Below are positions 1 through 64,000 of a stretch of DNA of 64,000 nt, piece by piece. The position numbers and the translations under genes were made by a program. The notes under the pieces are model-generated. The model was given only the letters and a program-made list of their open reading frames with translations, made no database searches and was not told where the DNA came from. This stretch comes from Burkholderia pyrrocinia (GTDB taxonomy: Bacteria > Pseudomonadota > Gammaproteobacteria > Burkholderiales > Burkholderiaceae). The stretch's first letter is position 1. Every line of letters begins with the position of its first letter. The stretch lies in the NCBI RefSeq assembly GCF_001028665.1, contig NZ_CP011503.1, positions 992,001-1,056,000 on the forward strand, in the 5' to 3' direction.

Positions 1-1
1 T

Positions 2-676
2 CCCGCGAAGGCGCACCGCTACCTGGTCAGCTTCTCGCGGCTCGGCGTCGTGTCGCAGGATCCCGTGTCGGGCCGCTACGAGCTCGGCGGCTTCGCGCTG
101 CAGATGGGGCTCGCGCGGCTCGCGCGCGTCGACGGCGTGAAGCTCGCGCGAATCGCGCTGACCGAGTTCCGCGACCGCCTCGACCAGACGGTCGGCATCG
201 CGGTGTGGGGCAACCAGGGGCCGACGATCGTGCACTGGATGGAATCGAGCCACCCGGCGAAGGCTTCGCTGAAGCTCGGCGACGTGATGCCGCTGCTCGG
301 CTCCGCGACGGGGCTGCTGTTCGCCGCGTACCTGCCGCGCAGCAAGACCGCCGCGATGCTCGAGCGCGAACTCGCCGACACGCGCCGCTCGCCGCATCAC
401 GGCGGCCCGCGTACGCTCGACGAGGTCGACGCGGTGCTCGCCGACGTGCGCGAGCACGAGGCCGCGCGCGTCGAAGGGATGCTGCTGCCGACGATCCACG
501 CGTTCTGCATGCCCGTGTTCGACGCGGTCGGCGAACTCGCGCTCGCGATCGTCGCGCTCGGCCAGGAGGGCTCGTTTGACATCACGTGGGGCGGCGAGAT
601 CGACACCGCGCTGCGCGCGTGCGCGCAGAAACTGTCTTACGAACTCGGCTATAGTCCCGACGCACGCGACGCCTGA
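2..676 (+). CDS. IclR family transcriptional regulator, 5' end cut by window
   Basis: The reading frame is already open at base 2, so the start lies upstream of the window. The first visible residues (AHRYLVSFSRLGVV) match the recognition helix and wing of the IclR winged helix-turn-helix, and the following 180 or so residues fit the IclR effector-binding domain (the GNQGPTIVHWMES strand, then MLLPTIHAFCMPVFDAVGELALAIVALG near the end). IclR proteins are ligand-responsive regulators of catabolic or stress genes; the ligand cannot be told from this fragment. The next gene starts about 110 bases downstream and looks unrelated. Confidence 0.9.
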   Translation, partial: PAKAHRYLVSFSRLGVVSQDPVSGRYELGGFALQMGLARLARVDGVKLARIALTEFRDRLDQTVGIAVWGNQGPTIVHWMESSHPAKASLKLGDVMPLLGSATGLLFAAYLPRSKTAAMLERELADTRRSPHHGGPRTLDEVDAVLADVREHEAARVEGMLLPTIHAFCMPVFDAVGELALAIVALGQEGSFDITWGGEIDTALRACAQKLSYELGYSPDARDA

Positions 677-786
677 CGCGCGCGCGACACCCCGGTACAC
701 GCCGCGCACCGCGAACGCGCGGTGCATCCGACGGTCCGATTCCTGTGGCGCGCCCGACGTCACGCGACCACCCCGACCCCGTTCCG

Positions 787-2109
787 ATGCCCATGCAGCC
801 TGCCGACATCCGTCCGAGTCACGCCCTGCCCCGCCGCTGGCTGCGGGTGGGCGTCGCGCTCGTCGTCGTGCTGGTGCTGCACGCGCTCGCCGCGATCTGG
901 CTGATGCGCAATCGCGAATCGTTCACGCCGCCCGCGCCCGCCGAAATCCCCGTGCAGATCGAGCTGCTGAAGCCGCAGCCGATCGAGCGCCAGCCCGCGC
1001 CGGCCGCGCCGAAGCCGGTCGAACATCCTGCCGCCCCCGCGCCGGCCGCGCCCAAGGCCGCTGCGCCGAAGCCAGCACCATCGCCCGAGCCGGTCCTCAC
1101 GTCGACGCAGACAGCCGAGCACGGCGAGCCGCCGCCGGCCGCCGCGTCCGCGGCGAGCGGCGTAGCGGGTGCATCAGGTGCATCGGGCGCGCACGCCGCA
1201 TCGGCCGCCGGCGCCAGCAGCGCCGCGACACCGGGCCCCGCGACCAACGGCGTGAAGTTCGCCGCGCCGCCGTCCGGCGACCTGCAGTACGACACGTTCT
1301 ACAACGGGATGCAGAACATGATCGGCACGATCCACTGGCGCACCGACGGACGCACCTACGACCTGTCGGTATCGATGCCGGTGCCGTTCGTCGGCCCGTT
1401 CACCTATCGCAGCGAAGGCCGCATCGACGCATTCGGCGTCGCGCCCGACCGTTACGTCGAGAAGCGCGGCAAGCGGCCGGAAGACATCGCGATCTTCAAC
1501 CGCGAGATCCGGCAGGTCGTGTTCACGCGTACGCCGAACAACGCGCCGCTGCCCGACGGCGTGCAGGACCGCTTCAGCATGCTGATGCAGTTGTCGGGGC
1601 TCCTGCGCGGCAACCCGTCCGCGTACAAGCCGGGCGTCACGCAGCAGTTCTTCGTGATCGACAACAACAGCGGCGAGACCTGGCCGATCACGGTGATCGG
1701 CGACGAGCAGGTGCAGACGCAGGCCGGCATCATCGACGCGCGGCACTTCATGCGCCTGCCGCGCCGCGACGGCGACACGCGCCGCATCGACATGTGGCTC
1801 GCGCCGTCGCTCGGCTGGCTGCCCGCGCGGCTCGTGCAGAGCGAACCGAACGGCGCGCAGATCGAGCTGCTGTGGCACGGCCGGCTCGCGGCGCCGGCCA
1901 CGCCGTCCGATGCCGCGCCCGCCGGCGGCGCAACGAACGCGCCCGCCGGCGCATCAACGGCCGATGCTTCGGCCGCACCGTCCGCGCAACCGGCCCAACC
2001 CGCGCCGCCTGCCGCCGTGCAACCACCCGCGCAACCGCCCGCGCAACCGCCCGCGCAACCGCCCGCGCAACCGGCTGCGCCGCCGGCGTCGTCGCCTGTC
2101 ACACAGTGA
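787..2109 (+). CDS. DUF3108 domain envelope protein with TonB-like N-terminus
   Basis: About 440 residues. One N-terminal membrane segment (RVGVALVVVLVLHALAAIWL) is followed by a long Pro/Ala-rich stretch, like the periplasm-spanning linker of TonB-type proteins, then a folded domain (about residues 155-350) that I assign to DUF3108, and finally an Ala/Pro/Gln-rich tail encoded in part by 12-bp tandem repeats. DUF3108 proteins are poorly characterised and presumed periplasmic. ATG codons at 787 and 793 are both possible; neither has a clear Shine-Dalgarno. An upstream ATG at 745 would add residues that do not look conserved. No function is assigned. Confidence 0.8.
   Translation: MPMQPADIRPSHALPRRWLRVGVALVVVLVLHALAAIWLMRNRESFTPPAPAEIPVQIELLKPQPIERQPAPAAPKPVEHPAAPAPAAPKAAAPKPAPSPEPVLTSTQTAEHGEPPPAAASAASGVAGASGASGAHAASAAGASSAATPGPATNGVKFAAPPSGDLQYDTFYNGMQNMIGTIHWRTDGRTYDLSVSMPVPFVGPFTYRSEGRIDAFGVAPDRYVEKRGKRPEDIAIFNREIRQVVFTRTPNNAPLPDGVQDRFSMLMQLSGLLRGNPSAYKPGVTQQFFVIDNNSGETWPITVIGDEQVQTQAGIIDARHFMRLPRRDGDTRRIDMWLAPSLGWLPARLVQSEPNGAQIELLWHGRLAAPATPSDAAPAGGATNAPAGASTADASAAPSAQPAQPAPPAAVQPPAQPPAQPPAQPPAQPAAPPASSPVTQ
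2026..2073 (+). repeat. 12-bp tandem repeat in the DUF3108 gene
   Basis: Four perfect copies of CCCGCGCAACCG, each encoding Pro-Ala-Gln-Pro, lie in the 3' end of the coding sequence. The unit length keeps the frame, so copy number could vary between strains and change only the length of the Pro/Gln-rich tail. Confidence 0.9.
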
Positions 2110-2221
2110 ACGCGCAGGGATCGGCAATTTCGACCGATTACAGATTTCCGCGAAATGGCCGATGACACTCTTTAACAACTATTTCAGTCCACCGGCAGAC
2201 AATAAGAAACGTTTCATAGAC

Positions 2222-2350
2222 ATCGGCTTCTAACCGATACACCCTACACAACGGGAACAGGGTGTGCAGCGCAAGCCCCTTGAAACCGGCAAGGCTCGCC
2301 CCACCTAGGGGACAACAAGGCCAGATGCCACTGCGAAGAGGAGTGCCGCC
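2222..2350 (+). promoter_or_regulatory. Hairpin-rich 5' leader of the DUF3567 gene (candidate structured RNA)
   Basis: The 240 bases between the two genes contain consecutive short inverted repeats: ATCGG/CCGAT (2222-2238), ACACCCT/AGGGTGT (2239-2265), CCTTG/CAAGG (2278-2294), CCCC/GGGG (2299-2311) and CACT/AGTG (2329-2345). The last encloses the GAGGAG Shine-Dalgarno region of the gene starting at 2351. I do not recognise a known riboswitch class. The hairpins are seen by eye only and no folding energy was computed. Confidence 0.4.
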
Positions 2351-2608
2351 ATGCAAATGATCTACAACAGCCCCAACTACTGCGTCGTCGAATTTGCGCC
2401 GCAGGCCGGCCATCATCTGATGAATGCCGGCGGATACGAAATCGTCGACAAGAATGCGCAGCGCGAGATCTTCATCGATGGCGAACTTGCCGAACGCTTC
2501 CGCGCGCACGTGAAACAACTGATCGAGGATGAACCGTCGCTCGACGAAGTCGACGAATTCCTCGGGCAATTCGACAGCCTGATGATGATGCCGGTCGTGC
2601 TGCACTGA
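2351..2608 (+). CDS. DUF3567 family small protein
   Basis: 85 residues, acidic and soluble, with no signal peptide or membrane segment. The sequence (MQMIYNSPNYCVVEF at the start, MMMPVVLH at the end) matches what I know of the DUF3567 family, a short protein of unknown function in Burkholderiales. The start is well supported by GAGGAG 8-10 bases upstream. It is followed by a strong terminator and preceded by an unusual leader of several hairpins, so it is probably a single-gene transcript. No function is assigned. Confidence 0.88.
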   Translation: MQMIYNSPNYCVVEFAPQAGHHLMNAGGYEIVDKNAQREIFIDGELAERFRAHVKQLIEDEPSLDEVDEFLGQFDSLMMMPVVLH

Positions 2609-2684
2609 CGACCGCGGCCCGGCGCCTCGTGCGGCCGGGCCATTCGCCGCGCAGCGACGCGGCACCCGCGAGCACTCCGATCAT

Positions 2685-2718
2685 GCCCCCGTCCGGTTCG
2701 CCGGCGGGGGCTTTCCTT
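2685..2718 (+). terminator. Rho-independent terminator after the DUF3567 gene
   Basis: GCCCCCG (2685-2691) pairs with CGGGGGC (2705-2711), continued by CCGG-TTCG-CCGG inside with one bulged T, and followed by a short T-rich run (TTTCCTTT). Confidence 0.75.
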
Positions 2719-2770
2719 TGGCCGCCCGGCCGGCGCTGCGCGAGGCCGGGCGGCGGTCAGGCGCACCGGC

Positions 2771-2776
2771 TACAAT
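2771..2776 (+). promoter_or_regulatory. Candidate -10 element of metH
   Basis: TACAAT lies 34 bases before the first metH start, a sensible -10 position. No convincing -35 hexamer is seen about 17 bases upstream, so this is only a candidate. No cobalamin or SAM riboswitch was recognised in the 90 bases between the previous terminator and the gene. Confidence 0.35.
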
Positions 2777-2809
2777 GACGGTTTTCCCGTCTTCGCCGGT
2801 CCTCCGCCC

Positions 2810-3877
2810 ATGTCTGCGACTCCTCTCGCCGCTTCCGTCCCGCTCGACGCGCCCTACACGCGCGGCGCCGCACTGCCCGCGCTGCTGAAATCGCGCATCC
2901 TGATCCTCGACGGCGCGATGGGCACGATGATCCAGCGCTACAAGCTCGACGAAGCCGCGTATCGCGGCGAGCGCTTCAAGGATTTCCCGCGCGACATCAA
3001 GGGCAACAACGAACTGCTGTCGCTCACGCAGCCGCAGATCATCCGCGAGATCCACGACCAGTACTTCGCGGCCGGCGCCGACATTGTCGAAACCAACACG
3101 TTCGGCGCGACGACGGTCGCGCAGGCCGACTATGGGATGGAAGATCTCGTCGTCGAGATGAACATCGAATCGGCGAGGCTCGCGCGCGAATCGGCCGCGA
3201 AATACGCGACGCCCGACAAACCGCGCTTCGTCGCGGGCGCGATCGGGCCGACGCCGAAGACGGCGAGCATCTCGCCGGACGTCAACGATCCGGGCGCGCG
3301 CAACGTCACGTTCGACGAGCTGCGCGATGCGTACTACCAGCAGGCGAAGGCGCTGCTCGACGGCGGCGTCGACCTGTTCCTCGTCGAGACGATCTTCGAC
3401 ACGCTGAACGCGAAAGCCGCGTTGTTCGCGCTCGACGAGCTGTTCGAAGACACCGGCGAGCGCCTGCCGATCATGATCTCGGGCACCGTCACGGATGCGT
3501 CGGGCCGGATCCTGTCGGGCCAGACGGTCGAGGCGTTCTGGAATTCGCTGCGCCACGCAAAGCCGCTCACGTTCGGCCTGAACTGCGCGCTCGGCGCGGC
3601 GCTGATGCGCCCGTACATCGCCGAGCTCGCGAAACTGTGCGACACCTACGTGTCGTGCTACCCGAACGCGGGCCTGCCGAACCCGATGAGCGACACCGGC
3701 TTCGACGAAACGCCGGACGTCACGTCGGGCCTGCTGAAGGAATTCGCGCAGGCCGGGCTCGTGAACCTCGCGGGCGGCTGCTGCGGCACGACGCCCGAGC
3801 ACATCGCCGAGATCGCGAAGGCGCTCGCCGACGTGAAGCCGCGCCGCTGGCCGAACCAGTACAGCGACAACGCCTGA
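2810..3877 (+). CDS. metH: Methionine synthase, homocysteine-binding module (split MetH, first gene)
   Basis: 355 residues forming the homocysteine S-methyltransferase barrel that in E. coli is the N-terminal part of cobalamin-dependent methionine synthase. The start of the barrel ([13 protein letters not shown]) and the zinc-binding cysteines (GLNCALGA at about 250, GGCCGTT near 325) are present. The protein ends after this module, and the other modules are encoded 42 bases downstream in the same direction. Split metH is, to my knowledge, normal in Burkholderia and not a recent mutation: both halves have proper ends. The two products should form one enzyme that transfers methyl from methyltetrahydrofolate via cobalamin to homocysteine. 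Confidence 0.93.
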
Positions 3878-3919
3878 CCCGACCGCCCCACGCCCTTCAT
3901 TACACGAATTCGCACCGCC

Positions 3920-6637
<2,718 letters not shown>

Positions 6638-6682
6638 TCGAAGCAAACGGGTGGCCGACCGCCCGTTTGGTCAGACAAAAAG

Positions 6683-6711
6683 AAAAAGCCCGCTCCGAAG
6701 CGGGCTTTTTC
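6683..6711. terminator. Bidirectional terminator between metH and the DUF1840 gene
   Basis: AAAAAGCCCGCT pairs with AGCGGGCTTTTT across the loop TCCGA. A-run and T-run flank both sides, so it can serve metH (plus) and the convergent DUF1840 gene (minus). Confidence 0.88.
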
Positions 6712-6750
6712 TTGCCATACTCAAGCTTTCTTACTGCCGGGCAAGGAAGC

Positions 6751-7074
6751 TCAGAAGCCCCAGTGCACGTCGGCTTCGCCGGCTTTCGCCTCGCGCAGCA
6801 TCGTAAGGAACGGCGCGACGCGCTGGGCCAGGCTCGGCGGCACTTCGTGGTGCGCGTGGTCGGCTTCGTCCTCGTGGAAATGGCCGGCGTGCTCGGCGCG
6901 CTCCTGCTTCGCCTGCGCAACCGCGCCTTCCAGCTTCGCGATCGCGTGGTCCAGCTCGTCGTGCGTAATCACACCGCGCTCGCCCAGTTGCTTGCCGACG
7001 AGGCCCAGCACATACACGGCGAAATCCTTCAGCACGTCGAGATCCTGTGCCGCCTTGCTCTTGAACGTAATCAT
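6751..7074 (-). CDS. DUF1840 family protein
   Basis: 107 residues starting MITFKSKAAQDL, a sequence I associate with DUF1840, a small cytoplasmic family of unknown function in beta-proteobacteria. The middle is Glu/His-rich (AGHFHEDEADHAHHEVP), which might bind metal, but that is a guess. The frame stays open further upstream; I start at 7074 because AAGGGAA lies at good distance and because the extension is Pro/Arg-rich without family character. It converges on metH and shares the terminator at 6683-6711. Confidence 0.85.
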   Translation of the reverse strand: MITFKSKAAQDLDVLKDFAVYVLGLVGKQLGERGVITHDELDHAIAKLEGAVAQAKQERAEHAGHFHEDEADHAHHEVPPSLAQRVAPFLTMLREAKAGEADVHWGF

Positions 7075-7274
7075 GACAATTCCCTTTTCATCTTGTTGTG
7101 CCTGCGCGGCGAGGTTGGGGAACGCCGGCAGACCGGCGTCCGGCCTCGCGGACGCGGGCCGCCTGAGCGGCATATTAGCACCTGTTAAAATTCTGCGATC
7201 CCTGAAACGCGCGCTTAAAAAGCGCGCCGGCGGGCCGGCGTTTCCGGCCGCCACCAACGAAGCCTTCTACCAGC

Positions 7275-9056
7275 ATGCTGCCAGCACACAAACAGACCCT
7301 CGAAGCCCTGCTCGCGGATAGCGTCAAGCAGGTCGCACACGCACTGAAAGGCGCCGACGCAGCGTTCGTCGCCCCGGCCATCACGCTGGAGCGCCCGAAG
7401 GTCGCCGCGCACGGCGACGTCGCGTGCAACGTCGCGATGCAGCTCGCCAAGCCGCTCGGCTCGAACCCGCGCCAGCTCGCCGAGCAGATCGTCGCCGCGC
7501 TCACCGCGCAGCCGGCCGCGCAAGGGCTCGTCGAAGCCGCCGAGATCGCCGGCCCCGGCTTCATCAACCTGCGCCTGTCGGCCGCCGCGAAGCAGGCGGT
7601 GATCGCCGCCGTGTTCGACCAGGGCCGCGCGTTCGGCACGTCGGATCGCGAGAAAGGCAAGCAGGTGCTGCTCGAATTCGTGTCGGCAAACCCGACCGGC
7701 CCGCTGCACGTCGGCCACGGCCGCCAGGCCGCGCTCGGCGACGTGCTCGCGAACGTGATCGCGAGCCAGGGCTACGCCGTGCACCGCGAGTTCTACTACA
7801 ACGACGCGGGCGTGCAGATCGGCAACCTCGCGATCTCGACGCAGGCGCGCGCGCGCGGCCTGAAGCCGGGCGACGCGGGCTGGCCGGAAGCCGCGTACAA
7901 CGGCGAATACATCGCCGACATCGCACGCGACTACCTGAACGGCGAAACGGTCGCCGCGTCGGACGGCGAGCCGGTCAAGGGCACGGGCGACGTCGAGGAT
8001 CTCGACGCGATCCGCAAGTTCGCGGTCACGTACCTGCGTCGCGAGCAGGACATGGACCTGCAGGCGTTCGGCGTGAAGTTCGACCAGTACTACCTCGAAT
8101 CGTCGCTGTACAGCGAAGGCCGCGTCGAGAAGACGGTCGACGCGCTGATCAAGGCCGGCATGACCTACGAGCAGGACGGCGCGCTGTGGCTGCGCACGAC
8201 CGACGAAGGCGACGACAAGGATCGCGTGATGCGCAAGTCGGACGGCACCTACACGTACTTCGTGCCGGACGTCGCGTACCACGTGACGAAGTGGGAGCGC
8301 GGCTTCACGAAGGTGATCAACATCCAGGGCTCGGACCACCACGGCACGATCGCGCGCGTGCGCGCGGGCCTGCAGGGGCTGCACGTCGGGATCCCGAAGG
8401 GCTATCCCGACTACGTGCTGCACAAGATGGTCACCGTGATGCGCGACGGCCAGGAAGTGAAGATCTCGAAGCGTGCGGGCAGCTACGTGACGGTGCGCGA
8501 CCTGATCGAATGGTCGGGCGGCGCCGCGGCGGGCCAGGAAGCAGCGCCCGACCTGATCGACGAGGCGACCATCACGCGCGGCCGCGACGCGGTGCGTTTC
8601 TTCCTGATCTCGCGCAAGGCCGATACCGAGTTCGTGTTCGACATCGACCTCGCGCTGAAACAGAACGACGAAAACCCGGTCTATTACGTCCAGTACGCGC
8701 ATGCGCGGATCTGCTCGGTGCTCAACGAATTGAAGTCGCGCTACAACGTCGACGCCTCGCAACTGCCGGGCGCCGACCTGTCGCAACTCACGAGCGCGCA
8801 GGCCGCGTCGCTGATGCAGAAGCTCGCCGAGTATCCGGACATGCTCACGCACGCCGCGAACGAGCTGGCGCCGCACGCGGTCGCGTTCTACCTGCGCGAT
8901 CTCGCTGGTGAATTCCACTCGTTCTACAATGCGGAGCGCGTGCTGGTCGACGACGAAGCGCCGCGCAATGCGCGCGCCGCGCTCCTCGCCGCGACCCGGC
9001 AGGTGCTCGAGAACGGCCTGGCGGTGCTCGGCGTGTCCGCGCCCGCCAAGATGTAA
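7275..9056 (+). CDS. argS: Arginyl-tRNA synthetase
   Basis: 593 residues, normal length for class Ia ArgRS. An N-terminal Add-1 domain (about 1-110) is followed by the catalytic core with the HIGH-type motif HVGHG in [12 protein letters not shown] (about 138-149), a KMSKS-type loop reading KISKRAG (about 397), and the DALR anticodon-binding domain at the end ([16 protein letters not shown] onward). It charges tRNA-Arg with arginine using ATP. A TTAAAAT hexamer at 7185-7191 is a possible -10. The SPOR-domain gene follows about 100 bases downstream in the same direction. Confidence 0.97.
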
Positions 9057-9160
9057 GGACGCAAGCGGCCCGAACCGGGCAGCGAATGGCCGCGGCAGCG
9101 CCCGCCGTCGGATTACCCGCCGCGGCCTTTTCACGATTCTTTTTGCAGGTGACTCAAGCA

Positions 9161-10057
9161 ATGGCACAACCACGCCGCACTTCGAAACAATCGAAACAAG
9201 CCGGAGGAACATTTCTTGGAATCGTGCTGGGCCTGATCGTCGGCCTCGCGATCGCGGTGGTGGTGGCGCTCTACATCACGCGTTCGCCGTCGCCGTTCGT
9301 GTCGAAGGTCGCGCCGCCGCCGGCCGACAACGCCGCGAGCCAGCCGCAGCAGTTCGACCCGAACCGCGCGCTGCAGGGCAAGACGCCCGGCCAGCCGGTG
9401 CCGCAGGCCGCGCAGCCCGCGCCGCCCAACACCGCGCCCGGCCAGGCCGCGAACCAGACCCAGGGCGGCCTCTTGCCCGAGCCGCAGATCGTCGAAGTGC
9501 CGCCGTCGGCCAACGGGTCGAGCGGCTCGAACAACACCGGCAGCTCGGGCAACACGACCGCGTCGAACAATACGTCGTCGGGTAACGGCGTCGCCGTCGC
9601 GCCGAAGCCGGCCGACACCACGCCGCCGAAGAAGACGCCGCCGCCGCAACAGCAGCAGGCGGGCGAGGACGACCTCGCGCGCTTCGCCGCGCAGAAGCAG
9701 GCGCAGCAGGCCGCCGCGCAAAAGCAGCAGCAACAGCAGCAGGCCGCGAACACGCCGAAGCCGACGTCGTCGGCCACTGCCGCCGCGACCGCGAAGCCGC
9801 CGACCGCGAACGACGCGAATACCGGCTACTTCCTGCAGGTCGGCGCGTACAAGACGGAAGGCGACGCCGAGCAGCAGCGCGCGCGCCTCGGCTTCCAGGG
9901 CTTCGAGTCGAAGGTGTCGAAGCGCGATGTCAGCGGCGTGACCTATTTCCGCGTGCGCGTCGGCCCGTTCTCGAAGTTCGAGGATATGAACTCGGCCCGT
10001 CAGCGCCTGTCCGATGCAGGTGTCGACACGGCGGTGATCCGCTTCACGAAGCAGTAA
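9161..10057 (+). CDS. SPOR domain-containing inner-membrane protein
   Basis: 298 residues: a basic cytoplasmic tail (MAQPRRTSKQSKQ), one membrane helix (about 17-39), a long Pro/Gln/Asn/Ser-rich periplasmic linker, and a C-terminal SPOR domain (about 220-298, from GYFLQVGAYKTEGDAEQQ). SPOR domains bind glycan strands lacking stem peptides at the division septum, so a role in cell division or peptidoglycan maturation, as in FtsN, is likely. I start at 9161 because the earlier ATG at 9086 would put hydrophobic and unrelated residues before the basic tail. Located between argS and dsbA. Confidence 0.9.
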   Translation: MAQPRRTSKQSKQAGGTFLGIVLGLIVGLAIAVVVALYITRSPSPFVSKVAPPPADNAASQPQQFDPNRALQGKTPGQPVPQAAQPAPPNTAPGQAANQTQGGLLPEPQIVEVPPSANGSSGSNNTGSSGNTTASNNTSSGNGVAVAPKPADTTPPKKTPPPQQQQAGEDDLARFAAQKQAQQAAAQKQQQQQQAANTPKPTSSATAAATAKPPTANDANTGYFLQVGAYKTEGDAEQQRARLGFQGFESKVSKRDVSGVTYFRVRVGPFSKFEDMNSARQRLSDAGVDTAVIRFTKQ

Positions 10058-10126
10058 GCAGCCGGTCGAGCCCACGCAGAACCCGTTACGTTTCGTAACC
10101 CGAGCAACTGATTCGACGTTCACAAC

Positions 10127-10765
10127 ATGAAAAAACTGCTTAGCACGCTCCTTCTGTCCCTGGGCCTCGCGGCCGGCTTCGCCCAGGCAACCCCTGCCGC
10201 ACCGGTCGCCGGCAAGGACTTCGAGGTGATGAAGTCGCCGCAGCCGGTGTCCGCGCCGGCCGGCAAGGTCGAGGTGATCGAGTTCTTCTGGTACGGCTGC
10301 CCGCACTGCTACGAATTCGAGCCGACGATCGAGGCCTGGGTGAAGAAGCAGGGCAACAACATCGACTTCAAGCGCGTGCCGGTCGCATTCCGTGACGATT
10401 TCGTCCCGCACTCGAAGCTGTTCTATGCGGTGTCCGCGCTCGGCATCTCCGAGAAGGTCACGCCGGCGATCTTCAACGCAATCCACAAGCAGAAGAACTA
10501 CCTGCTGACGCCGCAGGCGCAGGCCGACTTCCTGGCCACGCAAGGCGTCGACAAGAAGAAGTTCATGGACGCGTACAACTCGTTCAGCGTGCAGGGCGAG
10601 GTGAACCAGTCGGCCAAGCTGCTGAAGGACTACGCGATCGACGGCGTGCCGACGGTCGTCATCCAGGGCAAGTACAAGACGGGCCCCGCTTACACGAACA
10701 GCATCCCGGGTACCGCCCAGGCGCTCGACTTCCTCGTGAAGCAGGTTCAGGACAAGAAGCTTTGA
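10127..10765 (+). CDS. dsbA: Periplasmic thiol:disulfide oxidoreductase DsbA
   Basis: 212 residues. A signal peptide (about 1-21, ending GFAQA) precedes a thioredoxin fold whose active site is CPHC at 58-61, the classic DsbA dipeptide; the cis-proline loop is DGVPTVVIQGK. It introduces disulfide bonds into secreted proteins and is reoxidised by DsbB, which is not in this window. It lies 70 bases after the SPOR gene and 19 bases before an SDR gene on the same strand. Confidence 0.96.
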   Translation: MKKLLSTLLLSLGLAAGFAQATPAAPVAGKDFEVMKSPQPVSAPAGKVEVIEFFWYGCPHCYEFEPTIEAWVKKQGNNIDFKRVPVAFRDDFVPHSKLFYAVSALGISEKVTPAIFNAIHKQKNYLLTPQAQADFLATQGVDKKKFMDAYNSFSVQGEVNQSAKLLKDYAIDGVPTVVIQGKYKTGPAYTNSIPGTAQALDFLVKQVQDKKL

Positions 10766-10784
10766 TCCCCGCCCGCGCGCCGGC

Positions 10785-11558
10785 ATGACTACTCCGCTGA
10801 AGGTCTTCATCACCGGCGCGTCGAGCGGCCTCGGCCTCGCGATGGCCGAGGAATACGCCCGCCAGGGCGCGACGCTCGCGCTCGTCGCGCGACGCACCGA
10901 CGCGCTCGATGCGTTCGCGCGGCGTTTCCCCAAGCTGTCCATCTCCGTCTATTCCGCCGACGTGCGCGACGCCGACGCGCTCGCGACGGCCGCCGCGTCG
11001 TTCATCGCGACGCACGGCTGCCCCGACGTCGTGATCGCGAACGCGGGCATCAGCCAGGGCGCCGTCACGGGCCAGGGCGATCTCGCGACGTTCCGCAACG
11101 TGATGGACATCAACTACTACGGGATGGTCGCGACGTTCGAGCCGTTCGTCGGCCCGATGACGGCCGCGCGCCACGGCACGCTGGTCGGCGTCGCGAGCGT
11201 CGCCGGCGTGCGCGGCCTGCCCGGCTCCGGCGCGTACAGCGCGTCGAAATCGGCCGCGATCAAGTATCTCGAATCGCTGCGTGTCGAGCTGCGCCCGGCC
11301 GGCGTCGGCGTCGTGACGATCGCACCCGGCTACATCCGCACGCCGATGACCGCGCACAACCCGTACCGGATGCCGTTCCTGATGGACGCCGACCGCTTCG
11401 CAGCACGCGCGGCGCGCGCGATTGCGCGGCAGCACGCGTTCCGCGTGATTCCGTGGCAGATGGGCGTCGTCGCGAAGGTGCTGCACGTGCTGCCGCGCTG
11501 GCTCTACGACTGCCTGTTCGAGAAGGCACCGCGCAAGCCGAAGACCGGCGCGCACTGA
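10785..11558 (+). CDS. Short-chain dehydrogenase/reductase (SDR)
   Basis: 257 residues with a classical SDR fold: cofactor motif TGASSGLG (about 9-16), the NAG motif (IANAGIS, about 85), catalytic Ser and YxxxK (SGAYSASKSAA, about 147-157). The substrate is not evident. The 19-base gap after dsbA suggests co-transcription. The C-terminus after about residue 220 is basic and hydrophobic (VLHVLPRWLYDCLFEKAPRKP), which could allow peripheral membrane contact. Confidence 0.9.
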   Translation: MTTPLKVFITGASSGLGLAMAEEYARQGATLALVARRTDALDAFARRFPKLSISVYSADVRDADALATAAASFIATHGCPDVVIANAGISQGAVTGQGDLATFRNVMDINYYGMVATFEPFVGPMTAARHGTLVGVASVAGVRGLPGSGAYSASKSAAIKYLESLRVELRPAGVGVVTIAPGYIRTPMTAHNPYRMPFLMDADRFAARAARAIARQHAFRVIPWQMGVVAKVLHVLPRWLYDCLFEKAPRKPKTGAH

Positions 11559-11988
11559 CGCACCGGCAGGCCGGCCCGCGCGACACGCGCCGGGCCGCAT
11601 CGCCCCATCGAAGCTTCGGTTTCGCGGCACTTCCCGCGGCGTCAGCGCCGCTCCCGCCGCGTTCCCTGACCGCCCCCCTCTCCGCCGCCCCTCTCCCGCC
11701 TCTCCCGCCTCTCCCGCCTCTCCCGCCTCTCCCGCCTCTCCCGCCTCTCCCGCCTCTCCCGCCTTTCCCGCCTTTCCCGCCGCCTCCGCAGCACTCTCCG
11801 CCGCATCAACACCCGTTCCGTCGCGAACGCAGCCGTTTTTCGGTCAATTCGCCGCGTTCCGGCGCCTTTTTTCACGCGTCGCACGCTTTGACGGTATGCT
11901 ATTCGCCAGCCGCGCCGGCCCCGCCCGCTTCCGGGCCGCGCCCGCATCCCGTCACCCAGCAAAAAACACAAGCCACGTGGGAGATCCT
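11559..11988. other. Gene-free stretch with a 9-bp tandem repeat
   Basis: 430 bases between the SDR and the peptide-binding protein. The middle holds the tandem repeat annotated separately. Open frames crossing it encode only Pro/Leu or Arg/Glu repeats and have no ribosome-binding site. The last 25 bases carry GTGGGAGA, the ribosome-binding site of the next gene. Confidence 0.6.
11692..11781. repeat. 9-bp tandem repeat (VNTR type), about 10 copies
   Basis: Eight perfect copies of TCTCCCGCC (11692-11763) followed by two copies of TTTCCCGCC (11764-11781). Diverged C/T-rich sequence extends a little upstream. Purine and pyrimidine are fully separated between strands. The tract lies outside any gene I support, about 210 bases before the start of the peptide-binding protein. 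Confidence 0.95.
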
Positions 11989-13584
11989 ATGCACGTCAAG
12001 CTGTTCGCCGCGGCCGCGGTCGCCGCCGCACTCGCCGCCCCCGGCCTCGCCGCCGCCAAGCCGCTCACCGTCTGCACGGAATCGAGCCCGGACGGCTTCG
12101 ACGTCGTGCAGTACAACTCGCTCGTCACGACCAACGCATCGGCCGACGTGATCTTCAACACGCTCGTGTCGTACGACGAAGCCGCGAAAAAGGTCGTGCC
12201 CGCGCTCGCCGACAAATGGGATGCGAGCGCCGACGGCCTCACCTACACGTTCCACCTGCGCCCGAACGTCGCGTTCCAGACCACCGACTATTTCAAGCCG
12301 GGCCGCGCACTCGACGCGGACGACGTCGTGTTCACGTTCGAGCGGATGCTCGACGATTCGAACCCGTGGCACAAGGTGGCCGGCGCGAGCGGCTTCCCGC
12401 ACGCGCAGTCGATGGGCCTCGTGAAGCTCGTGAAGTCGGTCACGAAGGTCGACGACAGCACGGTGAAGTTCGTGCTGAACGAGCCGAACGCGACCTTCGT
12501 GCCGATCCTGACGATGGGCTTCGCGTCGATCTACTCGGCCGAATACGCGGACCAGTTGCTGAAGGCCGGCAAGCAGGCCGACCTGAACGCGAAGCCGGTC
12601 GGCACGGGCCCGTTCGTGCTGAAGAGCTACACGAAGGACGCGCTGATCCGCTACGACGTGAACCCGACGTACTGGGGCACGAAGCCGAAGGTCGACCGGC
12701 TGATCTACGCGATCACGCCCGACCCGTCGGTCCGCCTGCAGAAGGTGAAGGCCGGCGAATGCCAGATCGCGCTGTCGCCGAAACCGCAGGACGTGCTCGC
12801 CGCGAAGGGCGAAAGCGCGCTGAAGGTCGTGCAGACGCCCGCGTTCATGACCGCGTTCGTCGCGCTGAACACGCAGAAGAAACCGCTCGACAACGACAAG
12901 GTGCGCGAGGCGCTGAACCTCGCGTTCGATCGCGCGACCTACCTGAAGGTCGTGTTCGACAACACCGCGACGGCCGCGAACAACCCGTATCCGCCGAACA
13001 CGTGGAGCTACGCGAAGGACGTCGCGCCGTATGCGTACGATCCCGCGAAGGCGAAGCAGTTGCTCGCGCAGGCCGGCTTCCCGAACGGCTTCTCGACGAC
13101 GATCTGGACGCGCCCGACCGGCAGCGTGCTGAACCCGAACCCGAAGGTCGGCGCGGAACTGCTGCAGGCCGACCTCGCGAAGATCGGCGTGAAGGCCGAC
13201 GTGAAGGTGATCGAATGGGGCGAGCTGATCAAGCAGGCGAAGCTCGGCCAGCACGACATGCTGTTCATGGGCTGGGCCGGCGACAACGGCGATCCGGACA
13301 ACTACCTGTCGCCGCTGTTCAGCTGCAATGCGGTGAAGTCGGGCATCAACTTCGCGCGCTTCTGCGACGCGCAGCTCGACAAGCTGATCGCCGACGGCAA
13401 GTCGACCGCCGACCAGGCCAAGCGCGCGAAGCTGTATGAAGCCGCGCAGAAGATCATCCACGACCAGGCGCTGTGGATTCCGCTCGGCTATCCGACCGCT
13501 GCGGCGCTCACGCGCGCGAACGTGAGCGGCTATCGCGTGAGTCCGTTCGGGCGGCAGAACTTCGCGACGGTCGCCGTGCAGTAA
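11989..13584 (+). CDS. Peptide ABC transporter periplasmic binding protein (DppA-like)
   Basis: 531 residues. A signal peptide (MHVKLFAAAAVAAALAAPGLAAA) is followed by the family-5 solute-binding fold, closely resembling DppA/OppA (KPLTVCTESSPDGFD start; RYDVNPTYWGTKPKVDRL; WAGDNGDPDNYLSPLF). It should capture di- or oligopeptides or haem in the periplasm for an ABC importer. No permease or ATPase genes follow: the neighbour is an ABC-F protein, so this receptor must work with components encoded elsewhere. Start chosen at 11989 by the signal peptide and GGGAGA upstream; longer in-frame starts lack both. Confidence 0.93.
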   Translation: MHVKLFAAAAVAAALAAPGLAAAKPLTVCTESSPDGFDVVQYNSLVTTNASADVIFNTLVSYDEAAKKVVPALADKWDASADGLTYTFHLRPNVAFQTTDYFKPGRALDADDVVFTFERMLDDSNPWHKVAGASGFPHAQSMGLVKLVKSVTKVDDSTVKFVLNEPNATFVPILTMGFASIYSAEYADQLLKAGKQADLNAKPVGTGPFVLKSYTKDALIRYDVNPTYWGTKPKVDRLIYAITPDPSVRLQKVKAGECQIALSPKPQDVLAAKGESALKVVQTPAFMTAFVALNTQKKPLDNDKVREALNLAFDRATYLKVVFDNTATAANNPYPPNTWSYAKDVAPYAYDPAKAKQLLAQAGFPNGFSTTIWTRPTGSVLNPNPKVGAELLQADLAKIGVKADVKVIEWGELIKQAKLGQHDMLFMGWAGDNGDPDNYLSPLFSCNAVKSGINFARFCDAQLDKLIADGKSTADQAKRAKLYEAAQKIIHDQALWIPLGYPTAAALTRANVSGYRVSPFGRQNFATVAVQ

Positions 13585-13624
13585 CCGCGCGTGGCGCGCA
13601 AGCGACGGCGTTCGTGCCGCTCGC

Positions 13625-13654
13625 TTGCGGCCCGCGCGTTTCGCTTGCTACACT
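13625..13654 (+). promoter_or_regulatory. Candidate sigma-70 promoter of the ABC-F gene
   Basis: TTGCGG (13625-13630), an 18-base spacer and TACACT (13649-13654) lie about 120 bases before the ABC-F start. Confidence 0.45.
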
Positions 13655-13773
13655 CCGCTCCTATTCCTCATACCGGACGCCAGCCAAAGTGAACAACTAA
13701 GCCTTCCCAAAATGTTTTCGCCGCCGTGCCACGCACGCCGCGCGAAGGTCTTCACGCATTTTCGGAGGTGCTT

Positions 13774-15420
13774 ATGGCTGCAGCCACGCCCACCGGCGCG
13801 CTCGTCGCGCTTCATCACGTTTCCTTCCGCTTCGACGACGGCTTCACGCTGTTCGATTCGCTCGACCTTTCCGTCGATCGCACGCCGACGGGCATCGTCG
13901 GACGCAACGGCATCGGCAAGAGCCAGCTCGCGCAACTGATCGCGGGCCGCTGCGCGCCGAGCTCGGGGACGATCGACCGGCATGCGCCGGTCGCCTACGT
14001 CGCGCAGCAGCACGACGACGCAGCGGCCGGCCCGCTGACCGTCGCGCAGATCGCCGCGCTCGATGCGCCGCTCGGCGCGCTTGCGCGTCTCGCGAACGGC
14101 CGCGCGGAGCCGCACGACTTCGACCTGATCGGCGATCGCTGGGATCTCGCCGAGCGGCTGCGCGCGGCGCTCGACGCGGCCGGCCTGCACGATGTGCGGC
14201 CCGACACGCCCGCACACGCGCTGAGCGGCGGCCAGCTCGCGCGCGTCGCGCTGATCGGTGCACTGCTGTCCGATGCCGGCCTGCTCGTGCTCGACGAACC
14301 GACCAACCATCTCGACGCGCCGGGCCGCGCATGGCTGCGCACGGCGCTCGACGGCTGGCGCGGCGGGCTCGTGATCGTGAGCCACGACCGTGCGCTGCTC
14401 GCCGGCGTGCAGCGCATCGTCGAGCTGACGCCGCAAGGCGCGCGCTCGTACGGCGGCAACTACGCGCTCTACCGCGCGCAGCGTGACGCGGAACAGGATG
14501 CGGCGCAGGCGGCGCTCGATCATGCGCGCACCGAGCGCGGACGCGTCAGGCGCAGGCTCGAACAGGAACACGACACGATCCAGCGTCACGCGGCCGGCTC
14601 GCTGCGCGACGCGAAGGCGGCCAACCTGTCGTCGATGGCAAAACAGAGCCGCAAGGGTGCGGCGCGCAACATCATGGGACAGGTCCGGCGCCATCAGGAC
14701 GAATTCAAGACGACGCTCGACGAACGCGTGCAGCAGGCGGCCGCGCGCGTCGAAGCCGATGCGCCCGTGCTCGTGTCGCTGCAGGGCACCGAGGTCAGCG
14801 CGCGCCGCCAGCTGTTCACGCTCGAATGCGCGCAACTGCCGTGGCGCGCGGCCGGCGATGCGGATTCGGACGCGATCACGTGGTCGGCAAGCGGCGCCGT
14901 GCGCATCGCGCTGACGGGCCCGAACGGCTGCGGCAAATCGACGTTGCTGCGGATGCTCGCGGGCGAGCTCGCGCCGCGTTCAGGCACATGCACGACGCAC
15001 GTGAGCGCCGCGTATCTCGACCAGCGGCTCGCGCTGCTCGATCCCGAACGCTCGATCGTCGAGCAGCTGGGGCTGCTCGATACGCCGCTCGCCGAAGGCG
15101 ACCTGCGCAGCCGTCTCGCGCTGTTGCAGCTCGACGCGACACGCGCGACGCAGCCGGCACGCCAGCTGAGCGGCGGCGAACGGCTGAAGGCCGCGCTCGC
15201 GTGCGCGTTGTGGCGCGGCACGCCCGCGCAACTGCTGCTGCTCGACGAACCGACCAATCACCTCGATCTCGAATCGGTGCGTGCGATCGAAGCCGCGCTG
15301 GCCGGCTTCCCGGGCGCGATCGTGGTCGCGTCGCACGACCCCGCGTTTCTCGCGGCGCTCGAACCGACGCACACGATGCAATGGCATTGCGACGGGTGGC
15401 GCTACGAACCCGTCGTGTAA
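13774..15420 (+). CDS. ABC-F family ATPase
   Basis: 548 residues with two ABC cassettes and no membrane segment. First Walker A is GRNGIGKS (43-50), with signature LSGGQ and Walker B LLVLDEPTNHLD; the second set is GPNGCGKST, LSGGE and LLLLDEPTNHLD. A charged coiled-coil linker (about 235-320, rich in Arg, Glu and Gln) joins them, as in ribosome-associated ABC-F proteins. Such proteins act on translating ribosomes or confer ribosomal antibiotic resistance; the substrate-level role here is unknown. Start at 13774 has GGAGG 6 bases upstream. It is monocistronic: the next gene is convergent. Confidence 0.92.
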   Translation: MAAATPTGALVALHHVSFRFDDGFTLFDSLDLSVDRTPTGIVGRNGIGKSQLAQLIAGRCAPSSGTIDRHAPVAYVAQQHDDAAAGPLTVAQIAALDAPLGALARLANGRAEPHDFDLIGDRWDLAERLRAALDAAGLHDVRPDTPAHALSGGQLARVALIGALLSDAGLLVLDEPTNHLDAPGRAWLRTALDGWRGGLVIVSHDRALLAGVQRIVELTPQGARSYGGNYALYRAQRDAEQDAAQAALDHARTERGRVRRRLEQEHDTIQRHAAGSLRDAKAANLSSMAKQSRKGAARNIMGQVRRHQDEFKTTLDERVQQAAARVEADAPVLVSLQGTEVSARRQLFTLECAQLPWRAAGDADSDAITWSASGAVRIALTGPNGCGKSTLLRMLAGELAPRSGTCTTHVSAAYLDQRLALLDPERSIVEQLGLLDTPLAEGDLRSRLALLQLDATRATQPARQLSGGERLKAALACALWRGTPAQLLLLDEPTNHLDLESVRAIEAALAGFPGAIVVASHDPAFLAALEPTHTMQWHCDGWRYEPVV

Positions 15421-15427
15421 CCGAAGA

Positions 15428-15682
15428 TCATCGTGGGTCGTCCGTCGGCGTGGCGCCGGAATCGACGAACAGCCGCATGAATAGCCGCTCCGATTCTCGC
15501 AAGCCCTCATCGGTCAGCATGACGGATTTCGTCTTGTTGACGGGATCGCCGATCAGGCCGCGCTCATGCAGCCGATTCAGTACAGCCCAATCGAAGGTTT
15601 TCCAGGCGCGATTGCGATCGTGCAGGGTCAAATAAAGGAGCGCAAGAACGGCGTCGTCAACGGCGCCGAGATCGATATTCAT
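15428..15682 (-). CDS. DUF6429 family small protein
   Basis: 84 residues (MNIDLGAVDDAVLALLYLTLHD...), soluble, with a helix-rich pattern resembling a small winged-helix protein (DWAVLNRLHERGLI, then SVMLTDEGLRESERLF). I recognise it as DUF6429, function unknown. Two ATGs compete: 15688 sits only 2 bases after GGAGG, while 15682 sits 8 bases after it, so 15682 is preferred. The gene lies about 28 bases downstream of the SWIM gene on the same strand and is probably co-transcribed with it. It ends 7 bases from the convergent ABC-F stop. Confidence 0.82.
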   Translation of the reverse strand: MNIDLGAVDDAVLALLYLTLHDRNRAWKTFDWAVLNRLHERGLIGDPVNKTKSVMLTDEGLRESERLFMRLFVDSGATPTDDPR

Positions 15683-15710
15683 CGCCATTTCCTCCGATCC
15701 GACTACCCCG

Positions 15711-17498
15711 TCACGAACCTAGCGCCGCGAGCAGCTTGATCAAGTTGCGCTTCGCGCGGTAAGTCTTGCGGATCTCCCCGAGTTCCGCGTCGAATGCCGC
15801 CTGCTGACAATGCTCGGCGCGCAGCGCACGGATATCGCGCACGACGCCGAACGCCTCGTCGTACCGCGCGCTGCCCGCGCCATGCTCGACCGCGAACGGC
15901 AAATACCGGTGATAAAGCGCGATCGCATCCTCCGGATGCGTCTTCGCGCGCGCCGCGGCCATCGTCGGCCAGACATCGACCTCGACCGGTCCGCCGAGAA
16001 ATGCGTCCCACGCGGCGGCGTCGTTCTGCTCGGCGAGCAGCAGCTTTACCAGCTCGGTACGCGGCGAAGGTTCCCAACGCCGTACAGCCGCGATCGCCCG
16101 CCCCGGCGTTTCCCGCTTCCGGGCAAGCGACAACAGATGCGAAATCGCCCGCTCCCGCACGGCGTCGCGTCGCTTCGTCGCCTTCGCAACCTTCATCAGC
16201 GCGCGGAATGCGTCTGCCGTCGGATGGTGCGCGAAGCGTTGCCACGCGAGTTCGTCCGCCCGATCGAATGCGCGCCGGCGCACATACTCTTCGATACAGA
16301 AGCCCAGCAGACGATCGTCATGGCCGTCCTTCGTTTCGCGCATCCCGCGTTCGGCCCACGCCAGCCCTTCGTCGAAACGGCCATGCTCCGCACACAATTC
16401 CGCGATCTGCGCGAATCGGTACGACACCGACAGATCCTTCGACCAGATGTGAATCAGCGCGTCGACGTCGCCGTCATGCCTCGCCAGCGATTCCATCGCA
16501 TGCTCGAGATTCAAGCGCACCGAATCGTACGAGTGACGATCGTCCCGCCCCGCCGGCAGCGGAGGCAGCGCGGCCCACTGATGCTCGACCAGTTCTCGAT
16601 AGCGGCGCAATCCCGCGTCGCCCAGCGGTTCCGCATAGGCCGGCAGCACGCCGCGGAACGTATCCCACTGTCCGTCGACCTGCAGGCGAAACAGGCGTTC
16701 GGCCAGTTTCACCGGCTCCGGCCGCGTCCGGATGCACGCATCGAGATGCACACCGGCCAGTTCGCAGATGCCGGGCGCCACGCTGCCGTCCGAGTCGTCG
16801 ATCTGTTCGAGACTCGCTTCGGCGTCCGCAATCGCCAGTTCCGCCAGCTCGACCACCTGCGCGGCATGAGCGCCCGCCAATTGCCGCCGCAGCATGTCGG
16901 CCACTTCGAAGAGGGCTTCTCCGTAGGTGTGCGCTTCATCCCAGCCGAGCGGCCGCGACACGCGCGTCAATTGCCGGACGGCGGCGCGCAGGCTCGCCAC
17001 GTCGCCGGCATTCGCAGCACGTGCGTCGAACAGCAGCCTGTCGCGCAACGACCGATCGCGCTCGGCCGCGTCGAGCAGCCAGTTCCGCAACGCATCCTCG
17101 TCGAGCGTCTCCAGATAGTCGCGAATCAGTTCCGCATGGGTCTTGCGTTTGCGTCGCGGACGCGCCGGTTGTTCGAGCGCCTCGTCGTGAAAGACCTCCT
17201 CGCCGCTGTTTTCGAGCCAGGACAACGCAACGGCCACCGCATGCTTGCAGAAAGCGCCATCATCGCCTACCGGGCAGTTGCATGCGTAGGCCAGTGTGCC
17301 GTCGTCGCCCACCGCGAATTTGACACGATAGCGATACGTGCCGCGCACGGTCGCCGACAGTTCGCCGTTGCTTTCGGTCAGCCGCGAAACCGCGCCGTCG
17401 TGATAGTAGGCCTTGCCGCGTTCGAAGGATTTCGGGTCGGCCAAGGTCCGGATTTCAGCGAGCGTGATGACGTCGGAGAGGGAGACATTGCCTGGCAT
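15711..17498 (-). CDS. SWIM zinc-finger protein
   Basis: 595 residues. The N-terminal SWIM finger has the pattern C73-x-C75...C84-x-H86 (ACNCPVGDDGAFCKH). A charged Arg/Lys segment (about 110-120) and a long helical, TPR-like region (about 120-595) with repeated Trp/Ala/Arg motifs follow. SWIM fingers bind DNA or protein; in bacteria such proteins are often found with SNF2-type helicases, but none is near here. The neighbouring DUF6429 gene follows directly. Function is not assigned beyond a likely nucleic-acid or protein scaffold. Confidence 0.85.
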   Translation of the reverse strand: MPGNVSLSDVITLAEIRTLADPKSFERGKAYYHDGAVSRLTESNGELSATVRGTYRYRVKFAVGDDGTLAYACNCPVGDDGAFCKHAVAVALSWLENSGEEVFHDEALEQPARPRRKRKTHAELIRDYLETLDEDALRNWLLDAAERDRSLRDRLLFDARAANAGDVASLRAAVRQLTRVSRPLGWDEAHTYGEALFEVADMLRRQLAGAHAAQVVELAELAIADAEASLEQIDDSDGSVAPGICELAGVHLDACIRTRPEPVKLAERLFRLQVDGQWDTFRGVLPAYAEPLGDAGLRRYRELVEHQWAALPPLPAGRDDRHSYDSVRLNLEHAMESLARHDGDVDALIHIWSKDLSVSYRFAQIAELCAEHGRFDEGLAWAERGMRETKDGHDDRLLGFCIEEYVRRRAFDRADELAWQRFAHHPTADAFRALMKVAKATKRRDAVRERAISHLLSLARKRETPGRAIAAVRRWEPSPRTELVKLLLAEQNDAAAWDAFLGGPVEVDVWPTMAAARAKTHPEDAIALYHRYLPFAVEHGAGSARYDEAFGVVRDIRALRAEHCQQAAFDAELGEIRKTYRAKRNLIKLLAALGS

Positions 17499-17574
17499 GG
17501 GGTGCGACGAGTATCGAGTTCGGATCGCGGGAATTCTACAAAAGCGCCGGACGCGCTACCGCCGGCGCACATGC

Positions 17575-18651
17575 TCAACGCCGCGCGAAGCGGATTACAC
17601 CGTCGTCGCCCTGCTCGCGCACGAGTTCGCCAGCGAGCCACAGGAGGTTCAAATGCGCGAGCGCCTCGCCGAGCGCGAACGTCATCTGGTGGATGTCGAG
17701 CTCGCGGCGGCGGAACATGATCGGCACGATGTCGGCCGCGCTCATCGGCTGCTCCGCGCACGCGACGCGCACTTCGTCGAGCCGCGCGTCGTGGTGTTCG
17801 CGCAGCTGCACGATGCGCGTGCGCACACCGCGGAACGGCTTGCCGTGCGACGGCAGCACGAGCGTGTCGGGCGCCATCGTCTCGTAGCGGCCGAGCGACT
17901 GCAGGTACAGCGCGAGCGGGTTCGCTTCCGGCTCGAGGTCGAACACGGACACGTTCGTCGAGATGCGCGGCAGCACCATGTCGCCGGAGATCAGCACGCC
18001 GTCCGCTTCGCTGTGCAGCGCGCAATGTTCAGGCGAATGGCCGTAGCCGGTGACGACGCGCCACGTGCGCGCGCCGATCGTCACCGCGTCGCCTTCGCGC
18101 AGCCGCCGGTAACGGGGCGGCACGGCCGGCACGAGATCCGAGTAGTAGCTGCGGCGGTTGCGCAGCTTGTCGAGCGCGGCGGGATCGGTCAGCCCGTGGC
18201 GCGCGAAATGATCGGCGGCGGCCGCGCCGCCCGCGTTCGAGCCGTTGCCGGCCGCCATCAGGCAGCCGAACATGTATTCGCCGAGCGTCATCCACAGCCG
18301 CACGTTCCAGCGCCCCTTGTCGCCGCCTTCGCACAGCCAGTTCGCGAGGCCGAAGTGATCGGGGTGGCAGTGCGTGACGAGCACGCGCAGCACGGGCAGG
18401 CCGTCGAGATGCGTGTCGAAGATCTGCTCCCAGTGCGTGCGGATCGCGTCCGACGAGATCCCGCAATCGACGATCGTCCAGCCGGCCTGCCCGTCGATCT
18501 CGTCGCGCAGCAGCCAGAGGTTGATGTGGTCGAGCGAGAACGGCAGCGGCATGCGCAGCCAGCGCACGCCGGGCGCGACCTCGAACGTGTCGCCCGCGGC
18601 GGGCAGCGTGTCGGCGAAGGGATAGTCGAGTTGGTGTTCCAGTGCGTTCAT
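17575..18651 (-). CDS. Metallo-beta-lactamase fold hydrolase
   Basis: 358 residues. The metal-binding motif THCHPDH (93-99) is intact, with further ligands in GYGHSPEH and SGDMVLP and a C-terminal His in LPSHGKPF. The C-terminal 80 residues form a helical add-on (ADIVPIMFRRRELDIHQMTFALGEALAHLNLL) similar to the winged-helix tail of the LACTB2/GloB-like group. Likely a thioester, phosphoester or lactone hydrolase in the cytoplasm; the substrate is unknown. It stands alone, with the SWIM gene ending 76 bases away and aceK divergent. Confidence 0.88.
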   Translation of the reverse strand: MNALEHQLDYPFADTLPAAGDTFEVAPGVRWLRMPLPFSLDHINLWLLRDEIDGQAGWTIVDCGISSDAIRTHWEQIFDTHLDGLPVLRVLVTHCHPDHFGLANWLCEGGDKGRWNVRLWMTLGEYMFGCLMAAGNGSNAGGAAAADHFARHGLTDPAALDKLRNRRSYYSDLVPAVPPRYRRLREGDAVTIGARTWRVVTGYGHSPEHCALHSEADGVLISGDMVLPRISTNVSVFDLEPEANPLALYLQSLGRYETMAPDTLVLPSHGKPFRGVRTRIVQLREHHDARLDEVRVACAEQPMSAADIVPIMFRRRELDIHQMTFALGEALAHLNLLWLAGELVREQGDDGVIRFARR

Positions 18652-18955
18652 CGGTGGGGCGTCTCGTCGTTATCGGTGCGAATGCGCGCCGGCGGCAGGC
18701 CGCGGCAGGCGGTGCGTCGATTCTATCGCCGTCGCGCGAAACGCGTGCCCGGCGGCTGCCGGCCCGTCAAAAAAAGTTCGTGTCAGAATCGGTTCCGTAC
18801 CCGTATCTTTACGCGAAGATGCACCGAACGGCGCCCAACGACGGATAACCCGCCGCTTGCCGGCCGGCCACGCGTCGCCGCAAAGTCTTTGAACCGCCCG
18901 CTGGGGCGGTAAAATGGCGAGTGCTTACAGTCCCTCCTGAACGAGCCTGCACGCG
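18652..18955. other. Divergent intergenic region upstream of aceK
   Basis: 304 bases between the MBL hydrolase and aceK. It holds the candidate aceK promoter described separately. No gene, RNA or clear operator was recognised in the rest. Confidence 0.5.
18889..18915 (+). promoter_or_regulatory. Candidate aceK promoter
   Basis: TTGAAC (18889-18894) and TAAAAT (18910-18915) are separated by only 15 bases, shorter than the usual 17. The spacer is itself an inverted repeat (CCGCCC-GCTG-GGGCGG), which might form a repressor site. Confidence 0.4.
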
Positions 18956-20773
18956 ATGAATCACTTCCCCAAACTGCTGTCGTCGCAGATCGGTTTCGAC
19001 GTCGCGCAGACGATGCTCGAATACTTCGATCGCCACTACCGGATCTTCCGGGAAGCGGCCGTCGAGGCCAAGACGCTGTTCGAGCGCACCGACTGGCACG
19101 GGCTGCAGCGGCTCGCGCGCGAGCGGATCACGTCGTACGACGATCGCGTGCAGGAATGCGTCGAAGTGCTGGAAGACGAATACGACGCGGAGAACATCGA
19201 CGACGAGGTCTGGCAGCAGATCAAGCTGCACTACATCGGCCTGCTCACGTCGCATCGCCAGCCCGAGTGCGCGGAGACGTTCTTCAATTCGGTGTGCTGC
19301 AAGATCCTGCACCGCTCGTATTTCAGCAACGATTTCATCTTCGTGCGCCCGGCGATCTCGACCGAGTATCTCGAGAACGACGAGCCGGCCGCGAAACCGA
19401 CCTACCGTGCGTACTACCCGGGCACCGACGGGCTCGCGGTCACGCTCGAGCGCATCGTCACGAACTTCCAGCTCGACCCGCCGTTCGAGGATCTCTCGCG
19501 CGACATCGCGTGCGTGATGCAGGCGATCCACGACGAATTCGGCCACTTCGACGCAGCGCCGAATTTCCAGATCCACGTGCTGTCGTCGCTGTTCTTCCGC
19601 AACAAGAGCGCGTACATCGTCGGCCGCATCATCAATGCCGACCGCGTGCTGCCGTTCGCGGTGCCGATCCGCCACGTGCGCCCCGGCCTGCTCGCGCTCG
19701 ACACCGTGCTGCTGCGCCGCGACCTGCTGCAGATCATCTTCAGCTTCTCGCACTCGTATTTCCTCGTCGACATGGGCGTGCCGTCCGCGTACGTCGACTT
19801 CCTGTGCACGATCATGCCCGGCAAGCCGAAGGCGGAGATCTACACGTCGGTCGGCCTGCAGAAGCAGGGCAAGAACCTGTTCTATCGCGACCTGCTGCAC
19901 CACCTGTCGCATTCGAGCGACCGCTTCATCATCGCGCCCGGGATCAAGGGCCTCGTGATGCTCGTGTTCACGCTGCCGTCGTTCCCGTACGTGTTCAAGA
20001 TCATCAAGGATCAGTTCCCGCCGCCGAAGGAAACGACGCGCGCGCAGATCATGGAGAAGTACCAGCTCGTGAAGCGCCACGACCGCCTCGGGCGGATGGC
20101 CGACACGCTCGAGTATTCGAGCGTCGCGCTGCCGCTCGCGCGGCTCGACCACGCGCTCGTGCGCGAGCTCGAGAAGGAAGTGCCGTCGCTGCTCGAATAC
20201 GAGGACGACAATCTCGTGATCAGGCACCTGTACATCGAGCGCCGGATGACGCCGCTGAACCTGTACCTGCAGAACGGCACCGACGCGGACATCGAGCACG
20301 GCGTGAAGGAGTACGGCAACGCGGTGAAGGAGCTGATGAAGGCGAACATCTTCCCGGGCGACATGCTGTACAAGAACTTCGGCGTCACGCGCCACGGCCG
20401 CGTCGTGTTCTACGACTACGACGAGATCGAGTACCTGACCGACTGCAACGTGCGCCGCGTGCCGCCGCCGCGCAACGAGGAAGACGAGCTGTCCGGCGAA
20501 CCGTGGTATACCGTCGGCCCGCACGACATCTTTCCGGAGACCTACGGGCCGTTCCTGCTCGGCGACCCGCGCGTGCGGGGCGTGTTCATGAAGCATCACG
20601 CGGACTTTTTCGATCCCGCGCTGTGGCAGGCGAGCAAGGACAAGCTGCTGCAGGGCGAATTGCCCGATTTTTATCCGTACGACGCGGCGCTGCGTTTTTG
20701 CGTACGCTACCCGGCGCGCTTCGGCGCGACCGACCAGAACGACGGTGAAGGCGACGCGCAGCGCGCCGCCTGA
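18956..20773 (+). CDS. aceK: Isocitrate dehydrogenase kinase/phosphatase
   Basis: 605 residues, typical AceK length. The N-terminal regulatory half ([28 protein letters not shown]) and the kinase-like half are present, including the ATP-binding loop [17 protein letters not shown] (about 325) and KIIKD. The bifunctional enzyme phosphorylates and dephosphorylates isocitrate dehydrogenase to divert isocitrate into the glyoxylate bypass. In E. coli it is downstream of aceBA; here it stands alone, with carbonic anhydrase 56 bases downstream. Confidence 0.96.
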
Positions 20774-20829
20774 CACCGGTTACACCGAACCCGATATCGA
20801 CCCGATTTCCGAAAACGGATTCCACACCG

Positions 20830-21597
20830 ATGAACACCCCAGTCAACCCGCTCTCGCACCTGTTCGACAACAACGACGCCTGGGTCAGGCGCAAGCTCGC
20901 CGACGATCCCGACTTCTTCACGCGCCTCGCCGACCAGCAGGCGCCGGAATATCTGTGGATCGGCTGCTCGGATTCGCGCGTGCCCGCGAACCAGATCATC
21001 GGCCTGCCGCCGGGCGAAGTGTTCGTCCACCGCAACATCGCGAACGTCGTCGTGCACAGCGACCTGAACTGCCTGTCGGTGATCCAGTTCGCGGTCGACA
21101 TCCTGCGCGTGAAGCACATCATGGTCGTCGGCCACTACGGCTGCTCGGGCGTGAACGCGGCGCTGCACAACCGCCGCGTCGGCCTCGCGGACAACTGGCT
21201 GCATCACGTGCAGGACGTGCGCGAGCGCCACGCGGCGCTGCTCGACGAATGGCCGGTGGGCGAAGCGCGCTATCGCCGCCTGATCGAGCTGAACGCGATC
21301 GAGCAGGTCGTCAACGTGTGCCGCACGACGATCGTCAACGACGCATGGGCGCGCGGCCAGTCGCTCACCGTGCACGGGCTCGTGTACGGCGTGCACGACG
21401 GCCGGATGCGCAACCTCGGGATGGCCGTATCGAACTTCGAAGCGCTCGACGAAACCTACAAGCGCTGCGTCGCCGCGCTCACCGCGGGCGGCCAGCATGC
21501 GCCCGACAACGACATGGTCGCCGCCGATGCCGCGCAAATGAACGAAGTCGCGCAGGCGGTGGTCGATACGCTGAAGCCTTGCACGGACGCGGAGTAA
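20830..21597 (+). CDS. can: Beta-class carbonic anhydrase
   Basis: 255 residues. All zinc and catalytic residues of the beta class are present: C46-S-D48-S-R50 and H102-x-x-C105 (VVGHYGCSGV). It interconverts CO2 and bicarbonate, needed for carboxylation reactions. The gene lies 56 bases after aceK in the same direction and may be read through from it. Start is conventional (MNTPVNPLSHLFDNN). Confidence 0.95.
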   Translation: MNTPVNPLSHLFDNNDAWVRRKLADDPDFFTRLADQQAPEYLWIGCSDSRVPANQIIGLPPGEVFVHRNIANVVVHSDLNCLSVIQFAVDILRVKHIMVVGHYGCSGVNAALHNRRVGLADNWLHHVQDVRERHAALLDEWPVGEARYRRLIELNAIEQVVNVCRTTIVNDAWARGQSLTVHGLVYGVHDGRMRNLGMAVSNFEALDETYKRCVAALTAGGQHAPDNDMVAADAAQMNEVAQAVVDTLKPCTDAE

Positions 21598-21687
21598 GCA
21601 CGCGTTCCGCGTCGGCGGCGAAGCAACGGCAACCTGCATCGAACTGACCTGACGCCGTCACCACGGCACTGCAAAGGAGCGGCGAAC

Positions 21688-22365
21688 ATGAAAACCGTAC
21701 TGATCGTCGGCGCATCGCGCGGCCTCGGCCGCGAATTCGTCCGGCAATACCGGCGCGACGGCTGGAACGTGATCGCCACCGCGCGCGACGACGCGTCGCT
21801 CGCCGCGCTGCGCGCGCTCGGCGCGCAAGCGCATGCGCTCGACATCGCGCAGCCCGAGCAGATCGCGGCGCTCGGCTGGAAGCTCGACGGCGAGCGGCTC
21901 GATGCGGCCGTGCTCGTGTCGGGCGTCTACGGGCCGCGCACCGAAGGCGTCGAGACGATCACCGCCGAGGATTTCGATGCAGTGATGCACACGAACGTGC
22001 GCGGGCCGATGCAGTTGCTGCCGATCCTGCTGCCGCTCGTCGAGGATGCGCGCGGTGTGCTGGCCGTCGTGTCGAGCCGGATGGGCAGCATCGCCGAGGC
22101 GACCGGCACGACCGGCTGGCTGTATCGCGCAAGCAAGGCCGCGCTGAACGACGTGCTGCGCATCGCGTCGCTGCAGACGCGTCACGCCGCGTGCATCTCG
22201 CTGCATCCCGGCTGGGTGCGCACCGACATGGGCGGCGCGCAGGCCGCGATCGATCCGGAAACCAGCGTGACCGGCATGCGCCGCGTGATCGCCGAAGCCG
22301 GCGCCGACGTGTCGCAGGCGAACGGCCGCTTCTTCCAGTACGACGGCATCGAACTGAGCTGGTGA
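21688..22365 (+). CDS. SDR family oxidoreductase, CsgA-like
   Basis: 225 residues with TGxxxGxG variant GASRGLGREF (8-17) and YxxxK active site (LYRASKAALND, about 147). The short length and the C-terminal pattern (HPGWVRTDMGGAQAAIDPETSVTGMR) resemble the atypical SDR subgroup related to CsgA/carbonyl reductases. Substrate unknown. AAAGGAG lies 8 bases before the start. It is 90 bases after the carbonic anhydrase gene on the same strand. Confidence 0.9.
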   Translation: MKTVLIVGASRGLGREFVRQYRRDGWNVIATARDDASLAALRALGAQAHALDIAQPEQIAALGWKLDGERLDAAVLVSGVYGPRTEGVETITAEDFDAVMHTNVRGPMQLLPILLPLVEDARGVLAVVSSRMGSIAEATGTTGWLYRASKAALNDVLRIASLQTRHAACISLHPGWVRTDMGGAQAAIDPETSVTGMRRVIAEAGADVSQANGRFFQYDGIELSW

Positions 22366-22404
22366 TCCGCAGTAACAACCGAGCGTCGTTAATTCCTGTT
22401 TCGC

Positions 22405-22842
22405 ATGATTTTGAACCGACCTGACGCGTGCCCGTGCGGCGGCGCGTCCCCTGCTCCCGCCGGCAAAGCGCCGGCCCCGCGCTATGCGGCCTGCTGCGGC
22501 CGCTTCATCGACGGCGGCGAAGCCGCGCCGACCGCGCTCGAATTGATGCGTTCACGGTACAGCGCGTACGTGCTCGGCGCGACCGGCTACCTGCGCGCGA
22601 CGTGGGCGGCGCGCACCTGCCCGCCCGATCTCGACACCGACCCCGAGGCACCCGACGCGCCGCGCTGGCTCGGCCTCGCGGTAAAACGCCATGTACCGCT
22701 CGACGAACGGCACGCGGAGGTCGAGTTCGTGGCCCGCTACAAGGTTGGCGGACGCGCTTACCGGCTCCACGAGACCAGCCGTTTCGAGCGCGACGAGCAC
22801 GGTTTCTGGCGCTATGTCGACGGCGAAGTAAGTGAACGCTGA
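22405..22842 (+). CDS. YchJ family (UPF0225) protein
   Basis: 145 residues. An N-terminal Cys cluster (ACPCGG...YAACCGRFI) resembles a SEC-C-like metal site, and the rest matches the YchJ domain (ALELMRSRYSAYVLGATGYL; RWLGLAVKRH; VEFVARYKVGGRAYRLHE). The family is common in proteobacteria and of unknown function, with an NTF2-like fold. It is 39 bases after the SDR gene in the same direction. Confidence 0.9.
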   Translation: MILNRPDACPCGGASPAPAGKAPAPRYAACCGRFIDGGEAAPTALELMRSRYSAYVLGATGYLRATWAARTCPPDLDTDPEAPDAPRWLGLAVKRHVPLDERHAEVEFVARYKVGGRAYRLHETSRFERDEHGFWRYVDGEVSER

Positions 22843-22949
22843 CAAATAGTTGCTGTGTCAGACGCCGGGTAATTCCCGCATTGCACAACCCGATTTTGTC
22901 GGGCTAGGATGGCCGTCAGATTGGTCAAGTTGCATGGCAGGGCTTACGA

Positions 22950-24230
22950 ATGGCGTTCAGCAAGGTATTGGTGGGATGGATGGCGGCCGGTGCGCTGTCG
23001 GCCGCTCAGGCCGGTACGCTGCCGAACGCCAATACGGGTACGGGCCCCGCAAGCGGGTCGCTCGCCCACGCCGAACGCTTCGATTACAGCGACTCGAACC
23101 TGCCGCAGGTCGCGGCTGGCCTCAACGAGCAAATCCTCCGCATTCCCGCCGATGCTTCGGGCTCCGTCACGCTCGAGGCGACGCTCTTCAAGCCGGACGG
23201 CCCCGGCCCGTTCCCGCTCGTCGTCTTCAACCACGGCAAGAACACCGGCGATCTCCATCTGCAGCCGCGCAGCCGGCCGCTCGCGTTCGCGCGCGAATTC
23301 GTGCGCCGCGGCTACGCGGTCATCGCGCCGAACCGCCAGGGCTTCGCCGGTTCGGGCGGCACGTACCAGCAGGAAGGCTGCAACGTCGGCAAGAACGGGC
23401 TCGCGCAGGCCGCCGACGTCGACGCGACGGTGCGCTACATGTCGCGCCAGTCGTACGTCGATGCATCGCGCATCGTCGTCGCCGGCACATCGCACGGCGG
23501 CCTCGCGTCGGTCGCGTACGGCACCGAAGCCGCACCGGGCGTGCGCGGCATCATCAACTTCTCCGGCGGGCTGCGCCAGGATCTGTGCGACGGCTGGCAG
23601 CGCAACCTCGTCGACGCATTCGACCAGTACGGCGCGCGCACGGCCGTGCGGTCGCTGTGGCTGTACGGCGACAACGATTCGGTGTGGACGCCCGGGCTCG
23701 TCGCGCAAATGCACGACGCGTACGTGTCGCACGGCACGCAGGCCCAGTTCATCGACTTCGGCCGCTACAAGGACGACGCGCACCGGCTGATCGTCGATCG
23801 CGACGGCGTGCCGGTCTGGTGGCCGGCCGTCAACGCGTTCCTCGAGAAGCTGAACCTGCCGACCTCGGTGCGCTATGCGGTTGCGAACCCGCACGAGCCG
23901 AAGGCCACCGGCTATGCGGCCATCGACGCGGTCAACGCCGTGCCGTATGTCGACGAAGCCGGCCGCGAAGGCTATCGCCGCTTCCTGAACCAGCATCCGA
24001 GCCGCGCGTTCGCGGTGTCCTCCGAAGGCGCGTGGTCGTGGGCCGAAGGCGGCGACGACCCGATGGCGCTCGCGCTCGACAACTGCGCGAAACAGGGCGC
24101 GGGCGCGTGCCGGCTGTATGCGGTCAACGACCGCGTCGTGTGGAACACCAACACGACGCAGACGGCCGACAACGGCGACGGCAACGGCAATACGCACGAC
24201 ACCGACGCGCGCGCGCTGGCTTCGCGCTGA
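22950..24230 (+). CDS. Secreted alpha/beta hydrolase (dienelactone hydrolase-like)
   Basis: 426 residues. A signal peptide (MAFSKVLVGWMAAGALSAAQAG) is followed by a hydrolase fold with the nucleophile elbow GTSHG (S181), an oxyanion region (VVFNHGKNTGD), and plausible Asp/His partners in YGDNDSVW and KDDAHRL. It is exported to the periplasm or beyond; ester or peptide substrates are possible but not shown. The C-terminal 100 residues contain an extra region (YVDEAGREGYRRFLNQHPSRAFAVS) that could be a substrate lid or separate domain. It stands alone before the biotin operon. Confidence 0.88.
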   Translation: MAFSKVLVGWMAAGALSAAQAGTLPNANTGTGPASGSLAHAERFDYSDSNLPQVAAGLNEQILRIPADASGSVTLEATLFKPDGPGPFPLVVFNHGKNTGDLHLQPRSRPLAFAREFVRRGYAVIAPNRQGFAGSGGTYQQEGCNVGKNGLAQAADVDATVRYMSRQSYVDASRIVVAGTSHGGLASVAYGTEAAPGVRGIINFSGGLRQDLCDGWQRNLVDAFDQYGARTAVRSLWLYGDNDSVWTPGLVAQMHDAYVSHGTQAQFIDFGRYKDDAHRLIVDRDGVPVWWPAVNAFLEKLNLPTSVRYAVANPHEPKATGYAAIDAVNAVPYVDEAGREGYRRFLNQHPSRAFAVSSEGAWSWAEGGDDPMALALDNCAKQGAGACRLYAVNDRVVWNTNTTQTADNGDGNGNTHDTDARALASR

Positions 24231-24718
24231 CGCGCGGCGGGCCGTACGCCGCGCCTGTTTCGCTTCCGATCCCGCTTCCCGCCTCATTCTTTCGTGCGCG
24301 ATCGCATTGCGCGTCGTCGTAATACGCGCGTTCGCGCCATCGCCTGCCGTTCCGGCAGTCCGATCTCGCCCGGATTCCGCAGACCATTCCACCGCCGCAG
24401 TTCGCGCCCGCATCGTTCCGCTTCGCCGCGCCCTTCTTCGATCCCCGATTTTTCGCGATTGCACCGCGCCCCGCCCCGCGATTTTTTTCTGTCGAGGGGG
24501 TTCACTCGAACGTCGTCATCTGCGCGCATTCCCGGGCATCTGAACCGTACCGTTCCGAGCCGCTCCGATCTGCGCCGAACTCCCGCCCGGCAAGGCTTTG
24601 CGGTGTTTGTAACCGCTAGTGCAACGTGTCGCGGAACACGCTAATCTCAGCGCGTTTTGGAATCTGCCGCGCGGCATCCCGTCGATGCCGCGCGGCCGTT
24701 TTACCCTTCGGAGTTGCC
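24231..24718. other. Leader region of the biotin operon
   Basis: 488 bases without a gene I can support. It includes CGTGT-CGCGGA-ACACG (24615-24630), a TTTGTAACC half-site (24606-24614) that only faintly resembles half of a BirA operator, and the strong hairpin described separately just before bioA. Confidence 0.5.
24666..24702 (+). promoter_or_regulatory. Terminator-like hairpin directly upstream of bioA (candidate attenuator)
   Basis: A perfect 12-bp stem (GCCGCGCGGCAT at 24666-24677 with ATGCCGCGCGGC at 24685-24696; loop CCCGTCG) is followed by CG and TTTT at 24699-24702. It ends 16 bases before the TTG start of bioA. This is where an attenuator or a translation-blocking hairpin would sit. 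No alternative antiterminator pairing was found by eye. Confidence 0.5.
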
Positions 24719-26061
24719 TTGAGTACGCCAGCCACCGACGACTGGGTCGCGCGCAGCCTGCGCGCGGTCTGGCATCCCTGCACCCAGATGAAGCACCACG
24801 AGCGCCTGCCGCTCGTCCCGGTCGCGCGCGGCGCGGGCGTGTGGCTGTACGACCGCGAGGGCCGGCGTTACTTCGACGCAATCAGCTCATGGTGGGTCAA
24901 CCTGTTCGGCCATGCGAACCCGGACATCAACGCGGCGCTGAAGGACCAGCTCGACACGCTCGAGCACGCGATGCTCGCCGGCTGCACGCACGAGCCCGCG
25001 ATCGAGCTCGCCGAGCGGCTGCACGCGCTCACCGCGCGCACGCTCGGCCATGCGTTCTTCGCGTCGGACGGCGCGTCGGCGGTCGAGATCGCGCTGAAGA
25101 TGAGCTTCCACGCGTGGCGCAACCGCGGCCGCGCGAACAAGCAGGAATTCGTCTGCGTCGCGAACAGCTATCACGGCGAGACGATCGGCGCGCTCGGCGT
25201 GACCGACGTCGCGCTGTTCAAGGATGCGTACGACCCGCTGATCCGCCATGCGCACGTCGTCGCGTCGCCCGATGCGCGCGGCGCGCTGCCGGGCGAGACG
25301 GCCGCCGACGTCGCGGGCCGCGCGCTCGCGGACGTGCGGCGCCTGTTCGTCGAACGCGGCGACCGGATCGCCGCGCTGATCGTCGAGCCGCTGGTGCAGT
25401 GCGCGGCCGGCATGGCGATGCACGATCCGTCGTACGTGCGCGGGCTGCGCGCGCTGTGCGACGAATTCGGCGTGCACCTGATCGCCGACGAGATCGCGGT
25501 CGGCTGCGGCCGCACGGGCACCTTCTTCGCGTGCGAGCAGGCCGGCGTGTGGCCCGATTTCATGTGCCTGTCGAAAGGCATCAGCGGCGGCTACCTGCCG
25601 CTGTCGCTCGTGCTCACGCGCGACGACGTGTTCGCGGCGTTCTACGACGACGACACGACGCGCGGCTTCCTGCACTCGCATTCGTACACGGGCAACCCGC
25701 TCGCGTGCCGCGCCGCGGTCGCGACGCTCGACCTGTTCGCGCGCGACGACGTGCTCGCGCAAAACGCGCGCAAGTCGGCCGCGATGCGTGCCGCGCTCGC
25801 ACCGCTCGACGCGCACCCGCAGGTGCGCCACCTGCGCGAACGCGGCACGCTGTTCGCATTCGACGTCGCGCTCGACGGCGATGCGGCGCGCGGCTTCTCG
25901 CGACGCTTCTTCGAACGTGCGCTCGAACGCGAACTGCTGCTGCGCCCGATCGGCACGACCGTGTACCTGATGCCGCCGTACGTGATGAGCGACGACGACA
26001 TCGCGTGGCTCGCGCAACGCACGCGCGACACGCTCGACGCAACGCTCGCGGAGATCACGCA

Positions 26062-26065
<4 letters not shown>
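24719..26065 (+). CDS. bioA: Adenosylmethionine-8-amino-7-oxononanoate aminotransferase
   Basis: 448 residues if started at TTG 24719 ([21 protein letters not shown]...), with CGGAG 5 bases upstream. An in-frame ATG at 24626 would place the leader hairpin inside the gene and add Arg/Ala-rich residues absent from BioA. Class III aminotransferase: the substrate motif [10 protein letters not shown] (about 55), the PLP-contact segment [12 protein letters not shown], and the PLP lysine in LSKGISGGY (about 284). It converts 7-keto-8-aminopelargonate to 7,8-diaminopelargonate using AdoMet as amino donor. It is first in bioA-bioF-bioD-bioB; its stop overlaps the bioF start (ATGA). Confidence 0.95.
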
Positions 26066-27248
<1,183 letters not shown>

Positions 27249-27252
<4 letters not shown>

Positions 27253-27968
27253 CAGCCCCGCTCTCGCTCTTCGTCACCGGCACCGACACCGAAATCGGCA
27301 AGACCTTCGTATCGGCCGCGATGCTGCACGGCTTCGCGCGGCGCGGCCTGCGTGCGGCCGCACTGAAGCCGGTCGCGGCCGGCGCGACCGAACAGGACGG
27401 CGTCTGGCACAACGAGGACGCCGACCAGCTCGACGCAGCCGCGAACGTCGTGCTGCCGCCCGAGCTGCGCACGCCGTTCCTGCTGAAGGCGCCCGCCGCG
27501 CCGCACATCGTCGCCGCGCAGGAAGGCGTGACGCTCGACATCGACACGATCGTCGCGTGCCACCGCGAGGCGCTGACGCGCGCGGACATCGTCGTCGTCG
27601 AAGGCGCCGGCGGGTTTCGCGTGCCGCTGAACGACACGCAGGACATGGCCGATCTCGCGGTCGCGCTCGGCGTGCCGGTCGTGATGGTGGTCGGCGTGCG
27701 GCTCGGCTGCATCAGCCACGCGCTGCTGACCGCCGACGCGATTCGCCAACGCGGCCTCACGCTCGCGGGCTGGGTCGCGAACCACGTCGACCCGGCGATG
27801 TCGTTCCCGGACGAGAACGTCGCCACGCTTCGCGACTGGCTTGCGCGCGAGCACCGCGCACCGCTCGTCGGCCGCATTCCGTACATGACGCCGGCCGCTC
27901 CCGAATCCGCCGCGGCAATGCTCGACATTGCCGCGCTCGTCGAGTCGCTGCGCGCCGCGCAGCATTGA
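27249..27968 (+). CDS. bioD: Dethiobiotin synthetase
   Basis: 239 residues. The P-loop GTDTEIGKT (about 10-18), the KPVAAG motif (about 42) and the [11 protein letters not shown] segment (about 118) are all diagnostic for BioD, which carboxylates and cyclises 7,8-diaminopelargonate with ATP. Start at 27249 overlaps the bioF stop (ATGA). An earlier in-frame start at 27114 lies deep in bioF and is not credible. bioB follows after 41 bases. Confidence 0.96.
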
Positions 27969-28009
27969 CCCAACCGAATCCCCACTCCCGCCCAGGACAG
28001 GAAAACGAA

Positions 28010-29029
28010 ATGACCCAAGCCCAGACCGCCGCCGTGCAACCCGACGCGATTCCCGTGGCCGCACCGGCCCCGCAGCGCTGGCGCGTCGCCGACGTCGTCG
28101 CGCTGTTCGCACTGCCGTTCAACGACCTGATCTTCCGCGCGCAGCAGGTGCATCGCGAGCACTTCGACGCAAATGCGGTGCAGTTGTCGACGCTGCTGTC
28201 GATCAAGACGGGCGGCTGCGAGGAAGATTGCGGCTACTGCTCGCAGTCGTCGCATCACGACACGGGCCTGAAGGCCGAGAAGCTGATGGATGTCGATACG
28301 GTGCTCGACGCCGCGCGCGCGGCGAAGGCGAACGGCGCGAGCCGCTTCTGCATGGGCGCCGCGTGGCGCAACCCGAAGGAACGCCACATGCCGGCGCTGA
28401 CCGAGATGGTGCGCGGCGTGAAGGAACTCGGCCTCGAAACCTGCATGACGCTCGGCATGCTCGAGGACGAACAGGCGCAGCAGCTCGCCGACGCGGGCCT
28501 CGACTACTACAACCACAACCTCGACACGTCGCCGGAGTTCTACGGCCAGGTGATCTCGACGCGCACGTACCAGGATCGCCTCGACACGCTCGACCGCGTG
28601 CGCGACGCGGGCATCAACGTGTGCTGCGGCGGCATCATCGGGATGGGCGAGTCGCGCCGCGAGCGCGCGGGCCTGATCTCGCAGCTCGCGAACCTGAACC
28701 CGTATCCGGAATCGGTGCCGATCAACAACCTCGTCGCGATCGAAGGCACGCCGCTCGAAGGCACTGCGCCGCTCGACCCGTTCGAGTTCGTGCGCACGAT
28801 CGCGGTCGCGCGCATCACGATGCCGAAGGCCGTCGTACGCCTGTCGGCCGGCCGCGAGCAGCTCGACGACGCGATGCAGGCGATGTGCTTCCTCGCCGGT
28901 GCGAACTCGATGTTCTACGGCGACCAGCTGCTGACGACGAGCAACCCGCAGACGCAGCGCGACCGCGCGCTGTTCGAGCGCCTCGGCATCCGCGCGAGCC
29001 AGGCCGACGCACTGTCGGAAAACGCGTAA
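28010..29029 (+). CDS. bioB: Biotin synthase
   Basis: 339 residues. Radical SAM enzyme: the cluster motif C-x3-C-x2-C is seen in [11 protein letters not shown] (about 71-78), and the second [2Fe-2S] ligands in the barrel ([24 protein letters not shown]) and the conserved YNHNLDTS are present. It inserts sulfur into dethiobiotin to make biotin, the last step of the operon. AGGACAGGAAAACGAA precedes the start at 28010. A terminator follows immediately. Confidence 0.97.
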
Positions 29030-29060
29030 GCGAAACGGCCGTCGGGCCGGCGCTGCGAAT

Positions 29061-29091
29061 GAAAAAGCCGGGGCATGCCTCGGCTTTTTTT
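29061..29091. terminator. Bidirectional terminator between bioB and the cutC unit
   Basis: AAAAGCCG (29063-29070) pairs with CGGCTTTT (29081-29088), with further GGC/GCC pairs inside; A-run and T-run flank it, so it can stop bioB (plus) and cutC (minus) transcription. Confidence 0.85.
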
Positions 29092-29174
29092 CATCCGATC
29101 GTCTGCACCGCGTTACCCTGCGCATCGAGAATCACGGTCTTCTCGACGCGCCAGCGCACGCCGTCGAGCGTCAC
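29091..29174 (-). CDS. Possible 27-residue micro-ORF coupled to cutC
   Basis: A GTG at 29174 overlaps the cutC stop in the form GTGA and opens a 28-codon frame (MTLDGVRWRVEKTVILD...VQTIG) that ends exactly at the terminator. Codon third positions are GC-rich, like neighbouring genes, and the peptide has an alternating beta-strand look rather than shadow-frame Arg/Ala bias. It could be a genuine coupled small protein or the decayed end of a longer ancestral cutC. I know no homologue. Confidence 0.35.
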   Translation of the reverse strand: MTLDGVRWRVEKTVILDAQGNAVQTIG

Positions 29175-29896
29175 ACGTGCGCCGCCGCGCCGTCGAGCGC
29201 CGCGCGCACCCGCTCGACGAGCTGTTCGTCGACGGGTGCCAGCACCTCGCCGCGCGGCCGCACGCCCGAGCCGAAATGCACCGCGCGCACGCCGGTGGCC
29301 CGGACGAAATCGCCGACCGCATCGACGGTGAGCCCCGAGCCGGCCAGCACCGTGCACGTCGCCCCTTCCGCGTGCCGCACCATCCGCGTGATCGTCGCGG
29401 CAGCATCGAGCACCGACGGGTGGCCGCCCGACGTCAGTACCGACGTGACGGCCGGCACGCGCAGCAACGCGTCGAACGCGGCGTTGAGGTCGCGCGACAC
29501 GTCGAACGCGCGATGGAACGTCAGCGCGCGGCCATCCGCGGCAGCCGCGATGCGGGCCAGTGCGCCGAGATCGACGTCGCCGCGCGCATCGAGCGCGCCG
29601 AACACGACCCCGTTTGCACCGGCCGCGACGGCCGCGCGCACGTCGCGTTCGATCACGCGCAGGTCGTCGGCGTCGTAGACGAACGACCGGCTGTGCGGGC
29701 GCACGATCACGTTGACGGGAATCGGCACGGCGGCCACGACGGCCTCGATCAGGCCGACGCTCGGCGTCAGGCCGCCTTCGGTGATCGCGGTCACGAGTTC
29801 GAGGCGGTCGGCGCCCGCGCGGGCGGCGGCCTTCGCATCGCCGACGGTCGTGGCGATCACTTCGAGGAGGACGGAAGAAGCGGCGTTTCTGGTCAT
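29171..29896 (-). CDS. cutC: CutC family protein
   Basis: 241 residues, near the usual CutC length (about 248), with a TIM-barrel pattern and family motifs LEVIATTVGDAKAAARAGADRLEL at the start (about 11-34), IVRPHSRSFVY (about 63) and TFHRAFD (about 126). CutC was linked to copper tolerance in E. coli, but later work questions a direct role, so only the family is assigned. It is transcribed toward the terminator shared with bioB and may be coupled to a 27-codon frame at its end. Confidence 0.92.
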   Translation of the reverse strand: MTRNAASSVLLEVIATTVGDAKAAARAGADRLELVTAITEGGLTPSVGLIEAVVAAVPIPVNVIVRPHSRSFVYDADDLRVIERDVRAAVAAGANGVVFGALDARGDVDLGALARIAAAADGRALTFHRAFDVSRDLNAAFDALLRVPAVTSVLTSGGHPSVLDAAATITRMVRHAEGATCTVLAGSGLTVDAVGDFVRATGVRAVHFGSGVRPRGEVLAPVDEQLVERVRAALDGAAAHV

Positions 29897-29979
29897 CGGC
29901 GGCTCGCGATTCGTCAGGACAATTCGCGCATCCTAGCCGAGCGGCGCGACGGGCGCCAGCGTGGGGGCCGCCGCGCCCG

Positions 29980-30390
29980 TCAGCCGCGCCGCACGAGCCA
30001 GACGCCGGCCAGCGCGGACAATGCCGTCACCGCGGCGCCGGGCGCGAACCGGAACATCCGCGCGTTCACGTCCACGCCCTGCTGCTGCATCACGTCGACG
30101 ATCCCGGGCGCCAGCAGCAGCGACACCCAGCCCATCATCCCGAATGCGGTCGCCGCGGTCGCGGCGAGCAGCGCGATGCCCGCGCCCCGCGCACGCGGCC
30201 GGAACGCGCCGGCGAACGCGCCCGCGGCCAGAAGCGCGGCCGAGAACGCGAACAGCACGGCAACGAATACGAAGACGAACATCGCGCCCGTATGGCCGAT
30301 CTTCATGAACGCGACCATCTGCGCGGCGACCACGCACATGCCCGCGATCGCGAACAGCACGATCGCCAGCGCGTTGCGCACGAAGCTCAC
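29980..30390 (-). CDS. Small membrane protein, coupled to its upstream neighbour
   Basis: 136 residues with four likely membrane helices and no recognised family (SFVRNALAIVLFAIAG at the start). The start is GTG at 30390, which overlaps the stop of the upstream membrane protein in the form GTGA, so translation is coupled. The same frame is open further upstream, but only as a shadow of that gene. The Arg tail (VWLVRRG) supports an inside C-terminus. Function unknown; it is probably a partner of the preceding protein. Confidence 0.7.
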   Translation of the reverse strand: MSFVRNALAIVLFAIAGMCVVAAQMVAFMKIGHTGAMFVFVFVAVLFAFSAALLAAGAFAGAFRPRARGAGIALLAATAATAFGMMGWVSLLLAPGIVDVMQQQGVDVNARMFRFAPGAAVTALSALAGVWLVRRG

Positions 30391-30773
30391 GCGAGGGCCT
30401 GGCGGAAATACGCGGTCGCGGGGCGCCGGAACAGCAGGTAGACAAACAGCGCGAACAGCAGGAAGCCGGGAATCAGCACCGCGAACATCGACGTCGGCAT
30501 GTTGACGAACGAGAACGCGAAACCGAACACGGACGTCGCGATATAGGCCTTGCGCGACCACTCGCGGCCCTTGAGGATCGCGATGCCGATCACGACGTTC
30601 GCGGCTTCGATGATCACGCTGATGCCGAGCGTCGCCCAGACGGGCAGCAGGTAGTGCGACAGCAGCGCCTGGGTGGTCGGCATGCCGATCGAGAACGGCG
30701 TATAGACGCACGTGATCGCGTTGGTGACGATGATGATCCACGCGAGGATGGTCAGCGAAATCGGTCTTTTCAT
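30387..30773 (-). CDS. Small membrane protein of unknown function
   Basis: 128 residues with three or four membrane helices (ISLTILAWIIIVTNAITCVYTPF; LPVWATLGISVIIEAANVVIGIAIL; FAVLIPGFLLFALFVYLLF). AAGGA sits 8 bases before the start. I do not recognise the family. It is followed with a four-base overlap by another small membrane protein, which suggests a two-component membrane unit. No regulator or enzyme is adjacent. Confidence 0.8.
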   Translation of the reverse strand: MKRPISLTILAWIIIVTNAITCVYTPFSIGMPTTQALLSHYLLPVWATLGISVIIEAANVVIGIAILKGREWSRKAYIATSVFGFAFSFVNMPTSMFAVLIPGFLLFALFVYLLFRRPATAYFRQALA

Positions 30774-30939
30774 TGTGTTGTCCTTTTATTCGCCGCCATG
30801 GTGGCCCCCGGAGCGGCGCGATCGCGGTCACGACGGCCGCGATCGCGCCATTGTCGGGGAAGCACGCGGGGAACGCAACGGCCGGCCCGGGCCGATGCGT
30901 CCCGATCGCCGGATCGCCGCATGCGGTGCGCGCGCGGCG

Positions 30940-32226
30940 CTAGCCGGCGTTCGCTTCGTCGTCGACCCAGTCGATATCGCCGCACAGTACGCGCTGCGCA
31001 TCGCCGACGCGCACGGCCACCGACAGCGTCACGCACGGCTGCGCCTCGTTGATCGACAGGTACGGCCGCGTGACCTGCACGCGCCCCGGCTCGGCGATCG
31101 CCGAGCGGAAATACGGCCGGCGCAGCCAGTTCGCGCCCTGCGCATCCGCCAGCGGCGAGAACCGTGCTTCGCTCAGCGCGCGATCGGCGCGCAGCACGAC
31201 GTTGCGGCCCGACTGCCGGCCGTGCGCGTCGAGCAGGAAGCAGCGCGCGGCGGCGTCGAGTGCAAGGAAGTTCCAGCACACCTCGTCGAGCGGCTCGCCG
31301 GACGCGAGGCGCTCTGCCGCACGCTCGAACGCGCGCAGGTACGGCGCGATTCGCTGCGCGTCGCGCCGCTCGCGCGCTTCCGTCTGCTGACGAAAGCGTT
31401 CGGTCAGCTCGCCGATGCAGACCGTCGCGGTCGCGCTGTCGGGCAGCCCCGGCGCCGGGCGGCCGAAATAGTAGCCCTGCACGAAATCGGCCTCGCACGA
31501 CAGCGCGATCTGCGCCTCGTGCTCGGTCTCGATCCCTTCGACGAGCACGAGCTTGCCGGCCTCGTGCAGCAGCGTCACCAGCCCGTGCAGGATCGCGGTG
31601 AGCCCGGTGCGGTGCGCCGCGTGCGACAGCATGATCCGGTCGAGCTTCACGATGTCCGGGTTCAGTTGCCAGATCCGCTCGAGGTTCGAATGGCCGGCAC
31701 CGAAATCGTCGAGCGCGATCAGGAAGCCATGGGTGCGGAATTCGCGCACGGCCTCGGCGAGCCGCTCGACGTCTTCCGCGCGCTGTTCGAGCACCTCGAG
31801 CACGACGCGGCGCGGCGGCATGCCGAGCCGCTTCAGGTTCGCGAGCAGCGCGGCCGCCTGGAACGGGTCGGTGAGCACGCCCGGATGGACGTTGAGAAAC
31901 AGCCACTCGCGCTCGGCGCCGAGCAGCGCGAAGTTCTCGAGATGCAGCGCCTGCGCGAGCCGGTCGAGCTGCAGCAGTTCGCCCTGGCGCGCGGCTTCGC
32001 CGAACACGTCGAGCGGCGACACGGGGCGGTCGAGCGCATCGTGCGCGCGCAACAGCGCCTCGTAGCCGACCGCACGCTGGTGCGACAGGCTGAATATCGG
32101 CTGGAACACGGTCGTGAGCGTCAGGTCGCGATGCTGCGTTGCCAGACGTTCGAGGCCGGAGCTCATCTCCCGCTCGAAACGGTACGGCGACGCGGCGGCC
32201 GGACGCTCCTGTTGCACGATCGTCAT
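30940..32226 (-). CDS. EAL domain cyclic-di-GMP phosphodiesterase, probably active
   Basis: 428 residues. The N-terminal half is an EAL domain with every key residue: EALLR (56-60), the Asn of FLNVHP, the Glu of VLEVLEQ, DDFGAGHS, the Lys of IVKLDR, the Glu of LVEGIETE and QGYYFGRP. The C-terminal half (about 270-428) has a PAS/cache-like look and is probably a sensor. Such proteins hydrolyse c-di-GMP to pGpG and shift cells toward motility. AGGAGGAAGGC lies just before 32226; longer frames start far upstream without a site. It has no GGDEF partner and stands alone. Confidence 0.93.
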   Translation of the reverse strand: MTIVQQERPAAASPYRFEREMSSGLERLATQHRDLTLTTVFQPIFSLSHQRAVGYEALLRAHDALDRPVSPLDVFGEAARQGELLQLDRLAQALHLENFALLGAEREWLFLNVHPGVLTDPFQAAALLANLKRLGMPPRRVVLEVLEQRAEDVERLAEAVREFRTHGFLIALDDFGAGHSNLERIWQLNPDIVKLDRIMLSHAAHRTGLTAILHGLVTLLHEAGKLVLVEGIETEHEAQIALSCEADFVQGYYFGRPAPGLPDSATATVCIGELTERFRQQTEARERRDAQRIAPYLRAFERAAERLASGEPLDEVCWNFLALDAAARCFLLDAHGRQSGRNVVLRADRALSEARFSPLADAQGANWLRRPYFRSAIAEPGRVQVTRPYLSINEAQPCVTLSVAVRVGDAQRVLCGDIDWVDDEANAG

Positions 32227-32521
32227 GCCTTCCTCCTGTGAAGCACTCGAACGCGGCGACCGACGAAACGGACGACGCGTGCAATGTCTTGGTTGGACCC
32301 TCGGTTGTCCGGTCGGTGCCGGACGGCTGCCCAGCATCAAGCAAGCTCCGTGCAAGGAGCGAACAACCCATGCGCCGCGCGGGCGCGCCGGCCCGTTGCA
32401 CCATCGTGGCACGCGCCCGATGCACCGTTTTCGTGCGCACGCACCGGCCGCTCGAGCGCAGCCGTCACGTCAGCACGCTACACTCCGTACGATCGTTTCA
32501 TTCCCCGTATTCGCCGTATCG

Positions 32522-34189
32522 ATGGAAATCGTCTTCACCGTCCTGATCCTGCTGCTCGCCGTTGCGCTGTCCGGCGCCATCACGCGCATCCTGCCGTTGC
32601 AACTGCCGCTGCCGCTGATGCAGATCGCGTTCGGCGCGATGCTCGCGTGGCCGAAGCTGAACCTGCACGTCACGTTCGATCCCGAAATCTTCATGCTGCT
32701 GTTCATTCCGCCGCTGCTGTTCGCGGACGGCTGGCGGATTCCGAAACGCGAGCTGTACCTGCAGCGCCGCGCGATCCTGATGCTCGCGTTCGGGCTCGTG
32801 TTCATGACGGTACTCGCAGTGGGCTACTTCGCGCATTGGCTGATTCCCGAGTTGCCGCTGCCGATCGCGTTCGCGCTCGCGGCCGTGCTGTCGCCGACCG
32901 ACGCGGTCGCGCTGTCGGGCATCGCCGGCAAGGGCCGGATCCCGCCGCAGCTGATGCACATCCTCGAAGGCGAGGCGCTGATGAACGACGCGTCGGGCCT
33001 CGTCGCGCTGAAGTTCGCGATCGCGGCCGCGCTGACCGGCGTGTTCTCGCTGCGCGCCGCGTCGGTCACGTTCGTGATCGTCGCCGCTGGCGGGCTCGCG
33101 ACGGGCGCGATCGTGTCGTGGGTGTTCAGCGCGCTGTCGACCCGCTTCCTGAACGCCGAGCAGGAAGGCGATCCGGCCCCCGGCATCGTGATGACGCTGC
33201 TCGTGCCGTTCGCGGCCTACCTGTTCGCCGAGCACCTCGACCTGTCGGGCGTGCTCGCGGCCGTGTCGGCCGGGATGATGATGAATTACACGAGCTTCTC
33301 GCGCAAAAGCACCGTCGCGTCGCGCGTGCGCGCCGAAAGCACGTGGGCGATGATCGAGTTCGTGTTCAACGGCATGGTGTTCATCATGCTCGGGCTGCAG
33401 TTGCCGCACATCATCGGCCGCGCGCTCGTCGACGCGCACCATACGAGCGACGCGCTGGTCGGCCGGATGATCTTCAACGTGTGCGCGATGATGCTCGCGC
33501 TGTATGCGATCCGCTTCCTGTGGGTCTGGCTGCTGCGCTGGATTGCGAGCCGCCGCGCGGCGCGCCAGGGCCTCACGGGCACGATGGCCGGCGTGCGCAC
33601 GATCGCGGTGATGACGGTCGGCGGCGTGCGCGGCGCGGTCACGCTCGCCGGCGTGCTGTCGATCCCGGTCGCGCTCGCCGACGGCGCGCCGCTGCCGGGG
33701 CGCGACACTGCGATCTTCGTCGCGTCGGCCGTGATCCTCGGCTCGCTCGTCGTCGCAGTGATCGGCCTGCCGCTGCTGCTGCGCGGCGTGCGCTCGTCGC
33801 GCAACCCGCTCGCCGACGAGGAACGCACCGCGCGCGCGGCCGCCGCGCAGGCCGCGATCCGCGCGATCGACTCGTCGCACGACGCGATCTCGGCCGATCT
33901 CGACGAATCGGGCGCCGCGCGCTGCGCGGACATCTCGGCGCGCGTGATGGACCAGTACCGCCGCCGGCTCGCCGCGCTTGCCGAGGACGGCCCCACGCCG
34001 CGCGCGGAAGCGAAGCAGAGCGAAACGATGGAACTGCAGATGCGGATCGCCGCGATCCGCGCGGAGCGCTCGGCGCTGTACCGGCTGCGCAGCGACAGCA
34101 AGATTTCCGACGAGACGCTGACGAAGCTGATCCGCGAGATCGACCTGTCGGAAACCGCGCTGTCGACACGCAAGAAAGGCATTCTCTGA
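32522..34189 (+). CDS. CPA1 family Na+/H+ antiporter
   Basis: 555 residues with about 12 membrane helices. The CPA1 ion-binding motifs are seen: AAVLSPTDAVALSGI and EGEALMNDASGLVALKF, carrying the Asp/Asn-Asp residues of the NhaP/NHE group. A cytoplasmic tail of about 120 residues (from SSRNPLADEERTARAA) is predicted helical and may be regulatory. It exchanges Na+ or K+ for protons across the inner membrane. The start (MEIVFTVLILLLAVALSGA) is chosen because the protein should begin with the first helix; longer in-frame starts are not credible. A strong terminator follows. Confidence 0.92.
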   Translation: MEIVFTVLILLLAVALSGAITRILPLQLPLPLMQIAFGAMLAWPKLNLHVTFDPEIFMLLFIPPLLFADGWRIPKRELYLQRRAILMLAFGLVFMTVLAVGYFAHWLIPELPLPIAFALAAVLSPTDAVALSGIAGKGRIPPQLMHILEGEALMNDASGLVALKFAIAAALTGVFSLRAASVTFVIVAAGGLATGAIVSWVFSALSTRFLNAEQEGDPAPGIVMTLLVPFAAYLFAEHLDLSGVLAAVSAGMMMNYTSFSRKSTVASRVRAESTWAMIEFVFNGMVFIMLGLQLPHIIGRALVDAHHTSDALVGRMIFNVCAMMLALYAIRFLWVWLLRWIASRRAARQGLTGTMAGVRTIAVMTVGGVRGAVTLAGVLSIPVALADGAPLPGRDTAIFVASAVILGSLVVAVIGLPLLLRGVRSSRNPLADEERTARAAAAQAAIRAIDSSHDAISADLDESGAARCADISARVMDQYRRRLAALAEDGPTPRAEAKQSETMELQMRIAAIRAERSALYRLRSDSKISDETLTKLIREIDLSETALSTRKKGIL

Positions 34190-34233
34190 CGGGGCGAGCG
34201 GCGCGGCCAAACCGCTCGTTCGACGCACCTTCG

Positions 34234-34271
34234 AAAGCCGGGCTCCGCATTGCGCGGAGCCCGGCTTTTTT
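34234..34271 (+). terminator. Rho-independent terminator after the antiporter
   Basis: A 15-bp stem (AAAGCCGGGCTCCGC with GCGGAGCCCGGCTTT), loop of five bases, followed by a T-run. Confidence 0.9.
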
Positions 34272-34588
34272 GTGCGATCGACGAATGCCTCATGCCGGTT
34301 TCCGAAGTGGCGCGCCACACCATTTCCTGCGGCCGACATGGCCGGCGACACCAGCAAGCGATTCCTCGATTTCGTAAGCCGGTTTAAAGAAACTTACACA
34401 AAGCACGGCTACCATCGCTGCTTCCCCAGACGTCGGCGGGGTCACGGTCGACATCGGTGATTCGCTCGAGGCACAGCTCGCCGGACCATCCACGACTTAC
34501 ATCGCACTCCCGATCATCTCGGTACATCGTATTCCAACGGAATACGTCATTTCATCAGAAGCCCATCCACCCGAGAGCCGGTGAACGC
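34272..34588. other. Intergenic region upstream of the family-1 glycosidase
   Basis: 317 bases with no gene that I support. It is less GC-rich than the coding DNA around it. It holds the inverted repeat at 34529-34545 and otherwise no recognisable promoter of strong quality. Confidence 0.5.
34529..34545. promoter_or_regulatory. Inverted repeat, candidate operator of the glycosidase gene
   Basis: GTATTCC-AAC-GGAATAC, a perfect 7-bp inverted repeat with a 3-base spacer, lies 44 bases before the glycosidase start. No cognate regulator gene is adjacent. Confidence 0.45.
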
Positions 34589-35998
34589 ATGATCAAACCC
34601 GTATCGCTTCAAGGTCGCAGACGATTTCTGACGCAAGGCACCGCCGTGCTCGGCAGCGGCCTGCTGTCCGCCTGTGGCGGCGATTCCATCGATTCCTCCG
34701 CACGCTTCGCCGATGATTTCGTGTGGGGCGTCGCCACCGCCGCGCCGCAAATCGAAAGCCGGGACGGCCGCGGACAGAGCAACTGGGATCTGTTCGCCGA
34801 CCAGCCCGGCAAGATCGCCGACGGCTCCACGAACGCGCGCTGCATCGAATTCGACACGCGCTACCCCGGCGATCTGGCGCTGCTCGGCCAGGCCGGCATC
34901 CAGGCATTCCGCTTCTCGGTCGCGTGGCCGCGCGTGCAGCCGGACAGCGCCGGCGCGGTAAGCGACGCGGGTCTGTCGACGTACGACCGGATGGTCGACA
35001 CGATGCTCGAAAACCGGCTCACGCCTTACCTGACGCTATTTCACTGGGACATCCCGGTCTGGGCCGGCGATTTCCGGAATCGCGACATCGCGTACCGTCT
35101 GGCCGATTACGCGCAGATCGTCGCGCGTCGACTCGGCGACCGGGTCAAGCACTGGATGATGCTCAACGAACCCAACGGCGTGGCGCTGGCCGGCTACGGC
35201 TTCGGCCTGATGCCGCCGGGCGTGCGATCGAACGGTGCGATGTACGCCGCCATCCATCACCAGAATCTCGCGCAAGGCTTGATGTTCGATGCGGTCCGGG
35301 CGAACGTGCAGGGGACGGCCCGGGTCGGCACCACCATCAGCGGGCGCCCCGTGCATCCTGCGACGAACGCCGCCGCGGACGTGGCAGCCGCCGCGCAATT
35401 CGACGCGCTCTGGCATCGCGCGTTTCTCGATCCGCTCTACGGCAAAGGTTATCCGGCCGAGTTGCAGCCGGCACTGGCGCCGCTCGTCCAGCCAGGCGAC
35501 ATGGCAACGATCGCGGCGAAACCGGATTTCCTCGGCGTGCAGTACTACAACTGCTTCTACGTGAAAGCGGCCGCAGGCACCGGCTTCGCCATCGCCGACA
35601 GCCCTGCGGGCGAAATCCAGACCGTCGGATATCCGGTCGAGCCGTACGGGATGTCGGAAATGCTGCTGCGCGTGCACAACGACTATGGCGCCCCGCAGAT
35701 CATCGTCACCGAGACGGGCTTCGCGATCAAGGAGCCGGCGCCGAGCGGCGGCGTGGTCGACGACGGGCCGCGAATCGACTATCTCTCCAGCTACCTGAAG
35801 TCGGCGCACGACGCGTACCGGCAAGGCGTGCGGCTCGGCGGGGTGTTTTATTGGGCCGGGCTGGACAGTTGGGAATGGGGCAGCGGGTTCGGGAAGAAAT
35901 TCGGGCTGATTCACGTCGACCCGAACACCCAGCAACGCGTGCCGAAGCGCAGCCTCGCCTACTACTCGCGCTGCATCGCCGGCAATTCGGTCGCGTAA
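34589..35998 (+). CDS. Family-1 glycoside hydrolase with Tat/lipoprotein signal
   Basis: 469 residues. The catalytic domain matches GH1 beta-glucosidases: substrate motif near PQIES (53-57), FRFSVAWPRVQP (108-119), acid/base E194 in LNEPN, nucleophile E375 in VTETG, and the C-terminal aglycone motif SWEWGSGFGKKFGL. GH1 usually has ENG at the nucleophile; here Asn is replaced by Thr. The N-terminus has a twin-arginine-like pattern (GRRRFL, about 9-14) and a lipobox LLSAC (25-29), so it is predicted to be exported folded and lipid-anchored at C29. GH1 enzymes are usually cytoplasmic, so this is unusual. Start has the signal motif just downstream; longer frames do not. Confidence 0.88.
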   Translation: MIKPVSLQGRRRFLTQGTAVLGSGLLSACGGDSIDSSARFADDFVWGVATAAPQIESRDGRGQSNWDLFADQPGKIADGSTNARCIEFDTRYPGDLALLGQAGIQAFRFSVAWPRVQPDSAGAVSDAGLSTYDRMVDTMLENRLTPYLTLFHWDIPVWAGDFRNRDIAYRLADYAQIVARRLGDRVKHWMMLNEPNGVALAGYGFGLMPPGVRSNGAMYAAIHHQNLAQGLMFDAVRANVQGTARVGTTISGRPVHPATNAAADVAAAAQFDALWHRAFLDPLYGKGYPAELQPALAPLVQPGDMATIAAKPDFLGVQYYNCFYVKAAAGTGFAIADSPAGEIQTVGYPVEPYGMSEMLLRVHNDYGAPQIIVTETGFAIKEPAPSGGVVDDGPRIDYLSSYLKSAHDAYRQGVRLGGVFYWAGLDSWEWGSGFGKKFGLIHVDPNTQQRVPKRSLAYYSRCIAGNSVA

Positions 35999-36097
35999 CC
36001 CGGACTCGGCCGGCAGCGCACGTGCCGGCCGAGCCTGCGGGAAATGCCTCGCGCGCTGCCCCGGCAAGCGCCGGACACGCGTCGCCGCGCGTTCGCG

Positions 36098-39000
36098 TTA
36101 CTTCGCGACGACGACCGGAATCCCCTTCAGCATCCCCGCGCCCTTCATCTCGTCGAGCGCGTGCTGCACGGCTGCGCTCGTCGCCGCGTCGATGCCGAGC
36201 TGCAGCGCGAGCTCGCGCTCCGCGCGCTTCACGCCGGCCAGGTTGCGCACCTTCACGTGACCGAAGCCGCGCACGCGGGCGTGCAGGTCGGCCAGTTGCG
36301 TGACCTGCGCCGCATTGCCGGCCGTCGTCGCGGCGAGCGCACGGGCGAGCGTCGTCTCGTAGTCGTCAGCCAGCGCGCGCTCCATCCTGCGCTCGACGGT
36401 GCGGCCGAACGGATCGAGCCACGTGCCGCGCAGGCTGCGCACGCGCGCCAGCATGCCGAACACCGGCCACATCCATTGACCGAACACGCGCTTCTTCGGC
36501 ACGCTGCCGTCGCGGCCGGCCTTCGCGACCGTCGGCGGCGCGAGGTTGAACTTCACGCGATACGCGTGACCCGGCACGCCTTCGAACTGCGCTTCGAGCG
36601 CCGTGCGGAATGCGTCGTCCGTGAAAAGCCGCGCGACCTCGTATTCGTCCTTCACCGCGAGCAGCCGGTAGAACGTCGTCGCGACCGCGCGCGTCAGCGC
36701 GTCGTCGCCCTTCGCGGCCGCCGCGTTCACCAGCGCACGGTAGCGCTCGACGTAGCGCGCGCCGCCATACGCGTCGAGACGCGCTTCGCGGTCGGCGATC
36801 AGTTCGGCAAGCGTTTCCGGCGCGGCGTGCGTGGCCACCGCGTGACGCGCGTTCCACAACGCATCGAGACCCGCCGCATCGCCGGCCGCCATCCGCCCGA
36901 TCGAGAACGCGAGCTTGTTCATCGGCACCGCGACGTTGTTCAGCTCGATCGCGCGCATCATCGCGGCGAGCGACACCGGCACGAGGCCGAGCTGCCACGC
37001 GTAACCGAGCATCAGGATGTTCGCGCCGATCGAATCACCGAGGAACTTCGCGGCGAGCGCCTGCGCGTCGCAGCTCGACAGGTAGCCGTCGCCGGCCGCG
37101 TGACGCATCTTTTCGAGCAGCGCGTCAGCATGCAGGTTCGCGTCGGGGTTCTGCACGAACGACGCGTTCGGGATCCGGTGCGTGTTGACGACGATCCGCG
37201 AACGTTCGTGACGCACCGTCTGCAGCGCTTCGGCGCTCGCGCCGACGACCATGTCGCACGCGAGCAGCACGTCGGCCTGCTGCGTGTCGATCCGCACCTG
37301 GTTCAGCCATCGGTCGTTCGCGGCGATCCGCACGAACGACAGCACCGAGCCGCCCTTCTGCGCGAAGCCCATGAAGTCGAGCACCGACGCGCTCTTGCCT
37401 TCGAGGTGCGCGGCCATGCTGATCAGTGCGCCGACCGTCACGACGCCCGTGCCGCCGACGCCCGTCACGAGCATGTCGAACGGCGCCGCGTCGAGATGCG
37501 TCGCCGGCACCGGCAGCGCGTCGACGCGCACGGCGAGCGCCGCTTCGTCGAACGCGGCGCCTGCGGCCTTTTTCAGCGCCGCGCCTTCGACCGTCACGAA
37601 GCTCGGGCAGAAGCCGTTCACGCACGAATAGTCCTTGTTGCACGACGACTGGTCGATGCGGCGCTTGCGGCCGAGCGGCGTCTCGAGCGGCTCGACCGAC
37701 AGGCAGTTCGACTGCACGCCGCAGTCGCCGCAGCCTTCGCACACCGCATCGTTGATGAACAGGCGCTTGTCCGGGTCGGGGAATTCGCCCTTCTTGCGGC
37801 GGCGGCGCTTCTCGGCCGCGCAGGTCTGGTCGTAGATCAGCACGGTGACGCCCGGCGTCTCGCGCAACTCGCGCTGCACCGCGTCGAGCTCGCTGCGGTG
37901 ATGGAACGTCGTGCCCTTCGGGAACAGCCCGTGATGGCCGTCGTACTTCTCCGGTTCGTCGGACACGACGACGAAGCGCGACACGCCTTCCGCCTCCACC
38001 TGCCGCGCGATCTGCGGCACCGAGATGCTGCCGTCGACCGGCTGGCCGCCCGTCATCGCGACCGCATCGTTGTAGAGGATCTTGTACGTGATGTTCGTTT
38101 TCGCGGCGACCGCCTGGCGGATCGCGAGGATGCCCGAGTGGAAGTAGGTGCCGTCGCCGAGGTTCTGGAACACGTGCTTCGTGTTCGTGAACATCGCGTG
38201 CGCGGCCCAGTCGACGCCCTCGCCGCCCATCTGGATCAGCCCCGTCGTGTCGCGCTCCATCCACGACGCCATGAAGTGGCAGCCGATGCCGGCCTGCGCG
38301 ATCGAGCCTTCCGGCACCTTCGTCGACGTGTTGTGCGGGCAGCCCGAGCAGAAGTACGGCGTGCGCTTCACCGCGTCGGCCTCGTTCGACAGGATCTGCG
38401 GCGCGACGAGATCGACGACGCGTTCGCGGCGGTCGAGCGCCGGCTTGTGCCGCGCGAGCCATTCGGCGAACACCGGCAGGATGCGCGACGGGCGCAGCTC
38501 GCCGAGCTCGGACAGCAGGCAGGCGCCGGCAGCGTCGTGCTTGCCGAGCACGCGCGGGCGCGCGCCTTCCGCGCGGTTGTACAGGTAGTCCTTGATCTGC
38601 TGCTCGATGACCGGGCCTTTCTCCTCGATCACGAGCACTTCGGCGAGCCCGTCGACGAAGGTCTCGATGCGCGTCATCTCGAGCGGATACGACAGGCCGA
38701 CCTTGTAGATCCGCACGCCGGCCGCGTCGAGGTCGGCCACCGTCAGGTCGAGACGGCGCAGCGCTTCCATCAGGTCGAGGTGCGCCTTGCCGCACGTGAC
38801 GATGCCGACGTTCGCCTGCGCGCTCGGCGCGATCCACTTGTCGATGCTGTTGGTGCGTGCGAAATGGCGCACCGCGTCGAGCTTCGCGGCGAGGCGCGCC
38901 TCGATCGTGAGGCTCGGCAGGTCGGGCCAGCGGTTGTGCAGCCCGCCCGCCGGCGGCGTGAAGCCGGCCGGCGCCGGCCACTGCGTCTGCAGCGCGTCGA

Positions 39001-39670
39001 GGTCGACGGTCGAACCCGACTCGACCGTTTCCGAGATCGCCTTGAAGCCGACCCACGCGCCCGAATAGCGCGACAGCGCCCAGCCGTACAGGCCGAATTC
39101 GAGCATGTCGGCGATGTTCGCCGGGTTCACGACCGGCATGTGCCACGCGATCATCGCGAAGTCGCTCTGGTGCGGCATCGACGACGACACGCAGCCATGG
39201 TCGTCGCCCGCGACGACGAGCACGCCGCCGTGCGGCGACGAACCGTATGCGTTGCCGTGCTTCAGCGCGTCGCCGGCGCGGTCGACGCCCGGGCCCTTGC
39301 CGTACCACATCGCATACACGCCCTCGACCGTGCGCTCGGGATCGGCCTCGACGCGCTGCGTGCCGAGCACGGCCGTGCCGCCGAGCTCCTCGTTGATCGC
39401 GGGCAGGAAGCGCACGCCGCTGCCGTCGAGCAGTTTCTTCGCCTTCCACAGCTGCTGGTCGACCATGCCGAGCGGCGAGCCGCGGTAGCCGCTGACGAAA
39501 CCGGCGGTGTTGAGCCCCAGTTCAGTGTCGACCGTGCGCTGCATCAGCATCAGGCGGACCAGCGCTTGCGTGCCGGTCAGGAAGATCCGGCCGCGCGTCG
39601 CGGTCAGGTTGTCGGTCAGGCGGTAGTCGGACAGGGCAGGCGTGCCGTCGATGGGCAAGCGGGCGGTCAT
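36098..39670 (-). CDS. Indolepyruvate ferredoxin oxidoreductase (fused alpha/beta form)
   Basis: 1190 residues. The domains are those of 2-oxoacid:ferredoxin oxidoreductases: an N-terminal pyrimidine-binding region (GFVSGYRGSPLGMVD, about 58-72), a TPP-binding region (FCSGCPHNTSTKVPEG and GGEGVDWA), an iron-sulfur part with CEGCGDCGVQSNC and SCNKDYSCVNGFC, and the gamma domain (GVGGTGVVTVGALI). It oxidatively decarboxylates aryl pyruvates such as indolepyruvate to acyl-CoA, with ferredoxin as acceptor. The fused single-chain form is common in beta-proteobacteria. The gene stands alone; its start faces the repeat array. Confidence 0.93.
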   Translation of the reverse strand: MTARLPIDGTPALSDYRLTDNLTATRGRIFLTGTQALVRLMLMQRTVDTELGLNTAGFVSGYRGSPLGMVDQQLWKAKKLLDGSGVRFLPAINEELGGTAVLGTQRVEADPERTVEGVYAMWYGKGPGVDRAGDALKHGNAYGSSPHGGVLVVAGDDHGCVSSSMPHQSDFAMIAWHMPVVNPANIADMLEFGLYGWALSRYSGAWVGFKAISETVESGSTVDLDALQTQWPAPAGFTPPAGGLHNRWPDLPSLTIEARLAAKLDAVRHFARTNSIDKWIAPSAQANVGIVTCGKAHLDLMEALRRLDLTVADLDAAGVRIYKVGLSYPLEMTRIETFVDGLAEVLVIEEKGPVIEQQIKDYLYNRAEGARPRVLGKHDAAGACLLSELGELRPSRILPVFAEWLARHKPALDRRERVVDLVAPQILSNEADAVKRTPYFCSGCPHNTSTKVPEGSIAQAGIGCHFMASWMERDTTGLIQMGGEGVDWAAHAMFTNTKHVFQNLGDGTYFHSGILAIRQAVAAKTNITYKILYNDAVAMTGGQPVDGSISVPQIARQVEAEGVSRFVVVSDEPEKYDGHHGLFPKGTTFHHRSELDAVQRELRETPGVTVLIYDQTCAAEKRRRRKKGEFPDPDKRLFINDAVCEGCGDCGVQSNCLSVEPLETPLGRKRRIDQSSCNKDYSCVNGFCPSFVTVEGAALKKAAGAAFDEAALAVRVDALPVPATHLDAAPFDMLVTGVGGTGVVTVGALISMAAHLEGKSASVLDFMGFAQKGGSVLSFVRIAANDRWLNQVRIDTQQADVLLACDMVVGASAEALQTVRHERSRIVVNTHRIPNASFVQNPDANLHADALLEKMRHAAGDGYLSSCDAQALAAKFLGDSIGANILMLGYAWQLGLVPVSLAAMMRAIELNNVAVPMNKLAFSIGRMAAGDAAGLDALWNARHAVATHAAPETLAELIADREARLDAYGGARYVERYRALVNAAAAKGDDALTRAVATTFYRLLAVKDEYEVARLFTDDAFRTALEAQFEGVPGHAYRVKFNLAPPTVAKAGRDGSVPKKRVFGQWMWPVFGMLARVRSLRGTWLDPFGRTVERRMERALADDYETTLARALAATTAGNAAQVTQLADLHARVRGFGHVKVRNLAGVKRAERELALQLGIDAATSAAVQHALDEMKGAGMLKGIPVVVAK

Positions 39671-40005
39671 GGGGGATGTCTCCTGATTGTGCTGTTCTGG
39701 GCTGCGCGGCGGGGCGTCGGGCGACGTGTGGGCACCGGCAGCGAATGGCTCTATTTTTTCGCGCGCAGGCGAGAATGTTTTTTCTCATCTTGCTCGGACG
39801 GGCCCGCAGCGAGAAAAACTGCGCAGCTTTTTACCGGGATTTGAGAGAGTTTTCGCGCGCGGTGGTGGAGCGGGTTGGGCGGGGTGTCTGGACGGTCGGG
39901 TGGTTTGCCGGAACAACCGGTGCGGGTCCGCGAGCAACCGGCCGATCCGGCGGCAGGCGCTCGCGCCCCGTGTGACAAGGGTTTCGGCGGCTGGAGGCGG
40001 TCACG
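39671..40005. other. Non-coding flank between the oxidoreductase gene and the repeat array
   Basis: 335 bases upstream of the large oxidoreductase gene, which must hold its promoter. GC skew and G-rich stretches are noticeable, but no gene, operator or further repeat unit was recognised. Confidence 0.5.
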
Positions 40006-41360
40006 CTCACCATTGGAATGCACAGCGTTTCGAGTGGCGTCGGGGCCGGGATGTCCACATCCGTAATCGGTATCCGGTTTCATCGGGCACCGACGCTCAC
40101 CGTTGAAATTCACAGCGTGGCGAGTAGGTTTCGGCGGTGGATATCCACATCGGGATCGGCTGATTTCGTCGATCCGCGATTCACCCTCACCGATCGAATA
40201 CACAGGATCGCGAGTGGGTTCGCCGGCCGGATATTCACACCCGAACACGCACGCTACGCAATCGCAGGTCCGCACTCACCGTTGAAATGCACAGGACTTC
40301 GAGTGGCTGCAGCGGTAGTTGTCCACCGCCCGAACCGGCTCTGCCGTCCGGTCTCGAGCGCACCCTCACCGTTGAAAACTGCAGCGCTTCGAGTGGCCGC
40401 AGCGGCAGTTGTCCACGCTCGGGCCGGCTCCGCCGTCCGGCCACGCACGCACCCTCACCGTCGAAAACCACAGCGCTTCGAGTCGCTTGGCGAGACGGAT
40501 ATCCACATGAGTGCGAATCCGTTGATCGGCCATGAAAGTGCGTTTCCGAGGACCGCGACGGCCGGGAGTCCACGCCGGGATCGGCGCGCCGTCCGATCGG
40601 GTGTCGACTCTCACCTTCGAAATACACAGTGCCGCGAGTCGTCTCGTCAGCCGGATATCCACACCGGAAACCGCGTTGCCTTCGATCGCGTGCTCTCACA
40701 CGAGCCTGAAATGTACAGCGCTTCAGACGACGTTGTCGGCCGAACGGCCGCGTCTTGACCGGCTGCCCGCCGAGAGCGCACACACGCTCACCATCGAATT
40801 ACGCAGCGCGTCGAGTCGCTCGAGAAGGTTGGAACGCGCAATGAAATCAGCTCGTTGCGGACCACACAGCCCCGCTCACCGTTAGAATGCACGGCCCTTC
40901 GATTGGCTTCCGGGGCCGGAATCCACATCGCCACGCACTCGCGGTTCGGTCACGCATGCGTGCGTTCGGCTAGAATGCGCGGCGCTCCGAATCGCACCAA
41001 AGGTCGGGAAGCCGCGCCGGCGCAGGCGCGTCGCGCGATCGGACGCCGGCACTCACCGCTGAATTTCACAGCATTTCGCGTCGTTCCGCGGATCGGTTAT
41101 CCACAACCCTCTTCATGCATTGCGCGGCATCCGGTCATCCTCACCGGTGAATTGCACAGGGCGCCGAGTCGTTTCGATGCGTGGATATCCACAACGGATC
41201 GTGCGAAGAAACGTTCGTCGGCACATCGGCGGAAGCGATCTGCGCATCAACGCGCAGCATTCGGGCGATAACCGGAAAGCCTTGTCCGGACAGCCTCGGC
41301 GGCACCCTCACCATTCAAATGCACAGCGTTTCGAGTCGCCTTCGCGGTGGGTTGTCCACA
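40006..41360. repeat. Array of about 16 diverged repeat units, 88-90 bp period
   Basis: Each intact unit has a 5' box (consensus CTCACCGTTGAAATGCACAG, then GCGTTTCGAGT), about 12 variable bases, and a 3' box GGATATCCACA; the whole core is 53-54 bp and is followed by about 36 bases of variable spacer. Cores start at 40006, 40096, 40186, 40275, 40365, 40454, 40610, 40695 (decayed), 40787 (3' box lost), 40875, 41052, 41140 and 41307; decayed units lie near 40525 and 40964, and one may be lost near 41229. Twelve units keep CTCACC exactly. No spacer is shared. There are no cas genes and no clear stems. Frameshifting differences (53 or 54 bp cores; steps of 85-92) argue against a coding role. Confidence 0.9.
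41097..41105. promoter_or_regulatory. Perfect DnaA-box match inside the repeat array
   Basis: TTATCCACA equals the E. coli R1-type DnaA box. The equivalent position in other units reads ATATCCACA (40141, 40499, 40655, 41185), ATGTCCACA, TTGTCCACA or weaker, so the 3' box may be a degenerate DnaA-binding site. Binding is not shown. Confidence 0.4.
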
Positions 41361-41407
41361 TCCGCCCCAATGCGCTGACTCAAGCCGACACGCGCTTCCG
41401 GGCAACC

Positions 41408-41965
41408 TCACTCGGCAATCGAACGGATGACCGTTGCCGGATTGCCGCCGACCAGCGTATTCGGCGGAACGTCTTTGGTGACGACGGCCCCGGCCGCGAC
41501 GACCGAATTCTCGCCGACCGTCACGCCGCCGATGATCGTCGCGCCGGCGCCGATCCACACGTTCCGTTCGATCGTGATCGACTTCGCGACAACGAAATCG
41601 CGCCGCCGGGAAGGTTCCACCGGATGGCCGGACGTGATGAGGCTGACGTTCGGCCCGATCATCACGTCGTCGCCGATCTCGAGCCCGCCCAGGTCGTAGA
41701 ACGTACAGTTCTGGTTGACGAACACGTTGCGCCCGATCTTCATGCCGGCACCGCCCGTCGCATGGAACGGCGGAATCAGCACGAAGCCGTCGTCCACCTG
41801 CGTGCCGATCAGTTCGCTGAACAATACGCGAACGTCTGCCTCGTCGTCGAACGTCAGGCGATTGAGCCGCGCGGTGATCGCCATCGCTCGCTTGACCTCG
41901 GCCACCATGGCCGCCGATTCCGGCGTTCTTCGCGGAATGATCGTGGTGCGATCGTCGTTTGCCAT
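41408..41965 (-). CDS. Maltose/galactoside O-acetyltransferase-like protein
   Basis: 185 residues. A mac-type helical N-terminus (ITARLNRLTFDDEADVRVLFSELIG) is followed by left-handed beta-helix hexapeptide repeats (IGRNVFVNQNCTFYDLGGLEIGDDVMIGPNVSLITSGHP...IGAGATIIGGVTVGENSVVAAGAVV), with the catalytic His in TSGHPVEP. It acetylates sugars from acetyl-CoA; this family includes Maa, NodL and LacA. A further in-frame ATG at 41986 exists, but 41965 gives the usual N-terminus and has GGAGAC upstream. It is divergent from a GST gene across a striking palindrome. Confidence 0.9.
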   Translation of the reverse strand: MANDDRTTIIPRRTPESAAMVAEVKRAMAITARLNRLTFDDEADVRVLFSELIGTQVDDGFVLIPPFHATGGAGMKIGRNVFVNQNCTFYDLGGLEIGDDVMIGPNVSLITSGHPVEPSRRRDFVVAKSITIERNVWIGAGATIIGGVTVGENSVVAAGAVVTKDVPPNTLVGGNPATVIRSIAE

Positions 41966-42047
41966 TCGTTGCTTGTCTCCGTGCACGGTCGAACCGGCGG
42001 TGCATCGCAGTCATGCTGATCTGCACCGAGATTCTTGATTCAAATTT

Positions 42048-42074
42048 ATGACTAGTTTTTATATAACTAGTCAT
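42048..42074. promoter_or_regulatory. Perfect 10-bp inverted repeat, candidate operator
   Basis: ATGACTAGTT (42048-42057) and AACTAGTCAT (42065-42074) flank TTTATAT. The site is AT-rich in a GC-rich genome and lies between the divergent acetyltransferase and GST genes, overlapping a TATATA element. It has the size and symmetry of a TetR, MarR or HxlR operator. No such regulator is adjacent. Confidence 0.6.
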
Positions 42075-42157
42075 TCATTAAACCCCTGTCGAACCTGCGT
42101 TGCTCGGGTACGCTTGAGCATCCACCGGCCCCTACCTGCACCAAACGCGGAGGCGCG

Positions 42158-42772
42158 ATGAAGCTCTACTACTGGCCGAAGACCCGGGCATTCCGGGCGT
42201 TGTGGATGCTCGAGGAGATCGGCGTGGTGTACGAACTCGTGCCGATCGACCTGCGCTCGCACGAACAGGGCAGCGATGCACTCGTGCAGGTCAACCCGAT
42301 GGCCAAGCTGCCCGCGCTCGACGACGGCAGCGCGCCGTTCGCCGAATCGGGCGCCGTGCTGCTCTATCTCGCCGACTGTTGCCCGGGCGCCGGGCTCGGC
42401 ATCGCGCCCGACGATCCGCTGCGCGGTCGTTTCCTCCAATGGATGTTCTTCACGCCGACCTGCCTCGAACCGGCGATGGCCGAAAAATTCACGGGCGCGT
42501 CGGGCAATCCGGTCGCGTTCGGCTGGGGCAACATCACGCGCGTGCAGCGCGCGCTCGCGCAGGCGCTCGCCCATAGCCCCTGGCTCGTCGGCGACCGCTT
42601 CACCGCGGCCGACCTGCTGCTCGCCAGCACGCTGAAGATCGCGTTCGACGCGCACCTGCTGCCGCACGAAGGCGTGCTCGGCGACTACGTCGCGCGAGCC
42701 GAGGACCGCGACGCGTTCCGCCGCGCGGTCGCGATCGAACAACGCGAAGCGGCGCGCCTGCTGCACGCGTGA
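42158..42772 (+). CDS. Glutathione S-transferase family protein
   Basis: 204 residues. Thioredoxin-like N-domain (MKLYYWPKTRAFRALWMLEEIGV; the cis-Pro/SNAIL-type segment reads NPMAKLPALDDG and AESGAVLLYLAD) and an all-helical C-domain with the N-capping box GDRFTAADLLLA (about 147). The N-terminal active residue could be Tyr or Ser near the start, which is not resolved here. It likely conjugates or reduces small molecules with glutathione. The gene is divergent from the acetyltransferase; the palindrome at 42048-42074 probably controls it. Confidence 0.9.
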   Translation: MKLYYWPKTRAFRALWMLEEIGVVYELVPIDLRSHEQGSDALVQVNPMAKLPALDDGSAPFAESGAVLLYLADCCPGAGLGIAPDDPLRGRFLQWMFFTPTCLEPAMAEKFTGASGNPVAFGWGNITRVQRALAQALAHSPWLVGDRFTAADLLLASTLKIAFDAHLLPHEGVLGDYVARAEDRDAFRRAVAIEQREAARLLHA

Positions 42773-42809
42773 CGCATGGGGGGCGGCGCCCGCCGCCCCT
42801 CGAACGCAC

Positions 42810-43772
42810 CTATGCAGCCGGCCCCTGCGCCGCGGCGCCCGCTTCGACCACCACGCCCGGCGAACCGCGCTCGTCGGTGTCGGTGTCGACCGGCACGACC
42901 TCGTGAAAATGCGTGTAGTCGATGTGCGTGATGCCGTCTTCGTCGTGCATCAGGTCGACATAGCGGTGACGCCAGCGAATCTCCCCATGCGCCCATGAGT
43001 GACGCGCCTGCATGACCTGCGCGGTCGTTTCGTCCGAGCCCTCGATCGTGATCAGCAGCGACGCGTCGCGCGCGGCGAGCGATTCGGGCGTCTCGCCAAA
43101 CAGCGCGCTCGACTCGTCGATCACATGCATCAGGTTCCAGCCGAGCAGGAAGATCGGATGCTCGTTGCGCACGAGCGGCAGGTCGTGGATCTTGCGCAGC
43201 GAGTAGCCCTCGTGCGTGCCTTCGACGCGCATCAGCCGCAATTTCGCCTGCGCCTCGGCAATCACGTTCTGACGCGCATTCGCGGCGCGCACCATCAGCG
43301 TCATCCGGCCGTTCAGCGGCCGCACGATCGCGTAGCGCGCGAACAGGATCTTCGCCTGCGGCCGGGAAAACCGCGCGAACACGAGCCCCGTGGCCAGCGC
43401 GATGCCCGACATCCCGACGAAGATCTCGAATGTCGCGACCAGGTGCGCATAAATGGTCTGCGGATGCATGTCGCCGTACCCGACGGTCGCGAGTGTCTCG
43501 ACGCTGAAGAAGAACGCGCCGCCGAACCCGGCCGGCGACTGGTTCGCGATCGACGCGTGGCCAAGCATGTAGAGCGTCGCGAAGCCGCCGTTGAGCAGCA
43601 GGAACACCACCGCGAGCGACAGGAAGAACACGGGCCAGCTCACCGTCAGCGCGCGGTGATAGAAATCGCGCCAGCCGAGCGGCGGCATCCCGTACGCGAT
43701 CACCGGGCGGGTGCCCGACCAGATCTTGCGGCCACGGCCGCGGGAGGCGGGGGAGGACGAATCGACGTTCAT
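42810..43772 (-). CDS. Inward-rectifier-type potassium channel, KirBac1.1 orthologue
   Basis: 320 residues and very similar in every motif to KirBac1.1 from B. pseudomallei, whose structure is known. A slide helix (WRDFYHRALTVSWPVFF), two membrane helices with pore loop, the selectivity filter TVGYG (96-100), and a cytoplasmic immunoglobulin-like C-terminal domain (about 135-300; IVRPLNGRMTLMVRAANARQNVI) are present. It passes K+ and is blocked by PIP2 in the orthologue. Start at 43772 (MNVDSSSPAS) matches that protein. The C-terminal tail is Ala/Gly-rich. Confidence 0.93.
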   Translation of the reverse strand: MNVDSSSPASRGRGRKIWSGTRPVIAYGMPPLGWRDFYHRALTVSWPVFFLSLAVVFLLLNGGFATLYMLGHASIANQSPAGFGGAFFFSVETLATVGYGDMHPQTIYAHLVATFEIFVGMSGIALATGLVFARFSRPQAKILFARYAIVRPLNGRMTLMVRAANARQNVIAEAQAKLRLMRVEGTHEGYSLRKIHDLPLVRNEHPIFLLGWNLMHVIDESSALFGETPESLAARDASLLITIEGSDETTAQVMQARHSWAHGEIRWRHRYVDLMHDEDGITHIDYTHFHEVVPVDTDTDERGSPGVVVEAGAAAQGPAA

Positions 43773-43890
43773 CGCGCGGTGCCAGTTGCAGGGAGGCGAC
43801 GAGCGTAGCACGCGCGGCGGCGGCCGGGAATGCGTGTCGATTCGGAATGGAAATTCGCCGCGCCGCCGGACGCATGCGGCCACGAAGCGA

Positions 43891-43922
43891 CGAAAAAGAC
43901 CGGCCGCATGAAAGCGGCCGGC
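43891..43922 (-). terminator. Rho-independent terminator after the sulfate-binding protein gene
   Basis: On the minus strand GCCGGCCGC pairs with GCGGCCGG(T) across TTTCAT, followed by CTTTTTC. Confidence 0.75.
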
Positions 43923-43964
43923 TGCATCGTCATCATGCGGACAAGCGCGCGGTGCGCGCCGCGA

Positions 43965-44984
43965 TCACTTCCGGTCGACGATCACCTGGTCGAACGTGCC
44001 GCCGTCGGCGAAATGGGTCTTCTGCGCGTTCGCCCAGCTACCGAAAACCTGCTCGACGCTGAACGTCTTCAGCGACTTGAATTCGGCTGCATGCTTCTTC
44101 AGCACGTTCGCGTCGCGCGGGCGCAGATGGTGCTGCGCGATGATCTCCTGCGCTTCCGGCGTGTACAGGTAGTCGAGATACGCCTGCGCGACCTTGCGCG
44201 TGCCCTTCTTGTCGACGACCTTGTCGACGACGGCGACGGGCGGCTCCGCGAGGATGCTCGCCGACGGATACACGGCGTCGAACTGCGCGCCCGACGCGCC
44301 CGTGTCCATCAGCGCGACTTCGTTCTCGAACGTGACCAGCACGTCGCCGATGCCGCGCTGCGTGAACGTCGTCGTCGCGCCTCGACCGCCCGAGTCGAGC
44401 ACCGGCACGTTGCGGAAGATCGCCTTCTCGAAGTCGAGCGCCTGCTGGTCGGTCGCGCCCTTCTGCTTCTGGAAGCCCCACGCGGCGAGGTACGCGTAGC
44501 GGCCGTTACCCGACGTCTTCGGGTTCGCGATGATCACCTGGACGCCCGGCTTCGCGAGATCGCTCCAGTCCTTGATCGCCTTCGGGTTGCCCTTGCGCAC
44601 GAGGAACACCATCGTCGTCGAGTACGGCGAGCTGTTGTCCGGGAAACGCGCGCGCCAGTCCTTCGGCAGCAGTTGGCCGCGCTCGGCGAGCAGGTCGATG
44701 TCGTTCGGCTGGTTCATCGTCACGACGTCGGCCTGCAGCCCCTGCAGCACCGACAGCGCCTGCGCGCTCGACGCGCCGTGCGACTGCTTGAGCGCGACCG
44801 TCTCGCCGGTCTTCTGCTTGTAGGCGGCGGCAAAGCTCGCGTTGATGTCCTTGTACAGCTCGCGCGTCACGTCGTACGACACGTTCAGGATCGACGTGTC
44901 CGCGTGCGCAGCCGTCGCCGCCACGACCAGCGCCGCCGCCGCGCCCGTGTGCAGCCAGCGGCCGATCCCCTTGATGCTTGCCAT
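43965..44984 (-). CDS. sbp: Sulfate ABC transporter periplasmic binding protein
   Basis: 339 residues with a signal peptide (MASIKGIGRWLHTGAAAALVVAATAAHA) and the two-lobed sulfate-binding fold. Family motifs include LNVSYDVTRELYKDIN (about 33-48), HGASSAQALSVLQGL (about 69) and KTSGNGRYAYLAAWGF (about 157). It delivers sulfate (or thiosulfate) to the CysTWA permease; no cysTWA genes adjoin it. Transcribed alone and ended by a hairpin at 43891-43922. Confidence 0.95.
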   Translation of the reverse strand: MASIKGIGRWLHTGAAAALVVAATAAHADTSILNVSYDVTRELYKDINASFAAAYKQKTGETVALKQSHGASSAQALSVLQGLQADVVTMNQPNDIDLLAERGQLLPKDWRARFPDNSSPYSTTMVFLVRKGNPKAIKDWSDLAKPGVQVIIANPKTSGNGRYAYLAAWGFQKQKGATDQQALDFEKAIFRNVPVLDSGGRGATTTFTQRGIGDVLVTFENEVALMDTGASGAQFDAVYPSASILAEPPVAVVDKVVDKKGTRKVAQAYLDYLYTPEAQEIIAQHHLRPRDANVLKKHAAEFKSLKTFSVEQVFGSWANAQKTHFADGGTFDQVIVDRK

Positions 44985-45201
44985 CGTGATATGCCCCGTT
45001 TCCAGTGGTGGTGAATGTGCGTGACGGCACGCGTACGCGCTGTCATCGAAACGTAAGCGGGCATTCTAGCGGCCGGGCGCGGCGCGCTTTCCAATCAGTC
45101 GTGGAAAGCAAATCTCGAATCCTGCTAAACGGAGGCGGGTGCTCGCGCACGCGTCCGATCCGGTGTTAAGATCGCCGCTCAGCCCACTTCACGGTTCATC
45201 C

Positions 45202-45297
45202 ATGTCCGCTGCCCTGCGCTCGCCCTCGATCCTTGCCGCCGTCGCGGCAGGTGCGCGCGCGGCCGGGCTGAAACTGAAAAAACGACTCCTCGACTGA
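45202..45297 (+). CDS. Possible 31-residue leader ORF upstream of the DapA-like gene
   Basis: ATG at 45202 opens a frame of 31 codons rich in Ala, Leu and Lys with the C-terminal run KLKKRLLD, amphipathic in look. It starts about 30 bases after TAAGAT (possible -10) and has no clear Shine-Dalgarno. Its stop lies inside the hairpin CTGACGG/CCGTCAG (45294-45319). The layout is like a leader peptide with an attenuator, but the peptide has no obvious run of regulatory codons. It may also be chance. Confidence 0.3.
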   Translation: MSAALRSPSILAAVAAGARAAGLKLKKRLLD

Positions 45298-45319
45298 CGG
45301 GGACGTCGCGTCCCGTCAG
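45294..45319 (+). promoter_or_regulatory. Hairpin at the stop of the leader frame
   Basis: CTGACGGGGACG pairs with CGTCCCGTCAG (one G bulged) across TCG. No T-run follows, so it is not a classic terminator. A second hairpin, CGTTCCG/CGGAACG, lies at 45375-45400, just before the DapA-like gene. Confidence 0.4.
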
Positions 45320-45436
45320 GCGAATGCCGGACGGGATGCCCGCAGGTCGTTTCTTTCTCCTTGCCCGCATGCCTCGTTCCGGCACTCCGCCGGCGGAACG
45401 GTTCCTTCCCACTCCGTTTCCACCATGAGGCTTTGC

Positions 45437-46330
45437 ATGCACACACGTTTCGAAGGTATCTGGCTGCCGATCATCACGCCGTTCCACCACGGCGAAGTCG
45501 ACCATGCGGCACTCGCGCGGCTCGCGCGCCACTACGCGGCCGCGGGCATCGCGGGCTTCGTCGCGGGCGCGACGACCGGTGAAGGCGTGCTGCTCGACGC
45601 GCGCGAACAGGACGCCGTGTTCGCGACGCTGCGCGACGCGGCGCCTGGCCTGCCGATCGTCGTCGGGCTGACCGCGAGCGCGACGCATTTCGCGGCGGCA
45701 CGCGCGCGCGAACTCGCCGCGCTGCGGCCCGACGGGCTGCTCGTCACGCCGCCCGTTTATGTGCGGCCGACGCAGGACGGCATCCGCCGCCATGTCGAGG
45801 CGATCGTCGATGCGGCCGACCTGTCGGTACTCGTCTACAACATCCCGTACCGCACCGGCGTGACCGTCGAACTGGAAACGCTGCAGGCACTCGCTCGCGA
45901 CCCGCGCGTCGCGGGCATCAAGGAATGCGGCGGCACGCTCGACCGGATGAGCCGGCTCGTGCACGACACGCCGCTCGCGATCCTGTCCGGCGACGACAAC
46001 CAGAACTTCGCGGCACTGTGCGCCGGCGCGCACGGCGCGATCGCGAGCAGCGCGCACGTGCTGCCCGAATGGCATGTGCGCATCCATGCGCTGCTGCGCG
46101 ACGGACGGCTCGCCGATGCGCGGCGCCTGTCGGTCGCGCTGCAGCCGCTCGTCGCGGCGCTGTTCGCGGAGCCGAACCCGGCGCCGGTGAAGGCCGTGCT
46201 GGCCGCGCAAGGTTGGTGCGAGGACGGGTTGCGGCTGCCGTTCGTGCCGGCAAGCGAGGGGTTGCGGGAGCGGCTGGCCAAGCTCTGCGCGGAACTGGAA
46301 GTGTCCACGCAAGCTGTCGCGACAGCGTAG
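45437..46330 (+). CDS. DapA-family aldolase (dihydrodipicolinate synthase-like)
   Basis: 297 residues. The class I aldolase barrel motifs sit at positions close to E. coli DapA: GATTGEG (44-50), Y134 in VYNIPYRTG, and the Schiff-base K162 in GIKECGG. In Burkholderia this may be true 4-hydroxy-tetrahydrodipicolinate synthase (lysine and cell-wall pathway) or a related lyase of the NAL family. The start at 45437 has GAGG 6 bases upstream and is preferred over ATG at 45425, which contains that site. Confidence 0.85.
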   Translation: MHTRFEGIWLPIITPFHHGEVDHAALARLARHYAAAGIAGFVAGATTGEGVLLDAREQDAVFATLRDAAPGLPIVVGLTASATHFAAARARELAALRPDGLLVTPPVYVRPTQDGIRRHVEAIVDAADLSVLVYNIPYRTGVTVELETLQALARDPRVAGIKECGGTLDRMSRLVHDTPLAILSGDDNQNFAALCAGAHGAIASSAHVLPEWHVRIHALLRDGRLADARRLSVALQPLVAALFAEPNPAPVKAVLAAQGWCEDGLRLPFVPASEGLRERLAKLCAELEVSTQAVATA

Positions 46331-46351
46331 GATTTCGCTCCGAAAACTGTT

Positions 46352-46732
46352 TCAGACCGTCAGAATCCGCGACGCGCCATACTGCGAAAGATGGCCGTCC
46401 GCGGTGACAAGCAGCAGCGGTTCACTCCACGCCTGCGCGACGAGCAGCCGGTCGAACGGGTCGAGATGATAGTGGGGCAGATGGCGCACGGCTGCGCCGT
46501 GCGCTGCCCGAACCGGCAGTTCGCGGTACTGGTTCGTGTTGATCCTGTCGACCAACCGATCCACATCGACGTCGAGCTTTCCCTTCCCTGCCTTGATCGC
46601 CACTTCCCAGATGCTCGCGCTGCTGACGAACACTTCATCGGCAGCGGTAATCAGATTGCGCGCGCGAACGCTCAGCTTCGGATCATTCGCCACCGCCCAG
46701 AGAAAGATGTGCGTATCGAACAGCAGCCGCAT
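46352..46732 (-). CDS. PIN domain toxin (VapC-like)
   Basis: 126 residues with the four acidic PIN residues: D6 (LLFDTHIF), E43 (IWEVAIK), D94 (LDPFDRLL) and D112 (TADGHL). PIN toxins cleave tRNA or rRNA with Mg2+. The DTHIFLW start and DPFDRLLVAQ motif place it in the subgroup usually paired with Phd-type antitoxins. The start codon overlaps the antitoxin stop (TAATG), the normal coupled order for such modules. Confidence 0.93.
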   Translation of the reverse strand: MRLLFDTHIFLWAVANDPKLSVRARNLITAADEVFVSSASIWEVAIKAGKGKLDVDVDRLVDRINTNQYRELPVRAAHGAAVRHLPHYHLDPFDRLLVAQAWSEPLLLVTADGHLSQYGASRILTV

Positions 46733-46959
46733 TACTTACCCATGAATGCGGCCAGCTCTTCGGCGGAAAGCGGTGCGTCGAAGTCATCGGCGATCCATAT
46801 CTGCCCCTCGAGGGCACCGAATGAATGAATTGGCCTGAGCGGCACGAGCCGGACCGACTGCTTGCCGTCCTGCATGATCACGACGCGTTCGCCAGCGATC
46901 GCGGCATCGACCAGCCGTTGCAGATCGAGCGAGGCTTCCTGGAGGTTTGCGACTTGCAT
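46732..46959 (-). CDS. Phd/YefM-type antitoxin
   Basis: 75 residues beginning MQVANLQEASLDLQRLVDAAIAGE, the Phd/YefM DNA-binding fold, followed by VVIMQDGKQSVRLVPL and a disordered C-terminal tail that would wrap the toxin. GGAG lies 7 bases upstream of the start at 46959. It neutralises the PIN toxin encoded immediately downstream and likely represses the pair. Confidence 0.9.
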   Translation of the reverse strand: MQVANLQEASLDLQRLVDAAIAGERVVIMQDGKQSVRLVPLRPIHSFGALEGQIWIADDFDAPLSAEELAAFMGK

Positions 46960-47058
46960 GATTAGCTCCATCCATTGAGTGATCACCATTGTCGCGACAT
47001 TCGCCCCGTTGCTCCAATAGGCCGAACGTCCAGCTGAACGCATTCCAGTCGGCCGGTA

Positions 47059-48120
47059 TCAGGCCGCCAGCGCCGCCACCGCCCCCTCCGCCGCGTCCCG
47101 CACCGCCTGCGTCACGATCCGCGCGAGCCGGTCGACCGTCGGCGTCGCCGACGACGTGCGCCGCAGCAGGATCAGCGGCAGGCTCGGCAGTTCGGGCAGC
47201 CCGAACGAAGCCGCATCGAGCACGCGCACCGACGCGGGCAGCCCGTAGTGCGAGCGCACCGTCAGCCCGAGTCCGGCCGCCGCCGCGGCCCATAGTCCGG
47301 CAAGACTCGGCGTCGTGAATGCGACGCGCCACGGCACGCCCGCGCGGTCGAGCGCATCGGTCGCCGCGCCGAAGAACCGGCACGGCCGGTCGAACACGAC
47401 GAGCGGCAGCGGCTCGCCAGGCGCACACGCCGCGCGGCCGACCGCTTCTCCCGCGCCGCTTCCTCCGCCCTCCTCCCCACCGCCGTCCGGCATCCCGAAC
47501 CCGCCCGCGCCCGCCGCGCCGATCCATTGCATCGGCACCTGCGCGATCGCTTCGCTGTCGATCCCCGCCCGCGAAACGAGCGCCGCCGACGCCGGATCGC
47601 CCCATACGAGCGCGAGATCGAGCTGGTTCGCATCGAGCCGGTCGAGCAGCTCGGCATTGCGCGCCACGCGCGCCTCGATCCTCACCTTCGGATGCGCGCG
47701 CGCAAACCGCCCGAGCACGTCGGGCAGGATCGCCTCGCCGAAATCCTCCTGCAGCCCGACGCGCACCCAGCCGTCGAGATTCACGCCGCGCACGGCCGCG
47801 GCCGCCTCGTCGTTCAGCTCGATCATCCGTCGCGCATAGCGCAGCATCGCGTCGCCGGCATCGGTCAGCGCGAGCCCGCGCCCGGCTTTCACGAACAGCG
47901 GCGTGCCGGCCTGCTCCTCGAGCTTGCGGATCTGTGCGCTCACCGCCGACGACGAGCGCGCAACGCGGTCGGCTGCCTTCGCGAAACTGCCGAGATCCAC
48001 GCCCGCGACGAGGCTGCGCAGCGCCGCCACGTCGAAGTTGGGCCGGGCCTGCGCGACATCGACCATTGCGAGCGGCTCGCCGCCACCACGGGGAATATCT
48101 TGTCCGGGCACGTCAATCAT
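47059..48120 (-). CDS. LysR family regulator with Gly-rich insertion
   Basis: 353 residues. An N-terminal winged helix-turn-helix (about 30-90; FDVAALRSLVAGVDLGSFAKAADRVARSSSAVSAQIRKLE) precedes the LysR co-inducer domain. Between beta strands of that domain there is a Gly/Glu/Ala-rich insertion (about 202-232; PDGGGEEGGGSGAGE) not usual in the family. The start may be 48120 or the internal ATG at 48066. It is divergent from an MFS transporter, the typical target of such a regulator. A TCATCCTG/CAGGATGA pair (48117-48124 and 48171-48178) lies between them. Confidence 0.88.
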   Translation of the reverse strand: MIDVPGQDIPRGGGEPLAMVDVAQARPNFDVAALRSLVAGVDLGSFAKAADRVARSSSAVSAQIRKLEEQAGTPLFVKAGRGLALTDAGDAMLRYARRMIELNDEAAAAVRGVNLDGWVRVGLQEDFGEAILPDVLGRFARAHPKVRIEARVARNAELLDRLDANQLDLALVWGDPASAALVSRAGIDSEAIAQVPMQWIGAAGAGGFGMPDGGGEEGGGSGAGEAVGRAACAPGEPLPLVVFDRPCRFFGAATDALDRAGVPWRVAFTTPSLAGLWAAAAAGLGLTVRSHYGLPASVRVLDAASFGLPELPSLPLILLRRTSSATPTVDRLARIVTQAVRDAAEGAVAALAA

Positions 48121-48217
48121 CCTGTTTTATCGAACGATTCATCAAAAACTTTCCGATTTTCAGGATGAATGTAGGCCGCCAGACTGTCGATGTCAATTTC
48201 CAACCGGGCCTGCCGCC

Positions 48218-49489
48218 ATGGATACCACCTGCATCGCCTCCCCCACCTCGCCCGCCCGCGACGCGCGCGGCCCGGCCCACCGCTGGCGCGTGCTGGCGGC
48301 CGGCGTCGCCGCGAACATGAGCTTTTCGGCCGCCGCGGCCGGCATTCCGACCACGGCCGTGTGGATGCGCGCGGCCTATCACCTCGACAACGGCGCGCTC
48401 GGCCTCGTGCTCGGCGCGCTCGGCTTCGGCGTCGCGCTGTCCGAGCTGCCGTGGGGAATGGCCGCCGATCGCTTCGGTGATCGCCGCGTGCTGATGACCG
48501 GGCTCGTCGCGACGGCCGCGATGCTCGCGCTGATGGTGTGCACGATCGTCCCGACCGCGCACGCGGTGCCGCCGCTGATGCGCGTCGTCGCTGCGATGAG
48601 CTGCGTCGGCCTGCTTGGCGGCAGCGTGAACGGGTCGAGCGGGCGCGCGGTGATGCGCTGGTTCGGCGAGCGCGAACGCGGGCTCGCGATGAGCATTCGC
48701 CAGACGGCCGTGCCGCTCGGTGGCGGCGTCGGCGCCGCGCTGCTGCCGTCGCTCGCGTCGCATCTGGGCTTCGCCGCGGTGTTCGGTGCGCTGATGCTGT
48801 TGTGCGCGGGATCGGCCGCGCTGGCCTGGCGCTGGCTGCACGAGCCACCCGCCGCGCCGGCCGCCGTGCCCGGCGCCGCGCCTCGCTCCGTCGAACAGCA
48901 GCAACCCGCCCCGCATGCGCGCGGCCCGCTCGCGAGCGGCCGCGTGTGGCGCATCGTGCTCGGCATGGGCCTGCTGTGCGCGCCGCAGTTCGCGGTGCTC
49001 ACGTTCGCGACGGTGTTCCTGCACGACTTCGGCCGGCTCGGCCTCGCCGGCATCAGCGCGGCGATGGTCGCGCTGCAACTCGGCGCGATGGTGATGCGCG
49101 TCTGGAGCGGCCGTCATACCGACCGTCACGGCAACCGGCGCGCGTACCTGCGCGGCTCGGTGCTCGTCGCGGCCGGCTCGTTCGCGCTGCTTGCAGCCGC
49201 AACGGCCGGCAGCCCGCACGTGCCGCTCGCCGCGATCGTCGCGATTCTCGTGTTCGCGGGCATCTGCGTATCGGCGTGGCACGGCGTCGCGTACACGGAA
49301 CTCGCGACGCTCGCGGGCGCGAACCACGCGGGCACCGCACTCGGGATGGCGAACACGATCGTCTACCTCGGGCTGTTCGCGACGCCGCTCGCGATTCCGC
49401 CGCTGCTCGCCGTCAGTTCGTGGAGCGTGGTCTGGCTCGCGACCGCGCTGATCGCCGGCGCGACCTATCCGCTGTTCGCCGTGCGATAG
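48218..49489 (+). CDS. MFS transporter
   Basis: 423 residues with about 12 membrane helices. The loop motif between helices 2 and 3 is seen as GMAADRFGDRRVLMTG (about 82-97), and a central loop is Pro/Arg-rich (about 215-245). Neither the drug nor the metabolite can be named from motifs. The start at 48218 (MDTTCIASPT) gives a short cytoplasmic N-terminus; longer frames overlap the divergent LysR gene. It is probably controlled by that regulator. Confidence 0.88.
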   Translation: MDTTCIASPTSPARDARGPAHRWRVLAAGVAANMSFSAAAAGIPTTAVWMRAAYHLDNGALGLVLGALGFGVALSELPWGMAADRFGDRRVLMTGLVATAAMLALMVCTIVPTAHAVPPLMRVVAAMSCVGLLGGSVNGSSGRAVMRWFGERERGLAMSIRQTAVPLGGGVGAALLPSLASHLGFAAVFGALMLLCAGSAALAWRWLHEPPAAPAAVPGAAPRSVEQQQPAPHARGPLASGRVWRIVLGMGLLCAPQFAVLTFATVFLHDFGRLGLAGISAAMVALQLGAMVMRVWSGRHTDRHGNRRAYLRGSVLVAAGSFALLAAATAGSPHVPLAAIVAILVFAGICVSAWHGVAYTELATLAGANHAGTALGMANTIVYLGLFATPLAIPPLLAVSSWSVVWLATALIAGATYPLFAVR

Positions 49490-49531
49490 CGGCCGAGCGT
49501 CGCCGCGAACGCAACGACGCCCGCGCATCCG

Positions 49532-50170
49532 TCAGCCCGCCTCGCGCGCCAGCGCACGCCGCGCAGCCGGCCGTTCGGCCTCGCGCTGCGCATGGGCCGT
49601 CCACGCGGGATACCGCGTCATGTCGAGTCCGATCGCGACACCCCAGCGATACAGCACGAACAGGAACGGATCGACGATCGAATGCGCGCCCGGTTCGGCC
49701 CACGTGCGGCCATCGGCGAGCGCGGCTTCGATCTTCCGGTTCGCTGCATCGATCGTGCCGCGCCCGTGCGTGCTGACCGCACCGTGCAGCGCCGGATCGT
49801 CGATGAAGCGGCCCGGCCGCCACAGCGCGCCGTAGCCGACGCCATGCACCCAGCCGACCAGCCAGGCGAGCCATTCGTGGCACCGCGCCTCGCGCAGCGG
49901 ATCGTCGAGCGGCAGCAATCGCGCGTCCGGATAACGGCGCGCGAGATACGTGAGGATCGCGGGCGTTTCGGTGAGCACGCGCGGCTCGCCCGGAATCGCG
50001 AGCACGGGCACGCGCGCCTTCGCGTTGATCGCGAGATAGCGCGCTTCGAGGTTCTGCTGTTTCTGCACGGAGACGATCTCGACGTCGAACGGCGCGCCGG
50101 TTTCCTCCAGCGCGATGTGAGCGGCAAGCGAGCAGGCGCCCGGCGAAAGATAGAGACGATATGCGTTCAT
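49532..50170 (-). CDS. Glutathione S-transferase family protein
   Basis: 212 residues. GST N-domain (MNAYRLYLSPGACSLAAHIALEETG: the active-site Ser/Cys region typical of beta/other bacterial GSTs), the NPN-like segment ARVPVLAIPG, and TETPAILTYLARRYP; the C-domain has HSIVDPFLFVLYRWG. Likely detoxification. Divergent from a LysR regulator gene, with a short symmetric site between them. Start at 50170 avoids the antisense tail upstream. Confidence 0.9.
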   Translation of the reverse strand: MNAYRLYLSPGACSLAAHIALEETGAPFDVEIVSVQKQQNLEARYLAINAKARVPVLAIPGEPRVLTETPAILTYLARRYPDARLLPLDDPLREARCHEWLAWLVGWVHGVGYGALWRPGRFIDDPALHGAVSTHGRGTIDAANRKIEAALADGRTWAEPGAHSIVDPFLFVLYRWGVAIGLDMTRYPAWTAHAQREAERPAARRALAREAG

Positions 50171-50261
50171 GATGATGTGGCCTGACGGGTCTGTTGAAGA
50201 CGGAACCGAGTGTAGGAACGCGTGCCCGGGCGCCGCAAACGATGAATTGTCGTGCTCGGGC

Positions 50262-50276
50262 ATTAGTGTTACTAAT
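50262..50276. promoter_or_regulatory. LysR-type binding site between GST and LysR genes
   Basis: ATTAGT-GTT-ACTAAT is a perfect 6-bp inverted repeat and fits the T-N11-A pattern of LysR boxes. It lies 6 bases upstream of the LysR start and about 90 bases upstream of the divergent GST gene. Confidence 0.6.
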
Positions 50277-50282
50277 ACCCGC

Positions 50283-51203
50283 ATGCGACGCATCCACCTC
50301 CCTCCGCTGCAGACGCTGCGCGCGTTCGAGACCGCCGTGCGGCTGCAGAGCTTCACGCGCGCGGCCGACGCACTCGCGCTCACGCAAGGCGCCGTCAGCC
50401 AGCACATCCGCACGCTCGAGGCGCAACTCGGCTATCCGCTCTTCACGCGCGAGCGCAACGGCGCGACACCGACGCACGCCGCGCACGCGCTCGCGCTGCA
50501 GGTGCGCCAGGGCCTGAGCGTGCTCGAACGCGCATTCGAGCCGGCACTCGCCGTGCGCAGCCGCCCGCGCATCTGCGACGTCACGCTGAACGTCAGCGTG
50601 CTGCCGAGCGTCGCCGAGCGCTGGCTCGCGCCGCGCCTGCCGCGCTTCACGGCCGCGCATCCGCACATCGCGATCACGCTGCACCCGGACGCGGCGCTCG
50701 CGCCGCTGCGCAAGCGCGACCGCATCGACGTCGCGCTGCGCTACGGGCCCGGCACGTGGCCGGGCGTCGTCGCGGAGAAACTGATGAACGAGACGATCTT
50801 TCCGGTCGCGAGCCCCGCGTACCGCAATCGCGACGGCGTCGCGCCACGCGCGCCGGGCGATCTCGTGCGGGCGACGCTGCTGCGCCATCCCGCGCAGCCG
50901 TGGGAACCGTGGTTCCAGGCCGCGCGGCTCGACCTCACCGAATCCGCGCGCGCGCCGCGCTTCACCGATGCGACCGCGCTGATCGACGCGACGCTGAAAG
51001 GGCGCGGCGTCGCACTCGCCCGCCGCTCGCTGATCGAGCCCGAACTCGCGGCCGGCACGCTCGTGCGCGTGTCGACGGTGCGCGTGACCGACGTGTATGC
51101 GCACTACGTCGTGTGGCGCCCCGGCCATCCGCACGAAGCGGCGATCCGCACCTGGCTCGACTGGCTGCGCAGCGAAGTGCGGCGCAGGACGCCGCGGCGC
51201 TGA
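50283..51203 (+). CDS. LysR family regulator (GcvA-like)
   Basis: 306 residues. HTH at about 4-64 (LPPLQTLRAFETAVRLQSFTRAADALALTQGAVSQHIRTLEAQLG) and the co-inducer domain (CDVTLNVSVLPSVAERWLAPRLPRFTAAHP) resemble the GcvA/AmpR subgroup. It probably controls the divergent GST gene and itself through the ATTAGT-type site. Start at 50283 is close to that site; longer frames are unlikely. Confidence 0.9.
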   Translation: MRRIHLPPLQTLRAFETAVRLQSFTRAADALALTQGAVSQHIRTLEAQLGYPLFTRERNGATPTHAAHALALQVRQGLSVLERAFEPALAVRSRPRICDVTLNVSVLPSVAERWLAPRLPRFTAAHPHIAITLHPDAALAPLRKRDRIDVALRYGPGTWPGVVAEKLMNETIFPVASPAYRNRDGVAPRAPGDLVRATLLRHPAQPWEPWFQAARLDLTESARAPRFTDATALIDATLKGRGVALARRSLIEPELAAGTLVRVSTVRVTDVYAHYVVWRPGHPHEAAIRTWLDWLRSEVRRRTPRR

Positions 51204-51382
51204 CAGGCGGCGGTCGGCAAGGGCCGCATACCGGCTGCATGCACGCACGCGCACGAAAGTAATTCGTTAGTTTGACGAGAGCATTTCGCGATCGCGCACC
51301 GGTCGCAAACGATTCACCGAAACGTCGCATCGCAACGGCATACTCGAAGACGTTTCCCGATCAGCCTGCCAGGAGAGAAGTC

Positions 51383-51667
51383 ATGCGTCGCGTTTCCGTC
51401 GTCGTCGTTCTTTGTGCCGCCGCTTTCGTCGCCGCCTGCAGCGACGACGCGCCGCACGACGCGCACGCGGCCGACGCCTCGCAACAGGCCGGCGCATCGA
51501 GCGGCTCGGCCAGCGCGTTCAACAGCGATGCCGCCGCGAACGGCGCCGCGTCCGATGCCGCTCCGCTCGCGCCGCCCGTCGTGCACTACCCGCCCGATGA
51601 CGACGACGACGCGAAGCCCGCGACGAACGCGGCCGCGTCGGCCACCGCTGCATCTTCGCCGAGCTGA
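51383..51667 (+). CDS. Small predicted lipoprotein
   Basis: 94 residues. Signal peptide with lipobox VAAC (about 16-19) and a low-complexity Ala/Ser/Asp mature part with a DDDDD run. No known family. AGGAGAG is 7 bases upstream. Likely anchored in the membrane; could be a spacer or stress-related lipoprotein. A 48-residue frame follows 44 bases downstream on the same strand. Confidence 0.75.
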   Translation: MRRVSVVVVLCAAAFVAACSDDAPHDAHAADASQQAGASSGSASAFNSDAAANGAASDAAPLAPPVVHYPPDDDDDAKPATNAAASATAASSPS

Positions 51668-51711
51668 TCGCGCCGCTCCCGTCCCCCGACCGCAGAACCG
51701 AGGTGGACAAC

Positions 51712-51858
51712 ATGCCGTCAGCGAGCCGCCATTGGTATGACGTGACGGTGAGCGACGGCGCGAACGGCACGTTCTCGCGCCGTTTCGCAGGCCACGTCGA
51801 GAACGGCCGGCCGAGCTATTCGGACCCGGCCGCGGTGCAGCCCGTCTCCGCGTCGTAA
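51712..51858 (+). CDS. Small hypothetical protein, 48 residues
   Basis: Starts MPSASRHWYDVTVSDGANG and continues with RRFAGHVENGRPSYSDP, a pattern of alternating strands not typical of chance frames. GAGGTGG lies 6 bases before the ATG, and codon use is like that of neighbours. It lies between the lipoprotein and a convergent hydrolase gene. No family is recognised. Confidence 0.55.
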   Translation: MPSASRHWYDVTVSDGANGTFSRRFAGHVENGRPSYSDPAAVQPVSAS

Positions 51859-51876
51859 CCGCAACGGCGCCGCCCG

Positions 51877-52500
51877 TCAGACCGCGTGCGCGAGCGCGCG
51901 ATCGACGAGCGCGGCGTCGAAGTCGTCGTCCGCATCGCGAAAGCGCAGCGGCGCCGCGCAATGGACGAGCGTGTCGACGAAGTACTTCGCGCGCGGCCAA
52001 GGCCCGAAGCCGGCCGCGGTATTGATGTGCCCGGCGTCGCCGAGGTTCACGAACGCGCTGCCCAGGCGCTGCGCGAGCGTGCGCGCATCGGCGAGCGGCA
52101 TCCACGGATCGGTCTCGCTGCCGATCACGATCGACGGCACCGCGAGCCGGCGCGCGTCGAACGGCCCGGCAAACGTGAATTTCGTCGGGCTGGCGGGCGC
52201 GACGAGCAGCACGCCCGCGACATCGCCCGCATGCGGCCACTGCGCGAGCGCATGCGCGGCCGCGAGGCAGCCGAAGCTGTGCGCGGCGAGCACGAACGGG
52301 CCGCGCTCGCGGTCGAGCAGCGCGCGCACGGACTGCGCCCAGCGCGCGAGATCGGGCGCGTCCCAGTCGTCCTGCTCGACGCGCAGCGCGCGCGGGAACT
52401 GCCGCTCGAGCCAGGTCTGCCAGTGAGCGCCTTCGCTGCCGTGCAGGCCCGGAACGGTGACGAGCCGCGGCGGCCACGCCGATTTGCTGCATGCGCGCAT
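51877..52500 (-). CDS. RBBP9/YdeN-type alpha/beta hydrolase
   Basis: 207 residues. Compact hydrolase fold with the family start LVTVPGLHGSEGAHWQTWLE, nucleophile Ser in AAHSFGCLA (about 93-101), Asp in GSETDPW, and His in LGDAGHIN. This RBBP9-like group acts as serine hydrolases of unknown substrate. Start at 52500 has GAGG upstream (spacing 6); the frame extends further only as Arg-rich sequence. Confidence 0.88.
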   Translation of the reverse strand: MRACSKSAWPPRLVTVPGLHGSEGAHWQTWLERQFPRALRVEQDDWDAPDLARWAQSVRALLDRERGPFVLAAHSFGCLAAAHALAQWPHAGDVAGVLLVAPASPTKFTFAGPFDARRLAVPSIVIGSETDPWMPLADARTLAQRLGSAFVNLGDAGHINTAAGFGPWPRAKYFVDTLVHCAAPLRFRDADDDFDAALVDRALAHAV

Positions 52501-52868
52501 GATTGCCTCGCTTGCGTGAAGACGAGTTTCGATTGTGGCGCGCGGCGCCCGGCGGCCGAACCAATATTTTGTGCTTTGCTTTTGCGCGGGTCGGCCGTCC
52601 GCCGGACGGCGACCCGGGGCCGGCTGCCTGGCGCTGGCGGCCCGGTGGCGACCTGCGCCGGGCGGCCGGCCCGCACGGCGGCGCAATATGCCGCGAAACC
52701 GTAGAATGTGGGCTTCCCGTCAGCTTCACACCGAACCGGACCGGGCGCCGACGCGCCGGGCCCGGCCGTCAGGAGACGCCCGATGTCCGCTACGCCCGCC
52801 GGCGCGCTGCGCCCGGCCCCTCTCGCCGTTCCCGTGACGAGCCTCGCCGGCGCGCGCGAAGTCATGCA
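52501..52868. other. Intergenic region with the ghrA leader
   Basis: 368 bases between the divergent hydrolase and ghrA genes. It contains TAGAAT at 52702-52707 as a possible -10 toward ghrA, a GC-rich inverted repeat around 52744-52760, and the 29-codon frame annotated separately. Confidence 0.5.
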
Positions 52869-52872
52869 ATGA
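52783..52872 (+). CDS. Possible 29-residue ORF overlapping the ghrA start
   Basis: ATG at 52783 has an excellent AGGAG 7 bases upstream and opens 29 codons (MSATPAGALRP...AREVMQ). Its stop overlaps the ghrA ATG as ATGA, so ghrA translation would be coupled to it. ghrA itself has no good ribosome-binding site, which supports the idea. The peptide is Ala/Pro/Val-rich without known homologues and may serve only as a translation leader. Confidence 0.5.
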   Translation: MSATPAGALRPAPLAVPVTSLAGAREVMQ

Positions 52873-53810
52873 AGATCCTGTTCTATTCCCCGCACCAGGA
52901 AGCCGGCGCGTGGCGCGACGAGATCGCGCACGCGCTGCCGGAAGCCGAACTACGTGCATGGCAACCGGGCGACACGGCCGCCGCCGACTACGCGCTCGTG
53001 TGGCGCGCGCCGCGCGAATTCTTCGCGCCGCGCGACGGCCTGCGCGCGATCTTCAACCTCGGCGCGGGCGTCGACGCGCTGCTCGCGCTCGACCGCGCGC
53101 ATCCGGGCACGCTGCCCGCGCACGTGCCGCTCGTGCGGCTCGAGGATTCGGGCATGGCGCAGCAGATGGTCGAATACGTGACGCACGCGGTGCTGCGCTA
53201 CCTGCGCCGTTTCGACGAATACGACGTGCAGCAGCGCGAGCGCCGCTGGCAGCCGCTCGAACCGCATCCGCGCGCAACGTTCACCGTCGCCGTGCTCGGC
53301 CTCGGCGTGCTCGGCGCGCAGGTTGCGCTCGCGCTCGCCGCGCTCGGCCTGCCCGTGCGCGGCTACAGCCGCAGCGCGAAGCAGCTCGACGGCATCGCGA
53401 CCTTCGCCGGCGACGGCGCGTTCGACGCGTGCATCGACGGCGCGAAGGTGCTCGTCAACCTGCTGCCGAGCACGCCCGACACCGACGGCATCCTGTCGTC
53501 GCGAACGTTCGCGCGGCTCGCGCCCGGCGCGTACGTCGTCAACGTCGCGCGCGGCGCGCATCTCGTCGAGGCCGACCTGCTCGACGCGCTCGCGAGCGGC
53601 CGGATCGCCGCGGCGACACTCGACGTGTTCCAGCACGAACCGCTGCCGGACGACCATCCGTTCTGGCGCGCACCGCGCATCACGATCACGCCGCACAGCT
53701 CGGCCGAAACGCTGCGCGCGGAGGCCGTCGAGCAGATCGCCGGCAAGATCCGCGCGTTCGAGCGCGGCGAGCCCGTCGGCGGCATCGTCGACTACGCGCG
53801 CGGCTACTGA
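52869..53810 (+). CDS. ghrA: Glyoxylate/hydroxypyruvate reductase A
   Basis: 313 residues of the D-2-hydroxyacid dehydrogenase family. NAD(P)-binding GLGVLGAQ (about 144), the catalytic Arg in NVARGAHLVE (about 227), Glu in VFQHEPLP and His in TPHSSAET (about 278) follow the GhrA pattern, which lacks the usual long N-terminal domain. It reduces glyoxylate and hydroxypyruvate with NADPH. The start overlaps an upstream 29-codon frame (ATGA). HMG-CoA lyase follows 39 bases downstream. Confidence 0.93.
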   Translation: MKILFYSPHQEAGAWRDEIAHALPEAELRAWQPGDTAAADYALVWRAPREFFAPRDGLRAIFNLGAGVDALLALDRAHPGTLPAHVPLVRLEDSGMAQQMVEYVTHAVLRYLRRFDEYDVQQRERRWQPLEPHPRATFTVAVLGLGVLGAQVALALAALGLPVRGYSRSAKQLDGIATFAGDGAFDACIDGAKVLVNLLPSTPDTDGILSSRTFARLAPGAYVVNVARGAHLVEADLLDALASGRIAAATLDVFQHEPLPDDHPFWRAPRITITPHSSAETLRAEAVEQIAGKIRAFERGEPVGGIVDYARGY

Positions 53811-53849
53811 ATTCCGCCCTACACAGATACCAGGAACCAGGAGACAACA

Positions 53850-54782
53850 ATGACGTTCCCCACCGCCGTCAAGATCGTCGAAGTCGGCCCGCGCGACGGG
53901 CTGCAGAACGAGAAGACCTTCGTGCCGACCGACGTGAAGATCGCGCTCGTCGACCGGCTGTCGCGCGCCGGCTTCCGCAACATCGAGGCCGCGTCGTTCG
54001 TGTCGCCGAAATGGGTGCCGCAGATGGCCGACGGCGCCGACGTGATGGCCGGCATCGAGCGCCGCGCGGGCACCGTGTACTCGGTGCTCACGCCGAACCT
54101 GAAGGGCTTCGAGAACGCGCTCGCCGCGCGCGCCGACGAAGTCGTGATCTTCGGCGCGGCGAGCGAGGCATTCTCGCAGCGGAACATCAACTGCAGCATC
54201 GCCGAGAGCATTGCGCGCTTCGAGCCGGTCGCGAAGGCCGCGAAGGATGCGGGCCTGCGGCTGCGCGGCAGCGTGTCGTGCACGCTCGGCTGCCCATACC
54301 AGGGCGAGGTGCCGGTCGCGTCGGTCGTCGACGTCGTCGAACGCTTCGCGGCGCTCGGCTGCGACGAAATCGACATCGCCGATACGATCGGCGTCGGCAC
54401 GCCGAAGCGCACGCGCGAAGTGCTCGCGGCCGTCACGCGCGTGTTCCCGCGCGAACGCGTGTCGGGCCACTTCCACGACACCTATGGCCAGGCGCTCGCG
54501 AACATCTACGCGGCGCTGTTCGAAGGGATCGAGATCTTCCACGCGTCGGTCGCGGGCCTCGGCGGCTGCCCGTACGCGAAGGGCGCGACCGGCAACGTCG
54601 CGACCGAAGACGTGCTGTACCTGATGCAGGGCCTCGGCATCGACACCGGCGTCGATCTCGCACAGGTGGTCGCCGCCGGCGACTTCATCTCGAACGCGAT
54701 CGGCCGCACGAACGTGTCGCGCGCCGGTCGCGCGCTGCTCGCCAAGGCGCAGAGCGCGGACGACGCCGCGACCTGCGTCTGA
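53850..54782 (+). CDS. Hydroxymethylglutaryl-CoA lyase
   Basis: 310 residues. DRE-TIM metallolyase with the start motif EVGPRDGLQNE (about 10-20) and the signature GGCPYAKGATGNVATED (about 236-252) including the catalytic Cys. It cleaves HMG-CoA to acetyl-CoA and acetoacetate, the last step of leucine degradation. The leucine pathway genes (liu) are not in the window. Likely in one unit with ghrA and the YbaK-like gene. Confidence 0.95.
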   Translation: MTFPTAVKIVEVGPRDGLQNEKTFVPTDVKIALVDRLSRAGFRNIEAASFVSPKWVPQMADGADVMAGIERRAGTVYSVLTPNLKGFENALAARADEVVIFGAASEAFSQRNINCSIAESIARFEPVAKAAKDAGLRLRGSVSCTLGCPYQGEVPVASVVDVVERFAALGCDEIDIADTIGVGTPKRTREVLAAVTRVFPRERVSGHFHDTYGQALANIYAALFEGIEIFHASVAGLGGCPYAKGATGNVATEDVLYLMQGLGIDTGVDLAQVVAAGDFISNAIGRTNVSRAGRALLAKAQSADDAATCV

Positions 54783-54808
54783 CCCCGGCATTCCATGGAT
54801 TCCTCAAT

Positions 54809-55315
54809 ATGACGACACCAGCTTCATTCGATTCCCTCCCCGACTCCGCGCGACGCGTCGCGCTGCTGCTGCGCGAGCGCGGCCATGCAAAAGGCATCGT
54901 GATGCTCGCCGACACCGGCAAGACGTCGGCCGAGGCGGCAGCCGGGCTCGGCTGCTCGGTCGCGCAGATCGCGAAGTCGATCCTGTTTCGCCGGGAGTCG
55001 GACGGCGCGCCCGTGCTCGTGGTCGCGAGCGGCGTCAACCGCGTCGACGAGAAGAAGGTTGCCGCGCAGGTCGGCGCGGTAGGCCGCGCGGACGCGAAGT
55101 TCGTGCGCGACAACACCGGCTATGCGATCGGCGGCGTCTGCCCGATCGGTCATCTCGTCGAACCCGTCACGCTGATCGACGCCGACTTGCTCGAGCTCGA
55201 CAGCCTGTGGGCGGCCGCCGGCCATCCGCACGCGGTGTTCAACCTGTCGCCGCACGAACTCGTGTCGCTGACCGGCGCGCCGGTCGCGGACGTCGCATTG
55301 AGGGGCAACGCATGA
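54809..55315 (+). CDS. YbaK/EbsC family protein (aminoacyl-tRNA deacylase-like)
   Basis: 168 residues. The YbaK fold with conserved Lys in AKSILFR (about 51), GVNRVDEKKVA and GYAIGGVCPIGH (about 98-109). Members hydrolyse mischarged Cys- or Ala-tRNA; specificity is not resolved here. Its stop overlaps the next start (ATGA), so it is coupled with the DUF1289 gene. Position after HMG-CoA lyase suggests the same transcript. Confidence 0.9.
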   Translation: MTTPASFDSLPDSARRVALLLRERGHAKGIVMLADTGKTSAEAAAGLGCSVAQIAKSILFRRESDGAPVLVVASGVNRVDEKKVAAQVGAVGRADAKFVRDNTGYAIGGVCPIGHLVEPVTLIDADLLELDSLWAAAGHPHAVFNLSPHELVSLTGAPVADVALRGNA

Positions 55316-55518
55316 GCGACGTGCCGGTACCGGTCGGCACGGTCGCATCGCCGTGCACGGACGTCTGCAGGATCGATCCGCGCACCGACTGGTGCGCGGG
55401 CTGCCTGCGCACGCGCGACGAAATCAAGGGGTGGCGAGCGTCGGACGACGACGCGAGGCGCGCGCTGCTCGCGCGGCTCGATGCGCGGCGGCGCATGCTC
55501 GCCGGGAGCGGCACATAA
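55312..55518 (+). CDS. DUF1289 family Cys-rich small protein
   Basis: 68 residues with the DUF1289 motif SPCTDVCRIDPRTDWCAGCLRTRDEI; four cysteines may bind an iron-sulfur cluster or zinc. Start at 55312 overlaps the upstream stop by four bases (ATGA). Function unknown. The stop sits at a terminator-like hairpin. Confidence 0.9.
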   Translation: MSDVPVPVGTVASPCTDVCRIDPRTDWCAGCLRTRDEIKGWRASDDDARRALLARLDARRRMLAGSGT

Positions 55519-55550
55519 AAAAAAGCCGTTCAGCCTCACGGGCGAACGGC
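55517..55550 (-). terminator. Terminator, oriented for the minus strand
   Basis: GCCGTTC (55525-55531) pairs with GAACGGC (55544-55550); the run of A at 55517-55524 becomes a U-run only on the minus strand. It is placed to stop leftward transcription from the EamA transporter. There is no T-run for the plus-strand genes. Confidence 0.7.
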
Positions 55551-55761
55551 GTCGAGATCGGAATCCTGTGAACGTGATCAACGTCACAGCCCGCATCATA
55601 CGAGCGACGCGGCCGCATTGCATCGGGTGTTTCCCTACAACTTCTTGCAGCGTCTTTCGCGCGTGCGGGCAGGCGCTTTTCGAGCGCCATCCGCGCTCCC
55701 GAAATCCGTACCCGGCGAGCCGGGGCGGCACCGCGTCGCGGCGCCGAATCGTACGATCGTT

Positions 55762-56664
55762 TCAGTTGCCGACCGCCGCGCGACGCGCGGGCACGATGCG
55801 CCAGCCGAGATTCACGCCGGCCGCCGCGAGCAGGATCAGCAGCGCGCCGAACACCTGCGTCCACGCGAGCGTCTGCCCGAACGCAACACGATCGACGATG
55901 ATCGCGACGACCGGATAGACGAACGACAGCGCGCCGGTCATCGCGGTCGGCAGCTTCTGGATCGCACCGTACAGCAGCACGTACATCAGGCCCGTGTTCA
56001 CGACGCCGAGCACGACGAGATCGAGCCATTGCCCGGCAGTCGCGGGCAGCGTATCGAAGTGCGCGAACGGCGCGAGCAGCACGATGCCGAGGCCGGCCTG
56101 CAGCAGTGCGAGCAGATGCGGCGGCGTGCCCTTCAGGTGCTTCGTGACGATCGACGAGATCGCATACAGGAATGCCGCGCCGAGCGACAGCGCGACGCCT
56201 TCCAGATATTCGCCCGGCACCGCGAGCACGGCCGGCTCGACGCGCACCACGAAGACAAGCCCGGCGAACGCGAGCGCGAGCCACGCGACCGTCGACGCGG
56301 TGACCCGTTCGCGGAACACGATGGCGCCGAGCGCGACGAGCATGAACGGCTGCGTGTTGTAGACGGCGGTCGCCATCGAGATCGACGCGCGCGAATAGGC
56401 GGCGAACAGCAGCAGCCAGTTCGCGACGATCGCGACGCTGCCGAGCGTCGCGAGCGCGAGCATCCGCGGCGAGAACAGCGAGCGGCGCAGGAAGCCGAAC
56501 GCCGCGCAGACGATCGCGAGCGTCGCGGCGCCGAACAGGCAGCGGAAGAACACGACGTTCGTCAGCGGCTGCTGCGACGACATCACGAGCCAGCCGATCG
56601 TGCCGGACATCAGCATCGCGACGACCATCTCGGCGGCGCCGCGGCGAATTTCATTCGAAGCCAT
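55762..56664 (-). CDS. EamA/DMT family transporter
   Basis: 300 residues with about ten membrane helices in two EamA repeats (RGAAEMVVAMLMSGTIGWLVM at the start; VAWLALAFAGLVFVVRVEPAV in the middle). The family exports metabolites or amino acids; no substrate can be named. It is divergent from an Lrp-type regulator, which is a common arrangement for amino-acid exporters and suggests that the regulator controls it. Confidence 0.9.
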   Translation of the reverse strand: MASNEIRRGAAEMVVAMLMSGTIGWLVMSSQQPLTNVVFFRCLFGAATLAIVCAAFGFLRRSLFSPRMLALATLGSVAIVANWLLLFAAYSRASISMATAVYNTQPFMLVALGAIVFRERVTASTVAWLALAFAGLVFVVRVEPAVLAVPGEYLEGVALSLGAAFLYAISSIVTKHLKGTPPHLLALLQAGLGIVLLAPFAHFDTLPATAGQWLDLVVLGVVNTGLMYVLLYGAIQKLPTAMTGALSFVYPVVAIIVDRVAFGQTLAWTQVFGALLILLAAAGVNLGWRIVPARRAAVGN

Positions 56665-56708
56665 CTTGAACTCCGTTGATGAGAGTGGATGACTTCGATT
56701 CTAGAAAC

Positions 56709-56769
56709 TTGCTTTCGCCGCAACCACGGCTAAACTGAAGCGAATCAGCCGATTTACCTTCGAAAGCAA
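56709..56769. promoter_or_regulatory. Paired inverted repeat between the exporter and the Lrp regulator
   Basis: TTGCTTTCG (56709-56717) and CGAAAGCAA (56761-56769) form a perfect 9-bp inverted repeat, spaced 52 bases centre to centre (about five helical turns). The Lrp/AsnC start is at 56777. It may be a two-site operator for that regulator. Confidence 0.5.
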
Positions 56770-56776
56770 AGCGATC

Positions 56777-57268
56777 ATGCCGAAACGCCTTTCCCCACCC
56801 GCCGTTGCGTCGCTCGACGCGACCGACCGCGCGATCCTCGCGGCGCTGGCCGACGACGCGCGCATCGCGACCAGCGAACTCGCGCGGCAGATCGGGCTGT
56901 CGGCGCCCGCGACCGCCGACCGCGTGCGGCGGCTCGAGGCGCAAGGCGTGATCGCCGCGTTCACGGTCGAGCTCGATCCGCGCGCGCTCGGCTACACGCT
57001 GCAGGCGATCGTCCGCGTGAAGCCGCTGCCCGGCCAGTTGCATCTGGTCGAGGAGTTGCTGCGGCGGATTCCCGAATTCGTCGAATGCGACAAGGTGACC
57101 GGCGAAGACTGCTTCATCTGCCGGCTCTACCTGCGCACGATCGAGCACCTCGACGACATCCTGTCGAAGGTGACGGAGCGCGCGGAAACGAGCACCGCGA
57201 TCGTGAAATCGACGCCCGTGCCGCGCCGGCTGCCGCCGCTCGTCGAGGACGACAACGCGCACCGCTGA
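56777..57268 (+). CDS. Lrp/AsnC family regulator
   Basis: 163 residues: HTH (about 13-60; LDATDRAILAALADDARIATSELARQIGLSAPATADRVRRLE) and RAM domain (VIAAFTVELDPRALGYTLQAIVRVK...). It likely responds to an amino acid and controls the divergent EamA transporter. An inverted repeat between the two starts is the likely binding site. Confidence 0.93.
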   Translation: MPKRLSPPAVASLDATDRAILAALADDARIATSELARQIGLSAPATADRVRRLEAQGVIAAFTVELDPRALGYTLQAIVRVKPLPGQLHLVEELLRRIPEFVECDKVTGEDCFICRLYLRTIEHLDDILSKVTERAETSTAIVKSTPVPRRLPPLVEDDNAHR

Positions 57269-57298
57269 GCGGACGGCCCGCGCCGCCCGCTCACGTCC

Positions 57299-58195
57299 TT
57301 ATGCGGCCGGGTCGCGCGCTTCGAAGAACGCGAGCAGTTCGTCGATCAGCGCGACGGGCGCCTCTTCCGGAATGTAGTGCCCGCATTCGAGCGCGCGGCC
57401 GCTGACGTCGCGTGCGACGCGGCGCCACTCGTCGAGCGGATCGAAGCAGCGCCCGACGATCCCGTGTTCGCCCCACAGCACGCGCAGCGGACACGCGACC
57501 TTGTTGCCGCGCTCGAGATCCGCACGGTCGTGCTCGAGGTCGATCGTCGCCGATGCGCGGTAGTCCTCGCACATCGCGTGCACGGCGCCCGGCTGCGCGA
57601 GCGCCGCACGGTACGCGTCGAGCGCTTCCGGCGCGAACGGCGCGAGCCCGGCGGACCGGTTGCCCATCACGCGCTCGATGTACGCATCGGTATGCGCGCC
57701 GATCAGCGTCTCGGGCAGCGGCTCCGGCTGGATCAGGAAGAACCAGTGGAAATACGCGGTCGCGAACGCGCGATCGGTCTTTTCGTACATCGCGAGCGTC
57801 GGCGCGATGTCGAGCAGCATCATCCGCTCGACGGCATCCGCGTGATCGAGCGCGAGCCGGTGCGCGACACGCGCGCCGCGATCGTGCGCGCACACATGGA
57901 AGTGCTCGAAACCGAAATGCCGCATCACGGCGACCTGGTCGGCCGCCATCGCCCGTTTCGAATACGGCACGTGCTGCGCGTCGCTCGGCGGCCGGCCCGA
58001 TGCGCCGTATCCGCGCAGGTCGGTGGCGATCACCGTGAAGTGATTCGCGAGCGTCGCGGCAACGCGATGCCAGATCATGTGGGTTTGCGGATGCCCGTGC
58101 AGCAACAGAAGCGGCGGGCCCGCGCCTCCTTTGACACCGAAGATGTCGGTGTCCTGCACCGTCACGCGAAACGGTGCAAACGCCTCAAACGACAT
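57299..58195 (-). CDS. Haloacetate dehalogenase-like alpha/beta hydrolase
   Basis: 298 residues. The hydrolase fold has the halide/fluoroacetate dehalogenase signature: HGHPQ (33-37), nucleophile D105 in HDRGAR with R106 and R109, a HW pair in AYFHWFFLIQP (about 149-159), and a His near the end (LECGHYIPEE). These match the fluoroacetate dehalogenase pattern known from Burkholderia. It could dehalogenate haloacetates or hydrolyse a related substrate. It is divergent from the flavin-dependent monooxygenase gene. Confidence 0.85.
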   Translation of the reverse strand: MSFEAFAPFRVTVQDTDIFGVKGGAGPPLLLLHGHPQTHMIWHRVAATLANHFTVIATDLRGYGASGRPPSDAQHVPYSKRAMAADQVAVMRHFGFEHFHVCAHDRGARVAHRLALDHADAVERMMLLDIAPTLAMYEKTDRAFATAYFHWFFLIQPEPLPETLIGAHTDAYIERVMGNRSAGLAPFAPEALDAYRAALAQPGAVHAMCEDYRASATIDLEHDRADLERGNKVACPLRVLWGEHGIVGRCFDPLDEWRRVARDVSGRALECGHYIPEEAPVALIDELLAFFEARDPAA

Positions 58196-58477
58196 GGTTT
58201 ATTTCTCGTTGGTTTGTTATGGCGGCTATTTTAGGAGCGCTCGCGCGTCTGCACAGCGGGGCAACAGCCAGAATCCGTAGAAAGAGAACACTCACTCGAT
58301 TGCCGCCACACCGCGCATTTTGTTAAGCTCGCGTAGAATCGCACGACCGTTCGTATTAATCTCGACGAACGACTGTGTCCGCAGCTACACTCGAATCACC
58401 GTTCGACCGCAAAGCATGGTGTCGGTATCGGCGCGACTGCGCCGGCACCGGCCCTCCCTGGAGACTGGAGACATCAC

Positions 58478-59437
58478 ATGGCATTGCCCACCGTCCTGCA
58501 GAACCTGACGCTGCCCGTCATCGCGTCGCCGATGTTCATCGTCAGCTACCCCGAACTCGTGCTCGCGCAATGCAAGGCGGGCATCGTCGGTTCGTTCCCC
58601 GCGCTCAACGCCCGTCCGGCCGAACTGCTCGACGAGTGGCTCACGCAGATCCAGTCCGAACTCGCCGACCACAAGGCAAAGCACCCCGATGCGGTGATCG
58701 GTCCGATCGCGGTCAACCAGATCGTCCACCAGTCGAACGCGCGGCTCGAGCACGACGTGCGCGTGTGCGTCGAGCACAAGGTGCCGATCTTCATCACGAG
58801 CCTGCGCGCACCGGCACGCGAGATCGTCGACGCGGTGCACAGCTACGGCGGCATCGTGCTGCACGACGTGATCAACCTGCGCCACGCGCAGAAGGCGCTC
58901 GAGGCCGGCGTCGACGGGCTGATCCTCGTCGCGGCCGGCGCGGGCGGCCACGCGGGCACGACGTCGCCGTTCGCGCTCGTCGGCGAAGTCCGCAAGATCT
59001 TCGACGGTCCGATCGTGCTGTCCGGCTCGATCGCGAACGGCGGCTCGATCCTCGCCGCGCAGGCGATGGGCGCCGATTTCGCGTACATGGGCACGCGCTT
59101 CATCGCGACGCAGGAAGCGCACGCGGTCGAGGACTACAAGCGCGCGATCGTCAACGCGAAATCCTCGGACATCATCTACACGAACCTCTTCACCGGCGTG
59201 CACGGCAACTACATCCGCGAGAGCATCGAGAAAGCCGGCCTCGATCCGGAAGCGCTGCCGGAATCCGACAAGACGAAGATGAATTTCGGCGGCGACAAGA
59301 CGAAGGCGTGGAAGGACATCTGGGGCGCCGGCCAGGGTGTCGGCCTGATGGACGACCTGCCGAGCGTGGGCTCGCTCGTCGAGCGTCTGAAGCGCGAGTA
59401 CGACGAAGCAAAGGCGCGGCTCGGCATCGCACGCTGA
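58478..59437 (+). CDS. Nitronate monooxygenase family protein
   Basis: 319 residues. FMN-binding TIM barrel of the 2-nitropropane dioxygenase/NPD group: IASPMFIVSYPELVLAQCKAGIVGSFPALN (about 13-42), the AGAGGHAGTTSPFALV loop (about 151-166; His as catalytic candidate) and SGSIANGGSILAAQAMGADFAYMGTRF. It may oxidise nitronates such as propionate 3-nitronate, or act as an enoyl reductase-like enzyme. GGAG lies upstream of the start. A strong terminator follows. Confidence 0.9.
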   Translation: MALPTVLQNLTLPVIASPMFIVSYPELVLAQCKAGIVGSFPALNARPAELLDEWLTQIQSELADHKAKHPDAVIGPIAVNQIVHQSNARLEHDVRVCVEHKVPIFITSLRAPAREIVDAVHSYGGIVLHDVINLRHAQKALEAGVDGLILVAAGAGGHAGTTSPFALVGEVRKIFDGPIVLSGSIANGGSILAAQAMGADFAYMGTRFIATQEAHAVEDYKRAIVNAKSSDIIYTNLFTGVHGNYIRESIEKAGLDPEALPESDKTKMNFGGDKTKAWKDIWGAGQGVGLMDDLPSVGSLVERLKREYDEAKARLGIAR

Positions 59438-59499
59438 CGGAAGCGGCGGTCATTGCGGCCGCATGCGCGACCGCCGCCGCAAATACCGTCGGACAAAAC

Positions 59500-59536
59500 A
59501 AAAAGCGCGAACCGCTGCGGTTCGCGCTTTTTTTTA
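59500..59536. terminator. Terminator after the monooxygenase gene
   Basis: AAAAAGCGCGAACCG pairs with CGGTTCGCGCTTTTT across the loop CTG. A-run and T-run let it work both ways, also for the convergent LysR gene. Confidence 0.9.
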
Positions 59537-59563
59537 TCGCCCCGCCGCGGCGGGACGCGCGGC

Positions 59564-60526
59564 TCAGCCCGCGCGCTTGATCCGCGTGATCGGCAGCACG
59601 CGCAGGCGCGATTCGATCGACGGGCACAGCGACTGCCCTTCGAAACGCGCCGCGAGGAAATCGACGAACGAACGCACCTTCGCGGACACGTGACGGCGGC
59701 TCGCATAGACCGCATAGATCGGCGCCTCGTGCGGCGGCACCGAATCGAGCAGCACCGGCACGAGCCGGCCGGATTCGATGTCGTCGCCGACCACCTCGGT
59801 GCCGAGCAGCGCGATGCCCGCGCCCGCGAGCACGGCCGCACGCAGCCCTTCGAGATGGTTCACGATCAGGTTGCCGTTGAGGGTCACGCGCGACGCGGCC
59901 GCCGCGTCGATCACGAGCGAGTCGAGCATCGTCGAATTCGAGTCGCGCCGCAGGTAGTTGTGGTGCGCGAGATCGGCGATCGTATCGGGCGTGCCGTGCT
60001 TGTCAAGATACTCGGGCGACGCGACGAGCAGGATGTGCGCGGTAGCGATCTGCCGAGCGACCAGCGACGACGACTTCAATCCGTTCGGCGCCGCGCGCAC
60101 CGCGACGTCGTAGCCTTCCTCGATCAGGTCGACCACGCGATCGGACAGCGTCATGTCGACGGTCACGTCCGGGAACCGGCCCGCGTAATCGGTGACGGCC
60201 TGCATCACGTGCCGCAACCCGAACGCGGACAGCGACGTCACGCGCAGCCTGCCTTGCGGCACCACGCTCGCGGCGCCGACGGCCTGCCCGGCTTCGTCGA
60301 GTTCCGACAGCGCCTGCACGAGGCGCTCGTAATATTCGCGTCCCGCCTCGGTAGGCGCGACGCGTCGTGTCGTGCGATGCAGCAGCCGCGCGCCGAGCTG
60401 CTGCTCGAGATGCATCACGTGCTTGCTCGCCATCGCAGCCGACATCTGCATGCGCTCGGCCGCGCCGACGAAGCTGCCCACTTCGACGACGTAGCGAAAC
60501 ACATTCATGCTGACGAGGGTATCCAT
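59564..60526 (-). CDS. LysR family regulator
   Basis: 320 residues. HTH (about 1-60; MNVFRYVVEVGSFVGAAERMQMSAAMASKHVMHLEQQLG) and co-inducer domain as in the CrgA/AaeR subgroup (RVTSLSAFGLRHVM; SDRVVDLIEEGYDVAVRAAPNGLKSSSLVARQI). Target unknown: one neighbour is the convergent monooxygenase gene; the porin lies behind it in the same direction. An inverted repeat upstream of its start may be an autoregulatory site. Confidence 0.92.
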   Translation of the reverse strand: MDTLVSMNVFRYVVEVGSFVGAAERMQMSAAMASKHVMHLEQQLGARLLHRTTRRVAPTEAGREYYERLVQALSELDEAGQAVGAASVVPQGRLRVTSLSAFGLRHVMQAVTDYAGRFPDVTVDMTLSDRVVDLIEEGYDVAVRAAPNGLKSSSLVARQIATAHILLVASPEYLDKHGTPDTIADLAHHNYLRRDSNSTMLDSLVIDAAAASRVTLNGNLIVNHLEGLRAAVLAGAGIALLGTEVVGDDIESGRLVPVLLDSVPPHEAPIYAVYASRRHVSAKVRSFVDFLAARFEGQSLCPSIESRLRVLPITRIKRAG

Positions 60527-60534
60527 CGAACTAG

Positions 60535-60567
60535 CTCGTAATGACGGGGGAATGGTCCAATTACGAG
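60535..60567. promoter_or_regulatory. Inverted repeat upstream of the LysR gene
   Basis: CTCGTAAT (60535-60542) and ATTACGAG (60560-60567) form a perfect 8-bp inverted repeat with a 17-base spacer, 9 bases upstream of the LysR start. Possible autoregulatory site. Confidence 0.45.
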
Positions 60568-60607
60568 ATAGGGTAACAAAGGCGAGGAAACAGAAAGGTC
60601 AACAAAG

Positions 60608-60640
60608 GCAAAACGGCGCCGCGGGTGGCGGCGCCGTTTC
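60608..60640 (-). terminator. Hairpin after the porin gene
   Basis: AAACGGCGCCGC and GCGGCGCCGTTT form a perfect 12-bp stem with a five-base loop; on the minus strand it is followed by a short T-run (TTTTG), in line with termination of the porin transcript. Confidence 0.6.
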
Positions 60641-60709
60641 GGGCGGGAAAACATGCAGCCGGAACGCGTGATTTTCGCGCGCGGCCGGCGCACCGAGCGC
60701 GCGTGCGCG

Positions 60710-61786
60710 TCAGAACTTCGCGCGGATGCCTGCGCCGAACGTGTTGCCGGTCGACAGGCCGCTGATGTGGTCGTTCATGTACGCGGCGTAGACGTCCGTG
60801 CGCTTGGACAGCGGATAGTCGTAACCGACGGCCCAGGTCTGGCGCGTCTGGTCGAGGCCGCCGGCATCGCGCGAATACGCGTACGACGCCATCGCGTTGC
60901 CCACGCCGAGCGGCACCGACACGCCGCCCTGCGCGGTGTTCACGTGCCAGCTGCCCGCGACCTGGTCATTCTTCGTATACATGTACTGGCCGAACAACTT
61001 CACGAGCTTGAGGTCGTAGGTCGCGCCGACCAGCGCGATGCCCTGGCTCTTCATGCCGGTGACGAGCGCGCTCAGGTCCTGCGGGCCGTTGTTGAAGTTC
61101 ACGTACTGATACGTGGCGGTCGCCGCGAACGGGCCGTTCGCATAGTTGAACTGCGCGCTCCACTTCTTCGAGCGGTTGTCGCCGGCCTGGTTGCCGAGCG
61201 CGTACATCGCGCCGAAATTCAGGCCACCGAACGACGGCGACGTGTACGACACCGCGTTGTTCCAGCCCGAATCGCCCACCGCGCCCTGATCGCTCGGGTA
61301 GGTCGGGAACGTGCCGAGGCCGAGGAACACGTGGTACACCATCGGCGAGAAGGTGTACGAATCGTAGAACGGGTTGAACAGGATCGTCGACAGGAACAGG
61401 TGCGTCGTCAGGCGGCCTGCCGTCACCGTGCCGTACGGCGAGCTGATGCCGACGTATGCGTTGCGGGCGAAGAACGTGTCGCCCTGGAAGCGGCCGAACT
61501 GGCCGTTCTGCGCGCGGAAGAAGCTTTCCAGCGTGAAGATCGCCTTGTAGCCGCTGCCCAGATCCTCTGCGCCGTGCAGGCCCCAGTACGACGTCGACAT
61601 CCCGCCGCCCGACACGTTCCATGCGCGATCGCCGCCGGGGAACTTGGTTGCGCCGACCCATTCGTCGACCTGACCGTAGAGCGACACGCTCGACTGCGCA
61701 TGGGCGGGAGCGGTGGCCGCCACGCAGGCGGCAGCGGCGATCAGCTTGACGGACGTGCGCGACGCACGGCGAGCGAATGCATTCAT
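60710..61786 (-). CDS. Gram-negative porin (OmpC-like trimer type)
   Basis: 358 residues. Signal peptide (MNAFARRASRTSVKLIAAAACVAATAPAHA) and a 16-strand beta barrel of the Burkholderiales porin type: mature start QSSVSLYGQVDEWVG, GLHGAEDLGSGYKAIFTLESFF, and C-terminal AGIRAKF ending in Phe as required for outer-membrane insertion. It forms a diffusion channel for small solutes. Start at 61786 has GGAG upstream (minus strand) and begins the signal peptide; longer frames lack that. Confidence 0.94.
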   Translation of the reverse strand: MNAFARRASRTSVKLIAAAACVAATAPAHAQSSVSLYGQVDEWVGATKFPGGDRAWNVSGGGMSTSYWGLHGAEDLGSGYKAIFTLESFFRAQNGQFGRFQGDTFFARNAYVGISSPYGTVTAGRLTTHLFLSTILFNPFYDSYTFSPMVYHVFLGLGTFPTYPSDQGAVGDSGWNNAVSYTSPSFGGLNFGAMYALGNQAGDNRSKKWSAQFNYANGPFAATATYQYVNFNNGPQDLSALVTGMKSQGIALVGATYDLKLVKLFGQYMYTKNDQVAGSWHVNTAQGGVSVPLGVGNAMASYAYSRDAGGLDQTRQTWAVGYDYPLSKRTDVYAAYMNDHISGLSTGNTFGAGIRAKF

Positions 61787-62143
61787 GGGATCTCCAGGAT
61801 TTGTCGAATAGTCGATAAGTGGCGCGAGCGTTGTTTTATGGAGCCGAGTGCTTGCGTCGTATGGGGCGCAGCCATCTTTACGGATCATTCGTCCGGTCAA
61901 AAATGCGCACGCTTATTGCTGGTATAGCGGCAGCATTAACTTCGGCGAATCGAACCATGGCCGGATGTGCGCCGGCGACCCGGCGCGAACGCAGCCGCGC
62001 GGCGAGGCGGCGGCGTGGCATACGCGTGCCGGGCGCGAAAGATAGCGCAATGCAGCAGGAAAATCAGCGGAAATCTGCGCGCGACTGTGGCGAATTCGCA
62101 TCAGCCGGCGGGGGGGACGGCGGGGGGACGAGCGCGCGGGCGC
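61787..62143. other. Upstream region of the porin gene
   Basis: 357 bases between the porin start and the stop of the Gly-rich protein gene. On the minus strand TTGACC (61900-61895) and AAAGAT (61879-61874) could form a weak promoter with a 15-base spacer. No gene or RNA was recognised. Confidence 0.45.
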
Positions 62144-62638
62144 TCAGTTTCGGTAGAACGGGGAGAAGTACGGTGAATGCGCAGGCTCTTCCTGCGAGCG
62201 GGGTGGCGGCATCGGACGGCCGCCGCGCTCCTCGTTGTAGCGCGCGACGTCGGCACGGATCGAACCGGCGCGCAGCGGCACGTTGCCGCCGCCCGGCGGG
62301 CGCGGCATCTGGCGCGCATCGGCGCTGATCGGGCGATACGGGCTTTGCGCGGCGTAATGGCCGTACGACGGCGTCGGCCGCAGCCCCCAGCGGGAACCGT
62401 AGCTGCTCATGCCGCCGGCACGTGCACCGGCGGGGGGCGGAAGGCGCCGCCAGACGGGCATGCCACCGGGCCCGCCGCCAGCCGGCTGACCGTACGCGCG
62501 CATGTCGCCGCCACCGAAGCCGTGGCCGCCGAACCCATGACCGCCGTGTGGCGGCTGCGCGAGCGCGAGCGGCATCAGCAGCGCGCCGAGCACGCCTGCC
62601 ACCCATCGTCCGATCTTCCGTTTCACCCGTTCCGTCAT
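62144..62638 (-). CDS. Secreted Gly/Pro/Arg-rich protein
   Basis: 164 residues. An N-terminal signal (MTERVKRKIGRWVAGVLGALLMPLALAQ) precedes a low-complexity mature part with GGHGFGG repeats, Pro/Arg/Met clusters and a C-terminus SPYFSPFYRN. No known domain. It could be a small extracytoplasmic adhesion or metal-related protein, but no function is assigned. Transcribed toward the porin gene. Confidence 0.65.
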   Translation of the reverse strand: MTERVKRKIGRWVAGVLGALLMPLALAQPPHGGHGFGGHGFGGGDMRAYGQPAGGGPGGMPVWRRLPPPAGARAGGMSSYGSRWGLRPTPSYGHYAAQSPYRPISADARQMPRPPGGGNVPLRAGSIRADVARYNEERGGRPMPPPRSQEEPAHSPYFSPFYRN

Positions 62639-62984
62639 CGTTCAGTGCCCGTCCATGCCTGCCGCCAGCTCCTTTCGGCCGACGCAAGGCTTTCAGCAGT
62701 AATTTATGAGCCCCCCGAAACGGTGTCGAGCCCAAAAGTGTTAGGTCGCCGGCATCGGTGTAACACCATGTTACTGCTAGTTTTTTTCACTTCAGGGCGC
62801 GAACGTGAAAGAACATTCTTCTGCCGTTTTGCGCATGGCCGGGCGGCCGCGATGGCCGCCATTGCATGCAACGGATTCATCAATCGATTCTCACAATGAA
62901 TTTGTGTAGTGAATGACCAACCGGGACAATAGCGCCATCCGCGCGCGCGACGCGCGCCTCCGTCGTTTCCGAAGCGAGTTCCCG
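62639..62984. other. Divergent intergenic region before the symporter gene
   Basis: 346 bases. It contains two overlapping short palindromes, GGTGT-A-ACACC (62757-62767) and GTAAC-ACCAT-GTTAC (62760-62774), and a GGCGGCC/GGCCGCC hairpin (62842-62860) without a T-run. No gene is recognised. Confidence 0.5.
62757..62774. promoter_or_regulatory. Overlapping palindromes, candidate operator
   Basis: GGTGT-A-ACACC overlaps GTAAC-ACCAT-GTTAC, followed closely by a T-rich tract (62780-62787). It lies between divergent genes; no regulator gene is adjacent. Confidence 0.35.
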
Positions 62985-64000
62985 ATGGCCCGTCCCCGTT
63001 TTCTTCCCGACAACTTCACGCTCGCGCTCGTCGGCACCGTCGTGCTTGCGAGCTTCCTGCCCTGCCGCGGCCCGGCCGCCCACGCGTTCAACTGGGCGAC
63101 CAACATCGCCGTCGGCCTGCTGTTCTTCCTGCATGGCGCGAAGCTGTCGCGCGAGGCGGTGGTCGCCGGCGCGACCCACTGGCGGCTGCACACGGTCGTG
63201 CTGCTCAGCACGTTCGCGCTGTTCCCGCTGCTCGGCCTCGCGCTGAAACCCGTGCTGCAGCCGCTCGTCACGCCGACGCTTTATGCGGGCGTGCTGTTCC
63301 TGTGCACGCTGCCGTCGACGGTCCAGTCGTCGATCGCGTTCACGTCGATCGCGAAGGGCAACGTGCCGGCCGCCGTGTGCGCGGCATCCGCGTCGAGCCT
63401 GCTCGGGATCTTCGTCACGCCGGCGCTCGTCGGGCTGATGATCACGTCGCAGTCGGCCGCTGCCGCGTCGCCGTGGAGCACGGTCGGCAGCATCGTGATG
63501 CAACTGCTCGTGCCGTTCATCGCCGGCCAGTTGCTGCGGCCCGTGATCGGCGGCTGGATCGAACGCAACCGCGGCGTGCTGCGCTTCGTCGACCAGGGCT
63601 CGATCCTGCTCGTCGTCTACGTCGCGTTCAGCGAGGCCGTCAACGAAGGCCTGTGGCACCAGATCCCGGCGCGCGCGCTCGGCGGCCTGCTGGTCGTCAA
63701 CCTCGTGCTGCTCGTGATCGCGCTGCTGCTGACCGCGTTCGTCAGCAAGCGACTCGGCTTCAACCGGGCCGACCGGATCACGATCATCTTCTGCGGGTCG
63801 AAGAAGAGCCTCGCGGCCGGCGTGCCGATGGCGAAGGTGATCTTCTCGGCGAACGCGGTCGGCGCGATCGTGCTGCCGCTGATGCTGTTCCACCAGATCC
63901 AGTTGATGGCGTGCGCGGCGCTCGCGCAGCGCTGGGGCGCGCGCGACACGAGCGGCGAGCGCGACGGGCAGGACGGCTCGACGGCGGCACCCGGCGCGCT
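62985..64000 (+). CDS. Bile acid:sodium symporter family protein, 3' end cut by window
   Basis: The frame is open from ATG 62985 to the last base, at least 338 residues, so the stop is outside the window. About ten membrane helices of the SBF-like family (MARPRFLPDNFTLALVGTVVLASFLPC; FLHGAKLSREAV; TLPSTVQSSIAFTSIAKGN; RITIIFCGSKKSLAAGVPMAKVIF). These motifs match the YfeH-type group of unknown substrate. The visible tail (RDTSGERDGQDG) is hydrophilic, so the end is probably near. Confidence 0.9.
   Translation, partial: MARPRFLPDNFTLALVGTVVLASFLPCRGPAAHAFNWATNIAVGLLFFLHGAKLSREAVVAGATHWRLHTVVLLSTFALFPLLGLALKPVLQPLVTPTLYAGVLFLCTLPSTVQSSIAFTSIAKGNVPAAVCAASASSLLGIFVTPALVGLMITSQSAAAASPWSTVGSIVMQLLVPFIAGQLLRPVIGGWIERNRGVLRFVDQGSILLVVYVAFSEAVNEGLWHQIPARALGGLLVVNLVLLVIALLLTAFVSKRLGFNRADRITIIFCGSKKSLAAGVPMAKVIFSANAVGAIVLPLMLFHQIQLMACAALAQRWGARDTSGERDGQDGSTAAPGA

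Follow-up and report, generated by a model that had tools for sequence, protein, structure and literature searches.

What is a non-coding array of diverged but regularly stepped units doing between an oxidoreductase gene and an acetyltransferase gene on chromosome 1 of Burkholderia pyrrocinia? The array lies within the window, the whole 64-kb stretch of DNA analysed here (G000:C1:992001-1056000), in a home genome of 7.96 Mb in four contigs. When the array is set beside other sequences of the genus, the likeness that emerges is to replication origins. Judged by these sequence comparisons, there is about one chance in two that it belongs to the conserved DNA-binding arrays of replication control. 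The first-pass annotation of this DNA missed the link to replication origins because other sequences are needed to see it.

The array consists of 12 clear units, all on the forward strand, between positions 40006 and 41364 of the window, with decayed units besides. Scored against a profile of the unit (R1), the clear units occupy 40006-40064 (57.9 bits), 40096-40154 (56.4 bits), 40186-40244 (50.8 bits), 40275-40332 (51.1 bits), 40365-40421 (46.6 bits), 40454-40509 (56.7 bits), 40610-40668 (54.6 bits), 40787-40843 (39.6 bits), 40875-40930 (47.7 bits), 41052-41108 (51 bits), 41140-41198 (54.2 bits) and 41307-41364 (56.6 bits), and each begins with CTCACC at its first position. Unit 1 displays the layout of a CTCACC box, CACAG, TTTCGAGT and a second box, termed box 2. 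By alignment, box 2 is nearer by one base in units 4 and 5; it is decayed in unit 8, and in unit 10 it contains an exact DnaA box, TTATCCACA. Start-to-start steps along the array are 90, 90, 89, 90, 89, 156, 177, 88, 177, 88 and 167 bp. The decayed units, likewise on the forward strand, sit inside the long steps: a remnant of box 2 at 40556-40579 within the 156-bp step (6.7 bits, weak), a remnant of box 1 at 40707-40724 (8.6 bits, weak) and a further decayed unit at 40971-41020 (16.6 bits). The first-pass annotation had described about 16 units at steps of 90, 90, 89, 90 and 89 bp, then mostly 85-92 bp. The array is real and its opening steps are as described, but the good units number 12 and not 16, those at 40556, 40707 and 40971 being weak and partial, and the later step range holds only if decayed units are counted.

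The array does not fill the whole intergenic gap, as had been claimed: the first unit is separated from the start of the oxidoreductase gene (39670) by 335 bp of non-array DNA (39671-40005), and the gap is about as long in 45 of the 48 related loci that have the gene. This gene (36098-39670, reverse strand) encodes an indolepyruvate ferredoxin oxidoreductase-like protein, a name that is our reading of its Pfam domains POR, TPP_enzyme_C and DUF6537. On the other side of the array lies a hexapeptide acetyltransferase gene (41408-41986, reverse strand; Pfam Hexapep), with synteny in 39 of 52 related loci. A pattern built on the 20-base box CTCACCNNTGAAATGCACAG, allowing up to three mismatches, matches 10 times in the 64 kb, always within the array, against a mean of 0.02 and a maximum of one in 100 shuffled sequences; the array is therefore not a product of chance.

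Pooled over all loci, 737 units were collected, of which 724 are distinct over 60 bases (723 over the stretch used for counting words and box 2); nhmmer matches with E > 0.05 were excluded from these counts. The unit profile reads A C N CTCACC GTTGAAAT N CACAG CG TTTCGAGT N G N TTTCGG, followed by a free stretch and by box 2, which after register correction is GG[AT]T[AG]TCCACA, and the spacers carry little information. CTCACC is present in 653 and CACAG in 646 of the 723 distinct units, the full 7-mer TGCACAG in 237 and CTCACCT in 77. Box 2 could be scored in 652 of them, starting at unit position 44 in 481 and at position 43 in 153, so that the fixed core length reported for this one array extends to 634 of 652 units. 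Its commonest form, ATATCCACA (303/652), departs from the canonical DnaA box at position 1; TTATCCACA accounts for 36. At least one TTWTNCACA occurs in 26 of the 52 main arrays and none in the other 26.

Constraint on the unit is evident from 555 orthologous unit pairs, drawn from the 18 of 52 arrays with the standard layout and from array pairs of at least 75% identity. Positions 2-6 of CTCACC differ in 0.2-2.4% of these pairs and position 1 in 6.8%; CACAG differs in 0.6-11.6% and the CGA of TTTCGAGT in 3-8%. The range is 5-18% for box 2 (positions 45-54) and 8-24% for the mildly constrained GTTGAAAT part, whereas at 30 of the 35 positions in spacers and inner stretches it is 20-34%. Recognising the units by their boxes inflates the contrast between boxes and spacers, although for CTCACC it is still tenfold or more. 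Because the words hardly change while the spacers differ this much, the CTCACC and CACAG words are under selection. Selection on the boxes had been suspected from the window, and relatives do conserve the words better than the spacers.

Neighbouring units on the same strand are 87-91 bp apart in 351 of 585 cases, and the remaining steps, which contain decayed units, cluster near 156, 167 and 178 bp. Across the main arrays the steps form an 11-bp ladder (approximately 67, 78, 89, 156, 167, 178 and 190 bp), for which the decayed units account in part. Helical phasing was rejected as its cause, the long steps containing decayed units and being shared by descent. A coding repeat was also rejected, since steps of 89, 90, 156 and 177 bp shift the reading frame and some arrays have units on both strands. 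Units occur in both orientations in 17 of the 52 main arrays, usually as one inverted central block (e.g., L058, L059, L068 and L089). On a tree of the neighbouring gene, which covers 48 of 52 array loci and all 13 array-less ones at up to 390 bp each and places two array-less loci weakly inside the array clade, 11 of the 16 mixed arrays placed fall in one clade. The other five are scattered, so more than one inversion event is possible.

The array is restricted to a single genus, in which the profile matches an array in 52 of 65 genomes. Of 150 genomes sampled across the family, 13 have a match, and these belong to this one genus out of 25; of 399 across the order, under strict filters, 2 do, in one genus of 158. 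A pattern scan of the named GTDB collection returned 12 stretches. Each of them is from Burkholderia, and the species include B. dolosa, B. cepacia, B. ubonensis, B. seminalis, B. puraquae and B. catarinensis. We infer that the genomes compared here are the B. cepacia complex and its near kin. In the 13 array-less genomes of the genus, a permissive profile search gave weak matches alone (best E 0.0088). Searches of plasmids, phages and IMG/VR gave no array match, and an origin of the array there was rejected. A description of the array was not found among the titles and starts of abstracts listed by literature searches. Main arrays hold 9-20 units in 51 of 52 genomes and 4 units in one. Around them the oxidoreductase gene adjoins 48 of 52, a GST gene is present in 49 of 52 loci and the acetyltransferase gene in 39 of 52. 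In three loci without the oxidoreductase gene (L100, L103 and L104) a contig end truncates the locus. One 12-unit array, L066 (G010:C2:3471500-3478500), has a 2.3-kb flank without that gene, unlike the other loci.

The array does not resemble the common classes of bacterial repeat. Its units are diverged and its spacers can be aligned between species, unlike those of a CRISPR, and the five flanking genes scanned carry Pfam domains other than cas. Unlike the dispersed REP/BIME elements, units at E < 0.01 occur in the home genome at two loci only, the main array and a second locus. The first-pass annotation is thus borne out where it set the array apart from CRISPR, REP and VNTR repeats, and the scattered repeat family that it named as a refutation was not seen. 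Nothing in Rfam comes near its gathering score (best 20 versus 36.5 bits). Single sites elsewhere were discounted: among 12 weak-match stretches, five are one orthologous coding sequence, taken for a coincidence. The weak-match stretches L182 and L184 lie near the second locus.

In the home genome, this second locus (G000:C1:1334824-1336690) comprises five units, split three and two by an ORF of 387 aa (L009 5232-6395) that has no Pfam match and for which no relative was found in nine other second-locus stretches. Orthologues of the locus were identified in nine further genomes, making 10 of the 52 array genomes examined in all, and in each of these 10 loci the genes flanking the second array are the same, catalase-like and ECF sigma factor. 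Approximately 15-18 kb from the second array of the home genome, two ParB-like genes stand beside a large serine recombinase gene (L172 6105-9519), in a region that is perhaps an integrated element.

Near the second array is a conserved non-coding block, seen in a comparison of eight genomes. It lies at about G000:C1 1,337,389-1,337,719 (L009 7390-7720; L111 5225-5560). Its distance from the second array is 0.7-2.6 kb in the home genome and falls within 0.4-6.5 kb among the ten loci. Boxes of the forms TTATCCACA, TTATCCAGA and TTATCCACT occur in the block, together with a TTAACTATCACTACG stretch that adjoins AT-rich DNA. In the home genome the block is upstream of a tRNA-Val(gac) gene; across the relatives, this gene comes after the block in six genomes where it was found and also in L202 and L204, but not within locus L206 of G012. 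The DnaA-trio is a concept in use for replication origins, and we read the block as a putative oriC-like module that contains repeats resembling the DnaA-trio; it may be a second origin or a relict one. Within the module, in inverted orientation, CACAG is followed after 23-25 bases by TTATCCACA, which is the spacing found in the array units.

The module and the array co-occur closely. Module matches at E 9.6e-34 or better are present in all 52 array genomes and in none of the 13 array-less ones, of which seven have no module match and six a weak one (best E 1.5e-13, over most of the module, in G040); two genomes of another genus have short matches. Since weak matches occur in six array-less genomes, module and array need not have arisen together. 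Their co-occurrence may reflect few events in one clade. The distance between them is nearly constant: the main array is 250-321 kb from the module in 21 of the 23 genomes with both on one contig, the exceptions being G009 (544 kb) and G058 (888 kb). Twelve of these distances cross the record end, a closed circle being assumed.

The words of the unit also recur at the apparent origin of chromosome 1. A likely oriC1 is located at L222 4745-5020 (G000:C1:1,384,745-1,385,020), where DnaA boxes, the trio-like TTAACTTCTACTACG and AT-rich DNA are found together. The GC-skew minimum of the 400 kb sampled is at 1,387,178, about 2 kb from this cluster of DnaA boxes and trios (1,384,749-1,385,020). The likely oriC1 is about 111 kb from dnaA and not beside it, and 47 kb from the module. 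Seven identical-scoring copies of a DnaA-like AAA gene are spread over C1, C2 and C3 of the home genome; they are probably the helper gene of an IS21-type element. The 400 kb around the origin contain eight sites of the form CACAG-N23-26-[ACT]T[AGT]TCCAC[AG], where a Markov model predicts 0.2: five are units of the second locus, and the module, oriC1 and the priA region have one each. Outside the array, 3 of 26 such boxes have CACAG at the unit spacing, where 0.27 are expected from other distances. Two exact TTATCCACA boxes stand in front of and inside priA (a gene named by reading) at L224 ~10990-11750 (G000:C1:1,430,996 and 1,431,730), and one of them has CACAG at the unit spacing.

A comparison of oriC1 between genomes used the 12 of 21 candidate stretches with a trio motif, seven of them in array genomes and five in array-less ones, the 9 without it being left out. 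CACAG-N21-28-box is present at one place in six of the seven array genomes and at another place in the origin in three of the five array-less ones. The architecture therefore belongs to the origins of the genus and not to array genomes alone. CACAG by itself is frequent at oriC1 whether or not the genome has an array (5-14 per 390 bp).

For chromosome 2, the comparison rests on the Burkholderia cenocepacia origins as described by Du et al. 2016 (PMC4948915). There, the chromosome-2 (c2) iteron is given as ctCCCGAAAAacCTCACCTtt, the 7-mer CTGTGCA (reverse complement TGCACAG) is clustered in all three origins, and the exact c1 origin is called unclear. In our home genome, origin 2 holds 20 iteron-like sites at up to three mismatches, 10 of them exact. 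The chromosome-2 rep was located beside parB, the search for a replication initiator by Pfam RPA (PF10134) having been dropped when that domain proved absent. The motif that the chromosome-1 units share with the chromosome-2 iteron is its CTCACC half alone; CCCGAAAA is missing upstream of CTCACC in the unit consensus, which thus lacks the full iteron CCCGAAAANNCTCACCT, and most units are also without the T that comes after CTCACC in the iteron.

The origin-2 comparison used 6 of 20 record starts, those with the chromosome-2 rep, together with the home origin (seven in all, the other 14 being left out), a small sample of four array and three array-less genomes. In the stretches of about 20 kb that hold rep, CTCACC-N3-13-CACAG occurs 5, 4, 4 and 3 times in the four array genomes and not at all in the three array-less ones, which hold as many iterons. 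Most of these sites are within the iteron cluster and three are 3-10 kb from rep, including CTCACCGTTGAGCACAG of L294; the home ori3 stretch has one such site. In the ~2.9 kb upstream of rep, CACAG is found 29, 24, 30 and 21 times in the four array genomes and 9, 7 and 16 times in the three array-less ones; the stretches compared are L173, L286, L289 and L294 for the former and L280, L282 and L284 for the latter. One further array genome stretch, L296 (G032), has seven iteron-like sites at the record start and neither CTCACC-CACAG nor rep. The unit profile as a whole has no significant match in the origin-2 stretches. When the unit consensus is shuffled, the iteron hexamer arises in 14.5% of cases, the 7-mer in 0.67% and an 8-of-9 match to the DnaA box in 0.66%; all three arise jointly in 0 of 40,000 shuffles, for a three-word match that was noticed after the words had been met in the paper by Du et al.

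These likenesses suggest, with roughly an even chance of being right, that the array serves as an extra-origin docking array on chromosome 1 for replication initiators, namely DnaA and/or the chromosome-2 RepA. Each unit of ~54 bp joins three origin words: CTCACC as half of the chromosome-2 iteron, CACAG as the core of the origin-clustered 7-mer and, at a fixed distance, the DnaA-box-like [AT]T[AG]TCCACA. The units would be copied early because they are near the origin, and they would bind DnaA and/or the initiator RepA. The array may thereby lower the amount of free initiator (titration) or alter the initiator, and it would help set the start of chromosome 1 and/or chromosome 2. The sequences show the array, its conservation and confinement to one genus, its distance to the module and co-occurrence with the module's strong form, and the shared words; the binding protein and an effect on the timing of initiation we infer. 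The docking reading is weakened by box 2, which is usually a non-canonical DnaA box, and by the iteron, of which half alone is common to both. It also offers no explanation for TTTCGAGT, a word that to our knowledge matches no origin word. It is conceivable as well, though on balance unlikely, that the array is an inter-chromosome coupling element binding both DnaA and RepA, whose replication would license or time the initiation of chromosome 2. An array of this kind could be an independently evolved counterpart of the Vibrio crtS, linked to the second oriC-like module, which we likewise regard as rather doubtful.

A serious alternative is that a DNA-binding protein of the origin region other than the initiators recognises the array. 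In such a centromere-like or nucleoid-organising array, a clade-specific protein would bind the whole 54-bp unit at 89-bp steps and position or fold the origin-proximal region, a reading less probable than docking. It is consistent with a large, non-palindromic site of fixed internal distance, with the regular 87-91-bp steps and origin-proximal place, with the inversions tolerated in 17 of 52 arrays, and with TTTCGAGT, which has no known origin counterpart. However, it leaves the recurrence of CACAG, CTCACC and a DnaA-like box at oriC1, the module and origin 2 unexplained, and the flank genes examined include no obvious array-binding protein except the ECF sigma factor beside the second array. 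Plasmid centromeres of the sopC type are also regularly stepped tandem arrays of roughly a dozen protein sites, with a unit of ~43 bp, whereas the array unit is ~89 bp, is not palindromic and, in the window, has no partition genes adjoining the array. The mixed arrays could also point to sites of a site-specific recombinase or to an invertible switch; yet there is no recombinase among the flank genes examined and the inverted blocks share one layout, which leaves this reading hardly any probability. Very improbable, too, is a decaying satellite without present function, kept similar by unequal exchange. It would accommodate the near-identical blocks of a few arrays (G022, with equal scores at 177-bp steps), the decayed units in long steps and a copy number of 4-20, but homogenisation would hit the spacers too, and orthologous spacers differ by 20-34% while CTCACC hardly differs (a contrast inflated by box-based recognition). 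The presence of the array in 52 of 65 genomes also argues against a satellite.

The neighbouring oxidoreductase gene raises the question of a local regulatory region. The gene adjoins nearly all main arrays, and its start is 336-354 bp from the first unit in 45 of the 48 related arrays that have it. Against this, the gene is lacking from the 2.3-kb flank of L066 in G010 (three more loci being cut by a contig end), and the second array stands beside unrelated genes. Moreover, in 11 of the 13 array-less relatives a gap of 276-470 bp separates the oxidoreductase gene from the closest neighbour that was recognised, which encodes a GST, an ion channel or a transport protein; the gap is 2.4 and 2.9 kb in the other two, and no unit scored better than E 1.9 at any of the 13 loci. 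The constant distance may therefore just be an old intergenic region, and local regulation is very improbable. The constant short words could belong to a tandem small RNA or an RNA sponge, but the folding energies argue otherwise. Minimum free energies match those of shuffled sequences, with mean z of -0.16 on one strand and +0.11 on the other (60 units for each), and no long-range covarying pairs were found in the units. Strong column correlations lie inside box 2, where they reflect the 1-bp register shift and were rejected as an RNA signal, or between neighbouring bases, and candidate hairpins inside box 1 (GAAA/TTTC and AGCG/CGCT) were rejected, their pairing being equal to column expectation. 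Between 39500 and 41600, no promoter match was found and there is one terminator-like site, against 2.1 in shuffles. Together with the inverted units inside some arrays and the lack of any Rfam family near its gathering score, these results make an RNA product highly improbable. Protein binding on the DNA or an RNA product had been offered side by side at the outset; of the two, binding is favoured.

Several known systems resemble the initiator-docking array proposed here. The datA and DARS loci of E. coli, as well as clusters of DnaA boxes in B. subtilis and Streptomyces, are likewise non-coding and outside the origin, and share a conserved distance from the origin, conserved sites and freer spacers (PMC4585315, PMC12371093). 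The main array has a comparable place: in 21 of the 23 genomes with both on one contig, it is 250-321 kb away from the oriC-like module. Unlike those clusters, it consists of regularly stepped composite units, 9-20 in most arrays, with a mostly non-canonical box 2, two extra conserved words and an occurrence in one Burkholderia group, and its DnaA sites are putative. The crtS site of Vibrio cholerae is described in PMC6090056, which also covers RctB titration sites, as a chromosome-1 site with a motif related to the chromosome-2 initiator sites. It is a single short site that has GATC sites and one putative DnaA box, whereas here units of 54 bp, with half of a RepA iteron, form two arrays. With the c2 iterons of Burkholderia cenocepacia, as given in PMC4948915, the array shares the CTCACC half of CCCGAAAANNCTCACCT, which is the most invariant part of the unit; in contrast to those iterons, the units are without CCCGAAAA, belong to chromosome 1 and have three further elements, CACAG, TTTCGAGT and box 2. 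By analogy, the array appears nearest in kind to the DnaA-box clusters and datA, and in its chromosome-2 flavour nearest to crtS, a likeness that leaves class membership unassigned.

The coordination of replicons in multi-chromosome bacteria is known in detail mainly for Vibrio. In Burkholderia, the second oriC-like module bears on the remark of Du et al. about the c1 origin, and the array is a concrete, deletable candidate for keeping the replicons in step.
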